DNA of 64,000 bases from Bacteroidales bacterium (GTDB taxonomy: Bacteria > Bacteroidota > Bacteroidia > Bacteroidales > VadinHA17), in contig JADJLX010000003.1 in the NCBI GenBank assembly GCA_016709865.1, positions 584,858 through 648,857 on the forward strand, in the 5' to 3' direction. Positions within the stretch are counted from its first letter, which is position 1; every line of letters begins with the position of its first letter. Both the position numbers and the translations under genes were made by a program. Positions 1-64,000 of the stretch are shown in pieces. The notes under the pieces are model-generated. The model had not been told where the DNA came from. It saw only the letters and a program-made list of their open reading frames with translations, and ran no database searches.

Positions 1-1017
1 GTTATACGATCCTCCGCTATGGGAGACGTTGCTCTCACTACTCCGGTTTTAATCGGTATGAGAAAACAATTTCCTGATGTGGAATTAGTATTACTCACAA
101 GACTCGCATATAAACCATTTTTTACTAATGTGAAGGGACTCAGTCTCTTCTTTCCGGATTTTAAGAAGCGGCATAAAGGATTACCAGGAATATTTAGGCT
201 ATACCGCGATATTATCAGAGATGAAGAAGTTGATTGTGTTATTGATCTGCACGATGTTCTGAGATCAAAAATATTAAGGTTAATCTTCAGATTATCAGGG
301 GTCCCTGTATTTGTCATTGATAAAGGGCGAAGAGAAAAAAGGCTTCTTGTTAAAGGCAGAAAAAAGGATCAGCTTAAGCACTCTGTTGCCAGATACTCAG
401 ATGTATTTAAAAAAGCCGGTTTTAGTGTTGACCCTTCACCTGATATTTCGATCCTTCCATCGGATGAGGCTTCAAAGGTAGCTGAAACATTAATTTTAAA
501 TTCAGGCGAACTAAATATTGGTGTTGCCCCTTATGCAAAACATAAGTTGAAAATGTGGCCGGAAGAGAATATGATTAAGTTACTCTCAATGATCGCAGAG
601 CATCATAAATGCAGATTCTGGCTGTTTGGAGGATTTGAAGATTCTGAGAAGCTTGCCGTCTTTCAGAAAAAAGTACCGGGTTCTGTAAACCTGGTAGGGA
701 AATTGAACCTTGATGAGGAGCTGGCATTAATGAGCAGACTAAGTTTTATGATTGCAATGGATTCATCCAATATGCATATGGCTGCTCTTGCTGGTACAAA
801 AGTCATCTCAATCTGGGGAGGAACAGATCCTCTGAGCGGATTCGGCGCCTGGATGCAGCCAAAGGATTATTTTGTAAGTATCCCGGTCGATCAGCTCACC
901 TGCCGCCCTTGTACCACTTTTGGCAAAGGTGAATGCAAGCGGGGAGATTTTGCCTGCATGGTATGGCTCACTCCTGAAATTGTTTTTGAAAGAATAAGAA
1001 ACTTAAAAATCATATAA
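1..1017 (+). CDS. Glycosyltransferase family 9 (heptosyltransferase-like), 5' partial
   Basis: This gene runs in from outside the window. The frame is open from base 1 and reads VIRSSAMGDVALTTPVL, which is the usual start region of GT9 proteins (normally preceded by a few residues such as KILVIR), so the ATG at 19 is probably internal. GT9 enzymes transfer heptose or related sugars from nucleotide-sugar donors to lipopolysaccharide cores at the cytoplasmic face of the inner membrane. The C-terminal donor-binding half is clear: GVAPYAKHKLKMWP, then FGGFED, then MAMDSSNMHMAALAG-like text and SIWGGTDP. The stop overlaps the next start by one base, so the two genes are probably co-transcribed. 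The exact sugar cannot be told. Confidence 0.85.
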   Translation, partial: VIRSSAMGDVALTTPVLIGMRKQFPDVELVLLTRLAYKPFFTNVKGLSLFFPDFKKRHKGLPGIFRLYRDIIRDEEVDCVIDLHDVLRSKILRLIFRLSGVPVFVIDKGRREKRLLVKGRKKDQLKHSVARYSDVFKKAGFSVDPSPDISILPSDEASKVAETLILNSGELNIGVAPYAKHKLKMWPEENMIKLLSMIAEHHKCRFWLFGGFEDSEKLAVFQKKVPGSVNLVGKLNLDEELALMSRLSFMIAMDSSNMHMAALAGTKVISIWGGTDPLSGFGAWMQPKDYFVSIPVDQLTCRPCTTFGKGECKRGDFACMVWLTPEIVFERIRNLKII

Positions 1018-3374
1018 TGCATTATAATCATAGCCACGGGAGATTTGGTGATTTTTCATCAGGTGTTTCAAAAAGGAGAATGCTGGTAGCTTTCATAGCT
1101 GTTATTATTGTTGTGGGCACTTACTTCATTCAGAGAAATGAATCAGTTGCTGATAAGAATCCGGTAGATTTAGTTAATCCGCTGATGGGAACCGATTCTG
1201 AGTTCCGGCTGTCGAACGGGAATTCATATCCGGCAATAGCATTGCCCTGGGGAATGAATTTCTGGACACCCCAGACCCGGAATATGGGCAATGGCTGGGC
1301 TTATACCTATGACGATTACAAGATAATGGGTATAAAACAGACTCATCAGCCGAGCCCGTGGATCAACGATTATGCTGCTTTCTCACTGATGCCGCTTACA
1401 GGTAAGATTAAGATCAGGGAAAGTGAGAGAGCTTCATGGTTCTCCCACAAGGCTGAAATAGTGAAACCTTATTATTACAGTGTTTACCTGGCTGATTATG
1501 ATGTTACTGCTGAAGTAACACCTACCGAACGTGCTGCCATGTTCCGTTTTACATTTCCTGAAAATGACTCCTCATTTATATTGATCGACGGATTTAAAAA
1601 GGGTTCGATGGTGAAGATCATCCCGGCTGAAAGAAAAGTAATAGGTTATTGCAGTAATAACAGCGGTGGTGTTCCTGAGAACTTCCATAACTATTTTGTT
1701 GCTGTTTTTGACAGGGATTTCACTTCAACTCATACCTGGCATGGAGATACTTTAGAAGTTAATACACTCGAATCAGAGAGCGCTCATTCAGGCGCTGTGC
1801 TGGGTTTCAAAACAAAGAGGGGAGATAAGATAAATGTAAGGATTGCTTCCTCCTTTATAAGTCCGGAGCAGGCATTGTTAAATCTCAACCGTGAGACTGA
1901 CGGGAAAGATTTTGAAACAGTTAAAGCTGAAGGCAAAGCTGTGTGGAACAGGGAGCTCGGTCGGATTGCTGTTGAAGGAGGAACGTCAGATCAGCAGAGG
2001 ACATTCTATTCATGTCTATACAGGATGATTCTGTTCCCAAGGAGTTTTTATGAGTTAAATGAAAAGAATGAGGTTGTTCATTACAGTCCGTATAATGGTG
2101 AAGTGTTACCCGGATATATGTTTACCGATAATGGTTTCTGGGATACTTTCAGGGCGCTCTTCCCTTTCACAACCCTCATGTACCCAGATATGAACAGCAA
2201 GATTATGGAAGGCCTCGTTAATACATACAAAGAGAGCGGATGGCTGCCTGAATGGGCTAGTCCCGGGCACCGCGACTGCATGATTGGCTCCAATTCGGCT
2301 TCGCTCATTGCAGACTCATATCTGAAAGGAATAAGAGGTTATGATATTGAGACTCTTTACAAGGCAATCCTTAAGAATGCCGATAGTGTAGGTCCTGTTA
2401 CTTCAGTAGGCAGATATGGTGCATCATATTATAATGACCTGGGTTATGTGCCTTATAATGTTGGTATTAATGAAAATGCAGCCCGTACTCTTGAGTATGC
2501 TTATGCCGATTTCTGCATATCAAAACTTGCAACGGCACTTAACCGTCCGAAAGAAGAAATAGATCTCTTTGAAAAAAGAGCTATGAACTATAAAAATGTA
2601 TTTGATCCGGGAAGGAAACTGATGCGCGGCCGTAATCTCGATGGTACATTTCAGTCACCATTCAGTCCATATAAATGGGGCGATGCCTTTACCGAAGGCA
2701 ACAGCTGGCACTACACATGGAGTGTGTTCCAGGATGTAGACGGACTAATTAATCTGATGGGAGGGAAGGACTATTTCAATGCGAAGCTCGATTCAGTTTT
2801 TGAAGTACCCCCCGTATTTGATTATTCATATTACGGTCAGGTTATACACGAGATCCGCGAGATGCAGATTATGAACATGGGTAATTATGCTCACGGCAAT
2901 CAGCCTATTCAGCATATGATCTATCTTTATAATTATTCAGGTCAGCCATGGAAGACTCAGTACCGTGTAAGGGAGGTGCTTGATAAACTCTACAATTATA
3001 CTCCCGACGGATATTGCGGCGATGAGGACAATGGACAGACATCAGCCTGGTACGTATTTTCTGCTCTTGGATTCTATCCTGTCACTCCGGGAACTGATGA
3101 ATATGTGTTCGGATCACCTCTATTCAGCAAGGCGACGCTGCATTTCGAAAATGGCAAAAAACTTATAATATCAGCTCCCGGCAACAGCAGGGAAGATATT
3201 TATGTGCAGAACATAAAGAAGAACGGGAAACGGATTGATGCTAATTTTATCCGTCATGGAGACCTTCAAAAAGGAGGGAAGCTTACCTTCACAATGGGTA
3301 GAGAACCCGATTTAGAACGGGGAACTAAAGAGGAATCATTTCCATTCTCGATGAGTGTTAATAATAAGAACTGA
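1017..3374 (+). CDS. GH92 family alpha-mannosidase
   Basis: GH92 enzymes are calcium-dependent exo-alpha-mannosidases that trim N-glycan or yeast-mannan side chains, usually in the periplasm or at the cell surface. The 785-residue product has the family's usual length and marks: NPLMGTDSEF near residue 55, SNGNSYPAIALPWGMNFW shortly after, THQPSPWINDY, and the C-terminal catalytic block GDEDNGQTSAWYVFSALGF with YVFGSPLF behind it. One hydrophobic segment near residues 22-38 should anchor or export the protein. A start at the Met of MLVAFIAV (about residue 22) is an alternative. It overlaps the upstream GT9 stop by one base. Mannosidase with a GH32 enzyme downstream suggests glycan foraging. 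Confidence 0.93.
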   Translation: MHYNHSHGRFGDFSSGVSKRRMLVAFIAVIIVVGTYFIQRNESVADKNPVDLVNPLMGTDSEFRLSNGNSYPAIALPWGMNFWTPQTRNMGNGWAYTYDDYKIMGIKQTHQPSPWINDYAAFSLMPLTGKIKIRESERASWFSHKAEIVKPYYYSVYLADYDVTAEVTPTERAAMFRFTFPENDSSFILIDGFKKGSMVKIIPAERKVIGYCSNNSGGVPENFHNYFVAVFDRDFTSTHTWHGDTLEVNTLESESAHSGAVLGFKTKRGDKINVRIASSFISPEQALLNLNRETDGKDFETVKAEGKAVWNRELGRIAVEGGTSDQQRTFYSCLYRMILFPRSFYELNEKNEVVHYSPYNGEVLPGYMFTDNGFWDTFRALFPFTTLMYPDMNSKIMEGLVNTYKESGWLPEWASPGHRDCMIGSNSASLIADSYLKGIRGYDIETLYKAILKNADSVGPVTSVGRYGASYYNDLGYVPYNVGINENAARTLEYAYADFCISKLATALNRPKEEIDLFEKRAMNYKNVFDPGRKLMRGRNLDGTFQSPFSPYKWGDAFTEGNSWHYTWSVFQDVDGLINLMGGKDYFNAKLDSVFEVPPVFDYSYYGQVIHEIREMQIMNMGNYAHGNQPIQHMIYLYNYSGQPWKTQYRVREVLDKLYNYTPDGYCGDEDNGQTSAWYVFSALGFYPVTPGTDEYVFGSPLFSKATLHFENGKKLIISAPGNSREDIYVQNIKKNGKRIDANFIRHGDLQKGGKLTFTMGREPDLERGTKEESFPFSMSVNNKN

Positions 3375-3571
3375 CACAGAGAGACACAGAGGATACACAG
3401 AGAGCCACTGAGAGAAATTTAGTTGATACATTGACAAATATTATAAGAAAAATTAAACAAGAAATTAAATGGTAGGGTTTACAAGGAATTTTAAACCTCT
3501 GTGTAACTCTGTGTCTCCTCTGTGTAACTCTGTGATAGTTCTTCTATTCATACAATTAAATAGTTATTAAG
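3375..3571. repeat. Inverted CACAGAG / CTCTGTG repeat cluster
   Basis: The first 45 bases after the GH92 stop carry several CACAGAG units, and bases near 3496-3536 carry the complementary CTCTGTGT units several times. The two clusters could fold into a long imperfect hairpin between the two glycosidase genes. The same CTCTGTG/CRCAGAG pairing returns in the intergenic cassettes further right. No gene is seen here. Confidence 0.6.
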
Positions 3572-4081
3572 ATGATACAGTATTTAAGGTTATTTTTTTT
3601 CATAGGTGTTTTTGGTGTTTTATCATTCTCTTGTAATTTCAGAAATGGTGGAATACCCGCAAATGAAAAACCAGCATCTTATAATAATGAACAATACCGT
3701 CCGCAATATCATTTCTCACCCGATTCGGCATGGATGAATGATCCGAACGGTATGTTTTTCCTTGACGGGGAGTATCACCTCTTTTATCAGTATTATCCCG
3801 ACAGTACAGTATGGGGACCAATGCACTGGGGGCATGCAGTTAGTAAGGATATGATTAAATGGCAGCATTTACCTGTAGCAATTTACCCCGATTCTCTCGG
3901 CTATATTTTTTCAGGCAGTGCTGTGGCGGATACAAAAAACAGTTCGGGTCTTGGTACTATTCAGAACCCTCCTGTAGTTGCCATTTACACCTATCACAAT
4001 CCTGTACTTGAGAAAAAGGCAGCAATGTATTTCAGAATCAGGGTATTGCATACAGTACAGATAAGGGTCGGACCTGGGTGA
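3572..4081 (+). CDS. GH32 fructan hydrolase, N-terminal part (frameshifted)
   Basis: N-terminal part of a levanase/invertase-type GH32 enzyme, which hydrolyses beta-fructosides such as levan, inulin or sucrose. It begins with a lipoprotein signal (LSFSC, Cys near residue 21) and holds the nucleophile motif WMNDPNG, then FYQYYPDSTVWGPMHWGH. The frame is lost near 4013-4018, at GAGAAAAAGGC: adding one A gives GSNVFQNQGIAYSTDKG and joins the downstream frame. The last ~20 residues of this ORF are therefore an artefact of the shift. A real inactivating mutation, a sequencing error in the A run, or -1 slippage on AAAAAG are all possible; an indel is the simplest. Confidence 0.85.
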   Translation: MIQYLRLFFFIGVFGVLSFSCNFRNGGIPANEKPASYNNEQYRPQYHFSPDSAWMNDPNGMFFLDGEYHLFYQYYPDSTVWGPMHWGHAVSKDMIKWQHLPVAIYPDSLGYIFSGSAVADTKNSSGLGTIQNPPVVAIYTYHNPVLEKKAAMYFRIRVLHTVQIRVGPG

Positions 4082-5154
4082 AATACCCAGGGAATCCGGT
4101 ACTTAAGAATCCGGGGATACGTGATTTCAGGGATCCCAAAGTAATATGGCATAATGCAACAAATAAATGGATAATGATACTTGCTGTCCAGGACAGGGTT
4201 CATATATATTCCTCACCTGATCTGCTCGACTGGAGATTTGAGAGTGAATTCGGAAAGGGAATAGGAGCACACGGAGGAGTCTGGGAGTGTCCCGATTTAT
4301 TCGAAATTAAAGTTACCAATGGTGACAATTCAAAATGGGTAATGTTTGTGAGTATCAATCCGGGAGGACCAGATGGCGGTTCTGCAACACAGTATTTTAC
4401 AGGAGATTTCGACGGGCACAAATTTATGCCTGATAATACTAAGGAGAAATGGGTGGACAGAGGCAGGGATAATTATGCCGGAGTTACATGGTCGAATATT
4501 CCTGAATCGGATGCAAGGAGGCTGTTTGTAGGCTGGATGAGCAACTGGGACTATGCCAATGTGGTACCAACGATTAGATGGAGAAGTGCAACTACTGTTC
4601 CCAGGGAGATATCTTTACTGAAGGACGGGAAAGAGTATATACTTTATTCAAATCCGGTGCAGGAACTTGTTTCTCTGCGGAATAAGGTATACAGGCCATT
4701 TAAAGAGCCTCAGAAATTAGAAGGTGATATGGAGATTAACACTGATAGCATCAGTATGATGCAGTGCGAGATGGTAATTGATTTTAATTTGATTGGGAGT
4801 GCGGCCGATTCTATTGGAATTATCCTTGAGAACAATTTGAAAGAGCAATTGGTAATCGGATATACAGGTAAACAAAAGCAGATCTTTGTCGACCGCACAA
4901 GAGCAGGAAGATCAGATTTCTCAGGAAAATTTGCTGGTATTTCTTCTTCTGCATATGAAGCCGGGGACAAATTGAAATTCAGAATACTTATGGATGCTTC
5001 ATCATCAGAACTTTTTGTTGACAATGGTAAGCTGGTTATGACGAACCTTGTTTTTCCGACAGAGAGTTACATAAAGTTAAAGGTATTCTCAAAAGGTGAA
5101 GTCACTCTTGAGAACGCAGTATTCTATAGCCTTAAATCGATCTGGCAACAATAG
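4078..5154 (+). CDS. GH32 fructan hydrolase, C-terminal part (frameshifted)
   Basis: Continuation of the GH32 enzyme in the -1 frame; the homologous reading actually begins near 4018, before this ATG. It carries the FRDPK motif (transition-state Asp) and the acid/base motif WECPDLF, followed by VGWMSNWDYANVVPT and a C-terminal beta-sandwich (ELFVDNGKLVMTN). With the N-terminal part it makes a normal GH32 of about 525 residues with all three catalytic motifs present, so one repaired base would restore an apparently active enzyme. Confidence 0.85.
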   Translation: MKYPGNPVLKNPGIRDFRDPKVIWHNATNKWIMILAVQDRVHIYSSPDLLDWRFESEFGKGIGAHGGVWECPDLFEIKVTNGDNSKWVMFVSINPGGPDGGSATQYFTGDFDGHKFMPDNTKEKWVDRGRDNYAGVTWSNIPESDARRLFVGWMSNWDYANVVPTIRWRSATTVPREISLLKDGKEYILYSNPVQELVSLRNKVYRPFKEPQKLEGDMEINTDSISMMQCEMVIDFNLIGSAADSIGIILENNLKEQLVIGYTGKQKQIFVDRTRAGRSDFSGKFAGISSSAYEAGDKLKFRILMDASSSELFVDNGKLVMTNLVFPTESYIKLKVFSKGEVTLENAVFYSLKSIWQQ

Positions 5155-5224
5155 TTCCTTCGTGTTCCTTTGTGTATACCTTAGTGCACTTTGTGGTAAA
5201 AAAAGAATCAGGTAGCAGCTGGAA

Positions 5225-6415
5225 TCAGAGTTTCAGTTTTATATTGAAACGAACCAGAAGAGCAGTTAATCCAACCATCAGGAAAGCCCAGATAACTGAA
5301 CCTATTATCGCTGCAACCGGCAGTCCCGATTCCTTATATATAAGAACATGAACTCCGGAGCTCCATATAAGATAATATATAATGTCGGGGGCAAGATAAG
5401 TTGTCAGAGAGTTTTCTCCGGCGGGCTTAAATAAGAATGTCCATTTGGTCTTTTTCTTTAAATCTATAACCCAGTACAGCAGTACAAAAAGTAACATGCT
5501 GATGCCAATACAGATCATTCCCCAACTTGGAGTTGCCTGTATCTTGGATATGATGAACCAGTTACGAAGAATGAATCCGGCTATTATACTTACGAATCCC
5601 ATCAAACCAATAATCAGCATTGCTTTGTCAGGTTTATCTGCAGAATATTTTTTCAAAACAAGTGCAGCTATCATTCCTGCAATAACAATCATCGGTACGT
5701 TTCCTTCGATAATTACCCCGAAGATTGGTTTTGCTATATCGAGTGCCCCAAGGAGATCAAGTTTCGAGAGGATATTCATGATAAGGAAGAAAAGGAAAGC
5801 AACCACACTGTTAAGGATGCTGTCGCGTATCAGCAGGTAGATGAAAGCAGCCACGAGGTATCCCCAGCCGATAAGTCCAAGTATTCCCCACCAGCTGGTA
5901 ATAAGGGAACCGTTGTTTTCAGCCTCTCCTGACTGAAATTTGAGCACCAGGAATATCAGTATGCCCATTCCTGCCAGTTTCAGTCCGGTTAATGTGAAGA
6001 AATTCTTATCATTTTCCCTGTAGTTATTCCAGATGAGAAATACCCCCAGATACATAAGGATAGCCCAGAGGTTACTGTTTATACCTGTTAATTCGGAGTT
6101 GACTCTTCCTGAATTAAGCATTAATACTCCGATTATTATAAGGGCAATACTTCTTTTTATTATATGTTTTGATATGTCGAATGTGTTTGTGCCGGCGGCT
6201 ATTCTTTTGCCTATTGAGTAAGGGATAGCCATACCGACCATGAACAGGAAACCGGGAAACACCCAGTCGGCCAGACCCATACCATCAAAATCTGCTTTCA
6301 TATGTCCAAGCCATTCGGGTACCCCTGGCATATAAAGGTCGTTTACGAAGAGCATCAGAACGAGGGTTAAGCCCCGCATAATATCTATTGAGTAGATTCG
6401 GTTGGTGGTATCCAT
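5225..6415 (-). CDS. DUF5009 / heparan-alpha-glucosaminide N-acetyltransferase-like membrane protein
   Basis: A 396-residue integral membrane protein with about ten hydrophobic segments. The N-terminus (RIYSIDIMRGLTLVLMLFV) and LADWVFPGFLFMVGMAIP are the signature of the HGSNAT/NagX-like acyltransferase group, which is thought to move acetyl groups across membranes onto sugars. The start was placed at the Met of MDTTNRIYSID, because a longer frame would read through the tRNA-Pro gene. Substrate is unknown; the neighbouring glycosidases suggest an amino-sugar or glycan link, which is inference. Confidence 0.85.
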   Translation of the reverse strand: MDTTNRIYSIDIMRGLTLVLMLFVNDLYMPGVPEWLGHMKADFDGMGLADWVFPGFLFMVGMAIPYSIGKRIAAGTNTFDISKHIIKRSIALIIIGVLMLNSGRVNSELTGINSNLWAILMYLGVFLIWNNYRENDKNFFTLTGLKLAGMGILIFLVLKFQSGEAENNGSLITSWWGILGLIGWGYLVAAFIYLLIRDSILNSVVAFLFFLIMNILSKLDLLGALDIAKPIFGVIIEGNVPMIVIAGMIAALVLKKYSADKPDKAMLIIGLMGFVSIIAGFILRNWFIISKIQATPSWGMICIGISMLLFVLLYWVIDLKKKTKWTFLFKPAGENSLTTYLAPDIIYYLIWSSGVHVLIYKESGLPVAAIIGSVIWAFLMVGLTALLVRFNIKLKL

Positions 6416-6487
6416 TGTGTTTATGTAATTTGCTGCAAAGGTTAAAAGAATAAAGATAATTTTATTATTTTTGCCACACGAATTAAT

Positions 6488-6560
6488 CGGGGTGTGGCGC
6501 AGTTGGTAGCGTACTACGTTCGGGACGTAGGGGCCGGAAGTTCGAGTCTTCTCACCCCGA
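6488..6560 (+). tRNA. tRNA-Pro (CGG)
   Basis: A full cloverleaf of 73 bases. The acceptor arms CGGGGTG (6488-6494) and CACCCCG (6553-6559) pair completely. The anticodon stem CTACG/CGTAG encloses TTCGGGA, so the anticodon is CGG, reading proline codon CCG. The T arm is GGAAG-TTCGAGT-CTTCT with one G-U closing pair, and the D arm holds AGTTGGTAG. The CCA end is not encoded. Confidence 0.95.
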
Positions 6561-6565
6561 CAAAT

Positions 6566-6605
6566 AAAAAAGCCTGGCATTAATGTGCCGGGCTTTATTT
6601 TTAAG
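6566..6605 (+). terminator. Rho-independent terminator after tRNA-Pro
   Basis: An A-rich start leads into the arm AAGCCTGGCA, a short loop, the partner TGCCGGGCTT, then ATTTTTAA. It lies 6 bases after the tRNA and could also end the leftward VOC operon. Confidence 0.75.
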
Positions 6606-6616
6606 TCCGCTATCAG

Positions 6617-7054
6617 TTAAATCTGACCATTATATTTTGGGTCAAAATCTACCATCCATTCAATACCAAATTTGTCTCTGAACATTCCAAAATACGAACC
6701 CCATGGACTGTCACCAATAGGCATTTCAATTTCACCACCTGCTGAAAGTCCATTGAATAATTTGTTAGCTTCTTCCTTGCTTTCTGCACTTATCGAAATT
6801 TTACTTCTGTTTTCGTTTTCGTTAACACGTCCCATACTTTCGGGAATGTCATTTCCCATTAAGACGTTTTTACCAATAGGCAATGCAATATGCATAATTT
6901 TATTTGCATCGATTTCTGCTACGGGGAATTCAGGACCTGCCAAGTCTTTTAAACGCATGACCATAGCGAATTCTCCGCCAAAAACTGATTTGTAGAATGT
7001 AAATGCTTCTTCTGCATTTCCATTAAAGTTGATATGAGGATTTATTAGTGCCAT
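6617..7054 (-). CDS. PhnB-like VOC family protein
   Basis: A 145-residue protein of the PhnB/3-demethylubiquinone methyltransferase-like branch of the vicinal-oxygen-chelate superfamily. Recognisable features are HINFNGNAEEAFTFYKSVFG at the N-terminus, MGRVNENENRSKISISAES, and the C-terminal SPWGSYFGMFRDKFGIEW. Such proteins are usually small-molecule binding or unassigned dioxygenase-like domains. Last gene of a leftward operon: 10 bases separate it from the DUF1801 gene. Confidence 0.85.
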   Translation of the reverse strand: MALINPHINFNGNAEEAFTFYKSVFGGEFAMVMRLKDLAGPEFPVAEIDANKIMHIALPIGKNVLMGNDIPESMGRVNENENRSKISISAESKEEANKLFNGLSAGGEIEMPIGDSPWGSYFGMFRDKFGIEWMVDFDPKYNGQI

Positions 7055-7064
7055 TGTGTATTGT

Positions 7065-7454
7065 CTATTTTAATCGTTCTAATTTTCCTTTTCGTTTAAC
7101 TATATTCTTATAGTCCCACTGAATTTCAATTGATTTTTCAATCCATCTTTTAACGTCAGTAGTTTTTATTTCTTCTGCTGAATTGTAAAATACAGAGGCA
7201 TCTTTAAATTTGCCGCCTCTCACATTTAAATCTACTTCATCAAAATCTGCACCACTCCAAAACATAAGACGTATACCTTTTTTCTCCTTGCTGTATCCAA
7301 CTATTGGATTACCCTCTAAAAACCAAACAGGGTGTGCATGCCAGATTTTATTTTCAGCATTCTTCAAATGATTATCTATTAAAGTTGCCAGCTTGTTGCA
7401 AAGGTCAACTTCGTCTGATAACTGATTATATTCTTCAATTTCTTTCTTCATCAC
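7065..7454 (-). CDS. DUF1801 domain protein
   Basis: A 129-residue soluble protein with the DUF1801 pattern: IWHAHPVWFLEGNPIVGYSKEKKG, then IRLMFWSGADFDE and the C-terminal VKRWIEKSIEIQWDY. The family has a YdhG-like fold and no settled function. It sits in the middle of the VOC operon, 12 bases from the upstream gene, which suggests joint expression of three small cytosolic proteins. Confidence 0.8.
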   Translation of the reverse strand: MMKKEIEEYNQLSDEVDLCNKLATLIDNHLKNAENKIWHAHPVWFLEGNPIVGYSKEKKGIRLMFWSGADFDEVDLNVRGGKFKDASVFYNSAEEIKTTDVKRWIEKSIEIQWDYKNIVKRKGKLERLK

Positions 7455-7466
7455 TGTTTCAGTTCA

Positions 7467-7877
7467 TTACGATTGTTGCGGAAATTTCGTGATGTCCATA
7501 TAAAATACTTCCCACGTGTGTCCATCTAAGTCTTCAATAGTTCTTTGTTGCATAAAGCCATAATCTTTCATCTCAGTTGGCTCTGTTCCTCCTGCATCAA
7601 GTCCTTTGCTTATAATACTGTTCACTTCATCAACACTGTCCACCGACAAGGAAAAAAGTCCTGCTAAATTTGATTTTGTATCTGCAATTGGTTTGGTGGC
7701 AAAAGATGCAAATTTTTCGTGTGTCATTATCATCACAAAAATGTTTTCACTCCAAACCATACATTTACCTGAATCGTCAGAAAATTGCGGATTATTTGAA
7801 AATCCTAATGCAGTATAAAAGGCCATTGATTTTTGAAGGTCTTTTACTGCTAAATTGATAAATATCTGTTTTTCCAT
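7467..7877 (-). CDS. VOC family glyoxalase/bleomycin-resistance-like protein
   Basis: A 136-residue protein beginning INLAVKDLQKSMAFYTALGF, the standard opening of glyoxalase/extradiol dioxygenase-fold proteins, and ending DGHTWEVFYMD with the conserved Glu of the second metal half-site. It is the first gene of the leftward operon. It could be a metal-dependent lyase, a detoxifying enzyme or a binding protein; the sequence does not decide. Confidence 0.83.
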   Translation of the reverse strand: MEKQIFINLAVKDLQKSMAFYTALGFSNNPQFSDDSGKCMVWSENIFVMIMTHEKFASFATKPIADTKSNLAGLFSLSVDSVDEVNSIISKGLDAGGTEPTEMKDYGFMQQRTIEDLDGHTWEVFYMDITKFPQQS

Positions 7878-8239
7878 AATATCAAGAATTAGTTGTCAAA
7901 CCTCACTTGAGCTTTGTTTTTCTGGCAGTTTGCTGAGTTTCGCTGACAAATACCGTCCAAAGCAAATAAGTGTTATGTATAACATTTATTGGCTGAAAAA
8001 AGTTCAGTAATCATTACCGGGAGACGGTATCTAAAGACTATCATACCCTAGGGTGGAGTGTACTATCCTGATGTTAAGTGGTGTGTTTCCTTGTCTACTC
8101 ATCATGACTATGTAAATAAAATGGCTTTGTAAATCAGATATTTACGAGGCCATTTTCATTAGAAGTACAAAAAGTAGTACAAATATACTAATTCATAGAT
8201 TTTTTTTCTACCTTAATAAAATCAACTAAGCTAAAATTC
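7878..8239. other. Divergent intergenic region with a terminator-like hairpin
   Basis: No gene is visible between the leftward VOC operon and the rightward glucuronidase gene. It holds the terminator-like stem near 8118-8156, a smaller inverted pair GGTATC/CATACC near 8035, and two AGTACAAA repeats just before the next gene. A terminator between divergent genes suggests that a gene was once here, or that it shields the glucuronidase promoter. Confidence 0.5.
8118..8156 (+). terminator. Symmetrical terminator-like hairpin
   Basis: Arms AAAATGGCTTTGTAAAT and ATTTACGAGGCCATTTT pair with a small internal mismatch around a 5-base loop, and end in A and T runs on both sides, so it could stop transcription in either direction. 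Confidence 0.6.
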
Positions 8240-12120
<3,881 letters not shown>

Positions 12121-12225
12121 CTATACCGGGGCAGTAATTAATCAAAGTTAATTTTGTTTTTTATTTATTCACAATCACAATTCAATATTTCTGATTTTCT
12201 CTACCTTCATTCCAAAATTCTGATT

Positions 12226-13395
12226 ATGCAAATCAAAAGACGTAATTTCATTAAACAATCGTTATCATCAGCTGCAGGACTGGCAACTGCGGCTATGCTT
12301 CCCGCAGATCTTTTCAGCAGAGGAATACATGAGACTTCCCATCCGAAAGAAGTAATAGTGGAACCAAAGATGCAGACCCGACCAAAGGAATCAATCAGGT
12401 TTTCAGTAATCGGAATCAACCATAATCATATTAACGGAATGGTAACTTCACTTATCGGAGGAGGTGGCGAACTTGTGATGGTATATGCCAAAGAGCCTGA
12501 TTTGTTAAAAGGTTTTACCAGGTCATTTCCCAAAGTTAAAGTGGCCGCAAGCGAAGATGAGATACTGCAGGATAATTCCATTCAGCTTGTCGCCAGCGCT
12601 GGAATCCCTGTCGAAAGGGCTCCGCTTGGGATCAGGGTGATGCAGTCGGGCAAGGATTATATGACCGACAAGCCGGGGATTTTAACATTTGAACAGCTTA
12701 AAAAGGTAAAGAAAGTTCAGAAAGCTACAAATCGTATCTATTCAATAATGTACAGCGAGAGACTGGGTTCTCCCGCTGCAGTAAAGGCTGACGAGCTTAT
12801 TAGGGCCGGAGCCATAGGAAAGGTTGTTCAGACAATAGGTATGGGACCTCACAGAATGACTCCCAAAACACGTCCTGCCTGGTTTTTTGATCCAGCCCTG
12901 GCGGGAGGTATATTATGTGATATTGGCTCGCACCAGTGCGATCAGTTCCTGTTTTATACCGGGGCAAAGGAGGCAGAAGTCAACTTCGCCCAGATTGGAA
13001 ATTTCAATCTTCCTGCTTATCCGAATTTTCAGGACTTTGGCGACATGAGCCTTCGCAGCCCTAATGCTTCAGGCTATATACGCATCGACTGGTTCACACC
13101 CGATGGTCTGGCTACCTGGGGCGACGGACGAGTGTTTATTCTCGGGACAGAAGGTTTTATTGAGATGCGAAAATACATCGATGTACTGGGACGTAAAGGG
13201 GGTAATCACCTGCTTATGACTAATCAAAAAGAGTCAATTTATTATGATTGCTCAAAGGTGTATCTGCCTTATGGTGAGCAGCTTGTAAGAGATGTCGTAA
13301 ACCGTACTGAAACTGCAATGCCTCAGGATCATTGTTTCCTTGCAACAGAGTTGGCGCTCACTGCCCAGAAAATTGCCCGCAGACTTAATGTGTGA
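12226..13395 (+). CDS. Gfo/Idh/MocA family oxidoreductase with Tat signal
   Basis: A 389-residue NAD(P)-dependent oxidoreductase exported folded: the N-terminus MQIKRRNFIKQSL has a twin-arginine motif followed by an Ala-rich hydrophobic stretch. The start was set at this Met because an upstream in-frame Met would bury the Tat signal. The Rossmann part reads RFSVIGINHNH, the substrate part has MTDKPGILTFEQ and GGILCDIGSHQCDQF. Family members oxidise sugars or related cyclitols. A CTACCTTCA box about 20 bases upstream resembles a weak -7 element. It fits with the adjoining glycan-degrading genes. Confidence 0.88.
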   Translation: MQIKRRNFIKQSLSSAAGLATAAMLPADLFSRGIHETSHPKEVIVEPKMQTRPKESIRFSVIGINHNHINGMVTSLIGGGGELVMVYAKEPDLLKGFTRSFPKVKVAASEDEILQDNSIQLVASAGIPVERAPLGIRVMQSGKDYMTDKPGILTFEQLKKVKKVQKATNRIYSIMYSERLGSPAAVKADELIRAGAIGKVVQTIGMGPHRMTPKTRPAWFFDPALAGGILCDIGSHQCDQFLFYTGAKEAEVNFAQIGNFNLPAYPNFQDFGDMSLRSPNASGYIRIDWFTPDGLATWGDGRVFILGTEGFIEMRKYIDVLGRKGGNHLLMTNQKESIYYDCSKVYLPYGEQLVRDVVNRTETAMPQDHCFLATELALTAQKIARRLNV

Positions 13396-13461
13396 TTTTT
13401 TTAGGAGAAATGTGAACAGTTTTTATTACTTTTATGTGTCTCAAATTTCGCTGCATAAAAT

Positions 13462-15972
13462 ATGGAAACTGTCATAAACAATGATCTGCAGTTTGCTTTT
13501 GATTTTGTTAAATACACAAACCGCAACATCTTTCTTACCGGTAAGGCAGGAACAGGAAAAACGACTTTTCTTCACGACCTGAAAAGAACATCCCCAAAGC
13601 GGATGATTGTTGTTGCCCCGACCGGTGTTGCTGCAATAAACGCCGGAGGTGTTACCCTTCATTCATTCTTTCAGTTGCCCTTCCATCCCTACGTTCCATC
13701 GTTTTATCTGCCTCAGGTTAATCGCGAAAATACGGCTGAGCAAAATGATCCGCCGGGATATAAGATGAGCCGTGAAAAGATTAATATTATCAGAAGTCTC
13801 GATCTGCTTGTAATTGATGAAATAAGCATGGTGAGAGCTGATACTTTGGATGCCGTCGACTCTGCCCTCAGACGGTACAAAAGCCGTCATCTCCCATTTG
13901 GCGGAGTTCAGCTGCTTATGATCGGCGACCTTCAGCAACTTGCTCCTGTTGTCAAAGATGAAGACAGGGAGATCCTTGATAAATATTATGATTCTGTATT
14001 TTTCTTCGGGAGCAGGGCGCTGTGCAGCACCGATTATGTAACTATTGAACTTAAACATATTTACAGACAGAATGATAAGGTTTTTATTAACCTGCTGAAT
14101 AAGGTCCGCGACAATCATGTGGACACAGAAGTACTGAGCGAACTTAATAAAAGATATATTCCTGATTTTGATCCGGACTCAGGAGGCGGATATATCACTC
14201 TTACAACACACAATAATCAGGCCCAGACGCTTAATGACTCAAAGCTGGAAAAACTTCCCGGCAGGTCTCACTCCTTTAAAGCAACAATTCAGGATGAGTT
14301 TCCGGAGTTTTCATATCCTACTGCAAGTGAGCTTATTCTGAAGAAAGGAGCCCAGGTTATGTTTGTTAAGAATGATATTTCCAGGGACAAGCTTTTCTTC
14401 AACGGGAAAATAGGGAAAGTAGAAGATTTTGAGGACGATATAATCATTGTTAAGTGCCCGGATGACGATTCCCCGATCATGGTTGAAAGGGCGGAATGGC
14501 AAAACATGAAGTATTCACTTGATGACGATACAAAAGAGATTCAGGAGACAGTTATCGGGACATTTACTCAATACCCTCTCAAGCTGGCATGGGCAATTAC
14601 AATTCATAAGAGCCAGGGACTTACTTTTGAAAGAGCCGTTATTGATGCCTGTGCTGCTTTTGCCCACGGGCAGGTCTATGTGGCTCTCAGCCGCTGCCGT
14701 ACGCTTGACGGACTGGTGCTAAGCACCCGGATCAATCAGCGAAGCATAATCGATAATCCTGCTATCTCGGAATTTGTAAATGAAAAGATTCAGAATCAAC
14801 CGGGTCAGCCTCAGCTGGCAGAGGCAAAAAAAGCATACCAGCAGATGTTGCTGACAGAACTATTCGATTTTACTCCTGTTACGCGCAGTTTACACTATTG
14901 CCTCAAGGTTGTAAATGAGCACAAAGAGAGTATTTTAGGTAATCCACGGGAAATCATCGAACAAAATATCATAAGCATCAATACAGACCTTATTGAAGTC
15001 TCTGACAAATTCCAGCCACAGTTGAATGGACTTTTAAAGGGGGAAACGGATGCTGAAGAAAATGTTCTGCTTCAGGATAGAGTAAAAAAAGCCAGCGAAT
15101 TCTTTTCAGTGAAACTTGAAGCCGCCATGAAAGAAATTCTGGAGGGTTTTACAGTTGAGACAGATAATAAGGCAGTTCGCAAATCAATCGCTGAGGCATC
15201 GGAGCGTCTGAAAAAGGAGGGAGACACAAAGTTAGCCTGTCTTAATGCTGTGAGGTCAGGTTTTACAATTGGCAAGTATCTGGAAGCTAAAGCTAAATCG
15301 GCTATCGAAGTTCCTGCTGCAAAATCTCATCAGGTAAAAACTGCAGATGATGCTTCCGGTATTATTAAGCATCCGGTTCTTTTCCGTATGCTTAAAGAAT
15401 GGAGGAATCAGAAAGCAAAGGAAACCGGACTTTCGCATTACATGATATTACATCAGAAAACGATGGTTAATCTGGCCGGTTTTCTGCCTCAGTCATTATC
15501 TGCGCTCAGGCTGGTAAAGGGAATGGGGAAGAAGAAATCAGAGAAATTCGGAGGCGAAATTCTGGAGATAATTACTTTCTATTGTGAAAAAGAAAACATT
15601 GCACCGGCTGTTGATACCATTGCATATGGAAAAGCAATAAAAAAAGTTAAAGAGGATACAAAGAAAATAAGTTTTGATCTATTTAAAGAGGGTAAGTCAG
15701 TTACACAAATTGCTGAGGAGAGAAACCTGATAGCAACAACTATTGAAAGTCATCTGGCATTTTATGTTGGTAAGGGCGAGATTCCGGTCAGAAGATTTGT
15801 TTCACAGGAAAAGACAGACCTTATCTCCAGACATTTTGGAGGAAGTGATGATCTTAAACTGGGACCTGTAAAGGAGGCTCTGGGGGATCAGGTGACATGG
15901 AGTGAAATCAGGTTTGTGGCGAACCATATTGAGTTTTTGAGAAAATCCTCCAATTTACCTCCGAGGCAGTAA
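13462..15972 (+). CDS. PIF1/RecD2-like helicase with HRDC and HTH domains
   Basis: An 836-residue SF1 DNA helicase. Walker A is GKAGTGKTT (residues 27-35), Walker B is LLVIDEISMV, the sensor GDLQQLAPV follows, and the C-terminal helicase motif is AITIHKSQGLTFE with YVALSRCRTLDGLVLS. After the motor an HRDC-like domain (LAGFLPQSLSALRLVKGMG) and a helix-turn-helix of the RQC-accessory type (KSVTQIAEERNLIATTIESHL) are seen. This layout is common in Bacteroidota. It is likely involved in genome maintenance, and nothing suggests a mobile origin. Confidence 0.92.
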   Translation: METVINNDLQFAFDFVKYTNRNIFLTGKAGTGKTTFLHDLKRTSPKRMIVVAPTGVAAINAGGVTLHSFFQLPFHPYVPSFYLPQVNRENTAEQNDPPGYKMSREKINIIRSLDLLVIDEISMVRADTLDAVDSALRRYKSRHLPFGGVQLLMIGDLQQLAPVVKDEDREILDKYYDSVFFFGSRALCSTDYVTIELKHIYRQNDKVFINLLNKVRDNHVDTEVLSELNKRYIPDFDPDSGGGYITLTTHNNQAQTLNDSKLEKLPGRSHSFKATIQDEFPEFSYPTASELILKKGAQVMFVKNDISRDKLFFNGKIGKVEDFEDDIIIVKCPDDDSPIMVERAEWQNMKYSLDDDTKEIQETVIGTFTQYPLKLAWAITIHKSQGLTFERAVIDACAAFAHGQVYVALSRCRTLDGLVLSTRINQRSIIDNPAISEFVNEKIQNQPGQPQLAEAKKAYQQMLLTELFDFTPVTRSLHYCLKVVNEHKESILGNPREIIEQNIISINTDLIEVSDKFQPQLNGLLKGETDAEENVLLQDRVKKASEFFSVKLEAAMKEILEGFTVETDNKAVRKSIAEASERLKKEGDTKLACLNAVRSGFTIGKYLEAKAKSAIEVPAAKSHQVKTADDASGIIKHPVLFRMLKEWRNQKAKETGLSHYMILHQKTMVNLAGFLPQSLSALRLVKGMGKKKSEKFGGEILEIITFYCEKENIAPAVDTIAYGKAIKKVKEDTKKISFDLFKEGKSVTQIAEERNLIATTIESHLAFYVGKGEIPVRRFVSQEKTDLISRHFGGSDDLKLGPVKEALGDQVTWSEIRFVANHIEFLRKSSNLPPRQ

Positions 15973-16047
15973 TATTTTGATATAAGGCATAAAAATGATT
16001 GATAAACATAGGATATTACTGCTTAGACAGTAAAATAATGAAAATAG

Positions 16048-16079
16048 TTTGTTTGTTTGAAAAATATAGCTTAATTTTA
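16048..16079 (+). promoter_or_regulatory. Candidate Bacteroidota-type promoter of the first hip module
   Basis: TTTG at 16048-16051, a 20-base gap, then TAATTTTA at 16072-16079 resembles the phylum's TTTG/TAnnTTTG promoter. The -7 part lies inside the inverted repeat at 16065-16087, so a bound repressor would block it. Confidence 0.4.
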
Positions 16080-16087
16080 CCGCTATA
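16065..16087. promoter_or_regulatory. Probable HipB operator, module 1
   Basis: TATAGC and GCTATA form a perfect 6-bp inverted repeat with an 11-base spacer, ending 10 bases before the HTH gene. E. coli HipB uses a similar short-arm, spaced palindrome, so autoregulation is a reasonable inference. Confidence 0.55.
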
Positions 16088-16097
16088 AGAGTAAATA

Positions 16098-16337
16098 ATG
16101 ACAAAATCGCAGGAGTTATCATATGTAGTTAAGGCGCATCGAAAGGCAGCCAAATTGAGTCGGGCCAGCCTAGCTGAAATGGCAGGTGTTGGTAAGACTG
16201 TAATTTATGATATTGAAAACGGGAAAGAAACTATTCAATTAAACACTTTACGAAAAATACTTAAAGTATTAAACATCAGGATAGAGCTAATAAGTCCGTT
16301 AATGGACCACCTACATAATGAAAATGAGAAAGGTTAA
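16098..16337 (+). CDS. hipB: HipB-like HTH antitoxin/regulator, module 1
   Basis: A 79-residue XRE/Cro-type helix-turn-helix protein. The DNA-binding helices lie around residues 18-60 (RKAAKLSRASLAEMAGVGKT, then IENGKETIQLNTLRKILKVL). It is the first gene of a three-gene operon and overlaps the HipS-like gene. In known HipBST systems HipB binds the operator and sequesters the complex, while HipS does the neutralising. The inverted repeat just upstream fits autoregulation. Confidence 0.85.
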   Translation: MTKSQELSYVVKAHRKAAKLSRASLAEMAGVGKTVIYDIENGKETIQLNTLRKILKVLNIRIELISPLMDHLHNENEKG

Positions 16338-16638
16338 AGTATTTGTTAAGGGAGTTGAGGCAGGAACCCTGACAGAATTACAACAGGGTAAAGAGTATTT
16401 ATTTGAATATCTGGCAGGATATAATGGACTAGATATATCCCGTTCTATGCCGCGGAATACTACAGTATACAGGTTCGATAATTTTCCTCCGTTCTTCGAT
16501 GGATTATTACCTGAAGGAGTACAATTGGAGGGATTGTTGAAAATAAAAAAAATTGATAGAAAGGACTACTTATCGCAATTAATAGCTGTTGGGGACGACA
16601 TGGTTGGAGTAGTAACTGTAAAAGAAATTCCGGAATGA
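16318..16638 (+). CDS. hipS: HipS-like protein (HipA N-terminal subdomain), module 1
   Basis: A 106-residue stand-alone version of the HipA N-terminal subdomain 1: VFVKGVEAGTLTEL, then the hallmark PPFFDGLLPEGVQLEGLL and the C-terminal VGDDMVGVVTV. In HipA this piece is fused to the kinase; in HipBST it is a separate small antitoxin that blocks kinase activation. The start may be ATG 16318 or the Met two codons on; either way it overlaps hipB, and its stop overlaps the kinase start as ATGA. That tight coupling supports a stoichiometric complex. Confidence 0.82.
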   Translation: MKMRKVKVFVKGVEAGTLTELQQGKEYLFEYLAGYNGLDISRSMPRNTTVYRFDNFPPFFDGLLPEGVQLEGLLKIKKIDRKDYLSQLIAVGDDMVGVVTVKEIPE

Positions 16639-17567
16639 ACATCTGCCCAATAACATATACTCCCTGCGGTAAAGACCGGTATAGTTCTGCGGGACTCAGA
16701 CTTTTGAGTGCAGGGCTAAAAACATTAAATGACCTTGAGTATACTGCTGATGAACAAAGGAAGGAAGCTTTTAACCGTGCATCGAAAATGTCAGTTCAGG
16801 GAGTCCAGCCGAAGCTTAGTGCAGTTCTTAGCGTGAAAGATGAAAAGTTTAGTATTGTAGATAATGGCGGGAAATATATACTCAAACCTCAACACAATCT
16901 TTATTTGCAAATGCCTGAGAATGAAGATCTCACAATGAAGCTTGCTGCGGAGATTGGGCTGGAAATACCTTTACATGGTTTAATCTGGTCGAAGGATAAT
17001 TCATTAACATATTTTATTAAGCGATTTGACAGGAAGGGACAGAATGATAAAGTTCCGGTTGAAGATTTTGCCCAGCTTGCCGGACTGAGTCGCAATACAA
17101 AGTATGATTACAGTATGGAAAGAGTTGTAAAGTTGATTGATGAATACTGCACATTCCCTGCAATAGAGAAAATAAAGCTATTTAAACTGGTTATATTCTG
17201 TTATTTAGTTGGTAATGAGGATATGCATCTGAAAAATTTCTCCATTATCACCAGAGATCAAAAAGTGATGCTGTCACCGTGTTATGATCTGGTTAATTCC
17301 ACAATCGAATACAAGAAACAGGATGAAGAAATGGCCTTGCCATTGAAAGGTAAGAAGAAACATTTAACCCGTAACATCCTTGTTGACTACTTTGGAATGG
17401 AAAGAAGTGAATTAACAGCAAAGAGTATTGAAAAAGTACTTGAAGCAATCGGGTTAGCAATACCAAAATGGAAAAGTTTGATTGATATCAGTTTTTTATC
17501 AAAAGAGATGAAAGGCAAATATCATGATTTACTGGACCAGAGACTTGCGGTCATGAAAATTCAGTGA
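16635..17567 (+). CDS. hipT: HipT-like serine/threonine kinase toxin, module 1
   Basis: A 310-residue HipA-fold kinase without the N-terminal subdomain, the length expected for HipT. Catalytic features are intact: the Gly-rich loop region MSVQGVQPKLS (residues 52-62), DMHLKN with catalytic Asp196 and Asn201, and YDLVN with metal-binding Asp218. The autophosphorylation segment reads S-V-Q where E. coli HipT has S-I-S, so only the first serine (Ser53) is kept. HipT of E. coli O127 phosphorylates tryptophanyl-tRNA synthetase; the target here is not known. Expression is coupled to HipS by the ATGA overlap. Confidence 0.85.
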   Translation: MNICPITYTPCGKDRYSSAGLRLLSAGLKTLNDLEYTADEQRKEAFNRASKMSVQGVQPKLSAVLSVKDEKFSIVDNGGKYILKPQHNLYLQMPENEDLTMKLAAEIGLEIPLHGLIWSKDNSLTYFIKRFDRKGQNDKVPVEDFAQLAGLSRNTKYDYSMERVVKLIDEYCTFPAIEKIKLFKLVIFCYLVGNEDMHLKNFSIITRDQKVMLSPCYDLVNSTIEYKKQDEEMALPLKGKKKHLTRNILVDYFGMERSELTAKSIEKVLEAIGLAIPKWKSLIDISFLSKEMKGKYHDLLDQRLAVMKIQ

Positions 17568-17705
17568 AGTCATGATGTTACTGGTTTGGTTTTAGCAGAC
17601 TACCCTTAATATCCGATAATTATTCGTATCATTAACTTTCTGACATTTTTCAGGAAATTAATTCTTCCTGATATGTCCCTCACTAACTAACATAAAGAAA
17701 AATCT

Positions 17706-18401
17706 ATGTGTTTTTCAGCTGAAGCAAGTTTCGTGGGCGGAGTAATTATCTCTGCCATAGGTATTGCAACCGTAACAAAGGTTCATAAGCCTTCGCAGAT
17801 AGTATTTGCCAGTATTCCGCTTTTTTTCGGATTGCAGCAGATTGTTGAAGGTAGCTTATGGTTAACAATTCCATTGCCGGAATATGCTGATTTGAGGCAA
17901 GTCGGGACTTATATTTTTCTGATTATGGCTGATTTCCTCTGGCCTACAATGATACCGCTGTCTGTTCTTTTAATGGAAGAAAATAAGAAGAAAAGAAAAT
18001 ATCTGAAGGTCCTGCTTGGAATGGGAATATTTCTTTCACTCTATTATGCTTTTTGCCTCATAACATTCAGTGTGACACCACAGATAATGGGTTATCATAT
18101 TCATTATGCAACTACTTTCCCGAAGTCGCTGTCGATGCCGGCATTTATTGTATATCTGATGGTTACAATAACTCCGCTTTTTATCTCCAGCATTAAAAGA
18201 ACTCATCTGATGGGCATTTTAATGTTCCTTTCCTGCCTGGTTACTGCTATATTTTTCACACAGTACCTTACATCGGTCTGGTGCTTTTTTGCAGCATTGC
18301 TTAGCGGTGTAATTTACTGGATTCTCCATAGTTCCAGGAGTGTTTTTAAACTAAATAAATTAGCTTTGTTAAAAGCTGAATCAGAAAGGTTAAAAAGCTG
18401 A
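17706..18401 (+). CDS. DUF6629 family membrane protein
   Basis: A 231-residue protein with about seven hydrophobic segments and the family's opening MCFSAEASFVGG. The conserved FFGLQQIVEGSLW and a C-terminal SVWCFFAALLSGVIYW agree with DUF6629, whose role is unknown. It precedes the L,D-transpeptidase gene by 11 bases, so the two may share a transcript. Confidence 0.75.
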   Translation: MCFSAEASFVGGVIISAIGIATVTKVHKPSQIVFASIPLFFGLQQIVEGSLWLTIPLPEYADLRQVGTYIFLIMADFLWPTMIPLSVLLMEENKKKRKYLKVLLGMGIFLSLYYAFCLITFSVTPQIMGYHIHYATTFPKSLSMPAFIVYLMVTITPLFISSIKRTHLMGILMFLSCLVTAIFFTQYLTSVWCFFAALLSGVIYWILHSSRSVFKLNKLALLKAESERLKS

Positions 18402-18412
18402 TATTTTTTCGG

Positions 18413-19093
18413 ATGAATATTCTCAGGCGTATAATAATATTGACTCTGTCCACTCTTTGTCTTAACTTTTCCTATTGTAAACAGACAGTAAAAGAAAATG
18501 AAATACAGAAGCTATGGGCTGATTGTAAACTTGAAGGAGAGGTTCCTCCTGATGTTTTCAGTTCAGCAATTATCGGATACCGTAAGATAGAGAATAACAA
18601 AAAGAAAAATATCCTTACAATTATTGATTATTCAAAGCCATCCGATAAGGATAGGTTTTTCGTAATTGACCTTGACACCAAAAAGTTATTATTTAAATGT
18701 CTGGTTGCACACGGAAAAAACAGCGGAGAATACATAGCAACAAGCTTTTCAAACCAGTCGGGGTCTTTAAAGAGCTCCCTGGGGTTTTTCTTGACTGCCG
18801 AGACTTACTATGGCGATAATGGCTATTCTCTCAGACTCGATGGTCTGGAAAAGGGGATAAACGACAGTGCCAGAATGAGGGACATTGTAATTCATGGGGC
18901 CGGTTATGTTAGTCAGAATTTTATTGCAGAGAATGGCCGTCTCGGCAGGAGCTGGGGCTGCCCCGCATTACCCCTCGGGCTCACAAAAGAAATTATTGAT
19001 TGTATCTCTGAAGGCAGTTGTTTGTTCATATATGCTGCTGATAGTCTGTACAGTGAAAGCTCGGTACTTTGCAGACCCGACAGGAAAAGATGA
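18413..19093 (+). CDS. Murein L,D-transpeptidase catalytic domain protein (YkuD_2 type)
   Basis: A 226-residue exported protein. After a hydrophobic N-terminus (a Cys near residue 22 could be lipidated, but the lipobox is poor) comes a YkuD_2-like domain with HGAGYVSQNF and the catalytic motif GRSWGCPALP. Such enzymes cross-link or trim peptidoglycan peptides or attach lipoproteins. It follows the DUF6629 gene closely. Confidence 0.82.
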   Translation: MNILRRIIILTLSTLCLNFSYCKQTVKENEIQKLWADCKLEGEVPPDVFSSAIIGYRKIENNKKKNILTIIDYSKPSDKDRFFVIDLDTKKLLFKCLVAHGKNSGEYIATSFSNQSGSLKSSLGFFLTAETYYGDNGYSLRLDGLEKGINDSARMRDIVIHGAGYVSQNFIAENGRLGRSWGCPALPLGLTKEIIDCISEGSCLFIYAADSLYSESSVLCRPDRKR

Positions 19094-19168
19094 CCTTTAT
19101 CTTCTTTTATGTATTTCGCATTAAAGAAATATTATATTTGATCGGGGAAATCAACATTCTTAATAAGA

Positions 19169-19198
19169 AGAGACGCCCAATCCGGGGGTCTCTTTTTA
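19169..19198 (+). terminator. Rho-independent terminator
   Basis: AGAGACGCCC and GGGGGTCTCT form a GC-rich stem around a 5-base loop, followed by TTTTATT. It lies after the L,D-transpeptidase gene and before the outer-membrane protein start. Confidence 0.75.
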
Positions 19199-19230
19199 TT
19201 AGTATCTGTCTTTTATTTAATAACTGCACT

Positions 19231-19938
19231 ATGAAAAAAACTATCGGTACATTGATTTTGTCATTCGTATTTGTTGTTTCTTTTTCACAGAAGTGGAAAC
19301 CAACTCTCGGAATTGAGGGCGGCATGGGAGGCGGGGGCATGACTGCCCTGCTTAAAACAAATAATCCAATAATTAAGGATAATGCAGAACTCAGGAAAGA
19401 TTTTGCTTATTCCGGAGGTGCCTTTCTGCAGGTAATGAGGCAGAGTTTTGGATTTGAAGTAAAGGTTGACTATACCTCTTTCGGTGCTAATGCTGAGTCG
19501 TTCAGCACTCCTGAAAATATTAATCTGAGATATCTTTCAGTACCATTTGTATTTAAATTAAGGCTATCTACAAAGGAGGGGTATTCATCCGGCTCCTGGA
19601 CAGATGAAAGCTATTCGCTTATTGGCAATACACTATATCACTCACCAAGTCAGTATTCTGCGGGAGGTGCATTTACCACAAATGTTTTCATTTATGCAGG
19701 AGCACAGTACGATATTCTGAAGAGAGCAACTCATACATACGGTACAACAACAAAAGCGGTTGATGATATATCGGGAAGTTTAAGTGAAACAGGCTATTCG
19801 TTTGTAGTTGGTGCGGAATTTACAATGAATATGTTATCATTTGATTTCTCCTATCAGAAGGGTCTGAAACCTGCAATTCCCCTTTCTGATAATTATGTCA
19901 ATGCCTTTTTGGTTAAAGTCAAGTTCAGGATTCTGTAA
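19231..19938 (+). CDS. Outer membrane beta-barrel (PorT-like) protein
   Basis: A 235-residue exported protein: signal peptide MKKTIGTLILSFVFVVSFSQ, then GIEGGMGGGG and alternating amphipathic strands ending in an aromatic-basic strand (FLVKVKFRIL), typical of small outer-membrane barrels. The start was set at this Met because the longer frame upstream runs through the terminator. A TATATTTG box at 19133-19140 may be its -7 element. Function is unknown. Confidence 0.78.
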   Translation: MKKTIGTLILSFVFVVSFSQKWKPTLGIEGGMGGGGMTALLKTNNPIIKDNAELRKDFAYSGGAFLQVMRQSFGFEVKVDYTSFGANAESFSTPENINLRYLSVPFVFKLRLSTKEGYSSGSWTDESYSLIGNTLYHSPSQYSAGGAFTTNVFIYAGAQYDILKRATHTYGTTTKAVDDISGSLSETGYSFVVGAEFTMNMLSFDFSYQKGLKPAIPLSDNYVNAFLVKVKFRIL

Positions 19939-20000
19939 TCCTTCTTCCGTGATAATGGAGAACTGACTATCTTTGTCAGCAATTTCATAATATCTGTTAA

Positions 20001-20399
20001 ATGAATCGTCATATTGCACATATAACTCTTGTTGTTAACGACTATGATGAGGCAATCGATTTCTACACAAAGAAGCTTCATTTCAGACTTATGGAGGATA
20101 CTGTCCTTAGTGAAACCAAGAGGTGGGTAATTGTCTCACCTTCAGATTCCGGAGGTTGCTCACTTCTTCTTGCTGAAGCCTCAGGAGAGGAGCAGAGGAG
20201 CAGAATTGGTAACCAGACAGGCGGAAGGGTCTTTCTTTTCCTCTATACTGATGATTTTCAAACAGATTATCAGAACCTTATCTATAATAATATCGAAATA
20301 GTAAGAGAACCTTCCATTCAACCTTATGGTACTGTGGCTGTTTTCAAAGATCTTTATGGTAACCTCTGGGATCTGATAGAACCGGGAGGGAGGCAATAG
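20001..20399 (+). CDS. VOC family (glyoxalase-like) protein
   Basis: A 132-residue single-domain VOC protein opening IAHITLVVNDYDEAIDFYTKKL and closing AVFKDLYGNLWDLIEP, which holds the conserved terminal Glu. It is longer-armed than the VOC gene at 7467 and not closely similar. Likely a metal-dependent small-molecule enzyme or binding protein; substrate unknown. A terminator follows directly. Confidence 0.83.
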   Translation: MNRHIAHITLVVNDYDEAIDFYTKKLHFRLMEDTVLSETKRWVIVSPSDSGGCSLLLAEASGEEQRSRIGNQTGGRVFLFLYTDDFQTDYQNLIYNNIEIVREPSIQPYGTVAVFKDLYGNLWDLIEPGGRQ

Positions 20400-20420
20400 A
20401 TATAGAATAAAACCAAAAGA

Positions 20421-20460
20421 AAAAGGGATTAAGAACTCATCATTCCTAATCCCGTTTTTT
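20421..20460 (+). terminator. Rho-independent terminator
   Basis: GGGATTA and TAATCCC form the stem, with A residues before and TTTTTT after. It lies after the VOC gene and may also end the convergent gene. Confidence 0.7.
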
Positions 20461-20534
20461 AGTTTTCCTTAGCTCTTCGCCCTGTGCCCTGAGCTCTGTG
20501 CCCTGAACCCTTCATGCTGAGCGAAGCCGAAGCA

Positions 20535-21872
20535 TTACCTTCTCTTTGTTGCACTCGATGAGCTATTTTCCTTTTCTTTTGAACTGGTGCTTCTGGAAGA
20601 AGATTCAGATTTCGTTGCTTTTGTTGAAGATCTGGCCGGAGTAGAACTTTTTGTGGTCGTTCTGGCCGGTGCAGATGATTTTGTTGTCGTTTCCCTTGTT
20701 CTGCTTACAGTCCCGGTACTCTTTGTCGCTGCCGGCTTGGTAGCTGCCCTGTCTGATCCCGAATTACTCTGTCTCCTTGAAGAGGCGGCATTCTGACCTG
20801 AAGAACCACTTGTTCCCGACTTAACAGAAGTTGGATTGTCAGACCTTCTTATTGTACCTGTATTATTGATGGTTTTGGAATCGCTTTTTGTATTGGTACG
20901 GGTATTTGTGCGTGTTGTTGTGCTTCCTGCACTGCGGTCACCTGATTGAGTGGATACTGACTTTCTGCCCTCATCTGTTGATGTGCTGGTTCTGTTTGAC
21001 CTTACATCGCTGTTTGTACGGGTACTTTTATATAAGGCTTCACCATCTCTGCGCGACTCCGGACGTGAGTAAGTGGTCTTATAGTTACCTTCCTTGACTC
21101 TTACACTTACTGTTGGTGAGAATACTCTCACGTTGGTGTAATAGAATGTATTGTACCTGGTGTAGCGTGGCTGGTGCCAGTGACGGTAGTGTCTGTAGTA
21201 TTCAGGATACCAGTTTGAATAATATCCGTAGTAATAATGGTAGTAGAACGGGCTCCAGGGTTGCCAGTAGGAAGGGTAATATCCCCATCTCCATGATGAA
21301 CGCCAGACTACGTAATCGGGACGGTATATAAACCTTATCATTGGCCATGCAGCTACTTCGTAGTAATTGGTCCTTATTACTGTTACGTTCTGCCTGTTGT
21401 TATTTCTCCCGTTATATCCAGGATTTGGTGTTTCGCCATTATTATCATCATAAATCGGTTCAATAATATAATTCCTTCCATACAATTCTTCATCGCCTAT
21501 GAGCTGTATTGCTACCTCTCCGTTACGAAGTTTCTGAACCGTAAAAACGCCAACATCCTGTCGCTCATTATTGTTTAATGCCACTGACATTACTATGTTA
21601 TGGTCTTGTCCATCAACATAATCAGTAACCATTATGTAGTCAACAAAGTTATCGCCATTCAGATCAAGGTTATTGATTCTGGAGTTTTGTTCATTAAGTT
21701 TTCTCTCAAATCCTTCCAGTGTCTCAGATTCCTGGAACAGGCTCATAACAGCATAGAGATTTAGGTTATCTCCCGGCAGACCCAGATATTCATCGGGTTT
21801 ATCCTGTGCCCTTACTATTGTTCCGGTAGCTATCAGGAGCGAGAGAATCGAAGTAAATAGTGCCTTTTTCAT
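20535..21872 (-). CDS. Secreted protein with Ser/Thr/Lys-rich low-complexity tail
   Basis: A 445-residue exported protein, start set at MKKALFTSILSLLIATG because the frame upstream runs into the next gene's 3' end. Residues about 25-150 form a globular region (YLGLPGDNLNLYAVMSLFQES, NNLDLNGDNFVDYIMVTDYV) with a calcium-like DLNGDNFVD loop. A Tyr/Trp/His-rich segment (about 195-245) follows, and then about 180 residues of Ser/Thr/Arg/Lys-rich sequence. The tail looks disordered and could bind acidic polymers or peptidoglycan. A 25-bp palindrome abuts the stop codon. The function is not recognised. Confidence 0.72.
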   Translation of the reverse strand: MKKALFTSILSLLIATGTIVRAQDKPDEYLGLPGDNLNLYAVMSLFQESETLEGFERKLNEQNSRINNLDLNGDNFVDYIMVTDYVDGQDHNIVMSVALNNNERQDVGVFTVQKLRNGEVAIQLIGDEELYGRNYIIEPIYDDNNGETPNPGYNGRNNNRQNVTVIRTNYYEVAAWPMIRFIYRPDYVVWRSSWRWGYYPSYWQPWSPFYYHYYYGYYSNWYPEYYRHYRHWHQPRYTRYNTFYYTNVRVFSPTVSVRVKEGNYKTTYSRPESRRDGEALYKSTRTNSDVRSNRTSTSTDEGRKSVSTQSGDRSAGSTTTRTNTRTNTKSDSKTINNTGTIRRSDNPTSVKSGTSGSSGQNAASSRRQSNSGSDRAATKPAATKSTGTVSRTRETTTKSSAPARTTTKSSTPARSSTKATKSESSSRSTSSKEKENSSSSATKRR

Positions 21873-21933
21873 TTTGTTTAATTTTAGAAGAATCATTTCT
21901 TCATATCGACAATAACAAAACACGTACCAAATT

Positions 21934-23274
21934 TCATTCTGAAACCAATTCTCCCGACTTGTGGCCGCTAACATTATTGTTCTTCATCTCTGCAGGCAGG
22001 CTGTTTTTATACTGGAACAGGGCTGCAATCTGTTTTCCTTTACCACTGTTTCTGATAGTATTGTTTTCAATAACCACTCTTTCAGCCTTGCAGTTTATTG
22101 AAATACCATAGCCTCCTTCTTTTGTTCCGTTATTTTCAATGATGTTATTTCTTATTATTGTCCCGTGGGGTGCATTGGCAGGGATTTCGCCTCTTAAATG
22201 GATGCCATCTGATCCGTTTTCACTTATAGTATTTCCCTCAAACAGCATATCAGTGTCTTTATGCCCTGTGCTTATTCCGTTTCTGCCATTTCGAGAAAAA
22301 GTATTATTCTTTACCTCTCCGTTTCTTACCCTCCAGCATACAAAGAGTCCATAACCATCATTGTCATGACTGTTATTCCCCTCAATAGTTGTGTACGGAG
22401 AACCGGTTCCGGGATGCAGTCCGCTGTTTGAACAGCCATATACCTCGCAGTTCCTTACGGTAACATATTCGGTTATCTGCCAGCTTATTCCATCGCTGTT
22501 ATAATCTTTAACAATAACATTTTCAACCACAGCCTTATGAACCTTATGCAGATAGATCCCTCCGGCACGGCAGCCATCTATCATATCGTTTGTCTCACGG
22601 CTCCCGTCAACGGTGAGGCCGGAGATCGTTACATTATTCGCCTCCACAGCGCTTATCACAGAACAGGCATTTGAAACTGTACCGTTATCTCCAGCCTGGT
22701 AATCGCGTACCAGATACTCGTCAATAAATAGTGTATTACCCTCTATTGAAGTAATTTTTGCAGTTGTAAGGTCCCAGCCTGAGCGCTGTTTATCGTCATA
22801 TATAGCAACTCCCATTCCCGGTTTGAATCCCGATGCATCTGCAATAGTCAACCGTAATTCCCCATAGTCGGCATCAATTGTAAACTGCGACCTGAATCCC
22901 TTACATTTCTTCAGTATCGTTTTTGGACCCGACCCTGTAAGAGTGATATTATCATACAGCCTTACCGGTGCAATTATATCAAAATGTCCGGGCATGAGTT
23001 TTACTGTACCACCATTACCTGCTTCTTTCAGGGCATCGATAGCTGTTTGTATAGCCACAGATGTGAATCCCTGTATTTCAGCATTGTTTCCTCCCACAGT
23101 AATAACTCGTGCAGATCTGATTTTATGCACAACTGAAACAACGCCTGAATCAGATTTGTGATTAATACTGACTTTGATATTCTCACTTTCTTTTTTCATT
23201 TCGTTACTCTTATTCTGGTATGTACATCCTGAGATAATAATCAGGAAGAGGAAGGTAAATTTAATTATTCTCAT
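21934..23274 (-). CDS. Right-handed beta-helix lipoprotein (pectate-lyase-like fold)
   Basis: A 446-residue lipoprotein (IISGC, Cys17) with a pectate-lyase/parallel beta-helix fold. After an opening strand-rich segment (AIQTAIDALKEAGNGGTVKL), many N-rich coils follow (VENVIVKDYN, VRNCEVYGCSNSGLH, IEGNNSHDNDGYGLF, IIRNNIIENNG). Such proteins cleave or bind polysaccharides at the surface. No catalytic set can be assigned by eye, so binding or structural roles are equally likely. Confidence 0.82.
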   Translation of the reverse strand: MRIIKFTFLFLIIISGCTYQNKSNEMKKESENIKVSINHKSDSGVVSVVHKIRSARVITVGGNNAEIQGFTSVAIQTAIDALKEAGNGGTVKLMPGHFDIIAPVRLYDNITLTGSGPKTILKKCKGFRSQFTIDADYGELRLTIADASGFKPGMGVAIYDDKQRSGWDLTTAKITSIEGNTLFIDEYLVRDYQAGDNGTVSNACSVISAVEANNVTISGLTVDGSRETNDMIDGCRAGGIYLHKVHKAVVENVIVKDYNSDGISWQITEYVTVRNCEVYGCSNSGLHPGTGSPYTTIEGNNSHDNDGYGLFVCWRVRNGEVKNNTFSRNGRNGISTGHKDTDMLFEGNTISENGSDGIHLRGEIPANAPHGTIIRNNIIENNGTKEGGYGISINCKAERVVIENNTIRNSGKGKQIAALFQYKNSLPAEMKNNNVSGHKSGELVSE

Positions 23275-23464
23275 GGCGGTCAGTTTAAGTTCTGTTTTTT
23301 AAACGATTCAGAAAAGTAAGAAATTTTTATGACATGTAATAAGCGGCTACCGGTTTCCGGCTACCGGCAAGCGGTAAGGGCAACTTATCTATCCCAAAAA
23401 TAGTTGTCATATTTTTAAAATATATTTACCCTGCTTTCGTCTATGGAATTAAACAACCTCTTAA

Positions 23465-24025
23465 ATGAGCCCGAAAGAGTCAGAGAAAATTGGAACTGTT
23501 TATAAAGATGAGCGAAAAAGATTGCTCGGATATATACGTAACAGGATTCCGGATCATGTTGAGGCTGAAGATATTCTGCAGGATGTCTTCTACCAGCTGA
23601 CTATTGGCTTCCGGGACATCAGGAGGATTGAAAACCTGACAGCATGGATCTATAAAGTGGCTGATAACCGTATCACCGATCTCTTCCGCAAGAAAAAGCC
23701 TGTAAAAGTCAGTTACAGCGAAAATGCACGGGATGATGAGGACGGACCTCTTTTACTCGAGGAGATACTCCCTTCGCTCGGATCAACACCCGAAGATGAT
23801 GAGTTAAAGGAACTGATATGGGAAGCCATTGAAGAGACGCTGTCGGAACTTCCTGAAGAGCAGAGAAGTGTATTCGTTGCAAATGAGTTTGATGGTAAGA
23901 GTTTCAAAGAGATATCTGAAGAAACCGGTGCCGGAATAAATACCCTCATCTCACGCAAACGATATGCTGTTCTTGCCCTAAGGGAAAACTTAAGTGAATT
24001 ATATAAACTATTTAAAAATCATTAG
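23465..24025 (+). CDS. ECF-type RNA polymerase sigma factor
   Basis: A 186-residue sigma-70-family extracytoplasmic-function factor. Region 2 is KRLLGYIRNRIPDHVEAEDILQDVFYQL and region 4 is LSELPEEQRSVFVANEFDGKSFKEISEETG. No anti-sigma gene of the usual kind follows; instead a small two-helix membrane protein starts one base after its stop, which may act in its place. The pair ends in a terminator. Confidence 0.9.
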   Translation: MSPKESEKIGTVYKDERKRLLGYIRNRIPDHVEAEDILQDVFYQLTIGFRDIRRIENLTAWIYKVADNRITDLFRKKKPVKVSYSENARDDEDGPLLLEEILPSLGSTPEDDELKELIWEAIEETLSELPEEQRSVFVANEFDGKSFKEISEETGAGINTLISRKRYAVLALRENLSELYKLFKNH

Positions 24026-24026
24026 T

Positions 24027-24329
24027 ATGAAAGCGTTAACAGTTTTAAAGTATGTTGGATTTGGAATTCTTGGTGTGGGCTTTGTTATTGCAGTGGTATT
24101 TGGAGTCCAGGCTCTCTGGAACTGGCTAATACCCGAATTATTCCATGGACCAGTGATAACTTTCTGGCAAACTGCCGGGTTATTCCTGCTCTCAAAAATT
24201 CTGCTAACAGGAGTTGCCCCTGGTGGATCAGGTAACCATCGGAAAAGTGAGTGGAAGAGGAAATACAATGACAAGTTCAGATCATCGTGCAGGGATGATG
24301 AAAAAGTTACTTCACCTGAACAAGCATAA
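24027..24329 (+). CDS. Small membrane protein paired with the sigma factor
   Basis: A 100-residue protein with two hydrophobic helices (about residues 8-30 and 47-65) and a basic cytosolic tail (KSEWKRKYNDKFRSS). It begins one base after the sigma gene, so the two must be co-translated or co-transcribed. An anti-sigma or signalling role is inference from position only; no zinc-binding or other known anti-sigma motif is seen. Confidence 0.65.
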   Translation: MKALTVLKYVGFGILGVGFVIAVVFGVQALWNWLIPELFHGPVITFWQTAGLFLLSKILLTGVAPGGSGNHRKSEWKRKYNDKFRSSCRDDEKVTSPEQA

Positions 24330-24334
24330 AGGAT

Positions 24335-24366
24335 GCCGTCTCAAGAATAATTGAGACGGCTTTTTT
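24335..24366 (+). terminator. Rho-independent terminator of the sigma operon
   Basis: A perfect 10-bp stem GCCGTCTCAA/TTGAGACGGC with a 6-base loop, followed by TTTTTT. Confidence 0.88.
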
Positions 24367-24423
24367 ATTTGATCATTTTTTGGTACAATTCTTGTGCTTT
24401 TCAAGTGCTATAAACAGCCTCTC

Positions 24424-24822
24424 ATGAAAAAGATATATTTGCTGCTGATTTTACTGATTTCGGTTTCCTGGTCCTGTTCGAAAGATAAGATAGAGATTGA
24501 CGGCAACAATCTGCTTATAGGTGTATGGAACTATTCAGAGTATAAAGACAATTCTGCTGTTTTTACCCGAAGCAGTGAATTTGTTGATAATCATTGTTAT
24601 AAATTTAACATTAATGGGACCCTTGTTGAGCGAAAAAATGCAGGGTGGTGCGGAACTCCGCCGGTAACTTATGGTGATTTCGATGGAACCTGGTCGATTC
24701 AGAATGATACAATTCTTACAATAAATGTTGGTTACTGGGGAGGAAAAACTTCATACAAGCTTGATATTGAATCACTAGATGAGAACAATCTGGAGGTTAT
24801 TTCTCTTTTGGAAATCAAATAA
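24424..24822 (+). CDS. Lipocalin-like lipoprotein
   Basis: A 132-residue lipoprotein (signal MKKIYLLLILLISVSWSC, Cys18). The body reads LIGVWNYSEYKDNS, then FNINGTLVERKNAGWC and FDGTWSIQNDTILTINV, the pattern of Bacteroidota lipocalin-like proteins. The start was moved to this Met because the upstream part of the frame is not signal-like. Likely ligand-binding; ligand unknown. Confidence 0.75.
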   Translation: MKKIYLLLILLISVSWSCSKDKIEIDGNNLLIGVWNYSEYKDNSAVFTRSSEFVDNHCYKFNINGTLVERKNAGWCGTPPVTYGDFDGTWSIQNDTILTINVGYWGGKTSYKLDIESLDENNLEVISLLEIK

Positions 24823-24892
24823 ATTCAAATGCCATCCTTCGTTTTTTTTCATATATTTCCGGCCTTAGCCAACCCGAATGAAAACTCCGTGG

Positions 24893-24913
24893 CAGCCTGA
24901 GCTTGTCGAAGGC
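24893..24913. repeat. Short palindromic element, CCTGAGCTTGTCGAAGG type
   Basis: CAGCCTGAGCTTGTCGAAGG lies between two halves of a CTCCGTG-type repeat (CTCCGTGG before, CTCCGTG after). Relatives sit at 39478 and 42269 in the same type of context. Confidence 0.6.
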
Positions 24914-24976
24914 CTCCGTGTACTTCGTGGTTAAAAAAATATTTTGGGAAAATAGTCAGAAGAATAGATTATCAAT

Positions 24977-25456
24977 ATGTTAGACACCTCAATTTTGGCA
25001 GAAGAGATTACCTCCCTGATCGTGGAGTGGGAATCAAAGTTAGCAGCCCTCCCAAATGATACAATCTCTCAACGAAGAAATAGTCAGAACAGGAATATAA
25101 AGCAGATTCTTGGTCATCTGATCGACTCAGCTTCAAACAATACCCACAGGGTGGTACACCTTCAGTATCAAACCTGTCCGCTTGAGTTCCCAAACTACGC
25201 AACTTTTGGAAATAACGACCGGTGGATTGCTATTCAGAACTATCAGAATGAGGACTGGTCTGATATGATACAGTTGTGGAAGTATTCGCTTTTACATTTC
25301 TGTCATGTGATCAGAAATGTCAATAAGGATAAGCTCCATAACGAATGGATCTCCGAACCTGGTAAGAACATCACTATGGAGACCATGATAATTGACTTCC
25401 CGAAGCATCTGAAACTGCATCTTAAAGAAATTGAAGAACTTATCGGAAGAATCTGA
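24977..25456 (+). CDS. DinB family protein
   Basis: A 159-residue four-helix-bundle protein of the DinB/YfiT group. The first metal-site region is ILGHLIDSASNNTHRV and the later conserved part is FPKHLKLHLKEIEELI with two His in helix 4. Members are metal-dependent thiol transferases or hydrolases of uncertain substrate. The GNAT gene follows after 27 bases, so the two may be co-transcribed. Confidence 0.8.
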   Translation: MLDTSILAEEITSLIVEWESKLAALPNDTISQRRNSQNRNIKQILGHLIDSASNNTHRVVHLQYQTCPLEFPNYATFGNNDRWIAIQNYQNEDWSDMIQLWKYSLLHFCHVIRNVNKDKLHNEWISEPGKNITMETMIIDFPKHLKLHLKEIEELIGRI

Positions 25457-25483
25457 CCTGGATTTGAAATGTAATTTACTGTC

Positions 25484-25936
25484 ATGATTATAATAAAAAG
25501 AACATCATCTGAAAATCCCGATTTCATTAAACTCGTAAAACTTCTCGATGCAGATCTTGCTATTCGCGATGGTGATGAACATACGTTTTACTCTCAGTTC
25601 AATACCCTGCAGAAGATTAAACATGTCGTAGTTGCCTTTGACGACCTTAATCCTGTTGGCTGCGGAGCGATTAAAGAGTACTCCGCAGATACAATGGAAA
25701 TTAAAAGGATGTATGTCCATCCCGATCACAGGAAAAAGGGCATCGCATCCAGAGTTCTTCTTGAACTTGAGGCATGGGCAGGAGAAATGTCATACCAGAA
25801 ATGCATTCTTGAAACAGGCAAAAAGCAGCCGGAAGCAATTGGTATGTATAGAAAGAACGGCTATACCTCAATTCCGAATTACGGACAATATGCAGGTGTT
25901 GAGAATAGTGTGTGTTTTGAGAAGAGGATAAAATGA
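25484..25936 (+). CDS. GNAT family N-acetyltransferase
   Basis: A 150-residue acetyltransferase. The acetyl-CoA-binding motif is MYVHPDHRKKGIASRVLLELE, preceded by the beta-4 strand MEIKR and followed by CILETGKKQPEAIGMYRKNGY. Substrate unknown. Confidence 0.88.
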   Translation: MIIIKRTSSENPDFIKLVKLLDADLAIRDGDEHTFYSQFNTLQKIKHVVVAFDDLNPVGCGAIKEYSADTMEIKRMYVHPDHRKKGIASRVLLELEAWAGEMSYQKCILETGKKQPEAIGMYRKNGYTSIPNYGQYAGVENSVCFEKRIK

Positions 25937-26013
25937 TCTGGTGAAACCCGCTATATACTCCGTTCTACTACTTTGTAAAATTAATATCTTTACATCCCAG
26001 TTAAATAACATAA

Positions 26014-26901
26014 ATGGTTAATAAGACCTACACTCAGTTTGGAAAATTTTCGGTAGCTGTTATGCTTCCAATATTCATTCTAAGTCTGATAATGTTAGTT
26101 TGTATCGGTTTTGACGAATTAATTACCGTTTTCACTTTCGGTTTTGTTTTATTAACTCTTTTGATATGCCTTCTGACCTTCTACAAACTGACAATATCGG
26201 TCACCGATACATATGTTTCATTCAGTCTAGGGATAGGATTAGTCTCGAGGAAGTATTCTGTTTCAGATATTAAAAGCTGTAAACCTGTAAAAAATAACAT
26301 CCTCACAGGAGTTGGCATAAGGATGCTAAACAATGGCTGGCTTTATAATGTCTCGGGACTTCAGGCAATTGAGCTGACATTCAAAAACAGAAAATCGGTT
26401 GTCAGGATCGGAACAGATAAGCCTGAAGAGGTCGCAATGGAAATCAATAAGTTAATCGAAGGAAATAAAATGGAGAGCATATCCGATTACAATAGTAAGT
26501 CGCATGTTGCTTTAATACTGATTATCCTTTTTCTTGCTATCATCATTCCAGCGGCGATTGTTCTCTCCGGGAAACGTGAAATAAAGACAACTTTTACAAA
26601 CACTGAATTTGTTATAAACGGAATGTATGGAATGGGTATTAAGCTTGCCGATATCAGGCAGCTTGATACTATTTCTGCTTTGCCCGCAATAAAAAGACGT
26701 ACAAACGGTTATGCTGCCGGTAATACACTTAAAGGAAACTTCACTCTCAGCGATAAAAGCAAGGTCAAATTGTTTATTACAAAAGGAAATCCACCCTATA
26801 TTTCTATCCGGACAGATGATCTTCAGCTATATTTTAATTTTGAAGACAGCCGTAATACTGTGGAGTTGTTTAATGAACTGAAAGAGAGGGTGAAGAGGTG
26901 A
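26014..26901 (+). CDS. Membrane protein with two PH-like domains
   Basis: A 295-residue protein with two hydrophobic helices near the N-terminus (about residues 11-58), a PH-like cytosolic domain (FSLGIGLVSRKYSVSDIKSC, VRIGTDKPEEVAMEINKLIE), a third helix near 168-188 and a second PH-like domain. Similar proteins are common, uncharacterised Bacteroidota membrane proteins. Its stop lies at the start of a purine-rich intergenic repeat. Confidence 0.65.
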   Translation: MVNKTYTQFGKFSVAVMLPIFILSLIMLVCIGFDELITVFTFGFVLLTLLICLLTFYKLTISVTDTYVSFSLGIGLVSRKYSVSDIKSCKPVKNNILTGVGIRMLNNGWLYNVSGLQAIELTFKNRKSVVRIGTDKPEEVAMEINKLIEGNKMESISDYNSKSHVALILIILFLAIIIPAAIVLSGKREIKTTFTNTEFVINGMYGMGIKLADIRQLDTISALPAIKRRTNGYAAGNTLKGNFTLSDKSKVKLFITKGNPPYISIRTDDLQLYFNFEDSRNTVELFNELKERVKR

Positions 26902-26972
26902 AGGGGAGAGTGGGAGAGTGGGAGAAAAGGAGATGACTGCAGGACCGCAAGACCGCAAGACTGCAAGACAAC
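26896..26972. repeat. GGGAGAGT repeats followed by GACCGCAA repeats
   Basis: Purine-rich GGGAGAGTGGGAGA units run into three to four copies of an 8-base GACYGCAA unit. The order is the same as in the larger cassettes near 32.1, 39.5, 46.2 and 49.0 kb. Confidence 0.6.
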
Positions 26973-27005
26973 GAGGGATAAGAATAAACGAACAATGAAT
27001 TCATA

Positions 27006-28133
27006 ATGATAAAGAAAATCGAGATACAGATTGCTCAGCAGCACTTAGACAAGCTGAAAGAGAAAATTAGAAATACCAGATGGCCCGATGAGATAGAAGG
27101 GTCGGGATGGAATTATGGCGCGAGCCTTTACTATATGAAGGAGCTGGCTGACTTCTGGCTCAATGTCTACGACTGGCGGAAAACAGAAAGTGAAATTAAC
27201 AGTTATCCAAACTATATTGCCACTATCGACGGATTCAAGATTCATTTCCAGCATATAAAAGGAACAGGCCAGAAGAATATCCCGCTAATAATGACACACG
27301 GCTGGCCTTCATCCTTCCTTGAGATGAAAAAACTTATTCCTCTGCTCACCCAAAGCAGTCCGCTCGCTTTCGACCTGGTTATCCCTTCGATGATGGGGTA
27401 TGGTTTTTCGCAAAAAATCAGAGAGTCAGGATGCAATGTCATCTTTATGGCAGAATTATGGCATAAGTTAATGACAGAACTGGGATACGATAAATACGGA
27501 GTACAGGGCGGCGACTTCGGGGCAGGTATCTCAACAGCCCTTGCAGCTAAATATCCTGAGCATGTAACCGGGATTCATCTTAACTATATCCCCGGCAATT
27601 ATGTGCCGAAAATGGAAGAGAATGAGGAGTTTACAAAAGAAGAAAACGATTATCTCGATCAGGAAGAAGCCTGGTATGCTAAGGAGGGCGGATATTCGCT
27701 TCAGCAGAATACCAAACCACTTACTCTGGCATACGGACTGAATGATTCTCCGGTTGGATTAGCTGCATGGATAGTGGAAAAGATGCACGGATGGGCCGAC
27801 TGTAATGGCTATATCGGTAATGTTTTTACAAAAGATGAACTGTTATCCAATATCACTCTCTACTGGATAACAGAAACAATACATTCGTCTATAAGACTTT
27901 ATAATGAAAACAATAAAGTCCCTCTGATTCTCGGTAAAGAGACATTTATTAATACCCCGACCGCTATCGCACATTTCAAATATGAGGAACCATTTCCCCC
28001 GCGCTCTTTCATCGAAAGGGGATATAATATAAAGCAGTGGTCGGATTTCCCGTCTGGAGGTCACTTCCCTGCCATCGAAAAACCCGAACTGCTTGCTGAA
28101 GACATAATTAAGTTTTTCAGTCTTCATACTTAG
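27006..28133 (+). CDS. Epoxide hydrolase-like alpha/beta hydrolase
   Basis: A 375-residue alpha/beta-hydrolase with the epoxide-hydrolase N-terminal domain (residues about 3-85). The oxyanion motif HGWP is at 98-101, the nucleophile is Asp170 in QGGDFGAG, and the catalytic His353 lies in SGGHFPAIEKPE. The triad fits epoxide opening via an alkyl-enzyme ester. Product lacks a signal peptide, so it acts in the cytosol. The natural substrate is unknown. Confidence 0.88.
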   Translation: MIKKIEIQIAQQHLDKLKEKIRNTRWPDEIEGSGWNYGASLYYMKELADFWLNVYDWRKTESEINSYPNYIATIDGFKIHFQHIKGTGQKNIPLIMTHGWPSSFLEMKKLIPLLTQSSPLAFDLVIPSMMGYGFSQKIRESGCNVIFMAELWHKLMTELGYDKYGVQGGDFGAGISTALAAKYPEHVTGIHLNYIPGNYVPKMEENEEFTKEENDYLDQEEAWYAKEGGYSLQQNTKPLTLAYGLNDSPVGLAAWIVEKMHGWADCNGYIGNVFTKDELLSNITLYWITETIHSSIRLYNENNKVPLILGKETFINTPTAIAHFKYEEPFPPRSFIERGYNIKQWSDFPSGGHFPAIEKPELLAEDIIKFFSLHT

Positions 28134-28156
28134 ACATTCAATTGAATTCAAAAATT

Positions 28157-28417
28157 TCCCCTCCTTTTGAAGGAGGGGTGGTCGGGATGATTGATTATCA
28201 TATATATACAGTATTTTATTTCCCGACCGGGGTGGTTGATTCTCTGATTTCCTTTTACCTATATTTAAATGAAAACAAAAACATCTTTAACAGGAAAAGT
28301 CTTAAGTTCTTAGAATCGAATCCACTTCTACAGAGGTAATCAACCACCCCGGCCGGTATCAGAATTTGTTAAATATTTAAAAAACAGTCCGGCCACCCCT
28401 CCTTCAAAAGGAGGGGA
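28157..28417. mobile_element. Gene-less hairpin-bounded inverted-repeat element (relative of the 34.7 kb DUF559 element)
   Basis: Both ends are inverted copies of the same design: an outer palindrome CCCCTCCTT...AAGGAGGGG, then GTGGYCGG, about 35-45 AT-rich bases, and an inner CCGGCCGGGGTGGTTGATT-like block. The ~95-bp middle has no gene. The same ends flank the DUF559 gene at 34.7-35.3 kb, so this looks like a deletion derivative that might move with its help. The ORF drawn through this DNA is not a gene. Confidence 0.72.
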
Positions 28418-28462
28418 AATGTATTAGACACTGCAGGACCGCAAGACCGCAAGACTTTTTAT

Positions 28463-30343
28463 TTACTTCTTATTAAGTATCAGATCAATCTCATCCATCA
28501 CCCTGTTCATGAATGCGATAGTCAGTTCGAAAGGCTCATTAGTAGTCAGATCGGCTCCGGCTTTCTTAAGCAGTTCGATCGGATAATCAGATCCTCCCGA
28601 TGAAAGGAAGGTTATATATTTATTCAAAGCCTCTTTGTCACCGCTCTTGACTTTTTCAGCAAGCGATATTGATGCAGTGAATGAAGTGCTGTACTGGTAT
28701 ACATAGAATCCCCTGTAGAAATGAGGTATGAAAGCCCATTCCATCTCAAGGTTCTTATCAAGTTTGGTGATACCCTTTTCGGATCCGTAAAATTTCTTCA
28801 GAATATCCATATAGATCCCTGAAATTTCATCACCGGTTAGCGGCTGACCTTTTTCGACAGCTTCATGAATACGCAGTTCAAACTCTGCAAACTGAGTCTG
28901 GCGGAAGAGTGTGCCTTTAAAGACATCGAGCCAGGTCATCAGCATTGAGAGCCTTGTATTATCGTCTTTTACTTTCTTTATCATATTATCGAATAGTAGC
29001 ACCTCATTAAAAGTTGAGGCAACCTCCGCTACAAATATGGGGTAGTCGGCTAGAGGATAAGGCTGTTTGTTGTTCGAAAGGTAGCTCTGCATTGTATGTC
29101 CCAGTTCATGAGCCAGTGTGCTGACGTCAGAGTACAGATCGGTGTAGTTCAGCAGTATATACGGATGCAGATCCTTGTCCATTCCTGAAGAATATGCACC
29201 AAACTGTTTGCCAGGAGTCGGATATACATCAATCCATCTGTTGTCGATGGCCTTCTTCACTGTTGCAATATATTCATCGCCAAGAGGTTTCAGTGCCTCG
29301 AGGATGATGCCGGTTGCTTCATCATATGTATATTTCAGGTCAATATCCTTAACTACAGGGGCATAAAGGTCGGAGTACTTCAGTGTGTCAACTCCAAGCA
29401 TCCTCTTTTTGATTCCCAGGTAGCGATGGAAGGCAGGCAGGTTCCTGTTAACATTCTCTACAAGAGATGTATAGACCTTAACAGGTATGTTGTTTGGGTA
29501 GAGCGACGCTTCGAGAGCAGACTCGTAATGTCTGGCCCTGGATTGGAAGATATCCGTTTTTACAGTACCATAAAGCATCTCTCCGTAGGTTGCCTTGTAA
29601 TTCTCCCAGTTATTCCAGAAGGCATTGAAAACAAGCTCTCTGTCGGTCCTGTTAGTACTGGCTCTGTATCTGTTATATTCCGACTGTGTAACTGTTAATT
29701 TCTTTCCGTTCGAAAGTGTTACTTCAGGTGATGGCATCTCAGCATTACTGTATGTATTGTAAACAGCGTCAGGAACGCCGGTTACCATTGACGATAGCGC
29801 CATAATACGTTCTTCCGGTTCTGAAAGAGAGTGTTTCTTTAATCTGAACAGATTCTCAAGGCCCATTCTGTAAGGAGCCAGTTCAGGATCTGATTTTATG
29901 AAGCCGTCTATCTTCGACCACTCGGCCGACAGGATCTCAGGCTCGGCAAAAGCTGTTCTGGTACCCAGATCTGAGAACATCTGCTGAAGCTCCTGCTTCA
30001 TAGCATTGTATTTCATATTGCGGGTATCCAGGTCGGAGTTGAAACTGGCATAACTGTATAGTCTGGATGCCTCTTTCCCGATCTCAGAGCCCAGGACATA
30101 GAATTTTTTCAGATCGGCAGCTGATTTCGTGAGTGTTCCTTTGAATTTCTCAAGTCCTGCCGCTTTCACAGCCAGTGCCTCTTTGGCTTTTGTCCAGTCA
30201 GCATCTGATTTATATATGTCCGTAAGGTTCCACTTATATTTATCGGCTATCTCATCTCTTGTTTTCTGTCCGTATGCTGAAAAGGAAACAGAAGTAAGTA
30301 CTGCAAAAAGCATTATCGCTCTGACTAAAAGTCTTTTATTCAT
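28463..30343 (-). CDS. pepF: Oligoendopeptidase F (M3 family metallopeptidase)
   Basis: A 626-residue exported M3B zinc peptidase: signal peptide to about residue 25 (SAYGQ), the oligopeptidase-F N-terminal helical domain, and HELGHTMQS at 412-420 as the zinc site, with the downstream Glu in VAEVASTFNE. Length agrees with PepF. A signal peptide means it works in the periplasm or at the surface, unlike the cytosolic Firmicute enzyme. It degrades short peptides. Confidence 0.9.
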   Translation of the reverse strand: MNKRLLVRAIMLFAVLTSVSFSAYGQKTRDEIADKYKWNLTDIYKSDADWTKAKEALAVKAAGLEKFKGTLTKSAADLKKFYVLGSEIGKEASRLYSYASFNSDLDTRNMKYNAMKQELQQMFSDLGTRTAFAEPEILSAEWSKIDGFIKSDPELAPYRMGLENLFRLKKHSLSEPEERIMALSSMVTGVPDAVYNTYSNAEMPSPEVTLSNGKKLTVTQSEYNRYRASTNRTDRELVFNAFWNNWENYKATYGEMLYGTVKTDIFQSRARHYESALEASLYPNNIPVKVYTSLVENVNRNLPAFHRYLGIKKRMLGVDTLKYSDLYAPVVKDIDLKYTYDEATGIILEALKPLGDEYIATVKKAIDNRWIDVYPTPGKQFGAYSSGMDKDLHPYILLNYTDLYSDVSTLAHELGHTMQSYLSNNKQPYPLADYPIFVAEVASTFNEVLLFDNMIKKVKDDNTRLSMLMTWLDVFKGTLFRQTQFAEFELRIHEAVEKGQPLTGDEISGIYMDILKKFYGSEKGITKLDKNLEMEWAFIPHFYRGFYVYQYSTSFTASISLAEKVKSGDKEALNKYITFLSSGGSDYPIELLKKAGADLTTNEPFELTIAFMNRVMDEIDLILNKK

Positions 30344-30451
30344 ATAATGTGATTTTAAAATGACGTTAAAGATAATTTATTTCTGATTTCTTTATTCTAA
30401 CAATTGACAATCAGCAATTGTTTAACAAAACATAAGTATTAAAGATCTTCT

Positions 30452-30566
30452 TCGCCGTTACGCCCTTACGCCTTTACACTATTGCACCTTCGTTAAAGCT
30501 ACGGTGCACGCAGTACGCCATTCCTCCCATCATCTATAAAACATCATAAATAATACATTAAGCTCA
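30452..30566. repeat. GCCGTTACGCC repeats, nested palindrome and ATCATCTATAA tract
   Basis: Tandem CGCCSTTA units are followed by a GCACC...GGTGC hairpin (30484-30505) and an ATCATCTATAAAACATCATAAATAAT-type tract. Same module order as in the larger cassettes. Confidence 0.55.
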
Positions 30567-30625
30567 TAGGGTAAAAGCCCCCTTTGACGATCTTCTGTTT
30601 TTAACCCGATAAACTTAAATAATAG

Positions 30626-31150
30626 ATGAAATCAAAACTTATTTCAATTTGCAGTCTGATAGTATTAACTGCACTCATTTCACCGAAGATAAATGCTCAG
30701 TCGGCCATAAACAGAGACACACTGATGTTTGCAGCAAAAGAAATTATAAAAGGAACAAACTATTGTGGTCTGGCTACAGTCGATGCTTCAGGGCAGCCAC
30801 AGATGCGTACGATGAACCCTTTTCCTGTTAATGATGATTTCATTACATGGTTTGCCACATCAAGGAGCAGCCGTAAAGTAAAAGAGATTAAAAACAATCC
30901 CAAAGTATGTGTTTATTATGCCGACCATTCCACTGCAAAAGGATATGTCAGCATCACGGGAACCGCAGAGGTGATAGATGACAGGGACCTGTTGGTTAAG
31001 ATGAAACGCGATTACTGGAACGGAATACCAAACTGGGAAACCAATTTTGTTCTTATTAAGATAGTCCCGAAAACAATGGAAGTTGTTAATTATAAACGTG
31101 GACTGAGTAGTGATCCCAATACCTTCAGTGCACCGAAGATGGTCTTCTGA
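30626..31150 (+). CDS. Secreted pyridoxamine 5'-phosphate oxidase-fold protein
   Basis: A 174-residue protein with a signal peptide (ending KINAQ) and a PNPOx-like split barrel: NYCGLATVDASGQPQMRTMNP, then WFATSRSSRKVKEIKNNPKVCVYY and the C-terminal VLIKIVPKTMEVVNY. FMN or heme binding is expected. Export is unusual for a flavin split-barrel protein but occurs in Bacteroidota. Function unknown. Confidence 0.82.
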   Translation: MKSKLISICSLIVLTALISPKINAQSAINRDTLMFAAKEIIKGTNYCGLATVDASGQPQMRTMNPFPVNDDFITWFATSRSSRKVKEIKNNPKVCVYYADHSTAKGYVSITGTAEVIDDRDLLVKMKRDYWNGIPNWETNFVLIKIVPKTMEVVNYKRGLSSDPNTFSAPKMVF

Positions 31151-31224
31151 ATAGGAAAGAAGGGGAGAAAGGGAGAAAGGGAGATTGAATCAATTTCACT
31201 AAATTTGATTCATAAATTTTTCAT

Positions 31225-32133
31225 ATGTCACATCAGGATGCATCGATTAAATCGATACTATTTGCCTTACTGGCTAACTTTGGGATTGCTGTAACCAAGA
31301 CAGCAGCAGCAGTAATAACCGGATCGGGTGCTATGCTGGCCGAGTCGATACACTCCTTTGCCGACTGTGGTAACCAGGGATTGCTTTTCCTCGGGTTAAG
31401 CAAATCGAAGCGGAAGCCCGACCCTGATCATCCTCTGGGATATGGCAAAGAGATCTATTTCTGGTCGTTTATTGTAGCACTTATCTTATTCAGTATGGGA
31501 GGGATGTTCTCAATATATGAGGGCATCCATAAACTCAGTTCGCATGAAGGACTTACAAGTCCGATTATTGCAGTTGTTGTTTTATCTGTCAGCATGATTC
31601 TCGAGGCGGCTTCTCTGTATGGCTGTCTGACACAAATAAATAAGATAAGGCATAATGAATCACTCTGGAAGTGGGTTAAAAACACCCGTAAGAGTGAACT
31701 GGTAGTTGTATTGGGAGAAGATATCGCTGCTTTGCTGGGACTCTCTTTTGCTCTTATTGCGGTTCTGCTGTCTATTATAACAGGTAACCCTGTATTTGAT
31801 GCAATTGGAAGCATTGGCATTGGTGTTTTGCTGGTCTTTATTTCTATCTTCCTGGCCACCAAGGTAAAAAGCCTGCTTATCGGACAAAGTACTGATGATG
31901 AAACCCGTAAAGAGATAATAAGTATCCTTGAAGCAAGGCCCGAGATTGAGAAAATACTTAATCTCATCACATTACAGCTGGGTGCTCAGATAATGGTTGC
32001 CGTAAAAGCCAGAATGAAGGCAGTTGATTCTGCAGAACAGCTGATCAAAAATATAAATAACTGCGAAGCTGAACTAAAAAAGCACAATACTGCAATCAAC
32101 TGGGTCTTCTTCGAACCCGATATTGACGACTGA
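31225..32133 (+). CDS. Cation diffusion facilitator family transporter
   Basis: A 302-residue CDF-type metal/proton antiporter with six hydrophobic helices. Helix 2 carries SIHSFADCGNQ (an HxxxD metal site) and helix 5 VVVLGEDIAAL (the second metal site, with ED in place of the usual HxxxD). A C-terminal cytosolic dimer domain follows (ETRKEIISILEARPEIEK). It probably exports zinc, iron or manganese; the altered helix-5 motif makes specificity uncertain. Confidence 0.87.
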   Translation: MSHQDASIKSILFALLANFGIAVTKTAAAVITGSGAMLAESIHSFADCGNQGLLFLGLSKSKRKPDPDHPLGYGKEIYFWSFIVALILFSMGGMFSIYEGIHKLSSHEGLTSPIIAVVVLSVSMILEAASLYGCLTQINKIRHNESLWKWVKNTRKSELVVVLGEDIAALLGLSFALIAVLLSIITGNPVFDAIGSIGIGVLLVFISIFLATKVKSLLIGQSTDDETRKEIISILEARPEIEKILNLITLQLGAQIMVAVKARMKAVDSAEQLIKNINNCEAELKKHNTAINWVFFEPDIDD

Positions 32134-32285
32134 AGAAGGAGGGGGAGAAGAGGAGAAAGGGAGAGGGGGAGACTGCACGACTGCATGACTGCAAGACATT
32201 TCTTCCGCCCTTGCGCCTTTACGCCATAACGCCCTTGCGCCCTTCCCCCCATCATCTATCATCTATAATACATAATCCATAATTC
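32134..32285. repeat. Complete intergenic repeat cassette
   Basis: Four modules follow in fixed order: purine-rich GGGAGA units, GACTGCAYGACTGC units, CGCCCTTGCGCCTTT units, and an ATCATCTATCATCTATAATACAT-like AT tract that ends before the next gene. No gene. Confidence 0.65.
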
Positions 32286-32361
32286 ATCCTTGCTTCTATT
32301 CCGATTTATTTGTAAATTTGGTATATACTACTTCTTTGTCTCAAACTAAAAGCAGTGTCCA

Positions 32362-33105
32362 ATGAAAAAGAAAGCAGAAACCATTAAAGCTGAAAATATC
32401 AGAAAGACATTCTATCGTACCCGTAAAGCCATAGGATGGCTGGGAATACTCCTCTCCTTTATATTGTTGCTGCTTTCTTTCATTCCTTTTTTTAAAACAG
32501 CTATTCAGCCTTCAATAAGCCATTACTACTATACAAATCTGCGCGAGATTTTTACAGGAGTACTCTGCGCCACAAGTCTTTTTCTGATCTCATACAGGGG
32601 GTATTCTAACGAGATCTTCTGCTTAAATGAGAATATAATGACAAACATTGCAGGTTTTTTAGCTTTAGGAGTCGCTCTTATGCCTACCAATCCTGTTAAG
32701 GTGAATGGTGAAATTAACTGGTTAGATAAAATTGATACTCTATTGCCGGTATACGAATCCTGGACTGGAACCCTTCACTATATTTTTGCTGCCGGCTTTT
32801 TCTTTATACTGGCTCATATCTCCCATAATATTTTTGTACTGGGTCAGATAGAAATCAAGGGCAAAACCACCCAGCCTTATAATGAGAACAGGATCTACAG
32901 GATATGTGGCTGGGTGATTTTCATAGCTATTCTTTTGATTCCGGTAGGCAAGTTTTTGGTAGGGGAGTATTCAACGTTGCCTCTTGAAGCTGTTGCACTA
33001 GTTGCTTTCGGTATTTCGTGGCTTACCAAGGGAAGGATTTTTGAAGTGACCAAGGCAGCGGGAAAAGCAGTTTACATGGAAAATCGTAAAGAAACTAAAA
33101 AGTAA
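32362..33105 (+). CDS. DUF998-like multi-pass membrane protein
   Basis: A 247-residue protein with about six hydrophobic helices (the first near residues 24-45, the last near 205-225). The loop SISHYYYTNLREIFTGVLC after helix 1 resembles uncharacterised DUF998-type or Frag1-like proteins. No catalytic residues are recognised. Confidence 0.6.
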   Translation: MKKKAETIKAENIRKTFYRTRKAIGWLGILLSFILLLLSFIPFFKTAIQPSISHYYYTNLREIFTGVLCATSLFLISYRGYSNEIFCLNENIMTNIAGFLALGVALMPTNPVKVNGEINWLDKIDTLLPVYESWTGTLHYIFAAGFFFILAHISHNIFVLGQIEIKGKTTQPYNENRIYRICGWVIFIAILLIPVGKFLVGEYSTLPLEAVALVAFGISWLTKGRIFEVTKAAGKAVYMENRKETKK

Positions 33106-33116
33106 TGATATTATAA

Positions 33117-33251
33117 GCCTCGTGGTATAATCCCCGTAACGGTGAATCAACGCCTTCAGGCACATTCGACTGCAAAGGAGAGATACTGTTCGACCCGCCA
33201 GGCGAAAGAGCAAATGACAACGACTGGGTGCTGGTCCTTAACAAAAAATAG
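33117..33251 (+). pseudogene. C-terminal remnant of a PF12904-type glycoside hydrolase
   Basis: In the frame of 33123 the DNA reads SWYNPRNGESTPSGTF..., then DPPGERANDNDWVLVLN and a TAG stop. This is the C-terminal tail of the putative collagen-binding domain that ends DUF4038-type glycoside hydrolases. A TAA stop lies two codons before it and no body of the enzyme is present, so it is a ~45-codon gene relic. The ORF called in the other frame here is not real. A short palindrome starts at its stop. Confidence 0.65.
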
Positions 33252-33277
33252 GCATGCTTCGGCTGCGCTCAGCAAGC
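33252..33277. repeat. Short palindromic element, GCATGCTTCGGC type
   Basis: GCATGCTTCGGC...GCGCTCAGCAAGC starts at the stop codon of the gene relic. A reverse-oriented relative at 20511-20535 abuts the stop of the secreted low-complexity protein. Confidence 0.5.
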
Positions 33278-33359
33278 GTGTGTGGCTCAGAGCACAGAGC
33301 ACGGAGCATGGAGCACAGAGCACAGGGAAGAGTATTGAAAATAATCAAATAACATATCG

Positions 33360-33707
33360 ATGACATCTGACAAAAGCATTCCGTTTCAGACTATAGACTG
33401 GTCTATGATACCCAAAACAGAACATAAAGGTGAAACCGGAACTGCATACTGGCAGACCTTACAATATCCGGGATTAAGGATCCGTATTGTTGAGTATACC
33501 CCCGGCTATCTTGCCGATCACTGGTGCCGGAAAGGTCATATTGTTCATTGTCTCGAAGGTGAGTTTGTAAGTCAGCTCAGCGATGGCACAGTGACTCTGT
33601 TGAAAAAGGGCATGACATACGTTGTATCTGATGACCTTAGTTCTCACCGTTCTGTCTCTGCCGCAGGTGTAAAACTATTAATTATAGATGGTGATTTTTT
33701 AATGTAG
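33360..33707 (+). CDS. DHCW-motif cupin-fold protein
   Basis: A 115-residue single-domain cupin. It carries ADHWCRKGHIVHCLEGEF, the conserved block that gives the DHCW-type cupin family its name, then a second strand set ending SHRSVSAAGVKLLIID. The family is a conserved, uncharacterised metal-binding cupin. It is followed by a transporter gene after 31 bases. Confidence 0.82.
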   Translation: MTSDKSIPFQTIDWSMIPKTEHKGETGTAYWQTLQYPGLRIRIVEYTPGYLADHWCRKGHIVHCLEGEFVSQLSDGTVTLLKKGMTYVVSDDLSSHRSVSAAGVKLLIIDGDFLM

Positions 33708-33738
33708 TAAAGAACCTTTAAACCGTTAACCAGTTTAG

Positions 33739-34620
33739 ATGATGGAGACTGCCATGGTTACAATAGCTGTCTTACTGCGGATATTATCCAATCCGTTGGG
33801 TAATGTCTTTCAGAAACAGCTTACGGCAAAAGGAATCCATCCTCTGTTTGTTAATTTCCTGACATATTTCCTGTTATCAGTCTTTTGTATAGTTGCTATT
33901 TTCTTTTTTAATCTTCCTGAAGTACCCCGGCAATTCTGGATCTATTCAGTTCTGGCGGGTATGACCGGAGCACTTGGCAACGGCTTCCTCGTTAAAGCAA
34001 TAAACGATGGAGAACTTTCGGTACTCGGGCCGGTTAATTCCTATAAATCGGTTGTGGGGATTATCGGCGGGATCATACTGCTGGGAGAGATCCCTTCATT
34101 ATGGGGAATTGCAGGAATTGTGCTTATCATCTACGGAAGCTATTTTGTTCTCGATACCACCGAAGAAAGGTTTTCATTTGCACTCCTGAAAAGAAGCGAT
34201 ATTCAGTTCCGTTTGATAGCAATGATACTAACAGCCATTGAAGCTGTATTTCTGAAGAAAGTAATTATTGCATCATCTTCAACAATAGCATTCCTGAGCT
34301 GGTGCTGTTTCGGTGCTCTCTTTTCATTTATTCTTTTGTTTGTTTACCGTCTCGATTTCTTAACAGAAGTGAAGAAAACCAGTCTCAGTGATACTCGGAA
34401 ATTTGTCCTGCTCATAGCCTGTATCGGCACAATGCAGTTCACTACAAACTTCACTTTCGAACACATGCCTGTTGGTTACTCTTTATCACTCTTTCAGCTC
34501 TCCGCAATTGTCAGTGTATTCTTCGGCTACCGGTTCTTCAAAGAACGCGATATCCGCAAAAAGTTACTCGGTTCCTTTATCATGATAATCGGTTCAGTCA
34601 TAGTTTTCTTTCTAAAGTAA
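33739..34620 (+). CDS. EamA/DMT family transporter
   Basis: A 293-residue membrane protein with ten hydrophobic helices in two EamA repeats (first repeat to about residue 140: GALGNGFLVKAINDGELSVLGP, then SYKSVVGIIGGIILLGEIPS). Drug/metabolite-superfamily exporters move amino acids, nucleotides or lipids. It may be co-transcribed with the cupin gene. Substrate unknown. Confidence 0.82.
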   Translation: MMETAMVTIAVLLRILSNPLGNVFQKQLTAKGIHPLFVNFLTYFLLSVFCIVAIFFFNLPEVPRQFWIYSVLAGMTGALGNGFLVKAINDGELSVLGPVNSYKSVVGIIGGIILLGEIPSLWGIAGIVLIIYGSYFVLDTTEERFSFALLKRSDIQFRLIAMILTAIEAVFLKKVIIASSSTIAFLSWCCFGALFSFILLFVYRLDFLTEVKKTSLSDTRKFVLLIACIGTMQFTTNFTFEHMPVGYSLSLFQLSAIVSVFFGYRFFKERDIRKKLLGSFIMIIGSVIVFFLK

Positions 34621-34744
34621 TAATCATGACCCGGCACACAGCACCACTTAGCCGTCAAATTTAAGATTTTGAAAAAGGTTAGGTGTAGTTGAATACAAAA
34701 GGTACAACTATCTTAATATCAGGATATAGTAAGCTAAATAAACT

Positions 34745-35326
34745 CTCCCCTCCTTTTGAAGGAGGGGTGGCCGGACTACATTTTAATTTTGATACAAATG
34801 CTTATCCCGGCCGGGGTGGTTGATTATTCTATCAGATTACTAATTCCTTTTTTATTAAATATTTTAATTATCTCACCTTTTAAATATTCAGGATCCTGGA
34901 ATACAAATCTTTTTTCAAACCTTAAAATTGTGAATCCTAAACTCTCGAGATATTTATCCCTGTTTTCATCTTTTTGTATCCGATGATATTCACCATGAGG
35001 ATTTCCATCCAGCTCAATAATAAGTTTTTCTGACGGACAACAAAAGTCAACAATGTATCTGCCAATACTATACTGTCTTCTGAATTTTCTTCCTGCAAGT
35101 TTCTTTGACTTAAGCATAACCCATAGAGCTACCTCAGCTTAAGTTGAGTTGTTCCTGAGAACTGATCTGAATCCTTTCAGGCTTTTTCTGTTGATGAGGT
35201 TTTTGTTGATCATGGATTTAAAGGTACGAAAAAACTAATAAAATCAACCACCCCGTCCGGGAAATAATATTTCATAAAAGGCAGATAATCAGTACTCCCG
35301 TCCACCCCTCCTTCAAAAGGAGGGGA
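34745..35326. mobile_element. Hairpin-bounded element carrying a DUF559 endonuclease gene
   Basis: About 580 bp with inverted ends of the same design as at 28.2 kb. The outer palindrome CCCCTCCTT...AAGGAGGGG is followed by GTGGCCGG, an AT-rich spacer and an inner CCGGCCGGGGTGGTTGATT block; the right end mirrors this (ATCAACCACCCCGTCCGG ... GTCCACCCCTCC). The DUF559 gene lies between the inner blocks. No clear target duplication was found. It could be a self-mobilising unit or a repeat with a captured nuclease. Confidence 0.75.
34824..35213 (-). pseudogene. DUF559 endonuclease-domain protein with internal stop codon
   Basis: The C-terminal part reads KLAGRKFRRQYSIGRYIVDF, ELDGNPHGEYH and FTILRFEKRFVF, the core of DUF559 (PD-(D/E)xK-type, Vsr-related). 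Upstream the same frame continues back to an ATG at 35213 (MINKNLINRKSLKGFRSVLR NNST) and breaks at one TAA, codon 25, before AEVALWVML. Homologues usually read Ser there (TCA), so one base change made the stop. Restart at the Met of MLKSKKLAGR could give a shortened 97-residue product that keeps the nuclease core. Confidence 0.72.
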
Positions 35327-35489
35327 GACTTTTACTTATTCCCGCATCTTCAATACTAAGCTTAAGTTGAAGCCTATGCATTTCACCCTGCTTAGCATTA
35401 GCTAATTTCCTGCCCTTACGCCCTTACGCCTTTACGCCCTTGCGCCTTTACGCCTTTTTATTATATTTGAATATCATTAAAGTTTAACA

Positions 35490-36059
35490 ATGAATAACGA
35501 TAACCGCCCCTACGTTTGCCCTGCTGAGTTTTCAGGCAGTCTTGATAATCCAATACGACGTTTATTTCATAATCCCCGGAAGATACTGGGGCCATTCATA
35601 AACAAAGGAATGACTGTCCTTGACCTGGGATGCGGACCGGGATATTTTACAGGCGAACTGGCAAATCTTGTCGGGGAGGAGGGAAAGGTGATTGCAGCAG
35701 ATCTGCAGGAGAAAATGCTTGCCAGGATGGCAATTAAGATAAAGGCAATGGGAGTAGAGAATAGAGTGGAGCAGCATAAATGCTCTGCAGATAAAATAGG
35801 CCTCATGAAAAAAGTTGATTTTGTTCTCGCCTTCTGGATGGTTCATGAAGTCCCTGATCAGCTGGGAATGTTTTTCGAGCTGCAAAATATTTTGAGTTCA
35901 GGCGGGAGAATTCTTGTCATCGAGCCAAAAATCCATGTGCCGTCAGCAGCATTTGCTAAAACAATCGCGTATTCAGAGACAGCTGGTTTTGAAATTATTG
36001 AAAGGCCAAAGGTTGTTATAAGCAGATCAGTCCTGTTGTCTGTAAGAAGTAATAAATAA
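35490..36059 (+). CDS. Class I SAM-dependent methyltransferase
   Basis: A 189-residue methyltransferase with the Rossmann SAM motif VLDLGCGPGYFTGELA near residues 40-55, motif II VIAADLQEKML and the later GRILVIEPKIHV. The N-terminal PAEFSGSLDNPIRRLFHNP is typical of a Bacteroidota methyltransferase subfamily. Substrate unknown. A TATATTTG box at 35462-35469 is a likely -7 element. Confidence 0.87.
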   Translation: MNNDNRPYVCPAEFSGSLDNPIRRLFHNPRKILGPFINKGMTVLDLGCGPGYFTGELANLVGEEGKVIAADLQEKMLARMAIKIKAMGVENRVEQHKCSADKIGLMKKVDFVLAFWMVHEVPDQLGMFFELQNILSSGGRILVIEPKIHVPSAAFAKTIAYSETAGFEIIERPKVVISRSVLLSVRSNK

Positions 36060-36151
36060 AAAACCAAAGCACTTCGGGCAACGCTGTTCAACACTCCATA
36101 ATTCAAAAAAGTTTATTATTTTCACTCATCATTACCTCAAAACACTATCCT

Positions 36152-36811
36152 ATGAATACCGGAAATAAAATCCTGCTTGTCATCTGTGGAATTACATTAG
36201 CTGCCGGAGTAATAATTTATCTTGAAGCATCAGCATATCAGAAGACTGCTAAACTCACTGTGGGAACTGTTGTAAACAGCGGGATGTCACGTTATGAGAT
36301 AAAATACACATCTGACGATGGCATTGAAAGAAACAGTCAGAGAACCCAGAGCAGTAAGGGAAGGAAATATCATGATGGTGATAAAGTGAAGGTCTTCTAT
36401 CAGGTAACTGATCCCGACAAATGCCGCATCACAGACGGAAAGAGAGGGGGGAAGAAAGTTGTATTCTGGGGATTCATCCTGCTACTGTTTAACCTGACTA
36501 TGATCTATTTAAACAGAAAAAAGGAGACTACGGAAAAATATTTCAAAACGACAGGCAGGAAAGTGGAGGCACAGATTCTGAAAATTGATTTTGACATGGA
36601 AATTAATATCAGGAATAAGAATCCATATTTGATCCACTGTAAATGGACCGATCCGATGACAGGCAAGGAATACAGGCATACTATCAGATATATATGGCAG
36701 GATCCGGAAACCCTCCTTGCCGGACGTAAAACAATAGATGTCTATATCGATCGGAATGATCCGGAGAAGTATTTTATGGATATTGCTTTTCTGGGAGATA
36801 CTGCAAAATAG
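36152..36811 (+). CDS. DUF3592-like membrane protein
   Basis: A 219-residue protein with hydrophobic helices near residues 7-25 and 105-120. Each is followed by an OB-like DUF3592 block (KYTSDDGIERNSQ...GDKVKVFYQVTDPDKC, then LIHCKWTDPMTGKEYR...VYIDRNDPEKYFMD). Function of the family is unknown. Confidence 0.7.
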   Translation: MNTGNKILLVICGITLAAGVIIYLEASAYQKTAKLTVGTVVNSGMSRYEIKYTSDDGIERNSQRTQSSKGRKYHDGDKVKVFYQVTDPDKCRITDGKRGGKKVVFWGFILLLFNLTMIYLNRKKETTEKYFKTTGRKVEAQILKIDFDMEINIRNKNPYLIHCKWTDPMTGKEYRHTIRYIWQDPETLLAGRKTIDVYIDRNDPEKYFMDIAFLGDTAK

Positions 36812-36828
36812 TCTGTACCCTGACCCAT

Positions 36829-36926
36829 GAAAAGGAGAGGGGGAGACTGGGAGAATGGGGGACTCAGGGGCAAAATTACTCCGTGTAAAATCCGTGGCCT
36901 CCGTGTCTCCGTGGTAAAAGAAAACT
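36829..36926. repeat. Purine-rich and CTCCGTG repeat region
   Basis: GGGAGA-type units are followed by several CTCCGTG units ending CCGTGGTAAAAG, without the GACCGCAA module. Confidence 0.5.
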
Positions 36927-36953
36927 AAAAGACAAACAGCAATACCCTGCACC

Positions 36954-37484
36954 ATGATCACCTTTGAACTGGTAAGTAAAAAACGCAAACCAATCAAACG
37001 CTATGCCTTTGGAGGGATAATTAGCGGCTTTTTGATTCTGATTCTTGTCGGATCGACAGGTCGCTGGTTAAATGATACTGTAAGTGTGGCGTTGATGATC
37101 CTTGTTGCCTGTCTTTTTGTAGCCTCCCTGTATATTATCAATTACTCGGTTAAGTTCAAGGATGTAATCGGTCAGATCTCTTTTTTTGAGAATTATATCG
37201 AGGTGAAATCAGACCAGGAAAAAGAAATAATCTATATCGATAATATCCGCAGCATCCGTTTCAAAATTTCCGGATATGAAGGATTAAACAGCACTACATT
37301 TTTTGAATACCTGTTATGGTTCCCTGCATACTTTTCCTATAAAAACGGCATGAACAATTTTGTAAATATCGTCACCAGTGCAGGCACACGGCAATTCGAA
37401 TTCTACATTCCAGATAAAACCAACTGGCAGAATATCAAAAAACTTGCACAGCATTACCATACCGTCCTTTCCAAAATCCGATAG
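36954..37484 (+). CDS. Small membrane protein with PH-like domain
   Basis: A 176-residue protein with two helices (about residues 20-38 and 45-65) and a soluble PH-like domain (QISFFENYIEVKSDQEKEIIYIDNIRSIRFK). It resembles, but is not a copy of, the PH-domain membrane protein at 26.0 kb. The stop codon TAG lies in the first unit of an AATGAC/GTCATT array. Confidence 0.55.
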   Translation: MITFELVSKKRKPIKRYAFGGIISGFLILILVGSTGRWLNDTVSVALMILVACLFVASLYIINYSVKFKDVIGQISFFENYIEVKSDQEKEIIYIDNIRSIRFKISGYEGLNSTTFFEYLLWFPAYFSYKNGMNNFVNIVTSAGTRQFEFYIPDKTNWQNIKKLAQHYHTVLSKIR

Positions 37485-37606
37485 TCATTCAATAGTCATT
37501 CAATTGTCATTCGATCGTAGAACAATCAATGACAACCAATGACGGCGAAGCCAAATGACTACGAATGACAACCGAAGGCTAAATGACGGCGAAGCCAAGT
37601 GACACA
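37483..37606. repeat. GTCATT ... AATGAC array 1
   Basis: Three GTCATTC units, the core GTAGAACAATC, then six AATGAC-type units separated by GGCGAAGCCA-like spacers. The halves are inverted copies, so it can fold as one long hairpin. It begins at the stop codon of the upstream gene. Confidence 0.7.
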
Positions 37607-37735
37607 TTCAAAATCTCCGTGTTCCTCCATGCTCTCCGTGTCTCTGTGGTTTTTTACCGCTTTGACTTTTGCCTTTGCGCCTTTGCGCCCTTCCTCCCAT
37701 CATCTATCTTCTATAATACATATTACATTTTTTCG
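37607..37735. repeat. CTCCGTG, CCTTTGCGCC and AT-tract repeat cassette
   Basis: CTCCGTGTTCCTCC units, then CTCTGTGGTTTTTTACCGC (a small hairpin with a T loop), CCTTTGCGCC units, and an ATCATCTATCTTCTATAATAC-like tract. No gene. Confidence 0.6.
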
Positions 37736-37772
37736 ATTTAATCCGTAATTTTAGGCCAGCTAAAACCCGAAA

Positions 37773-38549
37773 ATGAAAAAAGCCTGGAAAAAAGCTGTTC
37801 TGGAAGCACTGGAACGCACAAGGAGTATAAAAAATGAGACTCTGACCGCAAAAGATCTTCAGCACTTACCTGCTATTGTTCAGAAATACATTGAATATAC
37901 CGGATCAGTGGGGAAAGAAAAAGTAACGAATTTCAGAGCCGTTTTTAAAGGGGGGATAAGATCAAATTCCTCTGAAGAATACATGCCTCTTACATCTGTG
38001 CAGTATAATTTCACTGATAGGCCAACACGGCTTTTCTACATCGTTGCAAAGAAGAAAGGTATTCCTGCAAAAGGGATTCACCTGTACCGCGACCAGAAAG
38101 CAATTATGCTTGTAAAAATATTCGGACTCTTTACTGTGGTGAATGCCAGCGGCAAGGAAATGGATCAGGGCGAGACAGTGACTCTGTTTAACGACATGTG
38201 TTTCATGGCACCTGCTTCACTCATTGACCGGAATATTATATGGAAGGAGATAGACGAAGTAACAGTTGAGGCAAAATTCACTAATGGTAATATTACTATC
38301 GGTGCTACATTGTATTTTAACGGCAAAGGGGAACTTGTTGACTTTCTTAGCAACGACAGATTTGAGACGACAGATGGCAAGACATACAAAAACTATCCCT
38401 GGCTCACACCCGTTACAGGCTATAGTGATGTAAACGGATTCAGGCTGCCCTCGGGTGCCAGACTGATCTATAAACATCCCGATGAAGAGTTATGCTACGG
38501 CGAGTTCAACCTTGTCATCATCGACTACAACTGCAAAGAATTTGAATAA
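37773..38549 (+). CDS. DUF6544 family protein
   Basis: A 258-residue soluble protein with the DUF6544 pattern: LQHLPAIVQKYIEYTGSVGKEKV, then LYRDQKAIMLVKIFGLFTVV, FNDMCFMAPASLIDRNI and FLSNDRFETTDGKTY. Family role unknown. Without a visible signal peptide it should be cytosolic. The DUF2200 gene lies 61 bases downstream. Confidence 0.78.
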   Translation: MKKAWKKAVLEALERTRSIKNETLTAKDLQHLPAIVQKYIEYTGSVGKEKVTNFRAVFKGGIRSNSSEEYMPLTSVQYNFTDRPTRLFYIVAKKKGIPAKGIHLYRDQKAIMLVKIFGLFTVVNASGKEMDQGETVTLFNDMCFMAPASLIDRNIIWKEIDEVTVEAKFTNGNITIGATLYFNGKGELVDFLSNDRFETTDGKTYKNYPWLTPVTGYSDVNGFRLPSGARLIYKHPDEELCYGEFNLVIIDYNCKEFE

Positions 38550-38610
38550 CGTACTTTCTCTGCCGCTTTGCGCCCTTGCGCCCTTTATAAAAACAAAATC
38601 TGAAAAAACT

Positions 38611-38973
38611 ATGAATAGCCCAGTCACACACGATCAGCGTATAGCAAATATGAGTTTTGCGTCGGTCTATCCATTGTATATTGCAAAAGTGGAGAAGAAA
38701 GGCCGGACAAAAGAAGAATTGCATCAGGTTATTGAGTGGTTAACAGGCTTTAGTGTCAGCAAGCTTCAGGAGCTGATAAAAGAGAACGCAACTTTTGAAA
38801 CCTTCTTCCGTGAAGCCACCCTGAACCCGAATGCACACCTTATTACCGGAGTAATCTGCGGATACCGTGTTGAGGAGATTGCCAATCCTCTGACTCAGCA
38901 GGTGCGGTATCTTGATAAGCTCGTTGATGAGCTGGCAAAGGGAAGGAAGATGGAGAAGATTTTACGCGGCTGA
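38611..38973 (+). CDS. DUF2200 domain protein
   Basis: A 120-residue protein with the DUF2200 signature: IANMSFASVYPLYIAKVEKKGRTKEELHQ, LNPNAHLITGVICGYRVEEI and QQVRYLDKLVDELAKG. The start is the Met of MNSPVTHDQRI, not the longer frame that overlaps the upstream gene. Fold and role unknown. Confidence 0.85.
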   Translation: MNSPVTHDQRIANMSFASVYPLYIAKVEKKGRTKEELHQVIEWLTGFSVSKLQELIKENATFETFFREATLNPNAHLITGVICGYRVEEIANPLTQQVRYLDKLVDELAKGRKMEKILRG

Positions 38974-39034
38974 TGCCTTTCCGGTCTTTGCTGTTAATGG
39001 ATTTTTTATCGGACTTAATACAATAATCTGTTAA

Positions 39035-39424
39035 ATGATCTGGAGACTTCTCGACATATTCTTTGTTCTCTTTCACACTTTCATAATACTTTTCAACCTG
39101 TTTGGCTGGATCTGGAAAAGGACAAGAAAGTACAATCTTATTTTACTCCTGCTTACCGGAGGATCGTGGCTCTTCCTGGGATTAATTGTCGGAACATTGG
39201 GCTACTGTCCGCTAACCGACTGGCACTTCGCGGTACTAGAAAAACTCGGGCGAACCGACCTTCCGCTTTCATATGTCAAGTATCTGGCCGATCGCCTGAC
39301 AGGACTTACTTTCAGCAGCAACCTGGTCGACAGCGTCACACTTTATGCATTCCTTGCTGCCCTGGTATTATCACTCTTTCTGACTAGCAGGGACTACTTC
39401 AAAGCCAGCAGGTTAAGTAATTGA
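39035..39424 (+). CDS. DUF2784 family membrane protein
   Basis: A 129-residue protein with four hydrophobic helices. The first is LLDIFFVLFHTFIILFNLFGW and the family mark GTLGYCPLTDWHFAVLEKLG follows helix 2. DUF2784 members are uncharacterised. Confidence 0.82.
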   Translation: MIWRLLDIFFVLFHTFIILFNLFGWIWKRTRKYNLILLLLTGGSWLFLGLIVGTLGYCPLTDWHFAVLEKLGRTDLPLSYVKYLADRLTGLTFSSNLVDSVTLYAFLAALVLSLFLTSRDYFKASRLSN

Positions 39425-39457
39425 TAACCAAATAACCGAATGACTGCCGCAGGTTTT

Positions 39458-39716
39458 ACTCCGTGCCAACTCCGTGTCAGACTGAGCTTGCCCAAGGCTC
39501 CGTGGTTATATTTTACCGCAGAGAAACGCAGAGCTATTACGCAGAGTCCCGATAGCTATCGGGACGCAGAGAAAAACCAGCAGAAAATGGAGAATCCACC
39601 TACGCAAAAGCTTCGGTGGACGAAGTGGGTGAGGGGGTGAAGAGGAGAATGGGAAATGGAGGGACTGCAAGACCGCAAGACTTGCATGACCTGCAAGACA
39701 ATTCTTCACGCCATTC
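39458..39716. repeat. Full ordered repeat cassette with two nested palindromes
   Basis: Order: CTCCGTG units interrupted by a CTGAGCTTG element (39478); ACCGCAGAG/CGCAGAG units interrupted by TCCCGATAGCTATCGGGA (39547-39564); a TCCACC...GGTGGA hairpin (39595-39620); GGGAGAATGG units; GACTGCAAGACCGC units; and AATTCTTCACGCC. No gene. Confidence 0.7.
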
Positions 39717-39756
39717 TGCCTTTTTTTCCTACCTTAGCTATGATAATTATTTTCAT

Positions 39757-40260
39757 ATGAGCCGCGGATTTGTAAAAGAAGACGACCAGGAAGAAGTTCC
39801 TCTTGTACCACACAGGGCATATCTGCCTGAGGGAGTCACAAACTTTGTCACCCCCGCTGGTATGAATCAGTTACTCGCTGAGAAACAGATGCTTGAAGAT
39901 GAAAGAAACAACCTTAGCAGTGCCAGGGAGAATGAGAAACGCATCGAGCTGAACTATATTAATGCGAAACTGCAGCTATTGAATAACCGTATCGCTGAAG
40001 CCAGAATAGTTAATCTTAGCGATCAGCCGCAAAATGAAGTCAGATTCGGTGCTACTGTAACTCTCAAAACTGAAGCCCCGAAGAATACCCAAACATTTCA
40101 GATTGTCGGCGTAGATGAAGCCGATATCGCTAAAGGGAAAGTCTCATTTATTTCACCAATCTCAAGGGCATTAATTAATAAGAAAGCAGGCGACAAAGTG
40201 ACTTTAAAGCAAGCCGGAAAAGATATTGTTTATGAAATTATCGGTATAACCTATAAATAA
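39757..40260 (+). CDS. GreA/GreB family transcription elongation factor
   Basis: A 167-residue Gre-type factor: an N-terminal coiled coil (LAEKQMLEDERNNLSSAREN...RIELNYINAKLQLLNNRIAEA) and a C-terminal FKBP-like domain (VRFGATVTLKTE, SFISPISRALINKKAGDKV). Gre factors stimulate RNA cleavage in back-tracked polymerase. It is closer to the GreB-like variants of Bacteroidota than to canonical GreA. The start at 39757 was chosen because upstream codons fall in a repeat cassette. Confidence 0.88.
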   Translation: MSRGFVKEDDQEEVPLVPHRAYLPEGVTNFVTPAGMNQLLAEKQMLEDERNNLSSARENEKRIELNYINAKLQLLNNRIAEARIVNLSDQPQNEVRFGATVTLKTEAPKNTQTFQIVGVDEADIAKGKVSFISPISRALINKKAGDKVTLKQAGKDIVYEIIGITYK

Positions 40261-40267
40261 AAGAAAC

Positions 40268-40756
40268 ATGACAACACAAGATCAAGAATGCTGTCCTGTA
40301 TTCGAGGTCGAAAAATGGGACAAAAAAACATTTAACTGGGAAAAGAAACAATTCCTTTTAGAATCAATGCCAACATTTTTTCATATTCCTTTTCCTCCTG
40401 CCATAGGAAAAAAGGTTATGAAAATGCATACTCTGGCTACAAATGCCGGGGCTGCTATTCCTGATAAATCTGAGGCGCTTATCCTGTTCCGCGACCCTTC
40501 AGCTTTCAGATCAGAGATCTATTATGCAGTTTCGAAGGAGGTGGTCGGGGCAAATAATACAACTATTTCCGGATCGTTTGTTGCCGGTGTATTTGACGGA
40601 CCCTATAACAGTATCCCCAAATTTATTAAAGAGATGGGCGATTATCTAAAAGAAAAGGATCAGGTTGCCCGCGATTATTATGTGCATTATGCCTACTGCC
40701 CCAAATGTGCAAAGGAACAAGGTCATAACTATATGATCCTCTTCGCCCTTGTATGA
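40268..40756 (+). CDS. Conserved hypothetical protein (family often labelled hydrolase)
   Basis: A 162-residue soluble protein beginning 7 bases after the Gre stop, so probably co-transcribed. It has PTFFHIPFPPAIGKKVMK, a run of strands, and a C-terminal YCPKCAKEQGHNY that could bind metal. Similar proteins are labelled hydrolase in annotation, but no catalytic set is evident. Confidence 0.55.
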   Translation: MTTQDQECCPVFEVEKWDKKTFNWEKKQFLLESMPTFFHIPFPPAIGKKVMKMHTLATNAGAAIPDKSEALILFRDPSAFRSEIYYAVSKEVVGANNTTISGSFVAGVFDGPYNSIPKFIKEMGDYLKEKDQVARDYYVHYAYCPKCAKEQGHNYMILFALV

Positions 40757-40770
40757 GATTTAGAACTGAT

Positions 40771-40852
40771 CATAAATGACGCCGAAGGCAAATGACGCGT
40801 AGCAAATGACCATCAATGACTTGCGAAGCACTAATGACAGAAAGTAAATGAC
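40771..40852. repeat. AATGAC array 2 (half array)
   Basis: Five AATGAC units with GCCGAAGGCA-like spacers and no GTCATT half. The last unit (AAATGACC) provides the start codon of the PLD gene. Confidence 0.7.
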
Positions 40853-41360
40853 CACCTTTATAACAAATGAACAATTATACAAGCAGGTAATCGAACCTGT
40901 GGCGAATGCCACTTCCTTTGTCTGGATCGGTACCGCTGACATCAAGGATCTGCATGTTCATTACAAAGGCAGGGTTCAGTCTTTTCTGGGTGTGCTTGAT
41001 AGTCTGCTGAAAAGGAAAGTTGCCATCCGACTTTTACATGCAAAGGAACCGGGTGCCAACTTCAGGAGAAGCTTTGACAAATACCCTTTGTTGTGGGATG
41101 GCATGGAGAGGCAGTTATGTCCAAGGGTTCATTTCAAACACATCATAATCGATGGCAAATTTGCCTATTCCGGCTCTGCAAATCTCACCGGGGCAGGTCT
41201 GGGAATTAAAAGTCCTGATAACAGGAACTTCGAATCAGGCTTTATAACAACTGATCGGGCAATAGTTGAGGCCATTATGAATCAGTTTGATGAAGTCTGG
41301 CTCGGTAAATACTGCAAGGCCTGCGGAAGAAAAGATTTTTGCCCGGATCCCATTCTTTGA
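40848..41360 (+). CDS. Phospholipase D-like nuclease domain protein
   Basis: A 170-residue single-domain PLD-family protein. One HKD motif is clear: VHFKHIIIDGKFAYSGSAN, i.e. HxK, then DG and GSAN. It ends in CKACGRKDFCPDP, a possible metal site. Short PLD proteins of this kind are usually dimeric nucleases. The ATG lies in the last unit of an AATGAC array. Confidence 0.8.
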   Translation: MTTFITNEQLYKQVIEPVANATSFVWIGTADIKDLHVHYKGRVQSFLGVLDSLLKRKVAIRLLHAKEPGANFRRSFDKYPLLWDGMERQLCPRVHFKHIIIDGKFAYSGSANLTGAGLGIKSPDNRNFESGFITTDRAIVEAIMNQFDEVWLGKYCKACGRKDFCPDPIL

Positions 41361-41486
41361 TCCGACTGCACGACCGCCCGACTTGCATGACCTGCAAGAC
41401 ATTTCTTCCCAAATGTCGTGTAAATGTCGTGTTTTTGTAGTTGGAAAGTTACCTTAATAAGGCTGACATTTGAATAAAAAAATAAA

Positions 41487-42038
41487 ATGGAAACAGGAAA
41501 GCTAATAAAGGAATTAAGGATTAAAAAGGGGATGACCCAGGAAGAGCTGGCTGACAAGACAGAAGTCAGTGCCAGGACAATACAACGAATCGAGAACGGG
41601 GAAGTGGATCCGCGTGCATATACTCTTCAGATGATAGCCAGGGCTCTTGAAGTTGAATATGATCTGTTTGTAGGAAATGGACCTGATGAAGAAGATGAAA
41701 TTCAGCTGGTTAATGCCATCAACTGGCTGGGAATTTTGCACTTCAGCGGTATCATACCTCTTATTTTTCCAACTGTACTGATATGGAATTATAAAAAAGA
41801 CAAGATAAAGGGCATGTCTGAGCATTACCGCGATGTGATCAGCTTCCAGCTGAAAGTGTGGGTAGGAATACTTGCATGCTTATGGATCTACTGGAAAGCA
41901 GATAATTCCATTCCGTTAATCATGATTTTTCTCGGCAACGCCTTATTCGTAATATTCAGCACTTTCAAAGTTGTCTCAGGTGATTCCATTAAGAACATCT
42001 TTGACATCAAATCAGATATCAAAAAACTTAAAAGCTAA
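41487..42038 (+). CDS. XRE-type HTH protein with DUF4870 membrane domain
   Basis: A 183-residue protein that joins an N-terminal XRE helix-turn-helix (LIKELRIKKGMTQEELADKT, RIENGEVDPRAYTLQMIA) to a DUF4870 domain with three to four membrane helices. Such fusions may bring a DNA-binding domain to the membrane. Function unknown. An AATGAC array follows the stop. Confidence 0.82.
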   Translation: METGKLIKELRIKKGMTQEELADKTEVSARTIQRIENGEVDPRAYTLQMIARALEVEYDLFVGNGPDEEDEIQLVNAINWLGILHFSGIIPLIFPTVLIWNYKKDKIKGMSEHYRDVISFQLKVWVGILACLWIYWKADNSIPLIMIFLGNALFVIFSTFKVVSGDSIKNIFDIKSDIKKLKS

Positions 42039-42137
42039 ACGGTCATTCAATAGCTTCGCCCACCGGAGCTTCAGCGTAGGTGGGTAATTCAATAGTAAAC
42101 CAATCAATGACCACCAATGACGCCGCAGGCAAATGAC
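42039..42137. repeat. GTCATT/AATGAC array 3 with inserted palindrome
   Basis: GGTCATTCAATAG is interrupted by a CTTCGCCCACC...GGTGGG element (42054-42084), after which ATTCAATAG repeats and the array continues with AACCAATC and three AATGAC units. Confidence 0.7.
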
Positions 42138-42335
42138 AAATCACATATCATCTATAATACATAATACATAATACATTTCTTCTCCGTGTTCCTCCATGCT
42201 CTCCGTGTCTCTGTGGTTTTTCCCACTGCTCCCTGCCCCTTGCCCTCAGCTTTTTTTTTACCGCAGAGGCCCTCGACAGGCTCAGGCTGACGCAGAGATA
42301 AGCCAGCGGAATAAGGAGAACGGGAGAAATGATTC
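42138..42335. repeat. Ordered repeat cassette with inserted palindrome
   Basis: ATCATCTATAATACATAAT tract, CTCCGTG units, CTCTGTGGTTTTTCC, a T run with ACCGCAGAGG, the CCTCGACAGGCTCAGG element (42269-42290), then CGCAGAGATAAGCCAGCGG and GGGAGAA. No gene. Confidence 0.65.
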
Positions 42336-42404
42336 GTAATTTTCCAAAAAGTATTAAATTGCATCTCTTTGAGACCAATTATCATCAAATCACAATATTA
42401 ACAA

Positions 42405-42821
42405 ATGATCCAGACCGTATCTTTTGAAAAACATCTCATCGCACCATGCGGGATGAATTGCGGCACCTGCCTTGCATATCTCCGGGACAAAAACAAATGT
42501 CCGGGATGCAGGACAAACTCTCCGGATAAGGCTATCTCAGTTAAAGCATGCATAGTACCCAAATGCAGCGCTCTTCAGGAAACAACTTCAAAATTCTGCT
42601 ATGAGTGTGAAAAATTTCCCTGCAAAAGGATCAAAGACCTCGATAAAAGGTACAGTACTAAATACCGGACAAGCTTTATTGAGAATCTGACAATGATAAA
42701 AGAAAAAGGACTAGACAGATTTCTTGTTTTTGAATCAAAACGCAGAACCTGCGGCCACTGCGGATCAGTTCTAAGTGTGCATCGCGACCATTGTCTCAAA
42801 TGCAATAAAACCATAAATTAA
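42405..42821 (+). CDS. DUF3795 domain Cys-rich protein
   Basis: A 138-residue protein with 14 Cys residues, matching DUF3795: LIAPCGMNCGTCLAYLRDKNKCPGC at the start, CYECEKFPCKRIK in the middle and a C-terminal CGHCGSVLSVHRDHCLKCN zinc ribbon. Family role unknown; metal binding is expected. Confidence 0.83.
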   Translation: MIQTVSFEKHLIAPCGMNCGTCLAYLRDKNKCPGCRTNSPDKAISVKACIVPKCSALQETTSKFCYECEKFPCKRIKDLDKRYSTKYRTSFIENLTMIKEKGLDRFLVFESKRRTCGHCGSVLSVHRDHCLKCNKTIN

Positions 42822-42829
42822 TTTGCCAT

Positions 42830-43042
42830 TACACCTTTACGACGTTATGCCGTTACGCCTTTTCTTACCACAGAGATAACTCAGCAGATTCAGGAGAAAG
42901 GGAGAGGGGGAGAAGAGGAGAATGGGAGACGAAGAGAAAATAACTTATATTCTGGAATTACCTTTGCGTCCTTTGTGTAAACCTTTGTGCCCTTTGTGGT
43001 TAATGGATTTCCCATCATCTATCGCCTATAATAAATAATACA
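42830..43042. repeat. Repeat cassette
   Basis: CACCTTTACGACGTTATGCCG units, ACCACAGAGATAACTCAGCAG, GGGAGAGGGGGAGA units, a CCTTTGCGTCCTTTGTGTAA stretch, and an ATCATCTATCGCCTATAATAA-type tract before the START gene. Confidence 0.55.
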
Positions 43043-43070
43043 TTTTCCTAATCTGAGATCAAACCATCCA

Positions 43071-43709
43071 ATGAACAAAAACCGCCTCCTCTGCATCTTC
43101 CTCACACTCCTGCTTTCATCCCACCTCCAGGCCCAGTCTTGGAATTTTATTAAAGAGAAGGACAGTATAAAAATATATACCCGTGCCGAGGCCGGTAAGT
43201 CGCTGAAATCCTACAGGGGTGTCACCGACATTAATGCCCCGGTTGAAAAGATCTTCACCGTGATGGAGGATGTTAACAATACCGACTGGTGGGACAAAAA
43301 TCTCACTCAGATCAATGTACTGCTTTATGAAAAGAACAAAAGAGCACGGTACTACCTTGTTTATGATCTGCCGGTACCTGTTACCGACCGCGACTTATGC
43401 GTTGATGTTACTGTTACTATCAATAAGATTACCGATGAACGGATTATTGATGCTGTTGCCCTGAACGGAGTCATTCCGGAAAAGGATAAACTTATACGAA
43501 TCACAGAGTACCGGCAGACCTGGACAATCACTCCAATTGGCAAGGATCAAACCCATGTTGTACTCGAAGGCTTTCTCGATCCCGCAGGAGCTGTCCCCGA
43601 CTGGCTCTCCAACATGCTCCTTACCGACACCCCCTTTAAAGCTATCAGAGGACTCAGGGAGAAGATGACCACAAATGGCGCCGAAGGCAAACGACAGCGC
43701 AGCGAATGA
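43071..43709 (+). CDS. START domain protein, secreted
   Basis: A 212-residue exported lipid-binding-fold protein: signal peptide MNKNRLLCIFLTLLLSSHLQ, then a START/SRPBCC domain with WNFIKEKDSIKIYTRAE, FTVMEDVNNTDWWDKN and YLVYDLPVPVTDRDLCVD. Bacterial START proteins bind lipids or aromatic ligands. The last ~14 residues (TTNGAEGKRQRSE) are encoded by an AATGAC repeat, and the stop codon TGA lies inside an AATGAC unit. Confidence 0.82.
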   Translation: MNKNRLLCIFLTLLLSSHLQAQSWNFIKEKDSIKIYTRAEAGKSLKSYRGVTDINAPVEKIFTVMEDVNNTDWWDKNLTQINVLLYEKNKRARYYLVYDLPVPVTDRDLCVDVTVTINKITDERIIDAVALNGVIPEKDKLIRITEYRQTWTITPIGKDQTHVVLEGFLDPAGAVPDWLSNMLLTDTPFKAIRGLREKMTTNGAEGKRQRSE

Positions 43710-43757
43710 CGCGAAGCAAGTGACACATCATCTATCTTCTATAATAAATAATACATT
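43673..43757. repeat. AATGAC array 4 and AT tract
   Basis: Repeat units (GCGCCGAAGGCAAACGACAG, then AATGAC and AGTGAC units) overlap the last codons of the START gene and are followed by ATCATCTATCTTCTATAATAA-type DNA. Confidence 0.65.
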
Positions 43758-43759
43758 TT

Positions 43760-43860
43760 TTTATATCCCGTCGCATATAAAACACATTAAACACTAAAAT
43801 TTATATTTATATGCATATAATTTAAAAATATTTCATACTTTTATATCCAAAAGCATATAA
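43760..43860. promoter_or_regulatory. Three-fold HipB operator, module 2
   Basis: TTTATATCC-CGTC-GCATATAAAA (43760-43781), TTTATATGCATATAAT (about 43807-43822) and TTATATCC-AAAA-GCATATAA (43841-43860) are related inverted repeats. The last touches the start codon of the HTH gene, so occupancy would block both transcription and initiation sites. Confidence 0.65.
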
Positions 43861-43861
43861 A

Positions 43862-44086
43862 ATGAACTTAATAGCTGAGTTTGTTAAGAAAAGGAGGAAA
43901 CAGTTGGGCCTTACACAGGAAGAATTTGCAATAAAAGCTGGTGTGGCATTAACTGTTATCAGAAAAATTGAGCAGGGCAAGGAGAACCTGAGTTTATCAA
44001 AAGTTAACCAGGTGTTAATAATGTTTGGTCAGGTTTTAGGCCCTGTAAATGCAAAAGAAAATGAGACAGGCCGTTATAAAATATAA
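43862..44086 (+). CDS. hipB: HipB-like HTH regulator, module 2
   Basis: A 74-residue XRE-type DNA-binding protein (KRRKQLGLTQEEFAIKAGVALT, then IEQGKENLSLSKVNQVLIM). It begins one base after the third operator repeat and overlaps the HipS-like gene by about 25 bases. It is only distantly similar to the module-1 protein at 16.1 kb. Confidence 0.85.
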   Translation: MNLIAEFVKKRRKQLGLTQEEFAIKAGVALTVIRKIEQGKENLSLSKVNQVLIMFGQVLGPVNAKENETGRYKI

Positions 44087-44396
44087 TAACATACAGGCAG
44101 GAGTCCTGAGAGAACTTGAAAGTGGTGAGTATGAGTTTGCATATGACGATCATTATATTCAAAATCATCCGGGTCTGTTCATTACCTTCAAAATGCCGGT
44201 AACATCCATGCCGTACAGAAGTAAAAGACTATTCCCGTTTTTCGACGGGTTAATTCCCGAAGGATGGCTTTTGAAAATTGCTTCAGAAACATGGAGAATC
44301 AATATGAACGACCGGATGGGCCTCCTTTTAGCTTGTTGTCAGAATTCTATCGGAGCTGTAAGTGTTCACCCTGTAACAGATAACGATGATGTCTAG
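44061..44396 (+). CDS. hipS: HipS-like protein (HipA N-terminal subdomain), module 2
   Basis: A 111-residue stand-alone HipA subdomain 1: VLRELESGEYEFAYDDHYI, the hallmark FPFFDGLIPEGWLLKI and the C-terminal NSIGAVSVHPV. The start was taken at ATG 44061 (MRQAVIKYNN); a start 12 bases upstream is possible. It overlaps hipB and, by about 11 bases, the kinase gene. By family knowledge it should neutralise the kinase. Confidence 0.83.
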   Translation: MRQAVIKYNNIQAGVLRELESGEYEFAYDDHYIQNHPGLFITFKMPVTSMPYRSKRLFPFFDGLIPEGWLLKIASETWRINMNDRMGLLLACCQNSIGAVSVHPVTDNDDV

Positions 44397-45339
44397 GTGT
44401 CTGTATTGTTATCAGAAAATGGATGCATCAATTGGTGATGATTACCATCCTGAATGCATCAGAGCTTTCTATGGGACAAAGTATGCTCCGGCTTTGCCTT
44501 ATCGCCTTGATGAGATGGAGAAACTGGCAAAGGAAGCTGTGGAGTTGTCTGTAACTGTTCCGGGAGTGCAGCCTAAAATATCTGTGGGCTGGATAAAAAC
44601 GGTGCTGAAAGATGGTCATAACGGACGTTTAACAATTATGGACGCACTTGAAGGTATGTATATTTTAAAACCTCAGAATCCAAAATATAAACAGATGCCT
44701 GAGAATGAGCATCTGTCTATGAAACTGGCAGAACTGTTTAAAATCAATACCGTGCCTTCAAATATGATAAGATTAGCGTCGGGTGAATTGTGCTACATAA
44801 CAAAACGCATCGACAGGAAAAAGGACAACACCAGAATACATATGATTGATTTTCTTCAGATACTTGAATTGGAAGACAAGTATTTGGGAACCATGGAGAT
44901 TGTTGGTAAAACAATTGGAGAGCTATCGGCGAATACCTTAATGGATAAACTTCGGTTTTTTGAACTATCCCTGTTCAATTTTATTATAGGCAATAATGAT
45001 ATGCACTTAAAAAATTTCTCCATGTGGTTGTCAGAAATTGGTTGGGTTTTATCGCCGGCTTACGATTTATTAAATGTAAAAATCATCCTGCCAAAGGATC
45101 AGGATGACACCGCATTGTTGTTGGGAGGGAAGAAGAACAATTTCAATAAGGGGTATTTTGATGAGTTTGGAAAGGTCCTGAAATTAAACGACAAACAAAT
45201 CAACTCTGTTTACAGGAATCTGAACTCGTGGCTAACCGGTGCCATGCAACTGATAGATATCTCGTTTCTAAATGAGAATTATAAAACCCAATACAAGGAA
45301 TTAATTACACAGCGGGTGAGAATTTTTTTACCACAGTGA
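44386..45339 (+). CDS. hipT: HipT-like serine/threonine kinase toxin, module 2
   Basis: A 317-residue HipA-fold kinase lacking the N-terminal subdomain. It opens with a CxxC...HxxxC zinc-like motif (C5, C8, H21, C24: CLYC and YHPEC), then SVTVPGVQPKIS (residues 55-66), DMHLKN with Asp205 and Asn210, and YDLLN with Asp227. The S-I-S loop of E. coli HipT is T-V-P here, so Ser autophosphorylation there is lost; Ser55 and Thr57 are nearby alternatives. The last residues and stop (FLPQ) come from an intergenic repeat that includes ACCACAGTG. Confidence 0.85.
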   Translation: MMSRCLYCYQKMDASIGDDYHPECIRAFYGTKYAPALPYRLDEMEKLAKEAVELSVTVPGVQPKISVGWIKTVLKDGHNGRLTIMDALEGMYILKPQNPKYKQMPENEHLSMKLAELFKINTVPSNMIRLASGELCYITKRIDRKKDNTRIHMIDFLQILELEDKYLGTMEIVGKTIGELSANTLMDKLRFFELSLFNFIIGNNDMHLKNFSMWLSEIGWVLSPAYDLLNVKIILPKDQDDTALLLGGKKNNFNKGYFDEFGKVLKLNDKQINSVYRNLNSWLTGAMQLIDISFLNENYKTQYKELITQRVRIFLPQ

Positions 45340-45342
45340 TAA

Positions 45343-45465
45343 ACCAGAAGAACAAGGAGAAAGGGTGAGGGGCAGAATGGGAGATAGGTGGACTGCAAGA
45401 CTGCAAGACTGCAAGACCTGCAGGACAATTCTTCCCGCCTTTACGCCTATACGCCCTTCTTCATC
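45343..45465. repeat. Repeat cassette
   Basis: GGGTGAGGGGCAGAATGGGAG, GACTGCAAGACTGC units, GACCTGCAGGACAATTCTTCC and CGCCTTTACGCC, in the standard module order, overlapping the 3' end of the next leftward gene. Confidence 0.6.
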
Positions 45466-46088
45466 AACTTAAACGCATGTGACCATTTGTTTTCCCTGAT
45501 ACCTGGTATGCACCATAGCATGCACAGTGGTTCGATAGCCCTGGCTGATTCGACCTGTCCCATATCTTCAGTCTCCCAGCCCGCTTTGCTGAGCAGTTCA
45601 CCAACCTCTTTCTTCGCCTGGTCATTATTACCGCAGATGAACATCGAGGGTTTTGATTCGAATGCCGGACTAATCATAAAAGGGTTGCCTACGCAGCTGA
45701 AGGCTTTTACGAAATGTGCACCGGGCACGAGTCTCTGCAGCCTTTCCATAAGTGACTCATCGAGACTGGTGAAGAATTGCAGCACCCCGTTTACAGGAGG
45801 CTTGTCGGCAATAGGGTTAGTGGTGTCAATCACTGTTTTTCCCGTAACAACTCCGGCAAGTGATTTAACTACTTTTTCTGCAGCAGAACCTTTGACTGAG
45901 AGAATAACAAGATCACCGAATGACGCAGTTTCAGCAAATGTGCCTGTATTAATACCTGTCTCACTCTTCAAAGAATCTCTTTTAGCTTTATCTTCCGAGC
46001 CCAGCATTACTGAGTAACCGAGCTTTGATAAACCGCTTGCGAGTGTTTTTCCCACCTCGCCTGAGCCTAATATACCGATCTTTTTCAT
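45447..46088 (-). CDS. F420/NADP-type oxidoreductase (NAD(P)-binding)
   Basis: A 213-residue Rossmann oxidoreductase of the NADP oxidoreductase, coenzyme F420-dependent type. KIGILGSGEVGKTLASGLSK is the dinucleotide motif, VILSVKGSAAEKVVKSLAG follows, and the C-terminal part has GAHFVKAFSCVGNP. Bacteroidota lack F420, so NADPH-dependent reduction of another substrate is more likely. Confidence 0.83.
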   Translation of the reverse strand: MKKIGILGSGEVGKTLASGLSKLGYSVMLGSEDKAKRDSLKSETGINTGTFAETASFGDLVILSVKGSAAEKVVKSLAGVVTGKTVIDTTNPIADKPPVNGVLQFFTSLDESLMERLQRLVPGAHFVKAFSCVGNPFMISPAFESKPSMFICGNNDQAKKEVGELLSKAGWETEDMGQVESARAIEPLCMLWCIPGIRENKWSHAFKLMKKGV

Positions 46089-46164
46089 AATGTTTTATTG
46101 TAAAACAATCAGAATAAATTAAGGTTCTTGGATAAGGGTATTTTTGTCAATAAAAGACGTGAAG

Positions 46165-46400
46165 AAAAGACACATCATCTATCTTCTATAATACATAATA
46201 CATTTCTTCTCCGAGTTCCTCCGTGCCAACTCCGTGTAACCCGTGGTTAATTTTTTACCGCAGAGAAAAACCAGAGGAGAATGGGAGAGTGGGAGAGTGG
46301 GAGAGTGGGGGACTGCAAGACCGCAAGACCGCAAGACTGCAAGACCGCAAGACCGCAAGACAATTCTTCCCGCCTTTGCCCCTTTGCGCCTTTTTTCATA
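46165..46400. repeat. Full ordered repeat cassette
   Basis: Order: ATCATCTATCTTCTATAATAC tract, CTCCGAGTTCCTCCGTG units, CCGTGGTTAATTTTTTACCG hairpin, GGGAGAGT units (four), GACTGCAAGACCGC units (seven), AATTCTTCCCGCC with TTTGCGCC. It runs directly into the lipoprotein gene. Confidence 0.72.
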
Positions 46401-46425
46401 TATTTATCCTAAATACGATTCCCCT

Positions 46426-47427
46426 ATGAGAAACCTGTTCTTCATCACAATTGCCACATGTTTTGCTGTTTTATCATGTAAAAGTCCTTCAAAGAACTTA
46501 TATCAACCCCGGAATATTTTCTCAGTTAAAGGTGAAAAGACCTTACTGAATGATGAGGAGATCCTGCTGAGAGGTCTGAGGTTTTCAAATGCACTGATAT
46601 CAGATGACGCAGTTGATGAACTGATTACAAACCTCGATACCTTTGCATCCTACGGTATCAATTCTTTCAGCGTCTATCTTCAGGGATCACGCTTTGGTGA
46701 TATTAAAGGATATAACGAAGACTGCTCCGTCGATACCACTTACGGAAGGAGGCTCTCAAAAATCATTGAAGCGGCCGACAGTAAGGGTTTTGTTGTGCTG
46801 GTGGGCTGCCTTTATTATGGCACATCTGACGCACCATTCATGTCATGGGGACAGAGTGAAGCTAACCTTGCCGTTGCCAATACCATCCTGTGGCTGAAGG
46901 ATCATAATTACCGCAATGTCTTTATCGATGTAGACAACGAAGGTATGGCACTTAAGGCGAAGAATTTCGATAACCGCCAGCTGGTACTGGCCGGTAAAGC
47001 AGCCGACAGTACTTATATTATTGCCACAAACTATCGCGGCGACCCTCCTGCCGAGGCTGATATGGCTATTCATCACAGCAACAGGGCAACAGGTAAACCA
47101 TACGCCGAAACTGAAGGATCACCTCCGGGAGTTAAGGGAGGATACTGGGGTGCTTACAGCAAACAGGGAAAAGAATGGAATAACGGTCCGGACCTTTACC
47201 AATACATTAATATCGGTGTCTATACCGACTCCATGAAAACAGCCCAGATAAACGCTTCATTTGAGCATTTCGACAGGGGCGAGGGATACTTCCTGGCATC
47301 CACATGGCTGCAATGCGTTCCCCCTGAAGGACCCCACCACAATCCCGGAGGATTTGGCACCACCGATGATCCGGGTATAAGGTGGTGGCTCGTAAAGGTG
47401 AAGGAGAGGTTTGGAGTCATCCAATAG
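46426..47427 (+). CDS. Lipoprotein with glycoside-hydrolase-like barrel
   Basis: A 333-residue lipoprotein (CFAVLSC, Cys18). The body resembles a GH5/GH-A type TIM barrel: LLRGLRFSNAL, FASYGINSFSVYLQGSRFGD, VLVGCLYYGTSDAP, NVFIDVDNEGMALKAK (a candidate acid/base Glu) and PYAETEGSPPG (a candidate nucleophile region). No substrate is evident. The longer frame starting at 46243 is repeat DNA, not coding. The stop TAG lies in an AATGAC array flank. Confidence 0.7.
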   Translation: MRNLFFITIATCFAVLSCKSPSKNLYQPRNIFSVKGEKTLLNDEEILLRGLRFSNALISDDAVDELITNLDTFASYGINSFSVYLQGSRFGDIKGYNEDCSVDTTYGRRLSKIIEAADSKGFVVLVGCLYYGTSDAPFMSWGQSEANLAVANTILWLKDHNYRNVFIDVDNEGMALKAKNFDNRQLVLAGKAADSTYIIATNYRGDPPAEADMAIHHSNRATGKPYAETEGSPPGVKGGYWGAYSKQGKEWNNGPDLYQYINIGVYTDSMKTAQINASFEHFDRGEGYFLASTWLQCVPPEGPHHNPGGFGTTDDPGIRWWLVKVKERFGVIQ

Positions 47428-47605
47428 TAAATCAATCAATGACCATCAATGACGGCGCAGCCAAATGACCCCAACAAATTCTCCGTGTTCCTCCATGCTC
47501 TCCGTGTCTCCGTGGTTCCTTTTTACAGCAGAGCAAAACCAACGGAGAAAGTGAGAGGGGGAGAATGGGAGATTCAAGGACCACAAGACCGCACGACAAT
47601 ATTTA
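47424..47605. repeat. AATGAC array 5 and repeat cassette
   Basis: AATAGTAAATCAATCAATGAC with two more AATGAC units overlaps the lipoprotein stop; then CTCCGTG units, a TCTCCGTGGTTCCTTTTTAC stretch, AGAGGGGGAGAATGGGAGA and GACCGCACGAC. Confidence 0.62.
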
Positions 47606-47627
47606 ACTTAATAACAAACAAACGACT

Positions 47628-48107
47628 ATGAAAAAAACATTGACTATTCTGATTATCTGTATCCTTACTGCAGGATTAAACGGGCAATTAAAAGGACAAA
47701 ACCTGACAAATTCCCAGAAATCAAAAATTGAAAAACAAGTTGATTCAGTCTTTCTCGATGCGGTAAAAGCGGCAGAGAATGTGGATTATGATAAAATAAG
47801 TGCCGGTGTTGACGACAAATATAACGCAGGTTTTATTGTAAATAATACATACTATTCAAAGTATGACACCATGATTAGCATTTTAAAAGGAAACTTACGC
47901 AGCGGGACAAAGCAAACCATTACATTTCAAAACAAGAAAATTACTGTCTTGTCTGAAAGAATTGTTCTTGTAACGGCATCAGGTAATGCAAATGTTGAAT
48001 TAAATACCGGACAAACTTTTAACGTAACCTTTTTCTGGTCTTTCGTTTATGAGAAAATTAATAATGACTGGAAAGTAATTCAATCACATCAATCACAGGC
48101 AAATTAA
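47628..48107 (+). CDS. NTF2/SnoaL-like (DUF4440-type) secreted protein
   Basis: A 159-residue exported protein: signal peptide MKKTLTILIICILTAGLNGQ, then an NTF2-like cone fold (VDYDKISAGVDDKYNAGFIVN, KKITVLSERIVLVTASGNAN and TFFWSFVYEKINNDWKVIQSH). Such domains are ligand-binding or enzymatic; no active site is assigned. Confidence 0.75.
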   Translation: MKKTLTILIICILTAGLNGQLKGQNLTNSQKSKIEKQVDSVFLDAVKAAENVDYDKISAGVDDKYNAGFIVNNTYYSKYDTMISILKGNLRSGTKQTITFQNKKITVLSERIVLVTASGNANVELNTGQTFNVTFFWSFVYEKINNDWKVIQSHQSQAN

Positions 48108-48256
48108 ACAGAATACTTCACAAAACACATACAGTGTTGGTGAGCCGTCAGGTTTAACTTAACACCGGCCAGGTGAACAATATGATTATAAAAAATGTTA
48201 TTGAATTCAGTGAATAGTTCATTTAAGGTTTGTTTTTTATTAAAAGGAGGATTACC

Positions 48257-48721
48257 ATGTCAAATATTATTGATTTTGAAAATGTTTCTGCAACAGGCTT
48301 AGAGTCTTCTCCTGTTTCAGAGTCACTTGCAGGTTTACGAGCTAACGAATCAAGGTATTTTAAGAACAAATACAATCATGATTTTACTGTTAACCCTGCG
48401 ACCGGGAGCAAAGATATACTTGACTATGTGAATAATATTCTTCTGACTGAACGCGACATTAAAATTTCATCAAAGCCCCTCCAAACATCAGAATTCGTTG
48501 TAAACGGTATCAAATGGACATACGTATTCTATGAAAGCGGACTTTCAATCAATGTTATGTATACACTTAATGACCCTAAAAAAAGGGCAGTTGGCTTTAA
48601 ACTTTCAGAAGGAATGGAAGTACCAACAGAGCTGGAAAAGAAATTCAAATTTGCAAGACAAAAATCAAAGCTTGCAGGAATAATCCGTGGTTCATTTTTT
48701 GTGATTAAGGGGGAGTATTAA
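48257..48721 (+). CDS. Hypothetical protein with strong Shine-Dalgarno
   Basis: A 154-residue soluble protein not recognised by family. The start at 48257 follows AAAGGAGG at the ideal distance, which is unusual in a phylum that rarely uses such sites; the upstream Met at 48230 is unlikely. The body is Lys/Asn-rich with a strand-like middle (FVVNGIKWTYVFYESGLSIN). The strong site may mean high expression or transfer from another group. Confidence 0.55.
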   Translation: MSNIIDFENVSATGLESSPVSESLAGLRANESRYFKNKYNHDFTVNPATGSKDILDYVNNILLTERDIKISSKPLQTSEFVVNGIKWTYVFYESGLSINVMYTLNDPKKRAVGFKLSEGMEVPTELEKKFKFARQKSKLAGIIRGSFFVIKGEY

Positions 48722-49321
48722 GTCCCGGGAATAGCAGTACTAATTCAAACACAAACCTCCAGCCTCCAACCCTTGCACCCTTGTGCCCTTGCGCCTTTGT
48801 GCCCTTGTGCCTTTGCGCCCTTGCGCCTTTGCGCCCTTGCGCCTTCCTTTCATACATAATACATCCCTTCCGTGTGTCGTGCGTCGTGCATCGTGTGTCG
48901 TTCTTCCCATCATCTATCATCTCTAATACATAATACATTTCTCCTCCGTGTTCCTCCATGCTCTCCATGTCTCCGCGGTTCTTTTTTACCGCAGAGCAAC
49001 GCAGAGTTTTTCGCAGAGTCCCGATAGCTATCGGGACGCAGAGATAAACCAGCGGAACATTGAGAAAGGGAGAGTGGGAGAGTGGGAGACTGCACGACCG
49101 CAAGACCGCAAGACCTGCAAGACAAGTCTCCTCATCATCTATCATCAATAATAAATAATACATAATCCATCTCTTCCTTTCTTAAAATATTCTTCTTAAA
49201 TTTGGATCAAGACGCTCGCTGCGTTCAAATAGAAATAATAAGAGTAGACAGGATTATAAATTGGAGGTCGCAATTTGCGTCCTCCATTCTAAGGATTCAT
49301 TATTAATGAAAAAGTGTGAGA
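48722..49321. repeat. Long repeat-rich intergenic stretch
   Basis: No gene. It begins with CCTTGCGCCTTTG-type tandem units, then CGTGTGTCGTGCGTCGTGCA units, the ATCATCTATCATC tract, CTCCGTG units, ACCGCAGAG/CGCAGAG units with TCCCGATAGCTATCGGGA at 49019-49036, GGGAGAGTGGGAGA and GACCGCAAGACC units. It ends with a 26-bp palindrome at 49261-49286. Confidence 0.7.
49261..49286. repeat. Palindrome upstream of the ORF6N gene
   Basis: TTGGAGGTCG-CAATTTG-CGTCCTCCA can pair across its centre (GGAGG with CCTCC, CGCAA with TTGCG). A near-copy with changed bases but the same folding lies inside the ORF6N coding region at 49534-49560. Confidence 0.65.
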
Positions 49322-49873
49322 ATGAAGGACAAATTAGTAGGGCAGATATTGTTACCTGATGAGGTAATCATGAGTAAGATTTACTTTATCCGGGGAACAA
49401 AAGTAATTCTTGATCGGGATTTGGCCGAATTGTATAAAGTAGATACAAAACAGTTGAAAAGAGCGGTAAGAAGAAACATTGATCGTTTTCCCGATGACTT
49501 TATGTTTGAACTATCAAAAGACGAGCTTGCAAATTGGAGGTACCAATTTGGCACCTCCAAAGGGGACATTAAGGGACTCAGGTTTGCACCTTTTGCTTTT
49601 ACAGAGTATGGTTTATTAATGCTTGCTAGCGTGTTGAACAGCGAGAGGGCTATTCAGATTAATATCCAGATAGTAAGGATTTTCAGCAGAATGAGAAAAA
49701 TGATTGAGTCTCATGCAGATATACTTAATAAACTTGAACAGCTTGAGAAAAAAGATATTGAACTCGATGAAAAAGTAACTCTTATTTTCAATTACCTGAA
49801 ACAATTAGAACAATCAAAGCAGCAAGAGACTGATTTCAAACAACGAAAAAGAATAGGATATAAGCCTGACTGA
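49322..49873 (+). CDS. ORF6N domain protein
   Basis: A 183-residue protein with the ORF6N domain common in phage and Bacteroidota genomes: IYFIRGTKVILDRDLAELYKV, then RRNIDRFPDDFMFELSKDEL, FTEYGLLMLASVLNS and a C-terminal coiled coil (ILNKLEQLEKKDIELDEKVT). The domain is thought to bind DNA. ATG 49322 was preferred to the GTG six bases earlier. The coding DNA contains a palindrome (49534-49560) matching the upstream one, encoding NWRYQFGTSK. Confidence 0.82.
   Translation: MKDKLVGQILLPDEVIMSKIYFIRGTKVILDRDLAELYKVDTKQLKRAVRRNIDRFPDDFMFELSKDELANWRYQFGTSKGDIKGLRFAPFAFTEYGLLMLASVLNSERAIQINIQIVRIFSRMRKMIESHADILNKLEQLEKKDIELDEKVTLIFNYLKQLEQSKQQETDFKQRKRIGYKPD
49534..49560. repeat. Palindrome inside the ORF6N gene
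   Basis: TTGGAGGTAC-CAATTTG-GCACCTCCAA shares its arms and centre with the upstream copy at 49261; the differences keep most base pairs (GGAGGT with ACCTCC, CCAA with TTGG). Confidence 0.6.
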
Positions 49874-50366
49874 GAGGAATAAGGAGAAGAGGAGATTCCA
49901 CCTTCGCTATACTTCGGTGGACGAAGTGGGAGATGTGGGGACCGCAAGACTGCAAGACCGCACGACCGCAAGACAGTTCTTCCCGCCTTTGCGCCTACCT
50001 TTCATACATAATACATCCCTTCCGTGCGTCGTTCGCCGTGTGTCGTTCGTCGTTTGTCGTGCGTCGTTCGTCGTGCGTCGTGTGCCGTGTGTCGTGTAAA
50101 AAGTAACAATTCCCCCCCTATTCCTATTAACCATATATATTATCCGTTTTCCGGTTGCATTGCAATTTTTCGAAGTAATTAACAATTGTTGAGCAAAGCA
50201 CTGATCTGATGCGGGAATGAAGATGTTTTGTTGGTCTATTACTGTGTGACTGACGGGGCGGGAGTATGGAGGAGTGTCATTCAGTAGCCATTAATCGTAA
50301 AACAATCAATGACAATAAATGACACCCGCAGGGCATACGACACGAAACAAATTATCGCAATTACTT
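49874..50366. repeat. Repeat-rich intergenic region with AATGAC array 6
   Basis: No gene. It has a TCCACC...GGTGGACG hairpin at 49897, GACCGCAAGACTGC units, CGTGCGTCGTTCGTC units near 50025-50095, then a weak GTCATTCAGTAG ... AAACAATCAATGAC array near 50275-50330. Confidence 0.6.
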
Positions 50367-50580
50367 ATGAATAGTAAATACAAAAGAAATCTTACACTGT
50401 TTAATCTTTTTGCAGCAATTCTTTTTGGCGGAACATTAGGATTTTGTACAGTAAGTTCCTTCAGAATTGTTTCTGACATCAGTTATACTGATCATTCTTT
50501 CGATTGCTGTTTCACTTAACGGGATAAATGTAATTTCAAAAGAAGCAGGAGTGAAAATGAGCAATTGCATCACTTTTTAA
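50367..50580 (+). pseudogene. Small membrane protein gene with frameshift
   Basis: MNSKYKRNLTLFNLFAAILF begins a hydrophobic protein whose frame breaks near 50475. The next frame continues with TSVILIILSIAVSLNGINVI and a stop at 50580. Together they would make a two-helix protein of ~70 residues. A one-base indel explains the break; family not recognised. Confidence 0.45.
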
Positions 50581-50829
50581 TCTTTAAAGCCGGCATGTCC
50601 ACGAAGATGGCTAATCAATTACATGGCTGTTAGGTTGCTTTTCACATGGCCTTATTTTACATGACACCCGGTATTGCTCTTTGTTATCTAACTGTAGGGT
50701 AGCAAGCGAATCAAAGTACATTAATTAGATGAATTTACCATTCAATATATTTGCCTATTCTATTAATTCACAAAAGATTACCATGATTTGAATAAAGACA
50801 TAATATTCTCTAACTTAATTAGAAATAAT

Positions 50830-52101
50830 ATGAAAACATTCCTTATTATCTTGATTGTTTTTTCGAGTTCATTTAAAATGTTTGGTCAAAAAAATGACAT
50901 TGGAAAAGCTATAATTGATACTACAAAGAGCTCAGATGCTAAAACAAAGCCTATACAGGACTTTATAACCTCTATTGAATTTATTAATAAAACAAAGGTA
51001 ATCATTAAAAAATTTGGTGATGACACTGTGTTTTATACTATTCCACTGCAGATAATTACAAAAGATACTATTAAGAATGAGACTTATATCAAAATTAAGG
51101 ATGAATTTCTTACAGCTACCGCAAAAGACTGCCACCTATATACTAGGATAATTAACTTGAAACCAAATAAATTGGAAAAGGAAATAATTATTTCACAAAT
51201 AGTAATTGCAGTTTTTAGTAGTAAAAATGTTAATAGTAGTGATGTGGCTTACAGAATCACTGCATCAATCAATAGTCTAGAAACAGATTGTATCCTTAAT
51301 ATTCTTCATCCTAAAGAATTATATACATTAGATTTTGATGATCCACAAAATTTTATTGTAAATATTGGAAGTAATTTTGACTTTTCAAATGGAATTCAAG
51401 CAAACTCTCTTTATGCAAAAGTCTCTGTTTTCAGCCCTAATTTAGTATTTAATAGGTTAGGTTTATATTCAGGAATGTATCAGAATAGTTTTATCTCAAA
51501 GGATTCAACCACTAATGGACTTGGTATTGATTTTCTAGATATGCAATACGACACCATTTCATTCATTGCTAATAGAATATCATATAAAAGTACATCTAAA
51601 ACAAACAATGTAGCATTATTCATTGGGATGCCAGTTAGATTGACTAAACCAAGTAAATATTTCAATTTATACTGGTCCCCAGAATTTGAAATTATTAAAG
51701 TAAATAACTCCTTAAGACGTGAGTACAACATTTATCATTCAGATACTCTATTAAATAAGACATGGCCATATTTCGATGGATATACTTCAGAAGGAATTTT
51801 AGTTAACCCTGATCAGGTCCTTATAATTAGCCAGTATTATTTAAAACATTTTGGGATAGCAAATTTTATATTGACAATTGAAGATGACAAGAAATCGCTA
51901 TTTTTATTGGGAACTCTTTGGGGGTATGCAAATCCAAGCAATGATAGAAAGAGTTACTACCAATTCAAATTTGAAATTTCTGAAAAGAAATATGGAATAT
52001 CATTAGGTGGCGAATTTAGAGGCTTCTATTCTTCTGATCCTTATATTGGAATACATTTGTCAAAACTTTTTAATCTTTCAAAACTGATTGAATATAACTA
52101 A
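50830..52101 (+). CDS. Secreted hypothetical protein, AT-rich
   Basis: A 423-residue exported protein (signal MKTFLIILIVFSSSFKMFGQ). The middle has alternating short strands (LDFDDPQNFIVNIGSNFDFSN, YAKVSVFSPNLVFNRLGLYSG) as in an outer-membrane or surface beta protein, and it ends in LGGEFRGFYSS with IGIHLSKLF. The DNA is visibly more AT-rich than its neighbours and lies next to an IS21 element, so lateral gain is likely. Function not recognised. Confidence 0.7.
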   Translation: MKTFLIILIVFSSSFKMFGQKNDIGKAIIDTTKSSDAKTKPIQDFITSIEFINKTKVIIKKFGDDTVFYTIPLQIITKDTIKNETYIKIKDEFLTATAKDCHLYTRIINLKPNKLEKEIIISQIVIAVFSSKNVNSSDVAYRITASINSLETDCILNILHPKELYTLDFDDPQNFIVNIGSNFDFSNGIQANSLYAKVSVFSPNLVFNRLGLYSGMYQNSFISKDSTTNGLGIDFLDMQYDTISFIANRISYKSTSKTNNVALFIGMPVRLTKPSKYFNLYWSPEFEIIKVNNSLRREYNIYHSDTLLNKTWPYFDGYTSEGILVNPDQVLIISQYYLKHFGIANFILTIEDDKKSLFLLGTLWGYANPSNDRKSYYQFKFEISEKKYGISLGGEFRGFYSSDPYIGIHLSKLFNLSKLIEYN

Positions 52102-52320
52102 GGAATGTTTTTAAAATGGGCAATTTATATACTGGTTAATTATAGACTTTTTATATCAGACAACCAATTATTAAAAGACTACATCTTCCTGATAACAAGT
52201 CAGCCTACAAAAGCCGGTCAATCTGACCACATTCAGCCGGTCTAAATTGACCACATCGAAGTTACTGATTTTTCAAAGAGTTTTCCCATCATAAAAAGTG
52301 GTTATACAAATCTATCTATT

Positions 52321-53071
52321 TTAATTCAAATTTCCATTTTCTTTATAATTCTCCCTGCCTTTTCTCAGAGATTCTCCCTTTAGTTCTATCCTGTGTGCAT
52401 TATGAACGATCCTGTCAAGGATTGCATCAGCAATAGTTTTTTCTCCAATGACCTCATGCCAGCAGTTTACTGGTAGTTGGGAAGTTATTACTAATGATGC
52501 TTTGTTATGACGGTCTTCTATTATTTCCATCAGTGCAGAACGATTTTGATTATCTATTGGTAATAGTCCAAAGTCATCAAGGATAAGTAAGTCTTGCCGC
52601 TCTATTTTGATATTTCACGTATATAAGAACCATCGGCCTTGCCCATCTTTAGCTTGGAAAATAGCTTTGCCATATTTGCATAATATACCTTAAACCCAAG
52701 AGTACATGCCTGATGCCCAAGTGCTGTAGCAAGGTAACTTTTCCCTATTCCGGTGCTTCCGGTTATAAGTATGTTCTCATGTTTTCTGATGTAAGTGCAT
52801 TCTGCATAGCGTAGCATCTGGTTCCTGTCAAGATTACGGTTTGCCTCATAATCAATGCTCTCAATTGACGATTGATAGCGGAACCTTGCATTGCGCAGCC
52901 TTCTGTCAATATTACGGTTTTGACGGTCATCCCATTCCGCCTCCACTAACATACCTATCAGCTCATCAGCTGACAGGTTTGCAGGTTATCATTCTCAAGG
53001 CTGGTTTCATAAGCCCTGGCCATTCCGAGCAGCCGGAGCTTCTTTATTCTGTCGAGTATTTCTTTTGTCAT
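52321..53071 (-). pseudogene. istB: IstB-like ATPase of IS21, two frameshifts
   Basis: IS21 helper ATPase. The N-terminal part (MTKEILDRIKKLRLLGMARA) begins at ATG 53071; the frame shifts near 53000, where ACCTG would need ACCCTG; the core has HENILITGSTGIGKSYLATA (Walker A). A second shift near 52606 needs one more A in TCAAAATAG to join IERQDLLILDDFGL (Walker B). The end SLVITSQLPVNCWHE...ILDRIVHNAHRIELKG is typical IstB. One base at each site would restore a normal ~250-residue protein. Confidence 0.85.
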
Positions 53072-53096
53072 TCTCTTACTTTTTATATTATCGTTT

Positions 53097-54642
53097 TTAC
53101 CTGTAATAGTTCTCACCTCTTATATTTTCATGAACCGGGATCTCTGACGTTAACTCCACATAAGTTAAAAAGTCATACTTGTTTTCCAGTATTGACTTAA
53201 TTGCACCATAGGAGTAGTTTTCATATTCAATGGCTCTTCTGCAGGCATTTATCAGTCTTTCCCTGCCTACCTTGCGTTCGTAGCCAAGGACGCCCTGACA
53301 CGCTTTATAAGCCTGCTCGGGATGGGTTTTACTTGCCATCAGACCTACAATGAACTCCCTGACTGATCCATCGATTGACTCTGCCCAGTTAAGAAAGCGG
53401 TCAGGGTTCCAGTCTGTCAGGTATTTATGCGTTGAAGCCAGATGCTCTTTATCGGTCGTATAGCCATATTGCCTGCGGTCTCTTTTATGGCGGGCCAAAA
53501 GAACATAATTGTAATAAATCTCAACATGGGTGGTCGAGTACATGATCTTTATCTTTTTACCAATATATTGATATGGAGCGCTGTAATAGTGACGGTCTTC
53601 CTTCAGACAAACATGTCCATTTACAGATATTGTAGCTTGCTGATGCCGTTTAAATTCATAAAGTAACTCAGGAAGTGGATGTAGTACGGCTCGCTCCACA
53701 TCCTCAAACAGATCTCTGCGGCTATATGGCCGCCCCGTCATCCTTGTATTATTATGAAGCTCAACTATCTCTCTTATTGCCTCGTTTAACTCCTCAAGAG
53801 TATGGAAGACTTTATTGTCCAGCACAGAGTAGATACGCCTGTAAGCAATCTTGACAGCTCCTTCAACAAGAGCTTTGTCTTTAGGTTTATAAGCCCGGGC
53901 GGGTAATATGGTGGTACTGTAATGCAAAGCAAAGTTCTCAAATGCCTGGTTTAATGTAGGCTCATAAAGACTGCTCTTAATTACAGCACTCTTAAGATTA
54001 TCGGGAACAATTGCCATTGGCACACCTCCGTAATAAAATAAGGCATGCTCGCAACAGCTGATTAAATCTTCTTTGCGTTGGCTTAATGTTCCCTCAACAT
54101 AGGTTAACTGACTTGCTCCAAGAATAGATATAAATACCTCTACATCTGTTATCTCGCCTGTTTCTTTATTAACCAGATGAAGCTTCTCCCCGGCATAATC
54201 AATATACATCTTATCGCCTGCAACATGCTCGATATGCATGACCGGTTTACTGCGGCGGAGCCACTGCTGGTAATGATGTTTGAACTGTGAAGGCTTAAAG
54301 CCATCGGGATGCATTGCTATATACCTTTCCCACTGAATCTGGCGTGTCATCCCTCTTTTCTTCAACTCTTTCTCTATGAGAGGAAATAAGGGTTCCAGAG
54401 CTTTATATTTTTCGCTGGGTTCCGGCATCAGATTGTCGCCAAACAACTGATCCAGTTCCAGGTCGCTCCGCTTGTCGACCTCCGCAAGATCCAGGCCAAG
54501 GCGGACATAAATTTTAAGGTATTTTTTTTAGGGTGTTGCGAGACACACCCGTCAGATCGCTGATCTTCAGCTTACTCTCGCCCTGCGCATAGAGCCGCAG
54601 CATTTGTCTTAGTTTACTCATGTCTGTCTTTTTATTGGCCAT
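53097..54642 (-). pseudogene. istA: IstA transposase of IS21, one frameshift
   Basis: DDE transposase. A start at 54642 gives MANKKTDMSKLRQMLRLYAQ and a helix-turn-helix (KISDLTGVSRNTL); the frame is lost in a run of eight A (near 54529), where seven would continue LKKYLKIYVRLGLDL. The catalytic part has DKMYIDYAGE, IVPDNLKSAV and LVEGAVKIAYRRIYS (the D, D and E). One extra A, by mutation or sequencing error, breaks it. Confidence 0.87.
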
Positions 54643-54713
54643 AATCCCTCTGTTAATATAAAACCAACAGTAAGGATTATAACTTACTTTTAAACATGAG
54701 AAAAACTCTTTTC

Positions 54714-54803
54714 AGGTGGTCAGTTTGCTCCGGCGCGAGGTGGTCAATTTGCTCCGGCGTCAGGTGGTCAGTTTAAACCGGCGCGAGGTGGTCAGTTTGA
54801 CCG
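54714..54803. repeat. Tandem 24-bp transposase-binding repeats at the IS21 right end
   Basis: Three full 24-bp units and a partial fourth start at 54714, 54738, 54762 and 54786, each opening AGGTGGTCARTTTG and containing CCGGCG. The left end (52215, 52238) has inverted, diverged copies. Multiple end repeats are typical of IS21. Confidence 0.8.
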
Positions 54804-56655
54804 TTTTTTCCACCTTATCAGTAAAATAAACATAGCACCCTTTCATTCCGCGGGTGAGCAGTGTTCGGTAGATATTCTTAACATGTTTTTCAAAATTATC
54901 GGGACTCCTTTTCAGCATCGGGTCTTTGGTGGCGGAGATGTCTGCACCAATCTTTCCGGTGTTTCTGTTCACACAAAGATCATTTCCAATAATTACACCG
55001 ATATAATCGAATTCAAATCCCTGTGCGGTGTAGATACAGCCTACCTGTTTAATTCCCTCCGGTCTGTACGCCCATTCATACCACCTCACATAACCCTTTG
55101 GTATTGAGGTTATCTTATCGTGTGTTTCCCAGGGCATTGCAAATTCCCCGATTTTAACATCCTTCACAAGCTCCCCGTTCTCATCTGTTTTGCTGCTCCA
55201 TGGCCAGCAGAATCCTGCAACCATTCTTGCCGAGTTGGGCTTCTCAGCTTCCTTTTCCTTAAGGATCTCCATTATCTCCTGAGGCGATGAGAAGATCCTG
55301 AAATCGAACTGGTCGTCCTTCCTGAAAATCCTCTCTTCATCCGAATACCCAAGAACCGATTCGAGCCATAAAAGGTAGTCATTCGAACCCATGCACCTGT
55401 ACTGCGTTTCGAGTGTTACTTCATGTATCCCTGCTCCGTACTTTAGTGCAGCCTCTTTAATAAGTGCCGAACTTCCTACCTCCGAGGAGCGTACATTCTG
55501 CCTGTCGTCGATAAAGAATACAGTTGTTTTTGAGCATCTTACAAGCTGCTCCATCTGGGGCATATCTGTTCTGTCTTCGGGTTTTGTATACTGGTGATTG
55601 CTGTTTTTTTCTATTCTGTGGGCTTCATCGATAAGAAGTATATCAAACTCATTCTCTTCTGTGCGGCTCGGTATAAACCGGAAAAGATTGGAGAACATTA
55701 CTTCACCTCCTCTGCCAACAAGCTTCTGTAGTCCCGATGTAAAAGGTTTCGATTTGCAGCCATAGAGAACATTCTTCTTCCTTAAAGCAGCTTCAGCAAG
55801 CACATTCAGTGCAATTACAGATTTGCCTGTCCCCGGTCCGCCATGCACAATAATTACAGCTTTCTCCTTCTTCTTTTCCGCTAACCTGTACCTTGCCCAG
55901 ATCAGGTTCTTGGCAACAAGCTGTTCATTGAGTAGTGAAAAGACAACATCGTTATTTATGATCTTATGTACATTCTCGAGCAGCTTCTTGGAGGGGTGCA
56001 GACGGCTCTGCATAAAACGGTTGAAGATCTCAACGCCGGAGCCGTTCTCAAGAAGCTCCCTGATCTTTATTCCAAGCAGCTTTGTATCCTCCTTTGTAAA
56101 GAGAGGAAATTCAGCAATAAGTTCTTTGTAAACAGGATGATGCAGCCCTTTTCCGTCGCTTCTTGAATAGTTATGGCAGTAGGCACAGCTGAACAATGAA
56201 AGAGTAGGTTCCTTCTCAAACTCCTCAACAAAACCCTGCATATAATAATGGTATCCCTTAACCTGCTGCGAAGGGTGGGGGACAACCCTTTCTCTTCCGC
56301 CGGTGTAAGTCTCAACAAAATTGCCCTCTTCTGTTAATGATTTCACAGAAGACCACTGTTTCAGTTCAATAAGTATGACATTTGAAATTTCGTTCTTCCC
56401 TTTACCGAACAGCAGACAGTCGAGCCTGCTCTGGTTATATGGAACCTCATATTCGAGTGCAACGAAAGTGTCATGTAATTTCCCCAGCTCCAGAAGATCT
56501 CTCACCCTCGAGAGGCTGTTCTGCCATGAAACGAACTCAGGTGTCCCCGGTTCTTTCCCAAGCCTTGCCTTGTAGTTCTCCGACATGATATCGGAAATTG
56601 TATTTTCCCGTACATCATCAATAAATCGTTCGGATGGCGCCTGGTAGATCAGCAT
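54760..56655 (-). CDS. PD-(D/E)xK-like nuclease fused to SF1/DUF2075 helicase, C-terminus replaced by IS end
   Basis: A 631-residue protein. Residues about 60-105 look like a PD-(D/E)xK nuclease (RLDCLLFG, Asp79, then ILIELKQW with Glu97 and Lys99). The DUF2075/Schlafen-3-type helicase follows: Walker A GGPGTGKS (Lys278), Walker B LLIDEAHRIEK (Asp343-Glu344), QYRCMGSND, IYTAQGFEFDYIGVI and YRTLLTRGMKGCYVYFTDK. The last residues, VKLTTSRRFKLTT, are translated from the IS21 end, so the native C-terminus was lost. It follows a MazG-type pyrophosphohydrolase gene in the same direction. Confidence 0.87.
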   Translation of the reverse strand: MLIYQAPSERFIDDVRENTISDIMSENYKARLGKEPGTPEFVSWQNSLSRVRDLLELGKLHDTFVALEYEVPYNQSRLDCLLFGKGKNEISNVILIELKQWSSVKSLTEEGNFVETYTGGRERVVPHPSQQVKGYHYYMQGFVEEFEKEPTLSLFSCAYCHNYSRSDGKGLHHPVYKELIAEFPLFTKEDTKLLGIKIRELLENGSGVEIFNRFMQSRLHPSKKLLENVHKIINNDVVFSLLNEQLVAKNLIWARYRLAEKKKEKAVIIVHGGPGTGKSVIALNVLAEAALRKKNVLYGCKSKPFTSGLQKLVGRGGEVMFSNLFRFIPSRTEENEFDILLIDEAHRIEKNSNHQYTKPEDRTDMPQMEQLVRCSKTTVFFIDDRQNVRSSEVGSSALIKEAALKYGAGIHEVTLETQYRCMGSNDYLLWLESVLGYSDEERIFRKDDQFDFRIFSSPQEIMEILKEKEAEKPNSARMVAGFCWPWSSKTDENGELVKDVKIGEFAMPWETHDKITSIPKGYVRWYEWAYRPEGIKQVGCIYTAQGFEFDYIGVIIGNDLCVNRNTGKIGADISATKDPMLKRSPDNFEKHVKNIYRTLLTRGMKGCYVYFTDKVEKTVKLTTSRRFKLTT

Positions 56656-56768
56656 TGGGTTAGGTATGAGGTGCGAGGTACGTGGTGCGAGGTGTGAGGT
56701 GTAGGTAGTGAATATCCTGATCTTGGTCTTCTTCCCTCGTACCCCGAACCCCGTACCCCGTACCGGTA
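56650..56768. repeat. GAGGTGYGAGGT repeats
   Basis: GGTGCGAGGTACGTGGTGCG units followed by CCCTCGTACCCCGAACCCC units, which are the rough complement, between the helicase and the pyrophosphohydrolase genes. Confidence 0.55.
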
Positions 56769-56769
56769 A

Positions 56770-57108
56770 TTAAAGTTCGTTATATTTTTTGGCCGTCCCC
56801 TTCGATTTCTCCACCGGGTATTTCTCCCCGTTCTTTTTTATCTTTTCGAGAACAATCTCCTTAACATCAAGATTATGTTTCCCTGCCAGCAGCAAGGCAA
56901 ATGCCAACACATCGGCAAGTTCCTCTTTTAGTTTGGTCCGGTCGATCTTTTCGCACTCCTCTGTTGGTTTCCAGAGAAAGAGCTCATTCAGCTCGGCAGC
57001 CTCAATGGACAATGCCAGCGCCAGGTCCTTAGTGTTGTGGAACTGATCCCAGTGGCGGGCATCGCGGAATTTGACCAGTTCGTCAATCAGTATTTGAATG
57101 TCATTCAT
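56770..57108 (-). CDS. MazG-like nucleotide pyrophosphohydrolase
   Basis: A 112-residue all-alpha NTP pyrophosphatase of the RS21-C6/MazG type. The catalytic helices are LALALSIEAAELNELFLW (ExxE) and LKEELADVLAFALLLA (ExxxD). It probably hydrolyses dCTP or modified nucleotides to monophosphates. It lies upstream of the nuclease-helicase gene on the same strand, 114 bases away, so the two are probably expressed together. Confidence 0.88.
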   Translation of the reverse strand: MNDIQILIDELVKFRDARHWDQFHNTKDLALALSIEAAELNELFLWKPTEECEKIDRTKLKEELADVLAFALLLAGKHNLDVKEIVLEKIKKNGEKYPVEKSKGTAKKYNEL

Positions 57109-57698
57109 TGGTGGTGGATTGAGGGACTAATGTAGTGAAAAATGTAATATGTATTATAGATGATAGATGATGGGAAGAACGACGCACGACACACGACGCA
57201 CGACGCCCGACGTACGGCGCAAAGGCACAACGGCGTAACGGCTCAACGGCGAATATTTCAATTACGGAAGAAATCACTCTCTTTCCGGTGGTCTTCCTTC
57301 CGGTTCAGGCTGCCGACAGATCGTTTCGCAACATCGTAAGATGTCATTGATTTAGGTTAAGATGCCATTGCTCAAGCCGAAGATACCATTGCTTAACCAA
57401 TAGACTTAAATGTTTGACTCTAAGCTGACATTGTTTCAGGGGAAGAGGCAATTGTTTGAGGAAAAGAAGAAGAAACGGTCATTCAATTGTCATTCAATTG
57501 TCATTCAATTGTCATTCAATAGTCATTCAATTGTCATTCAATTGTCATTCAATTGTAGAACAATCAATGACAACGAATGACGCCGAAGGCAAATGACGCG
57601 CAGCAAATGACACGAAGTAACTGACGGCGCAGCCAAATGACACATCTTCTATCATCTTATAATACATAATACATAATACATTGTTGCCTGTCTTCTGT
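57109..57698. repeat. Long repeat region with the largest GTCATT/AATGAC array
   Basis: No gene. CGACGCACGACACACGACGC units (57180-57250), then eight GTCATTCAATT units (57479-57557), the core GTAGAACAATC, and six AATGAC-type units with GCCGAAGGCA or GGCGCAGCCA spacers, ending in an ATCTTATAATAC tract. Confidence 0.75.
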
Positions 57699-58050
57699 TT
57701 ACTCCAGTAAGATCTCAGCTGGAATTCTCAATCCTTTATATAAAGATTTTATCATGCTAAGAGTCAGTTTTCTTTTTCTGTTCAGAATTTCGCTAACCCT
57801 GCTCTGACTTCCAATATATTGTATAAGGTCGGCCTTTGTCATATCCATTTGTTCCATTCGGAACTTAATAGCATCAACCGGGTCTGGCGGAGCAATCGGA
57901 TAATGTTTCATCTCATATGATTCAACTAAAAGTTACCAGCAAATCCATTTCATCACCCTGCGGAGTATCTTTCTTTGCTCCCCATAATAACTCAATTCTG
58001 CGAACCGCTGAATTATAGTCCTGCTCTGTTTTAATAGGTCTGATTTCCAT
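57699..58050 (-). pseudogene. higA: HigA-like HTH antitoxin with frameshift
   Basis: The C-terminal 70 residues hold the helix-turn-helix (MDMTKADLIQYIGSQSRVSE, LNRKRKLTLSMIKSLYKGL). The N-terminal part starts at 58050 (MEIRPIKTEQDYNSAVRRIE) and meets it only if one T is removed from TTTT near 57935, giving LVTLVESYEMKHYP. Complete protein would be ~116 residues, the normal HigA size. It follows the toxin gene, as in HigBA. Confidence 0.8.
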
Positions 58051-58052
58051 AA

Positions 58053-58351
58053 TTAAATCGTTTTAACATTAACTTTGTCATACTGCTTATGAGTTCCGAT
58101 GAACCTTACAAATACCACCTGAAATTCATAATCTATTGCAACAATTAATCTGTAGGCATTTCCTTTAATATTAAAGACAACCCTGCCTTCACCAACAACA
58201 CTGGCATTTTTATACTGTTGCTTCAAATCATTGGAACTGGTCACTCTGCTGTCTTTACCTCATGATACCATGCCCGTAATGAAGCTTCAGAATCTGCATA
58301 TTCCGGCTTTTCAAAAACTCTCTCCAATGTTTTGAAAGCAATAATTCTCAT
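58053..58351 (-). pseudogene. higB: HigB-type toxin with frameshift
   Basis: The start at 58351 reads MRIIAFKTLERVFEKPEYAD, then AWYHEVKTAE; adding one G near 58244 (GAGTGACC to GAGTGGACC) continues WTSSNDLKQQYKNASVVGEG, FNIKGNAYRLIVAIDY and IGTHKQYDKVN. This is a RelE-fold HigB, a ribosome-dependent mRNA endonuclease in characterised systems. A perfect palindrome precedes it. Confidence 0.82.
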
Positions 58352-58375
58352 CTTGCAAAAATAAGAATAATTTGT

Positions 58376-58400
58376 ATAATATCCCAATTTGGGATATTAT
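58376..58400. promoter_or_regulatory. Operator of the higBA operon
   Basis: ATAATATCCCAA and TTGGGATATTAT form a perfect 12-bp inverted repeat around one T, 24 bases before the higB start. HigA-type antitoxins repress from such sites. Confidence 0.7.
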
Positions 58401-58457
58401 TTTTTCATCTTTTTAATGAAGTTTTCATATTTTAGTACTTAAATAATTCCGGGAGTT

Positions 58458-59086
58458 ATGTACTATCTGCTTTCAAAATCCCGGAAAAAGATTGCCCGTG
58501 TTGTAATGGATAACGTAAATACTGTTTTTGAATAAGGAAAAACTGAATTTAGACATGTTCTGGTTTGTGATGCTTAAAAGACTAAAGACATAAAGGATTT
58601 TAAAAAAATAAGACTTATTTGTGATGATAATACAAAGATCTCAGAAAAACTGATCGATAAGTTCTTACTATACTATGCAGCAGGCCGTAACAATCTGGAG
58701 CATGATATGAACCAAAGATTTATGGCTTACAGGCATCTTGATCCTTTCTTCACTCACCGACCGTGGTTTTACGGCACTCGTTGATGGCTTAAATGAATAT
58801 GGGTTTAGTTTTTCTGACGATCCGTTTCTAAGAGTCAATTTGTCGATGGTTACAACTGCATCTGATATTCTGAAAAAGCAAATTATGCTTTCCAGAATAT
58901 GAAGGTCTATTTGCTAAGAATACCACTCCGGAATCAAAGAGAAGCATTGATGACCTGAATTTTTATGAACATTGTCCTTCCGATATAAATGCAGGTATTG
59001 AACCTGATATTGATGCTGCCGCACAAATGGCGGGAATTGATATTGGCACTGCGAAAAGTCTTGTTAAGAAGTTACAGGAGTATTAA
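58458..59086 (+). pseudogene. Unrecognised gene with several frameshifts
   Basis: Frames join as MYYLLSKSRKKIARVVMDNV..., KTKDIKDFKKIRLICDDNTK, RNNLEHDMNQRFMAYRHL, LVDGLNEYGFSFSDDPFLRV and a C-terminal HTH-like DAAAQMAGIDIGTAKSLVKK. At least four indels are needed to link them into one protein of ~205 residues. Not recognised by family. Confidence 0.5.
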
Positions 59087-59386
59087 TAAACTCCAAAAGA
59101 TACCCGTAAAAATAGGTGGATAAAAAGGTTCTCCATCTACAATTCCTTTTAGCGCCAGTGATAGCCTTCACACATAAACAGATACCGCTCCGGCGCCGGA
59201 TCTTATTGGAGCCCAGGGTTCTACAAATAGTTCGCTGCTCTTGCGTGGCTCCACTAAAGTATGCTTCTCCTGGGCCTGCGCCCCTACTAGTAAATGACGG
59301 CGCAGCCAAATGACGTCGTTTTTCCTTCTACTTTACCTCCCGTCTTTTTCACCGGTTTTATTATAATCCCTTTCTCCATTCATATT
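59087..59386. other. No gene recognised
   Basis: About 300 bases. Only a short AATGAC unit pair (near 59294-59315, AAATGACGGCGCAGCC) is seen; ORFs here have no recognisable content. Confidence 0.5.
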
Positions 59387-60296
59387 TTACACCGTTCCGT
59401 AATTCACAAGGACATCATATGTTCCGGGCGGACAAGCTGTAACATGGGTTGCAGGTTCATATGAAATGATCTCAAGTTTAGTCAGTCTTGTGGCTTTTCC
59501 TTTTTGAGTTGCTGCAGTGCCTGACGGATAGAGATGCAGAATCTTTCCTCGTATACCCCCGCCGGTATATGTAATCTCACCTCCATTCAGGTTAGTAAGA
59601 TCTTATACGACATATCGGGCTTCATTTCGAAGTTCTCCAGCCATACTTTTTGTAATTTGCCTTTTATCTCGATTTGCAATAAGCACATCGTAGGTGCCCG
59701 TTTTTGATCTTCCCGTAATAATCACCCATAGGCTCATCAGGAGGAATTGCTTTTGCATGATTTCCCTTTGGATAGAACCTTGGGAGACCCCAGTTCAGAT
59801 TCTGCTGGTTGTTGCCTTTATATCTGTTAACTGTGGAAGTATAATATGAAAGGCCTTTCTGATTTCCCTGTACTGCTTCGATCGCCACCTGATACTCTTA
59901 GACGTTTTACCGATACAGTGGTTTGGTCTTCTTCTTAATAATTACATTCCCCACATCAAGCTGATTGTTCCCGGCTGACGAGAGGTTCAGCACTATCTTC
60001 AGAGAACAGGTCCCGGGTGTAAGATTCTGCTCATCTATTTCTTTTCCCTCGCTGAAGACCTTATATGACGATCCTGATATCAGATCACCGACAGTACTGA
60101 TGTTAACGACAAGTGGTTTTGTTGAAATTAAATCCTGCTGTATCGTACCGGGAGTTTTTACCTGCACCTGTTCCAGCAATTCTCCGTTTTTACAACGATT
60201 CCATTATCCAGCACATACGAATAGTTAGATATATTCTGACCCTGCAGAAAAAGTGTAAGCACTGACAAAACTGATGATAGAACGACAATTTTTCAT
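59387..60296 (-). pseudogene. Frameshifted secreted protein gene
   Basis: Start at 60296: MKNCRSIIS, then after a shift VLSVLTLFLQGQNISNYSYV; then LEQVQVKTPGTIQQDLISTK and NLTPGTCSLKIVLNLSSAGN; then VNRYKGNNQQNLNWGLPRF with AIPPDEPMGDYYG. Two GTYDVL segments near the end are tandem-like. At least three indels. Looks like a surface or carbohydrate-linked protein; function unknown. Confidence 0.45.
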
Positions 60297-60373
60297 AACT
60301 CTTTATCTGATATAGTATACATATACCAAATTTAAACAATTCATAACAAATAATAGTATTCATCAGACGTTCA

Positions 60374-60547
60374 ATTCGCACCGGAATTGCAATGGTCATT
60401 AGATTGCCATTCAGTAGTCATTACAGTGGTCATTCAAATGCGAACAATCAATGACCACTAATGACGGCCGCAGGCCAAATGACACGAAGTAAATGACAAT
60501 AAATGACGGCGCAGCAAATGACCACCAATGACGGCGCAGCCAAATGA
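60374..60547. repeat. GTCATT/AATGAC array 7
   Basis: Four GTCATT-like units, GCGAACAATC core, and seven AATGAC units with CACC, GGCCGCAGGCCA and GGCGCAGCCA spacers, ahead of the lipoprotein gene. Confidence 0.7.
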
Positions 60548-60648
60548 CACCTCTGATCTATTAATAAGGATGTGGGTTTATCTGAGTCAATTTTAGTATA
60601 TTTGATTAGGCAGACTTTTCCAGTAATAGTTGTCAAATAGATCCTTAA

Positions 60649-62042
60649 ATGGAATCAGCATCTAAAGTTTTGAAAATACTGGTGATTATAGTAGTGCTTT
60701 TCTTAATTATTTCGTGCAGAAAAGATGAACCAGCGATGCCTGTTATTACAACATTGGAAATAACCGGCATAACTTATTCGACAGCAGTATCAGGAGGCGA
60801 AAGTTACAGATGCAGGGGTGTTACCTTAATCAACAGAGAGTCTGCTGGAGCACAAAGCAAATCCAACAATATCAAACAACCATACAACGCAGGATGGAAA
60901 TACCGGCAGGTTTACCAGCGATATAACCAGTTTTAAGTTCAGCGACAGAGTATTTTGTCAGGGCATATGCCAAAAAAAGTGTTGGTACCTCTTACGGATC
61001 ACAGGTAAGTTTACTACCCTTGCAAAAGCACCTGATAAACCAACAGGAATAAAAATCACGCCGAGGGAATTACTCTTAACAATAGTTTGGGATAATCAAT
61101 CAGATCAGCAATATAAAGCTGTAAGGATTTTTCAGAGATACTATTCCATCCCCATCTGTTCTTTACAGGGAAATACCTTGTATGCAAACTCTTACACCGA
61201 TGTTGTAGTAGCTCTCAATACCAGGTATTTCTATAAAAATAAGTCTAGTTAACAGCAGTAATCTTGAATCGGAAAAATCTGAGGAGATCTCTGGAATTCC
61301 TCTGGAGCCGGTTAATACAGCAAGTCCGTTAACGGACAAATCGGAGGACTTCATTATGCTTTTTGGGAATTTAGGGCCTGGCATTCACTAAACTGGTTCA
61401 TAACTTTACAATTTACAATGAACCGGTTAATAAAGATAATTCACTTAACTGAAAGACGGCTTATACTATCAGTTCTATCGGGGAATTATTAACGACACAA
61501 TTGGTTTCTATTACGGAATACAAACCTCCGTAATGAAACCGGATGGAATGGCTAACAGAAAGGTGTTATTTTTGAAGATGGAAAACTCAGAGACATCGCA
61601 AACTACAGGACTGCTGCCGGAGGATGGGGACAGAGTGCCGGTTATGAGGGTGATTTATTGGTGTCAGGAAAATTATGAATGGGGCCAGGAACATACAGCA
61701 TTGAATTACGAAAAGACAGTGCCGATTCAAAGGAGACTGGTATAGCCTCTGGATAAATAAGATTCCTGTTGTGTCTAAAGAATATATCGGATCGATACGG
61801 TTTGAGAAGTTCAAAATCGAGCGGAATAAAAAGCGGAGGAATAACCTGGACAGAGCTATACTTTAAATCAAACCTGAATACCACTTTACCTCGGTGGCAT
61901 GTATCAGTAAATGATGTCCTTGCGAGATAATCAGCATCACCATGTAACAACTTCCTACAATTCAGATAAGTTTGTGGGCTTCACCAATATATTCACCACA
62001 AATGGCCACGATGTCCATTTTCTTATGGGTCCAACCGTTTGA
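60649..62042 (+). pseudogene. Frameshifted lipoprotein with FN3-like and DUF3472-like domains
   Basis: Lipoprotein start (VLFLIISC, Cys22), then an FN3-like domain (EITGITYSTAVSGGE, DKPTGIKITPRELLLTIVWD), then a region like DUF3472 (IGFYYGIQTSV, IEYIGSIRF-like text KEYIGSIRFEKFKI) and the end VGFTNIFTTNGHDVHFLMGP. Five or more indels break it. A TATATTTG box at 60597-60604 may be its -7 element. Confidence 0.5.
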
Positions 62043-62386
62043 CGGTTTCATCCCCCGGATACTCTGGTAATTGTTTGAGCAAATTCGGGAAAAAGCGACT
62101 GGCTGCTGAGATCCATCCTTTCCTCTTGTAGGAAAAACATCTCCGGGGAAAGCATTTTTTTACCACGGGTTTCACGGAGTTTACAACAAGTTACACTGCG
62201 CTCCAATTAAAGTTAAACCCTCAAACCGGTACCCGGTACCCAGCACCCGTTACCCAGCACGCAGTACCCAGCACCCGGTACAGTAACCATCGAGCCTTCT
62301 TGATCCAGGGTTACAAACCTTCCTGGTTCATGCGGCAAAATAACGGTTTAAACGTCTTTGTCTCAGATGATAAATAACTAAAACCT
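62043..62386. other. Intergenic region with CACCCGGTACCCAG repeats
   Basis: No gene recognised. Tandem CCCAGCACCCGKTAC units lie near 62222-62283. Confidence 0.5.
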
Positions 62387-63067
62387 ATGAAAGACTTAAT
62401 CAGAAAATACCCTTCAAGCTCATTTATAGTTATTGCTCTTTTCTGTTCCTGGACACTCTGGCTGCTTATGATACTTTCATCGCGAGGATTGCTGCCATTC
62501 AGATTTCCGACCAGTTTCATCGGATCATTCGGTCCTGCTGTGAGGGGCTCTGATCGTTACCGGAGTATCAGATGGAGAGCTGGTATAAAAGAATTTTCAG
62601 ATCGATGGTTCGTGTCCAGAGCATCACCTGCTAAATCATATTGCAGGCTCTTTTTCTTATTATTATTGTTTATGTGCTAACGGCTTCAGTATCATGGTTC
62701 TGAACCGGGAGGTTCTTAAACTTCCTCGGAACTGCCGGGTGCCGGTGAATGATTGCCTATTTCTTAATTACTGCTGTTCTGGGCGGACCATTGGGAGAAG
62801 AATGGGCTGGAGAGGTTTCTGCAGCCATACCTGCTGAAAAGATACTAATCCCATAATCTCAAGCTTTCTGATTGCACTGATATGGTTTACCTGGCATATA
62901 CCGCTTTTCTGGCTCGAAGGGCAGCACAGGCCAGCAGCTCGATGATATATTTTGCAATTATGGTACTTTCAATGTCGTTCCTCGCTACGATTCTGTATAT
63001 TGAATCAAATGGCAGTCTGTTTCACGCAATACTTTTTCATACAATGATTAATTATGTCAGCGCCTAA
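62387..63067 (+). pseudogene. Frameshifted CPBP family intramembrane metalloprotease
   Basis: MKDLIRKYPSSSFIVIALFC starts a multi-helix protein. After shifts it continues FPTSFIGSFGPAV, FLITAVLGGPLGEE and, with one base added near 62806, GEELGWRGF (the EExxxR motif), then LIALIWFTWHIPLFWLEG and the end FHAILFHTMINYVS. The order and motifs are those of CPBP/CAAX-type proteases. At least four indels. Confidence 0.7.
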
Positions 63068-63309
63068 CACTGCCATCCGATGCCTGCGGCCGGATCGATA
63101 AATCATTCGGGCATCTCTCGGCATCTTCGTAATTGCGGAATTACCCTCATCTTCGCAGGAACCACTGCAAAGACTTATAACAGGAAAAGTATCTCAAAGC
63201 TGAACCGAGTCGAGATGATGCTTTAAAGTGATGAGTTTTTTACCTGCCTATTTTCTTCCTGCGTCGTGCGTCGTTCGCCATTTAGCCGTGCGCCCTGCGC
63301 CTTTACGCC

Positions 63310-64000
63310 TTCGCCCGCTTCCTACATCCTCCATGCGGTATATCCCGTCCGGATACGACATCCTCAAAACCTGTCTCCTGTTTGCCAATACAGCTGGAAA
63401 TAGGCATTATAATCTTTTGGTTTTCCTCGAGATCAGAGAAATGAGATCTTGCCGGTTATTAGGATAGGTTGCCACACCTGACGACTTCGCATTCTGAAAC
63501 TTTATGCTTCCCACAAAACCGCTGGCCACCGAGATCTCACTTGTAGTTTGCCGCCCGCCTCAAACTCAAATGTCTGCGATGAGGAGTGGGTGTTCATTCG
63601 ACATTGGCTCCCGTATAGACATTAACACTGAAGCATTCCCCGAGTAGTTATTTGTCCATTTTGCCCGTGAGATCGGCCGGCGCTACAGCAAAACGGTTGT
63701 ACCACGACAGTTCCCTCAGCGGATCCCACATGCTGCTATCGAGATTAATAATCGGGTTTATTTATGTCGATCCGAAAGCCTGAACAAAAGCGTTCTGTCA
63801 GGACAGATGATCTCAATCCAGCCGGTTTCACCCCTTCCTGAAGAGCAACAAACATTCTTTTCCCGAGGCATTATCAGTTACATCGCCTGTGCCAAAATAT
63901 GCAGGCTCGTGACCACAGCTCCCGTCGGGACTGAAAAATTCTGAAGGTTTGAATACCTGCCGGCAACAAGATATTCCAGGCGTTAGAGGTTACCGCAGTG
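63310..64000 (-). pseudogene. Frameshifted, 3'-side gene of unknown function running off the window
   Basis: Short frames on the minus strand read VFKPSEFFSPDGSCGHEPAY, then FGTGDVTDNASGKECLLLFR, ETGWIEIICPDRTLLFRLSD, NPIINLDSSMWDPLRELSWY, and SEISVASGFVGSIKFQNAKS. They fit one secreted or surface protein broken by several indels and continuing beyond base 64000. Family not recognised; exact ends uncertain. Confidence 0.4.

Follow-up and report, generated by a model that had tools for sequence, protein, structure and literature searches.

The window, by which we mean the whole stretch of 64,000 nucleotides analyzed here, contains two short elements with inverted, hairpin-bearing ends. Element 1 (34740–35332, minus strand as judged by end type) is of the inner, or A, type and holds a broken gene for a DUF559 (Vsr-like, PD-(D/E)XK) endonuclease. 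Its outer-lying arms (34740–34774 and 35298–35332, 35 nt) are 94% complementary, and its inner arms (34805–34825 and 35242–35262, 21 nt) match at 95%. Element 2 (28154–28420, plus strand) is built from the same two end types, with outer-lying arms of 39 nt (28154–28192 and 28382–28420, 90%) and inner arms of 19 nt (28223–28241 and 28338–28356, 95%). The original prediction had given both elements inverted ends made of a hairpin and an inner block, and this is confirmed by arms that are 90–95% complementary and by the inner block CCGGCCGGGGTGGTTGATT, which occurs four times in the window at up to three mismatches and not at all in shuffled sequence.

Each end consists of hairpin 1 (CCCCTCCTTTTGAAGGAGGGG), the link GTGG, a possible second hairpin, and the block GGGGTGGTTGATT. 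Hairpin 1 of the window elements has the stem CCCCTCC/GGAGGGG and a loop of 3 bases, with GTGG next to it. It lies at 34747–34767 in the right end of element 1 and at 35305–35325 in the left end, where it is the exact reverse complement of the right-end copy; the loops are inverted, not direct. The corresponding hairpins of element 2 are at 28158–28178 (left end) and 28396–28416 (right end). The inner arms are the inner blocks, the right-end block being the one at lower coordinates in element 1 and the one at higher coordinates in element 2 (all from block scans, joined by an arm scan for both ends of element 1). Read by eye, the second hairpin would have the stem GGTCGGGA...TCCCGACC or GGCCGG...CCGGCC, and at the right end of element 1 it could form between the inner block and the GGCCGG that follows hairpin 1. 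Because left ends (on the 5′ side of the gene) can be distinguished from right ends (on its 3′ side), element 2 is seen to have the orientation opposite to that of element 1, whose left end lies at the high coordinates.

The longest open reading frame of the DUF559 gene (34824–35117) matches Pfam family PF04480 with an E value of 6.9e-26 and 90.7 bits, exceeding the curated cut-off of 20.6. The full extent of the gene, 34824–35213 on the minus strand, was set by comparison with P0001, a protein of 129 amino acids that is 97% identical. One in-frame stop, at 35139–35141, interrupts the frame, and the window copy is therefore a pseudogene; the DUF559 gene that had been predicted for one of the two elements is present, but it is longer than its open reading frame and no longer intact. 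Intact relatives exist, both P0001 and the frames of clade A. Five residues (Gln47, Asp56, Glu67, Asp69, and His73 in P0001 numbering) are invariant across 30 aligned relatives, and the nearest solved structure by sequence is the endonuclease-like 3hrl (E 1.9e-20). A structure prediction for P0001 reached a mean pLDDT of 49.9 and was set aside. Eleven intact clade-A frames give a median pN/pS of 0.32 over 55 pairs; dN/dS has a defined value in 25 of those pairs, which are near saturation, and is about 0.14. The intact clade-A DUF559 genes are under purifying selection, and the low values of both ratios thus place the family under selection, though the window copy is dead.

Element 2 had been described as gene-less. 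It has no intact gene; it does, however, keep a remnant of the DUF559 5′ end (28269–28337, plus strand), which reads MKTKTSLTGKVLSS and then a stop, as seen in translation, in alignment with the gene-bearing element at L010, and in blastn matches to L002, L003, L010, and L017. The alignment with L010 runs at 87% over 266 bp, with 234 bp gone within the gene, and element 2 is therefore an internal-deletion derivative of the gene-bearing form and not a separate kind of element. A related site for element 2 was sought through the adjoining peptidase gene in 98 genomes of the family and given up: only G009 (85% identical, the nearest to the window among the genomes searched) and G086 (83%) are close, and their loci match the window only in the peptidase part. 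An orthologous site for element 1, sought through the neighboring methyltransferase gene, was likewise given up, relatives in the genus being at most 65% identical. Rfam matches in the window amount to one tRNA and nothing else. The window also has another REP-like repeat, the palindrome GCAGAGTCCCGATAG/CTATCGGGACGCAGAG, in two copies (39537–39574 and 49006–49049), as well as a CACAGAGAGAC-rich inverted repeat of 47 nt with arms 84 nt apart (3366–3543).

When a single genome from each species was scanned, related DUF559 genes came up at 44 loci, and at L002, L010, and L017 the gene sits between left and right ends of the window type. In a sample of 58 genomes of a single Bacteroidales genus, DUF559 is present in 45, with 0–10 matches per genome. 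The window hairpin together with GTGG (at most one mismatch) was found in 20 of the 58 genomes, with up to 32 copies in one genome and none for the reversed control pattern; in G009, 28 of 32 hairpins form 14 inverted pairs that span 280–437 bp. Repeats of this kind are dispersed in many copies, the numbers per genome being 0–32 for A hairpins, 0–105 for C repeats, and 0–166 for GGTGAGGG-type units, with reversed control patterns at 0 among the rows listed. The original prediction had placed the nuclease gene inside such ends. In the window clade (at least 55% identity), an A-like hairpin lies no more than 400 bp away from 21 of the 22 unique DUF559 genes, a count made with a loose pattern and without a control; it is on both sides of 10 and on one side of 11, several of the latter being cut by a contig end. 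These 22 genes were kept from 48 matches, near-identical copies at other sites also having been dropped. In 13 of them, the inner block stands 33–41 bp upstream of the gene start as set by P0001. Further deletion derivatives are seen in the DUF559 fragments between two hairpins at L182 (the same as L180), L184, L187, L204, and L213. At L114, L236, L002, and L212, an unrelated palindrome appears, by eye, to take the place of hairpin 1 or of a stretch of an end, with similar sequence next to it; the examples at L114, CCTCCCGCACAGCGGGAGG and CCCGATTGCTATCGGGA, look like palindrome swapping.

Bracketing by inverted sequence extends well beyond this genus. The IR score is that of the highest-scoring inverted match of one flank of a gene to the other. 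It was computed for 105 unique DUF559 genes from the window, the genus, and other phyla, each flanked by 200 bp or more on either side; of 145 matches, 30 had been dropped as duplicates and 10 of the remaining 115 for short flanks, leaving no near-identical pair. An IR score of at least 14 was reached by 67 of the 105 genes, compared with 9 of 434 other open reading frames from these loci and with 27 of 525 mispaired flanks (Mann–Whitney p 6e-39 and 4e-36, respectively). Because these loci had been found by similarity to the window protein or in the same genomes or genus, the test was repeated on 150 Proteobacteria chosen by taxonomy, 46 of them with a PF04480 match. Here 29 of 30 returned loci were scored, one per genome and from the strongest matches, with L256 excluded as a duplicate of L022, and 22 of the 29 DUF559 genes reached the threshold, compared with 2 of 46 open reading frames and 33 of 174 mispaired flanks. 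The threshold was not reached by 38 of the 105 genes in the wide set and 7 of the 29 in the proteobacterial one. Direct matches are also common, with a score of at least 14 for 39 of 105 and 20 of 29 genes.

In the common arrangement of these flanks, a short link joins CCCTCTCCC-loop-GGGAGAGGG to GGGTGAGGG, with the units on both sides pointing toward the gene; a few units, such as those at L013, L020, and L272, are directed away from it. Units that end in GGTGG or GGGTGAGGG occur in Bacteroidota, Pseudomonadota, Chloroflexi, Bacillota, Nitrospirota, Deinococcota, and others, and in other phyla the hairpin units that bracket DUF559 genes differ in sequence. The gene of Sinorhizobium Ak57 has inverted units of more than 100 bp on its two sides (IR score 104), and the unit recurs in at least 39 places of its own replicon and in 24–26 places of the replicons of three relatives. 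A Deinococcus plasmid carries a DUF559 gene with 56-bp inverted flanks (IR score 48.5), one at a distance of 17 bp and the other of 2 bp. At L311 of Neisseria gonorrhoeae, the DUF559 gene is flanked by two CCCTCTCCC hairpin units that are direct, not inverted.

The original prediction also proposed counting copies of the element against the presence of DUF559, and the two are linked, in statistics that ignore phylogeny and include the units flanking the genes themselves. Across the 58 genomes of the genus, the DUF559 count correlates with that of C-type repeats (ACCCCYAAAYCCCCYNAAGGGGG, at most two mismatches) with a Spearman coefficient of 0.58 (p 1.5e-6), or 0.54 after genome size is taken into account; the median number of these repeats is 1 in the 13 genomes without DUF559 and 12 in the 45 with it. 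Presence of clade-A DUF559 genes and of A hairpins in the same genomes gives a two-by-two table of 16/4/4/34 (p 2e-7), clade-A membership (at least 55% identity) having been assigned by hand among the matches listed, so that short fragments may be missed. In the 150 Proteobacteria, where some overlapping matches were counted twice in the unit numbers, GGTGAGGG-type units are found in 22 of 31 genomes with DUF559 and in 11 of 119 others (22/9/11/108, Fisher p 1.3e-11); presence was set at an E value of at most 1e-10, with the 15 of 46 genomes that have weaker matches scored as absent, and scoring these as present gives units in 25 of the 46 genomes with DUF559 and in 8 of the 104 without it (p 1.2e-9). 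Y1_Tnp shows no such link in the same 150 genomes, being present in 21 of the 33 that have units and in 66 of the 117 that lack them at an E value of at most 1e-3 (p 0.55), and in 13 of 33 and 57 of 117 at 1e-10 (p 0.43). Four genomes have units but no DUF559 match, G280 (129 units), G189 (19), G158 (10), and G229 (8). In G280 and G189, with their many units, the enzyme may have been lost or another may act.

In the window and in many sampled genomes of several phyla, DUF559 genes thus lie between inverted hairpin repeats that are also scattered in the same genomes, which makes the nuclease a good candidate for the enzyme behind the repeats. We lean, with some reserve, toward reading these as small hairpin-ended mobile elements with DUF559 as their partner, the nuclease cutting the units and freeing or inserting the bracketed DNA, also in trans. 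Two units in inverted orientation bracket the gene; the nuclease would recognize the folded units and cut at or near the hairpins, and cutting would free or insert the DNA between them. Copies without a gene could rely in trans on the nuclease that an intact copy encodes, and over time solo hairpins and inverted pairs would be left as intergenic repeats, much as is thought of RAYTs and REPs. That the nuclease is the cutting enzyme we infer from its fold and from the position of its gene. In the Bacteroidales genus, many copies also ride in an outer IS231-type MITE, which gives them another route of spread, independent of the first.

This outer layer is a second pair of ends, CATAGCCGTCAACTTAAG, which surrounds many of the inner (A) elements, including element 1 of the window. 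There one outer, B-type end, CATAGGCTTCAACTTAAG at 35361–35378 (minus strand), has two mismatches to the end of the relatives. On the far side, the degraded end CTTAGCCGTCAAATTTAAG at 34647–34665 (plus strand) is graded weak because a scan of the window at three mismatches missed it and it was read by eye only. In a comparison by hand, 6 of the 10 bases of a possible 10-bp duplication around element 1 agree. The fetched loci contain 43 unique outer units; of these, 9 have perfect 10-bp direct repeats and 17 have at least 9 of 10 matching bases, compared with 0 of 258 shifted controls. The IS231 subgroup of the IS4 family has ends of the form CAT-------AA--TAA--- and repeats of 10–12 bp, as given in Table 1 of PMC2266710, and this consensus is met by the outer ends of the relatives and by the better of the two window ends. 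From the end consensus and the duplications, an IS231-type MITE or cassette is the best description of the outer layer, which accounts for part of the spread of the elements.

It could then be asked whether DUF559 is a passenger throughout, the elements being MITEs or cassettes moved by an IS231-like DDE transposase acting through CATAGCCGTCAACTTAAG and the hairpins being baggage. Besides the fit to the IS231 consensus and repeat length (PMC2266710, Table 1) and the duplications, this is favored by G005, where the same truncated DUF559 gene is found in three copies at three sites with homology that stops at the outer ends, one copy lacking the last bases of one outer end. It is also favored by L227 (1100–2111, G004), where an IS231-like outer unit flanked by a perfect 10-bp duplication has a Y1 (IS200-like) transposase in place of DUF559; further nested inverted repeats are found in L227, one of which, near CTACCCTTTATRCACATC, also flanks the DUF559 gene of L108. 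We nevertheless consider this explanation unlikely as a full account. An end scan saw no outer IS231-like ends around element 2, DUF559 genes of other phyla are bracketed by hairpin units of different sequence, and the inner layer is separable: outer units are found without a hairpin (L242–L244), with one hairpin, or with a whole inner element. Nor did a full-length IS with these outer ends come up among the fetched loci.

This separability is seen in G009, which supplies the one comparison of occupied and empty sites, of the kind the original prediction had proposed, that we found. The 100-bp outer unit at L244 is empty, whereas that at L192 has a 355-bp A element at the same point; the 100 bp that they share show 99% identity, with no more than 1 bp duplicated at the inner element. 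The 10-bp duplications of the two units differ, and the outer units were therefore inserted independently. The pair is compatible with insertion of the inner element and with its precise deletion alike. In G107, units of 134–136 bp with one hairpin stand against units of 316–322 bp with the order hairpin-core-hairpin, and two aligned pairs differ by 182 bp. G003 and G094 have one-hairpin versions of the G005/G008 element (L123 compared with L241, 88% over 169 bp), and solo-hairpin forms are found at L228–L232, L240, and L241 beside the two-hairpin forms. Gain and loss of cores would fit these one- and two-hairpin units equally well.

Such solo hairpin sites within otherwise homologous units also fit the idea that the hairpins are targets and not ends, with elements, whether of the DUF559 kind or unrelated, inserting into existing palindromes so that the gene comes to lie between halves or copies. 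The outer unit of L114 is indeed inserted in a CCCC..GGGG palindrome, and some GTAG and CGTC REP families are found inside palindromes, according to an excerpt from PMC3733652. The flanking units are asymmetric and inverted, unlike the products of target splitting; the hairpin loops in the window are inverted and not direct; deletion derivatives keep both ends; and L244 is without any CCCCTCC hairpin. We regard this explanation as less likely again than that of a passenger gene.

Several DUF559 genes do occupy fixed places. The elements are found at different sites, not always at orthologous ones as would have spoken against the original prediction, yet the ycjD gene of Escherichia coli and the Azospirillum and Sinorhizobium genes stay where they are. 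Of 5426 E. coli genomes, 3362 have the DUF559 gene ycjD, which lies between fabI and sapF, and 3333 have the fabI-ycjD-sapF stretch at one place. We considered ycjD as a clean empty-site case and rejected it because both ycjD-less genomes examined carry an efflux operon at fabI-sapF, in agreement with an excerpt from PMC12817139. In E. coli K-12, ycjD adjoins a CCCCTCACCCTAACCCTCTCCCC hairpin unit (L277, 5041–5828). The Azospirillum element is at one site in seven records, and the Azospirillum and Sinorhizobium loci were also rejected as empty-site cases, the places being orthologous or the flanks not adjacent in relatives. Between two Sinorhizobium strains (L306 and L312), the DUF559 locus is orthologous and the right-hand unit differs, with ISRm16 adjoining it in Ak57. 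DUF559 might instead be a host nuclease acting on palindromes in repair or defense, or a gene regulated by flanking terminator hairpins, and its nearness to repeats would then stem from regulation. This would suit the fixed sites and the purifying selection, but it is very improbable given 0–10 matches per genome inside one genus, derivatives that have ends and no intact gene, the copy-number link with the repeats, and flanks that, by comparison with the mispaired controls, are matched asymmetric ends and more than mere hairpins.

We thus return to hairpin-ended mobile elements partnered by DUF559, for which the simplest account would be a REP/RAYT-like arrangement with an unrelated, Vsr-like nuclease. 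The likeness to REP/RAYT systems in the original prediction holds in that elements with and without DUF559 are present at many sites and in that the association extends beyond the window; it is to be qualified in that part of the dispersal is due to the IS231-type outer ends. We are more hesitant about a wider proposal, which we would place slightly short of probable: that DUF559 is the dedicated nuclease of a large class of bacterial intergenic palindromes, a PD-(D/E)XK parallel to REP/RAYT whose insertion or excision at palindromes duplicates no more than 1 bp.

Bacteria commonly carry palindromic repeats between their genes, and to our knowledge the source of those outside the REP/RAYT class is largely open. 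If DUF559 makes or moves repeats of hairpin units, a family for which one search returned 4850 relatives would gain a role, many unexplained intergenic repeats would gain a cause, and a single-domain Vsr-like nuclease would represent a new mode of moving DNA.

Several known systems can be compared with these elements. Rhizobial RIME-type repeats may be one: the two-palindrome unit of Ak57, a candidate repeat of this type, forms an inverted pair around the DUF559 gene and recurs in four large Sinorhizobium replicons. With the IS231-type MITEs and mobile insertion cassettes of the IS4 family, the outer layer has in common the end consensus, the 10-bp duplication, and a small cargo; the likeness is limited to that layer, the inner DUF559 element being separable. 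The protein family of the window gene, YcjD/DUF559 (PF04480), is the one to which Vsr is related, the YcjD profile detecting Vsr according to an excerpt from PMC1189080. Vsr is described there as acting in very-short-patch repair. A link between DUF559 and repeats was absent from the open-access papers searched.

Two classes of REP allow a closer comparison. CGTC-tagged REPs are predominant in alphaproteobacteria, are reported to be without a dedicated transposase, and have a largely open origin, as stated in an excerpt from PMC3733652. This is not the class found here: we considered CGTC REPs as the cognate repeats and rejected them, as the canonical unit, CGTC-AT-stem-loop-stem-CCA, is present in 0 of 113 DUF559 flank pairs and a loose form in 2 of 113. 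The likeness is greater to REP/RAYT (TnpA-REP) systems, REPINs, and REPtrons, in which, as described in the same excerpt (PMC3733652), a small gene is bracketed by inverted palindromes; the repeats that bracket DUF559 are likewise dispersed singly and as inverted pairs. The units differ, in that the GTAG tag (GTAG/CTAC) is absent from the feet of hairpin 1 (0 of 168 12-nt windows in 42 A elements) and the unit here consists of hairpin 1, a possible second hairpin, and a G-rich block. So do the partners: that of REPs is a Y1 HUH transposase, the presence of which has no link to the proteobacterial units here, and its place is taken by a Vsr-like PD-(D/E)XK nuclease. With the action of this enzyme proven, the elements would be a separate kind from the known hairpin repeats that have a partner enzyme.
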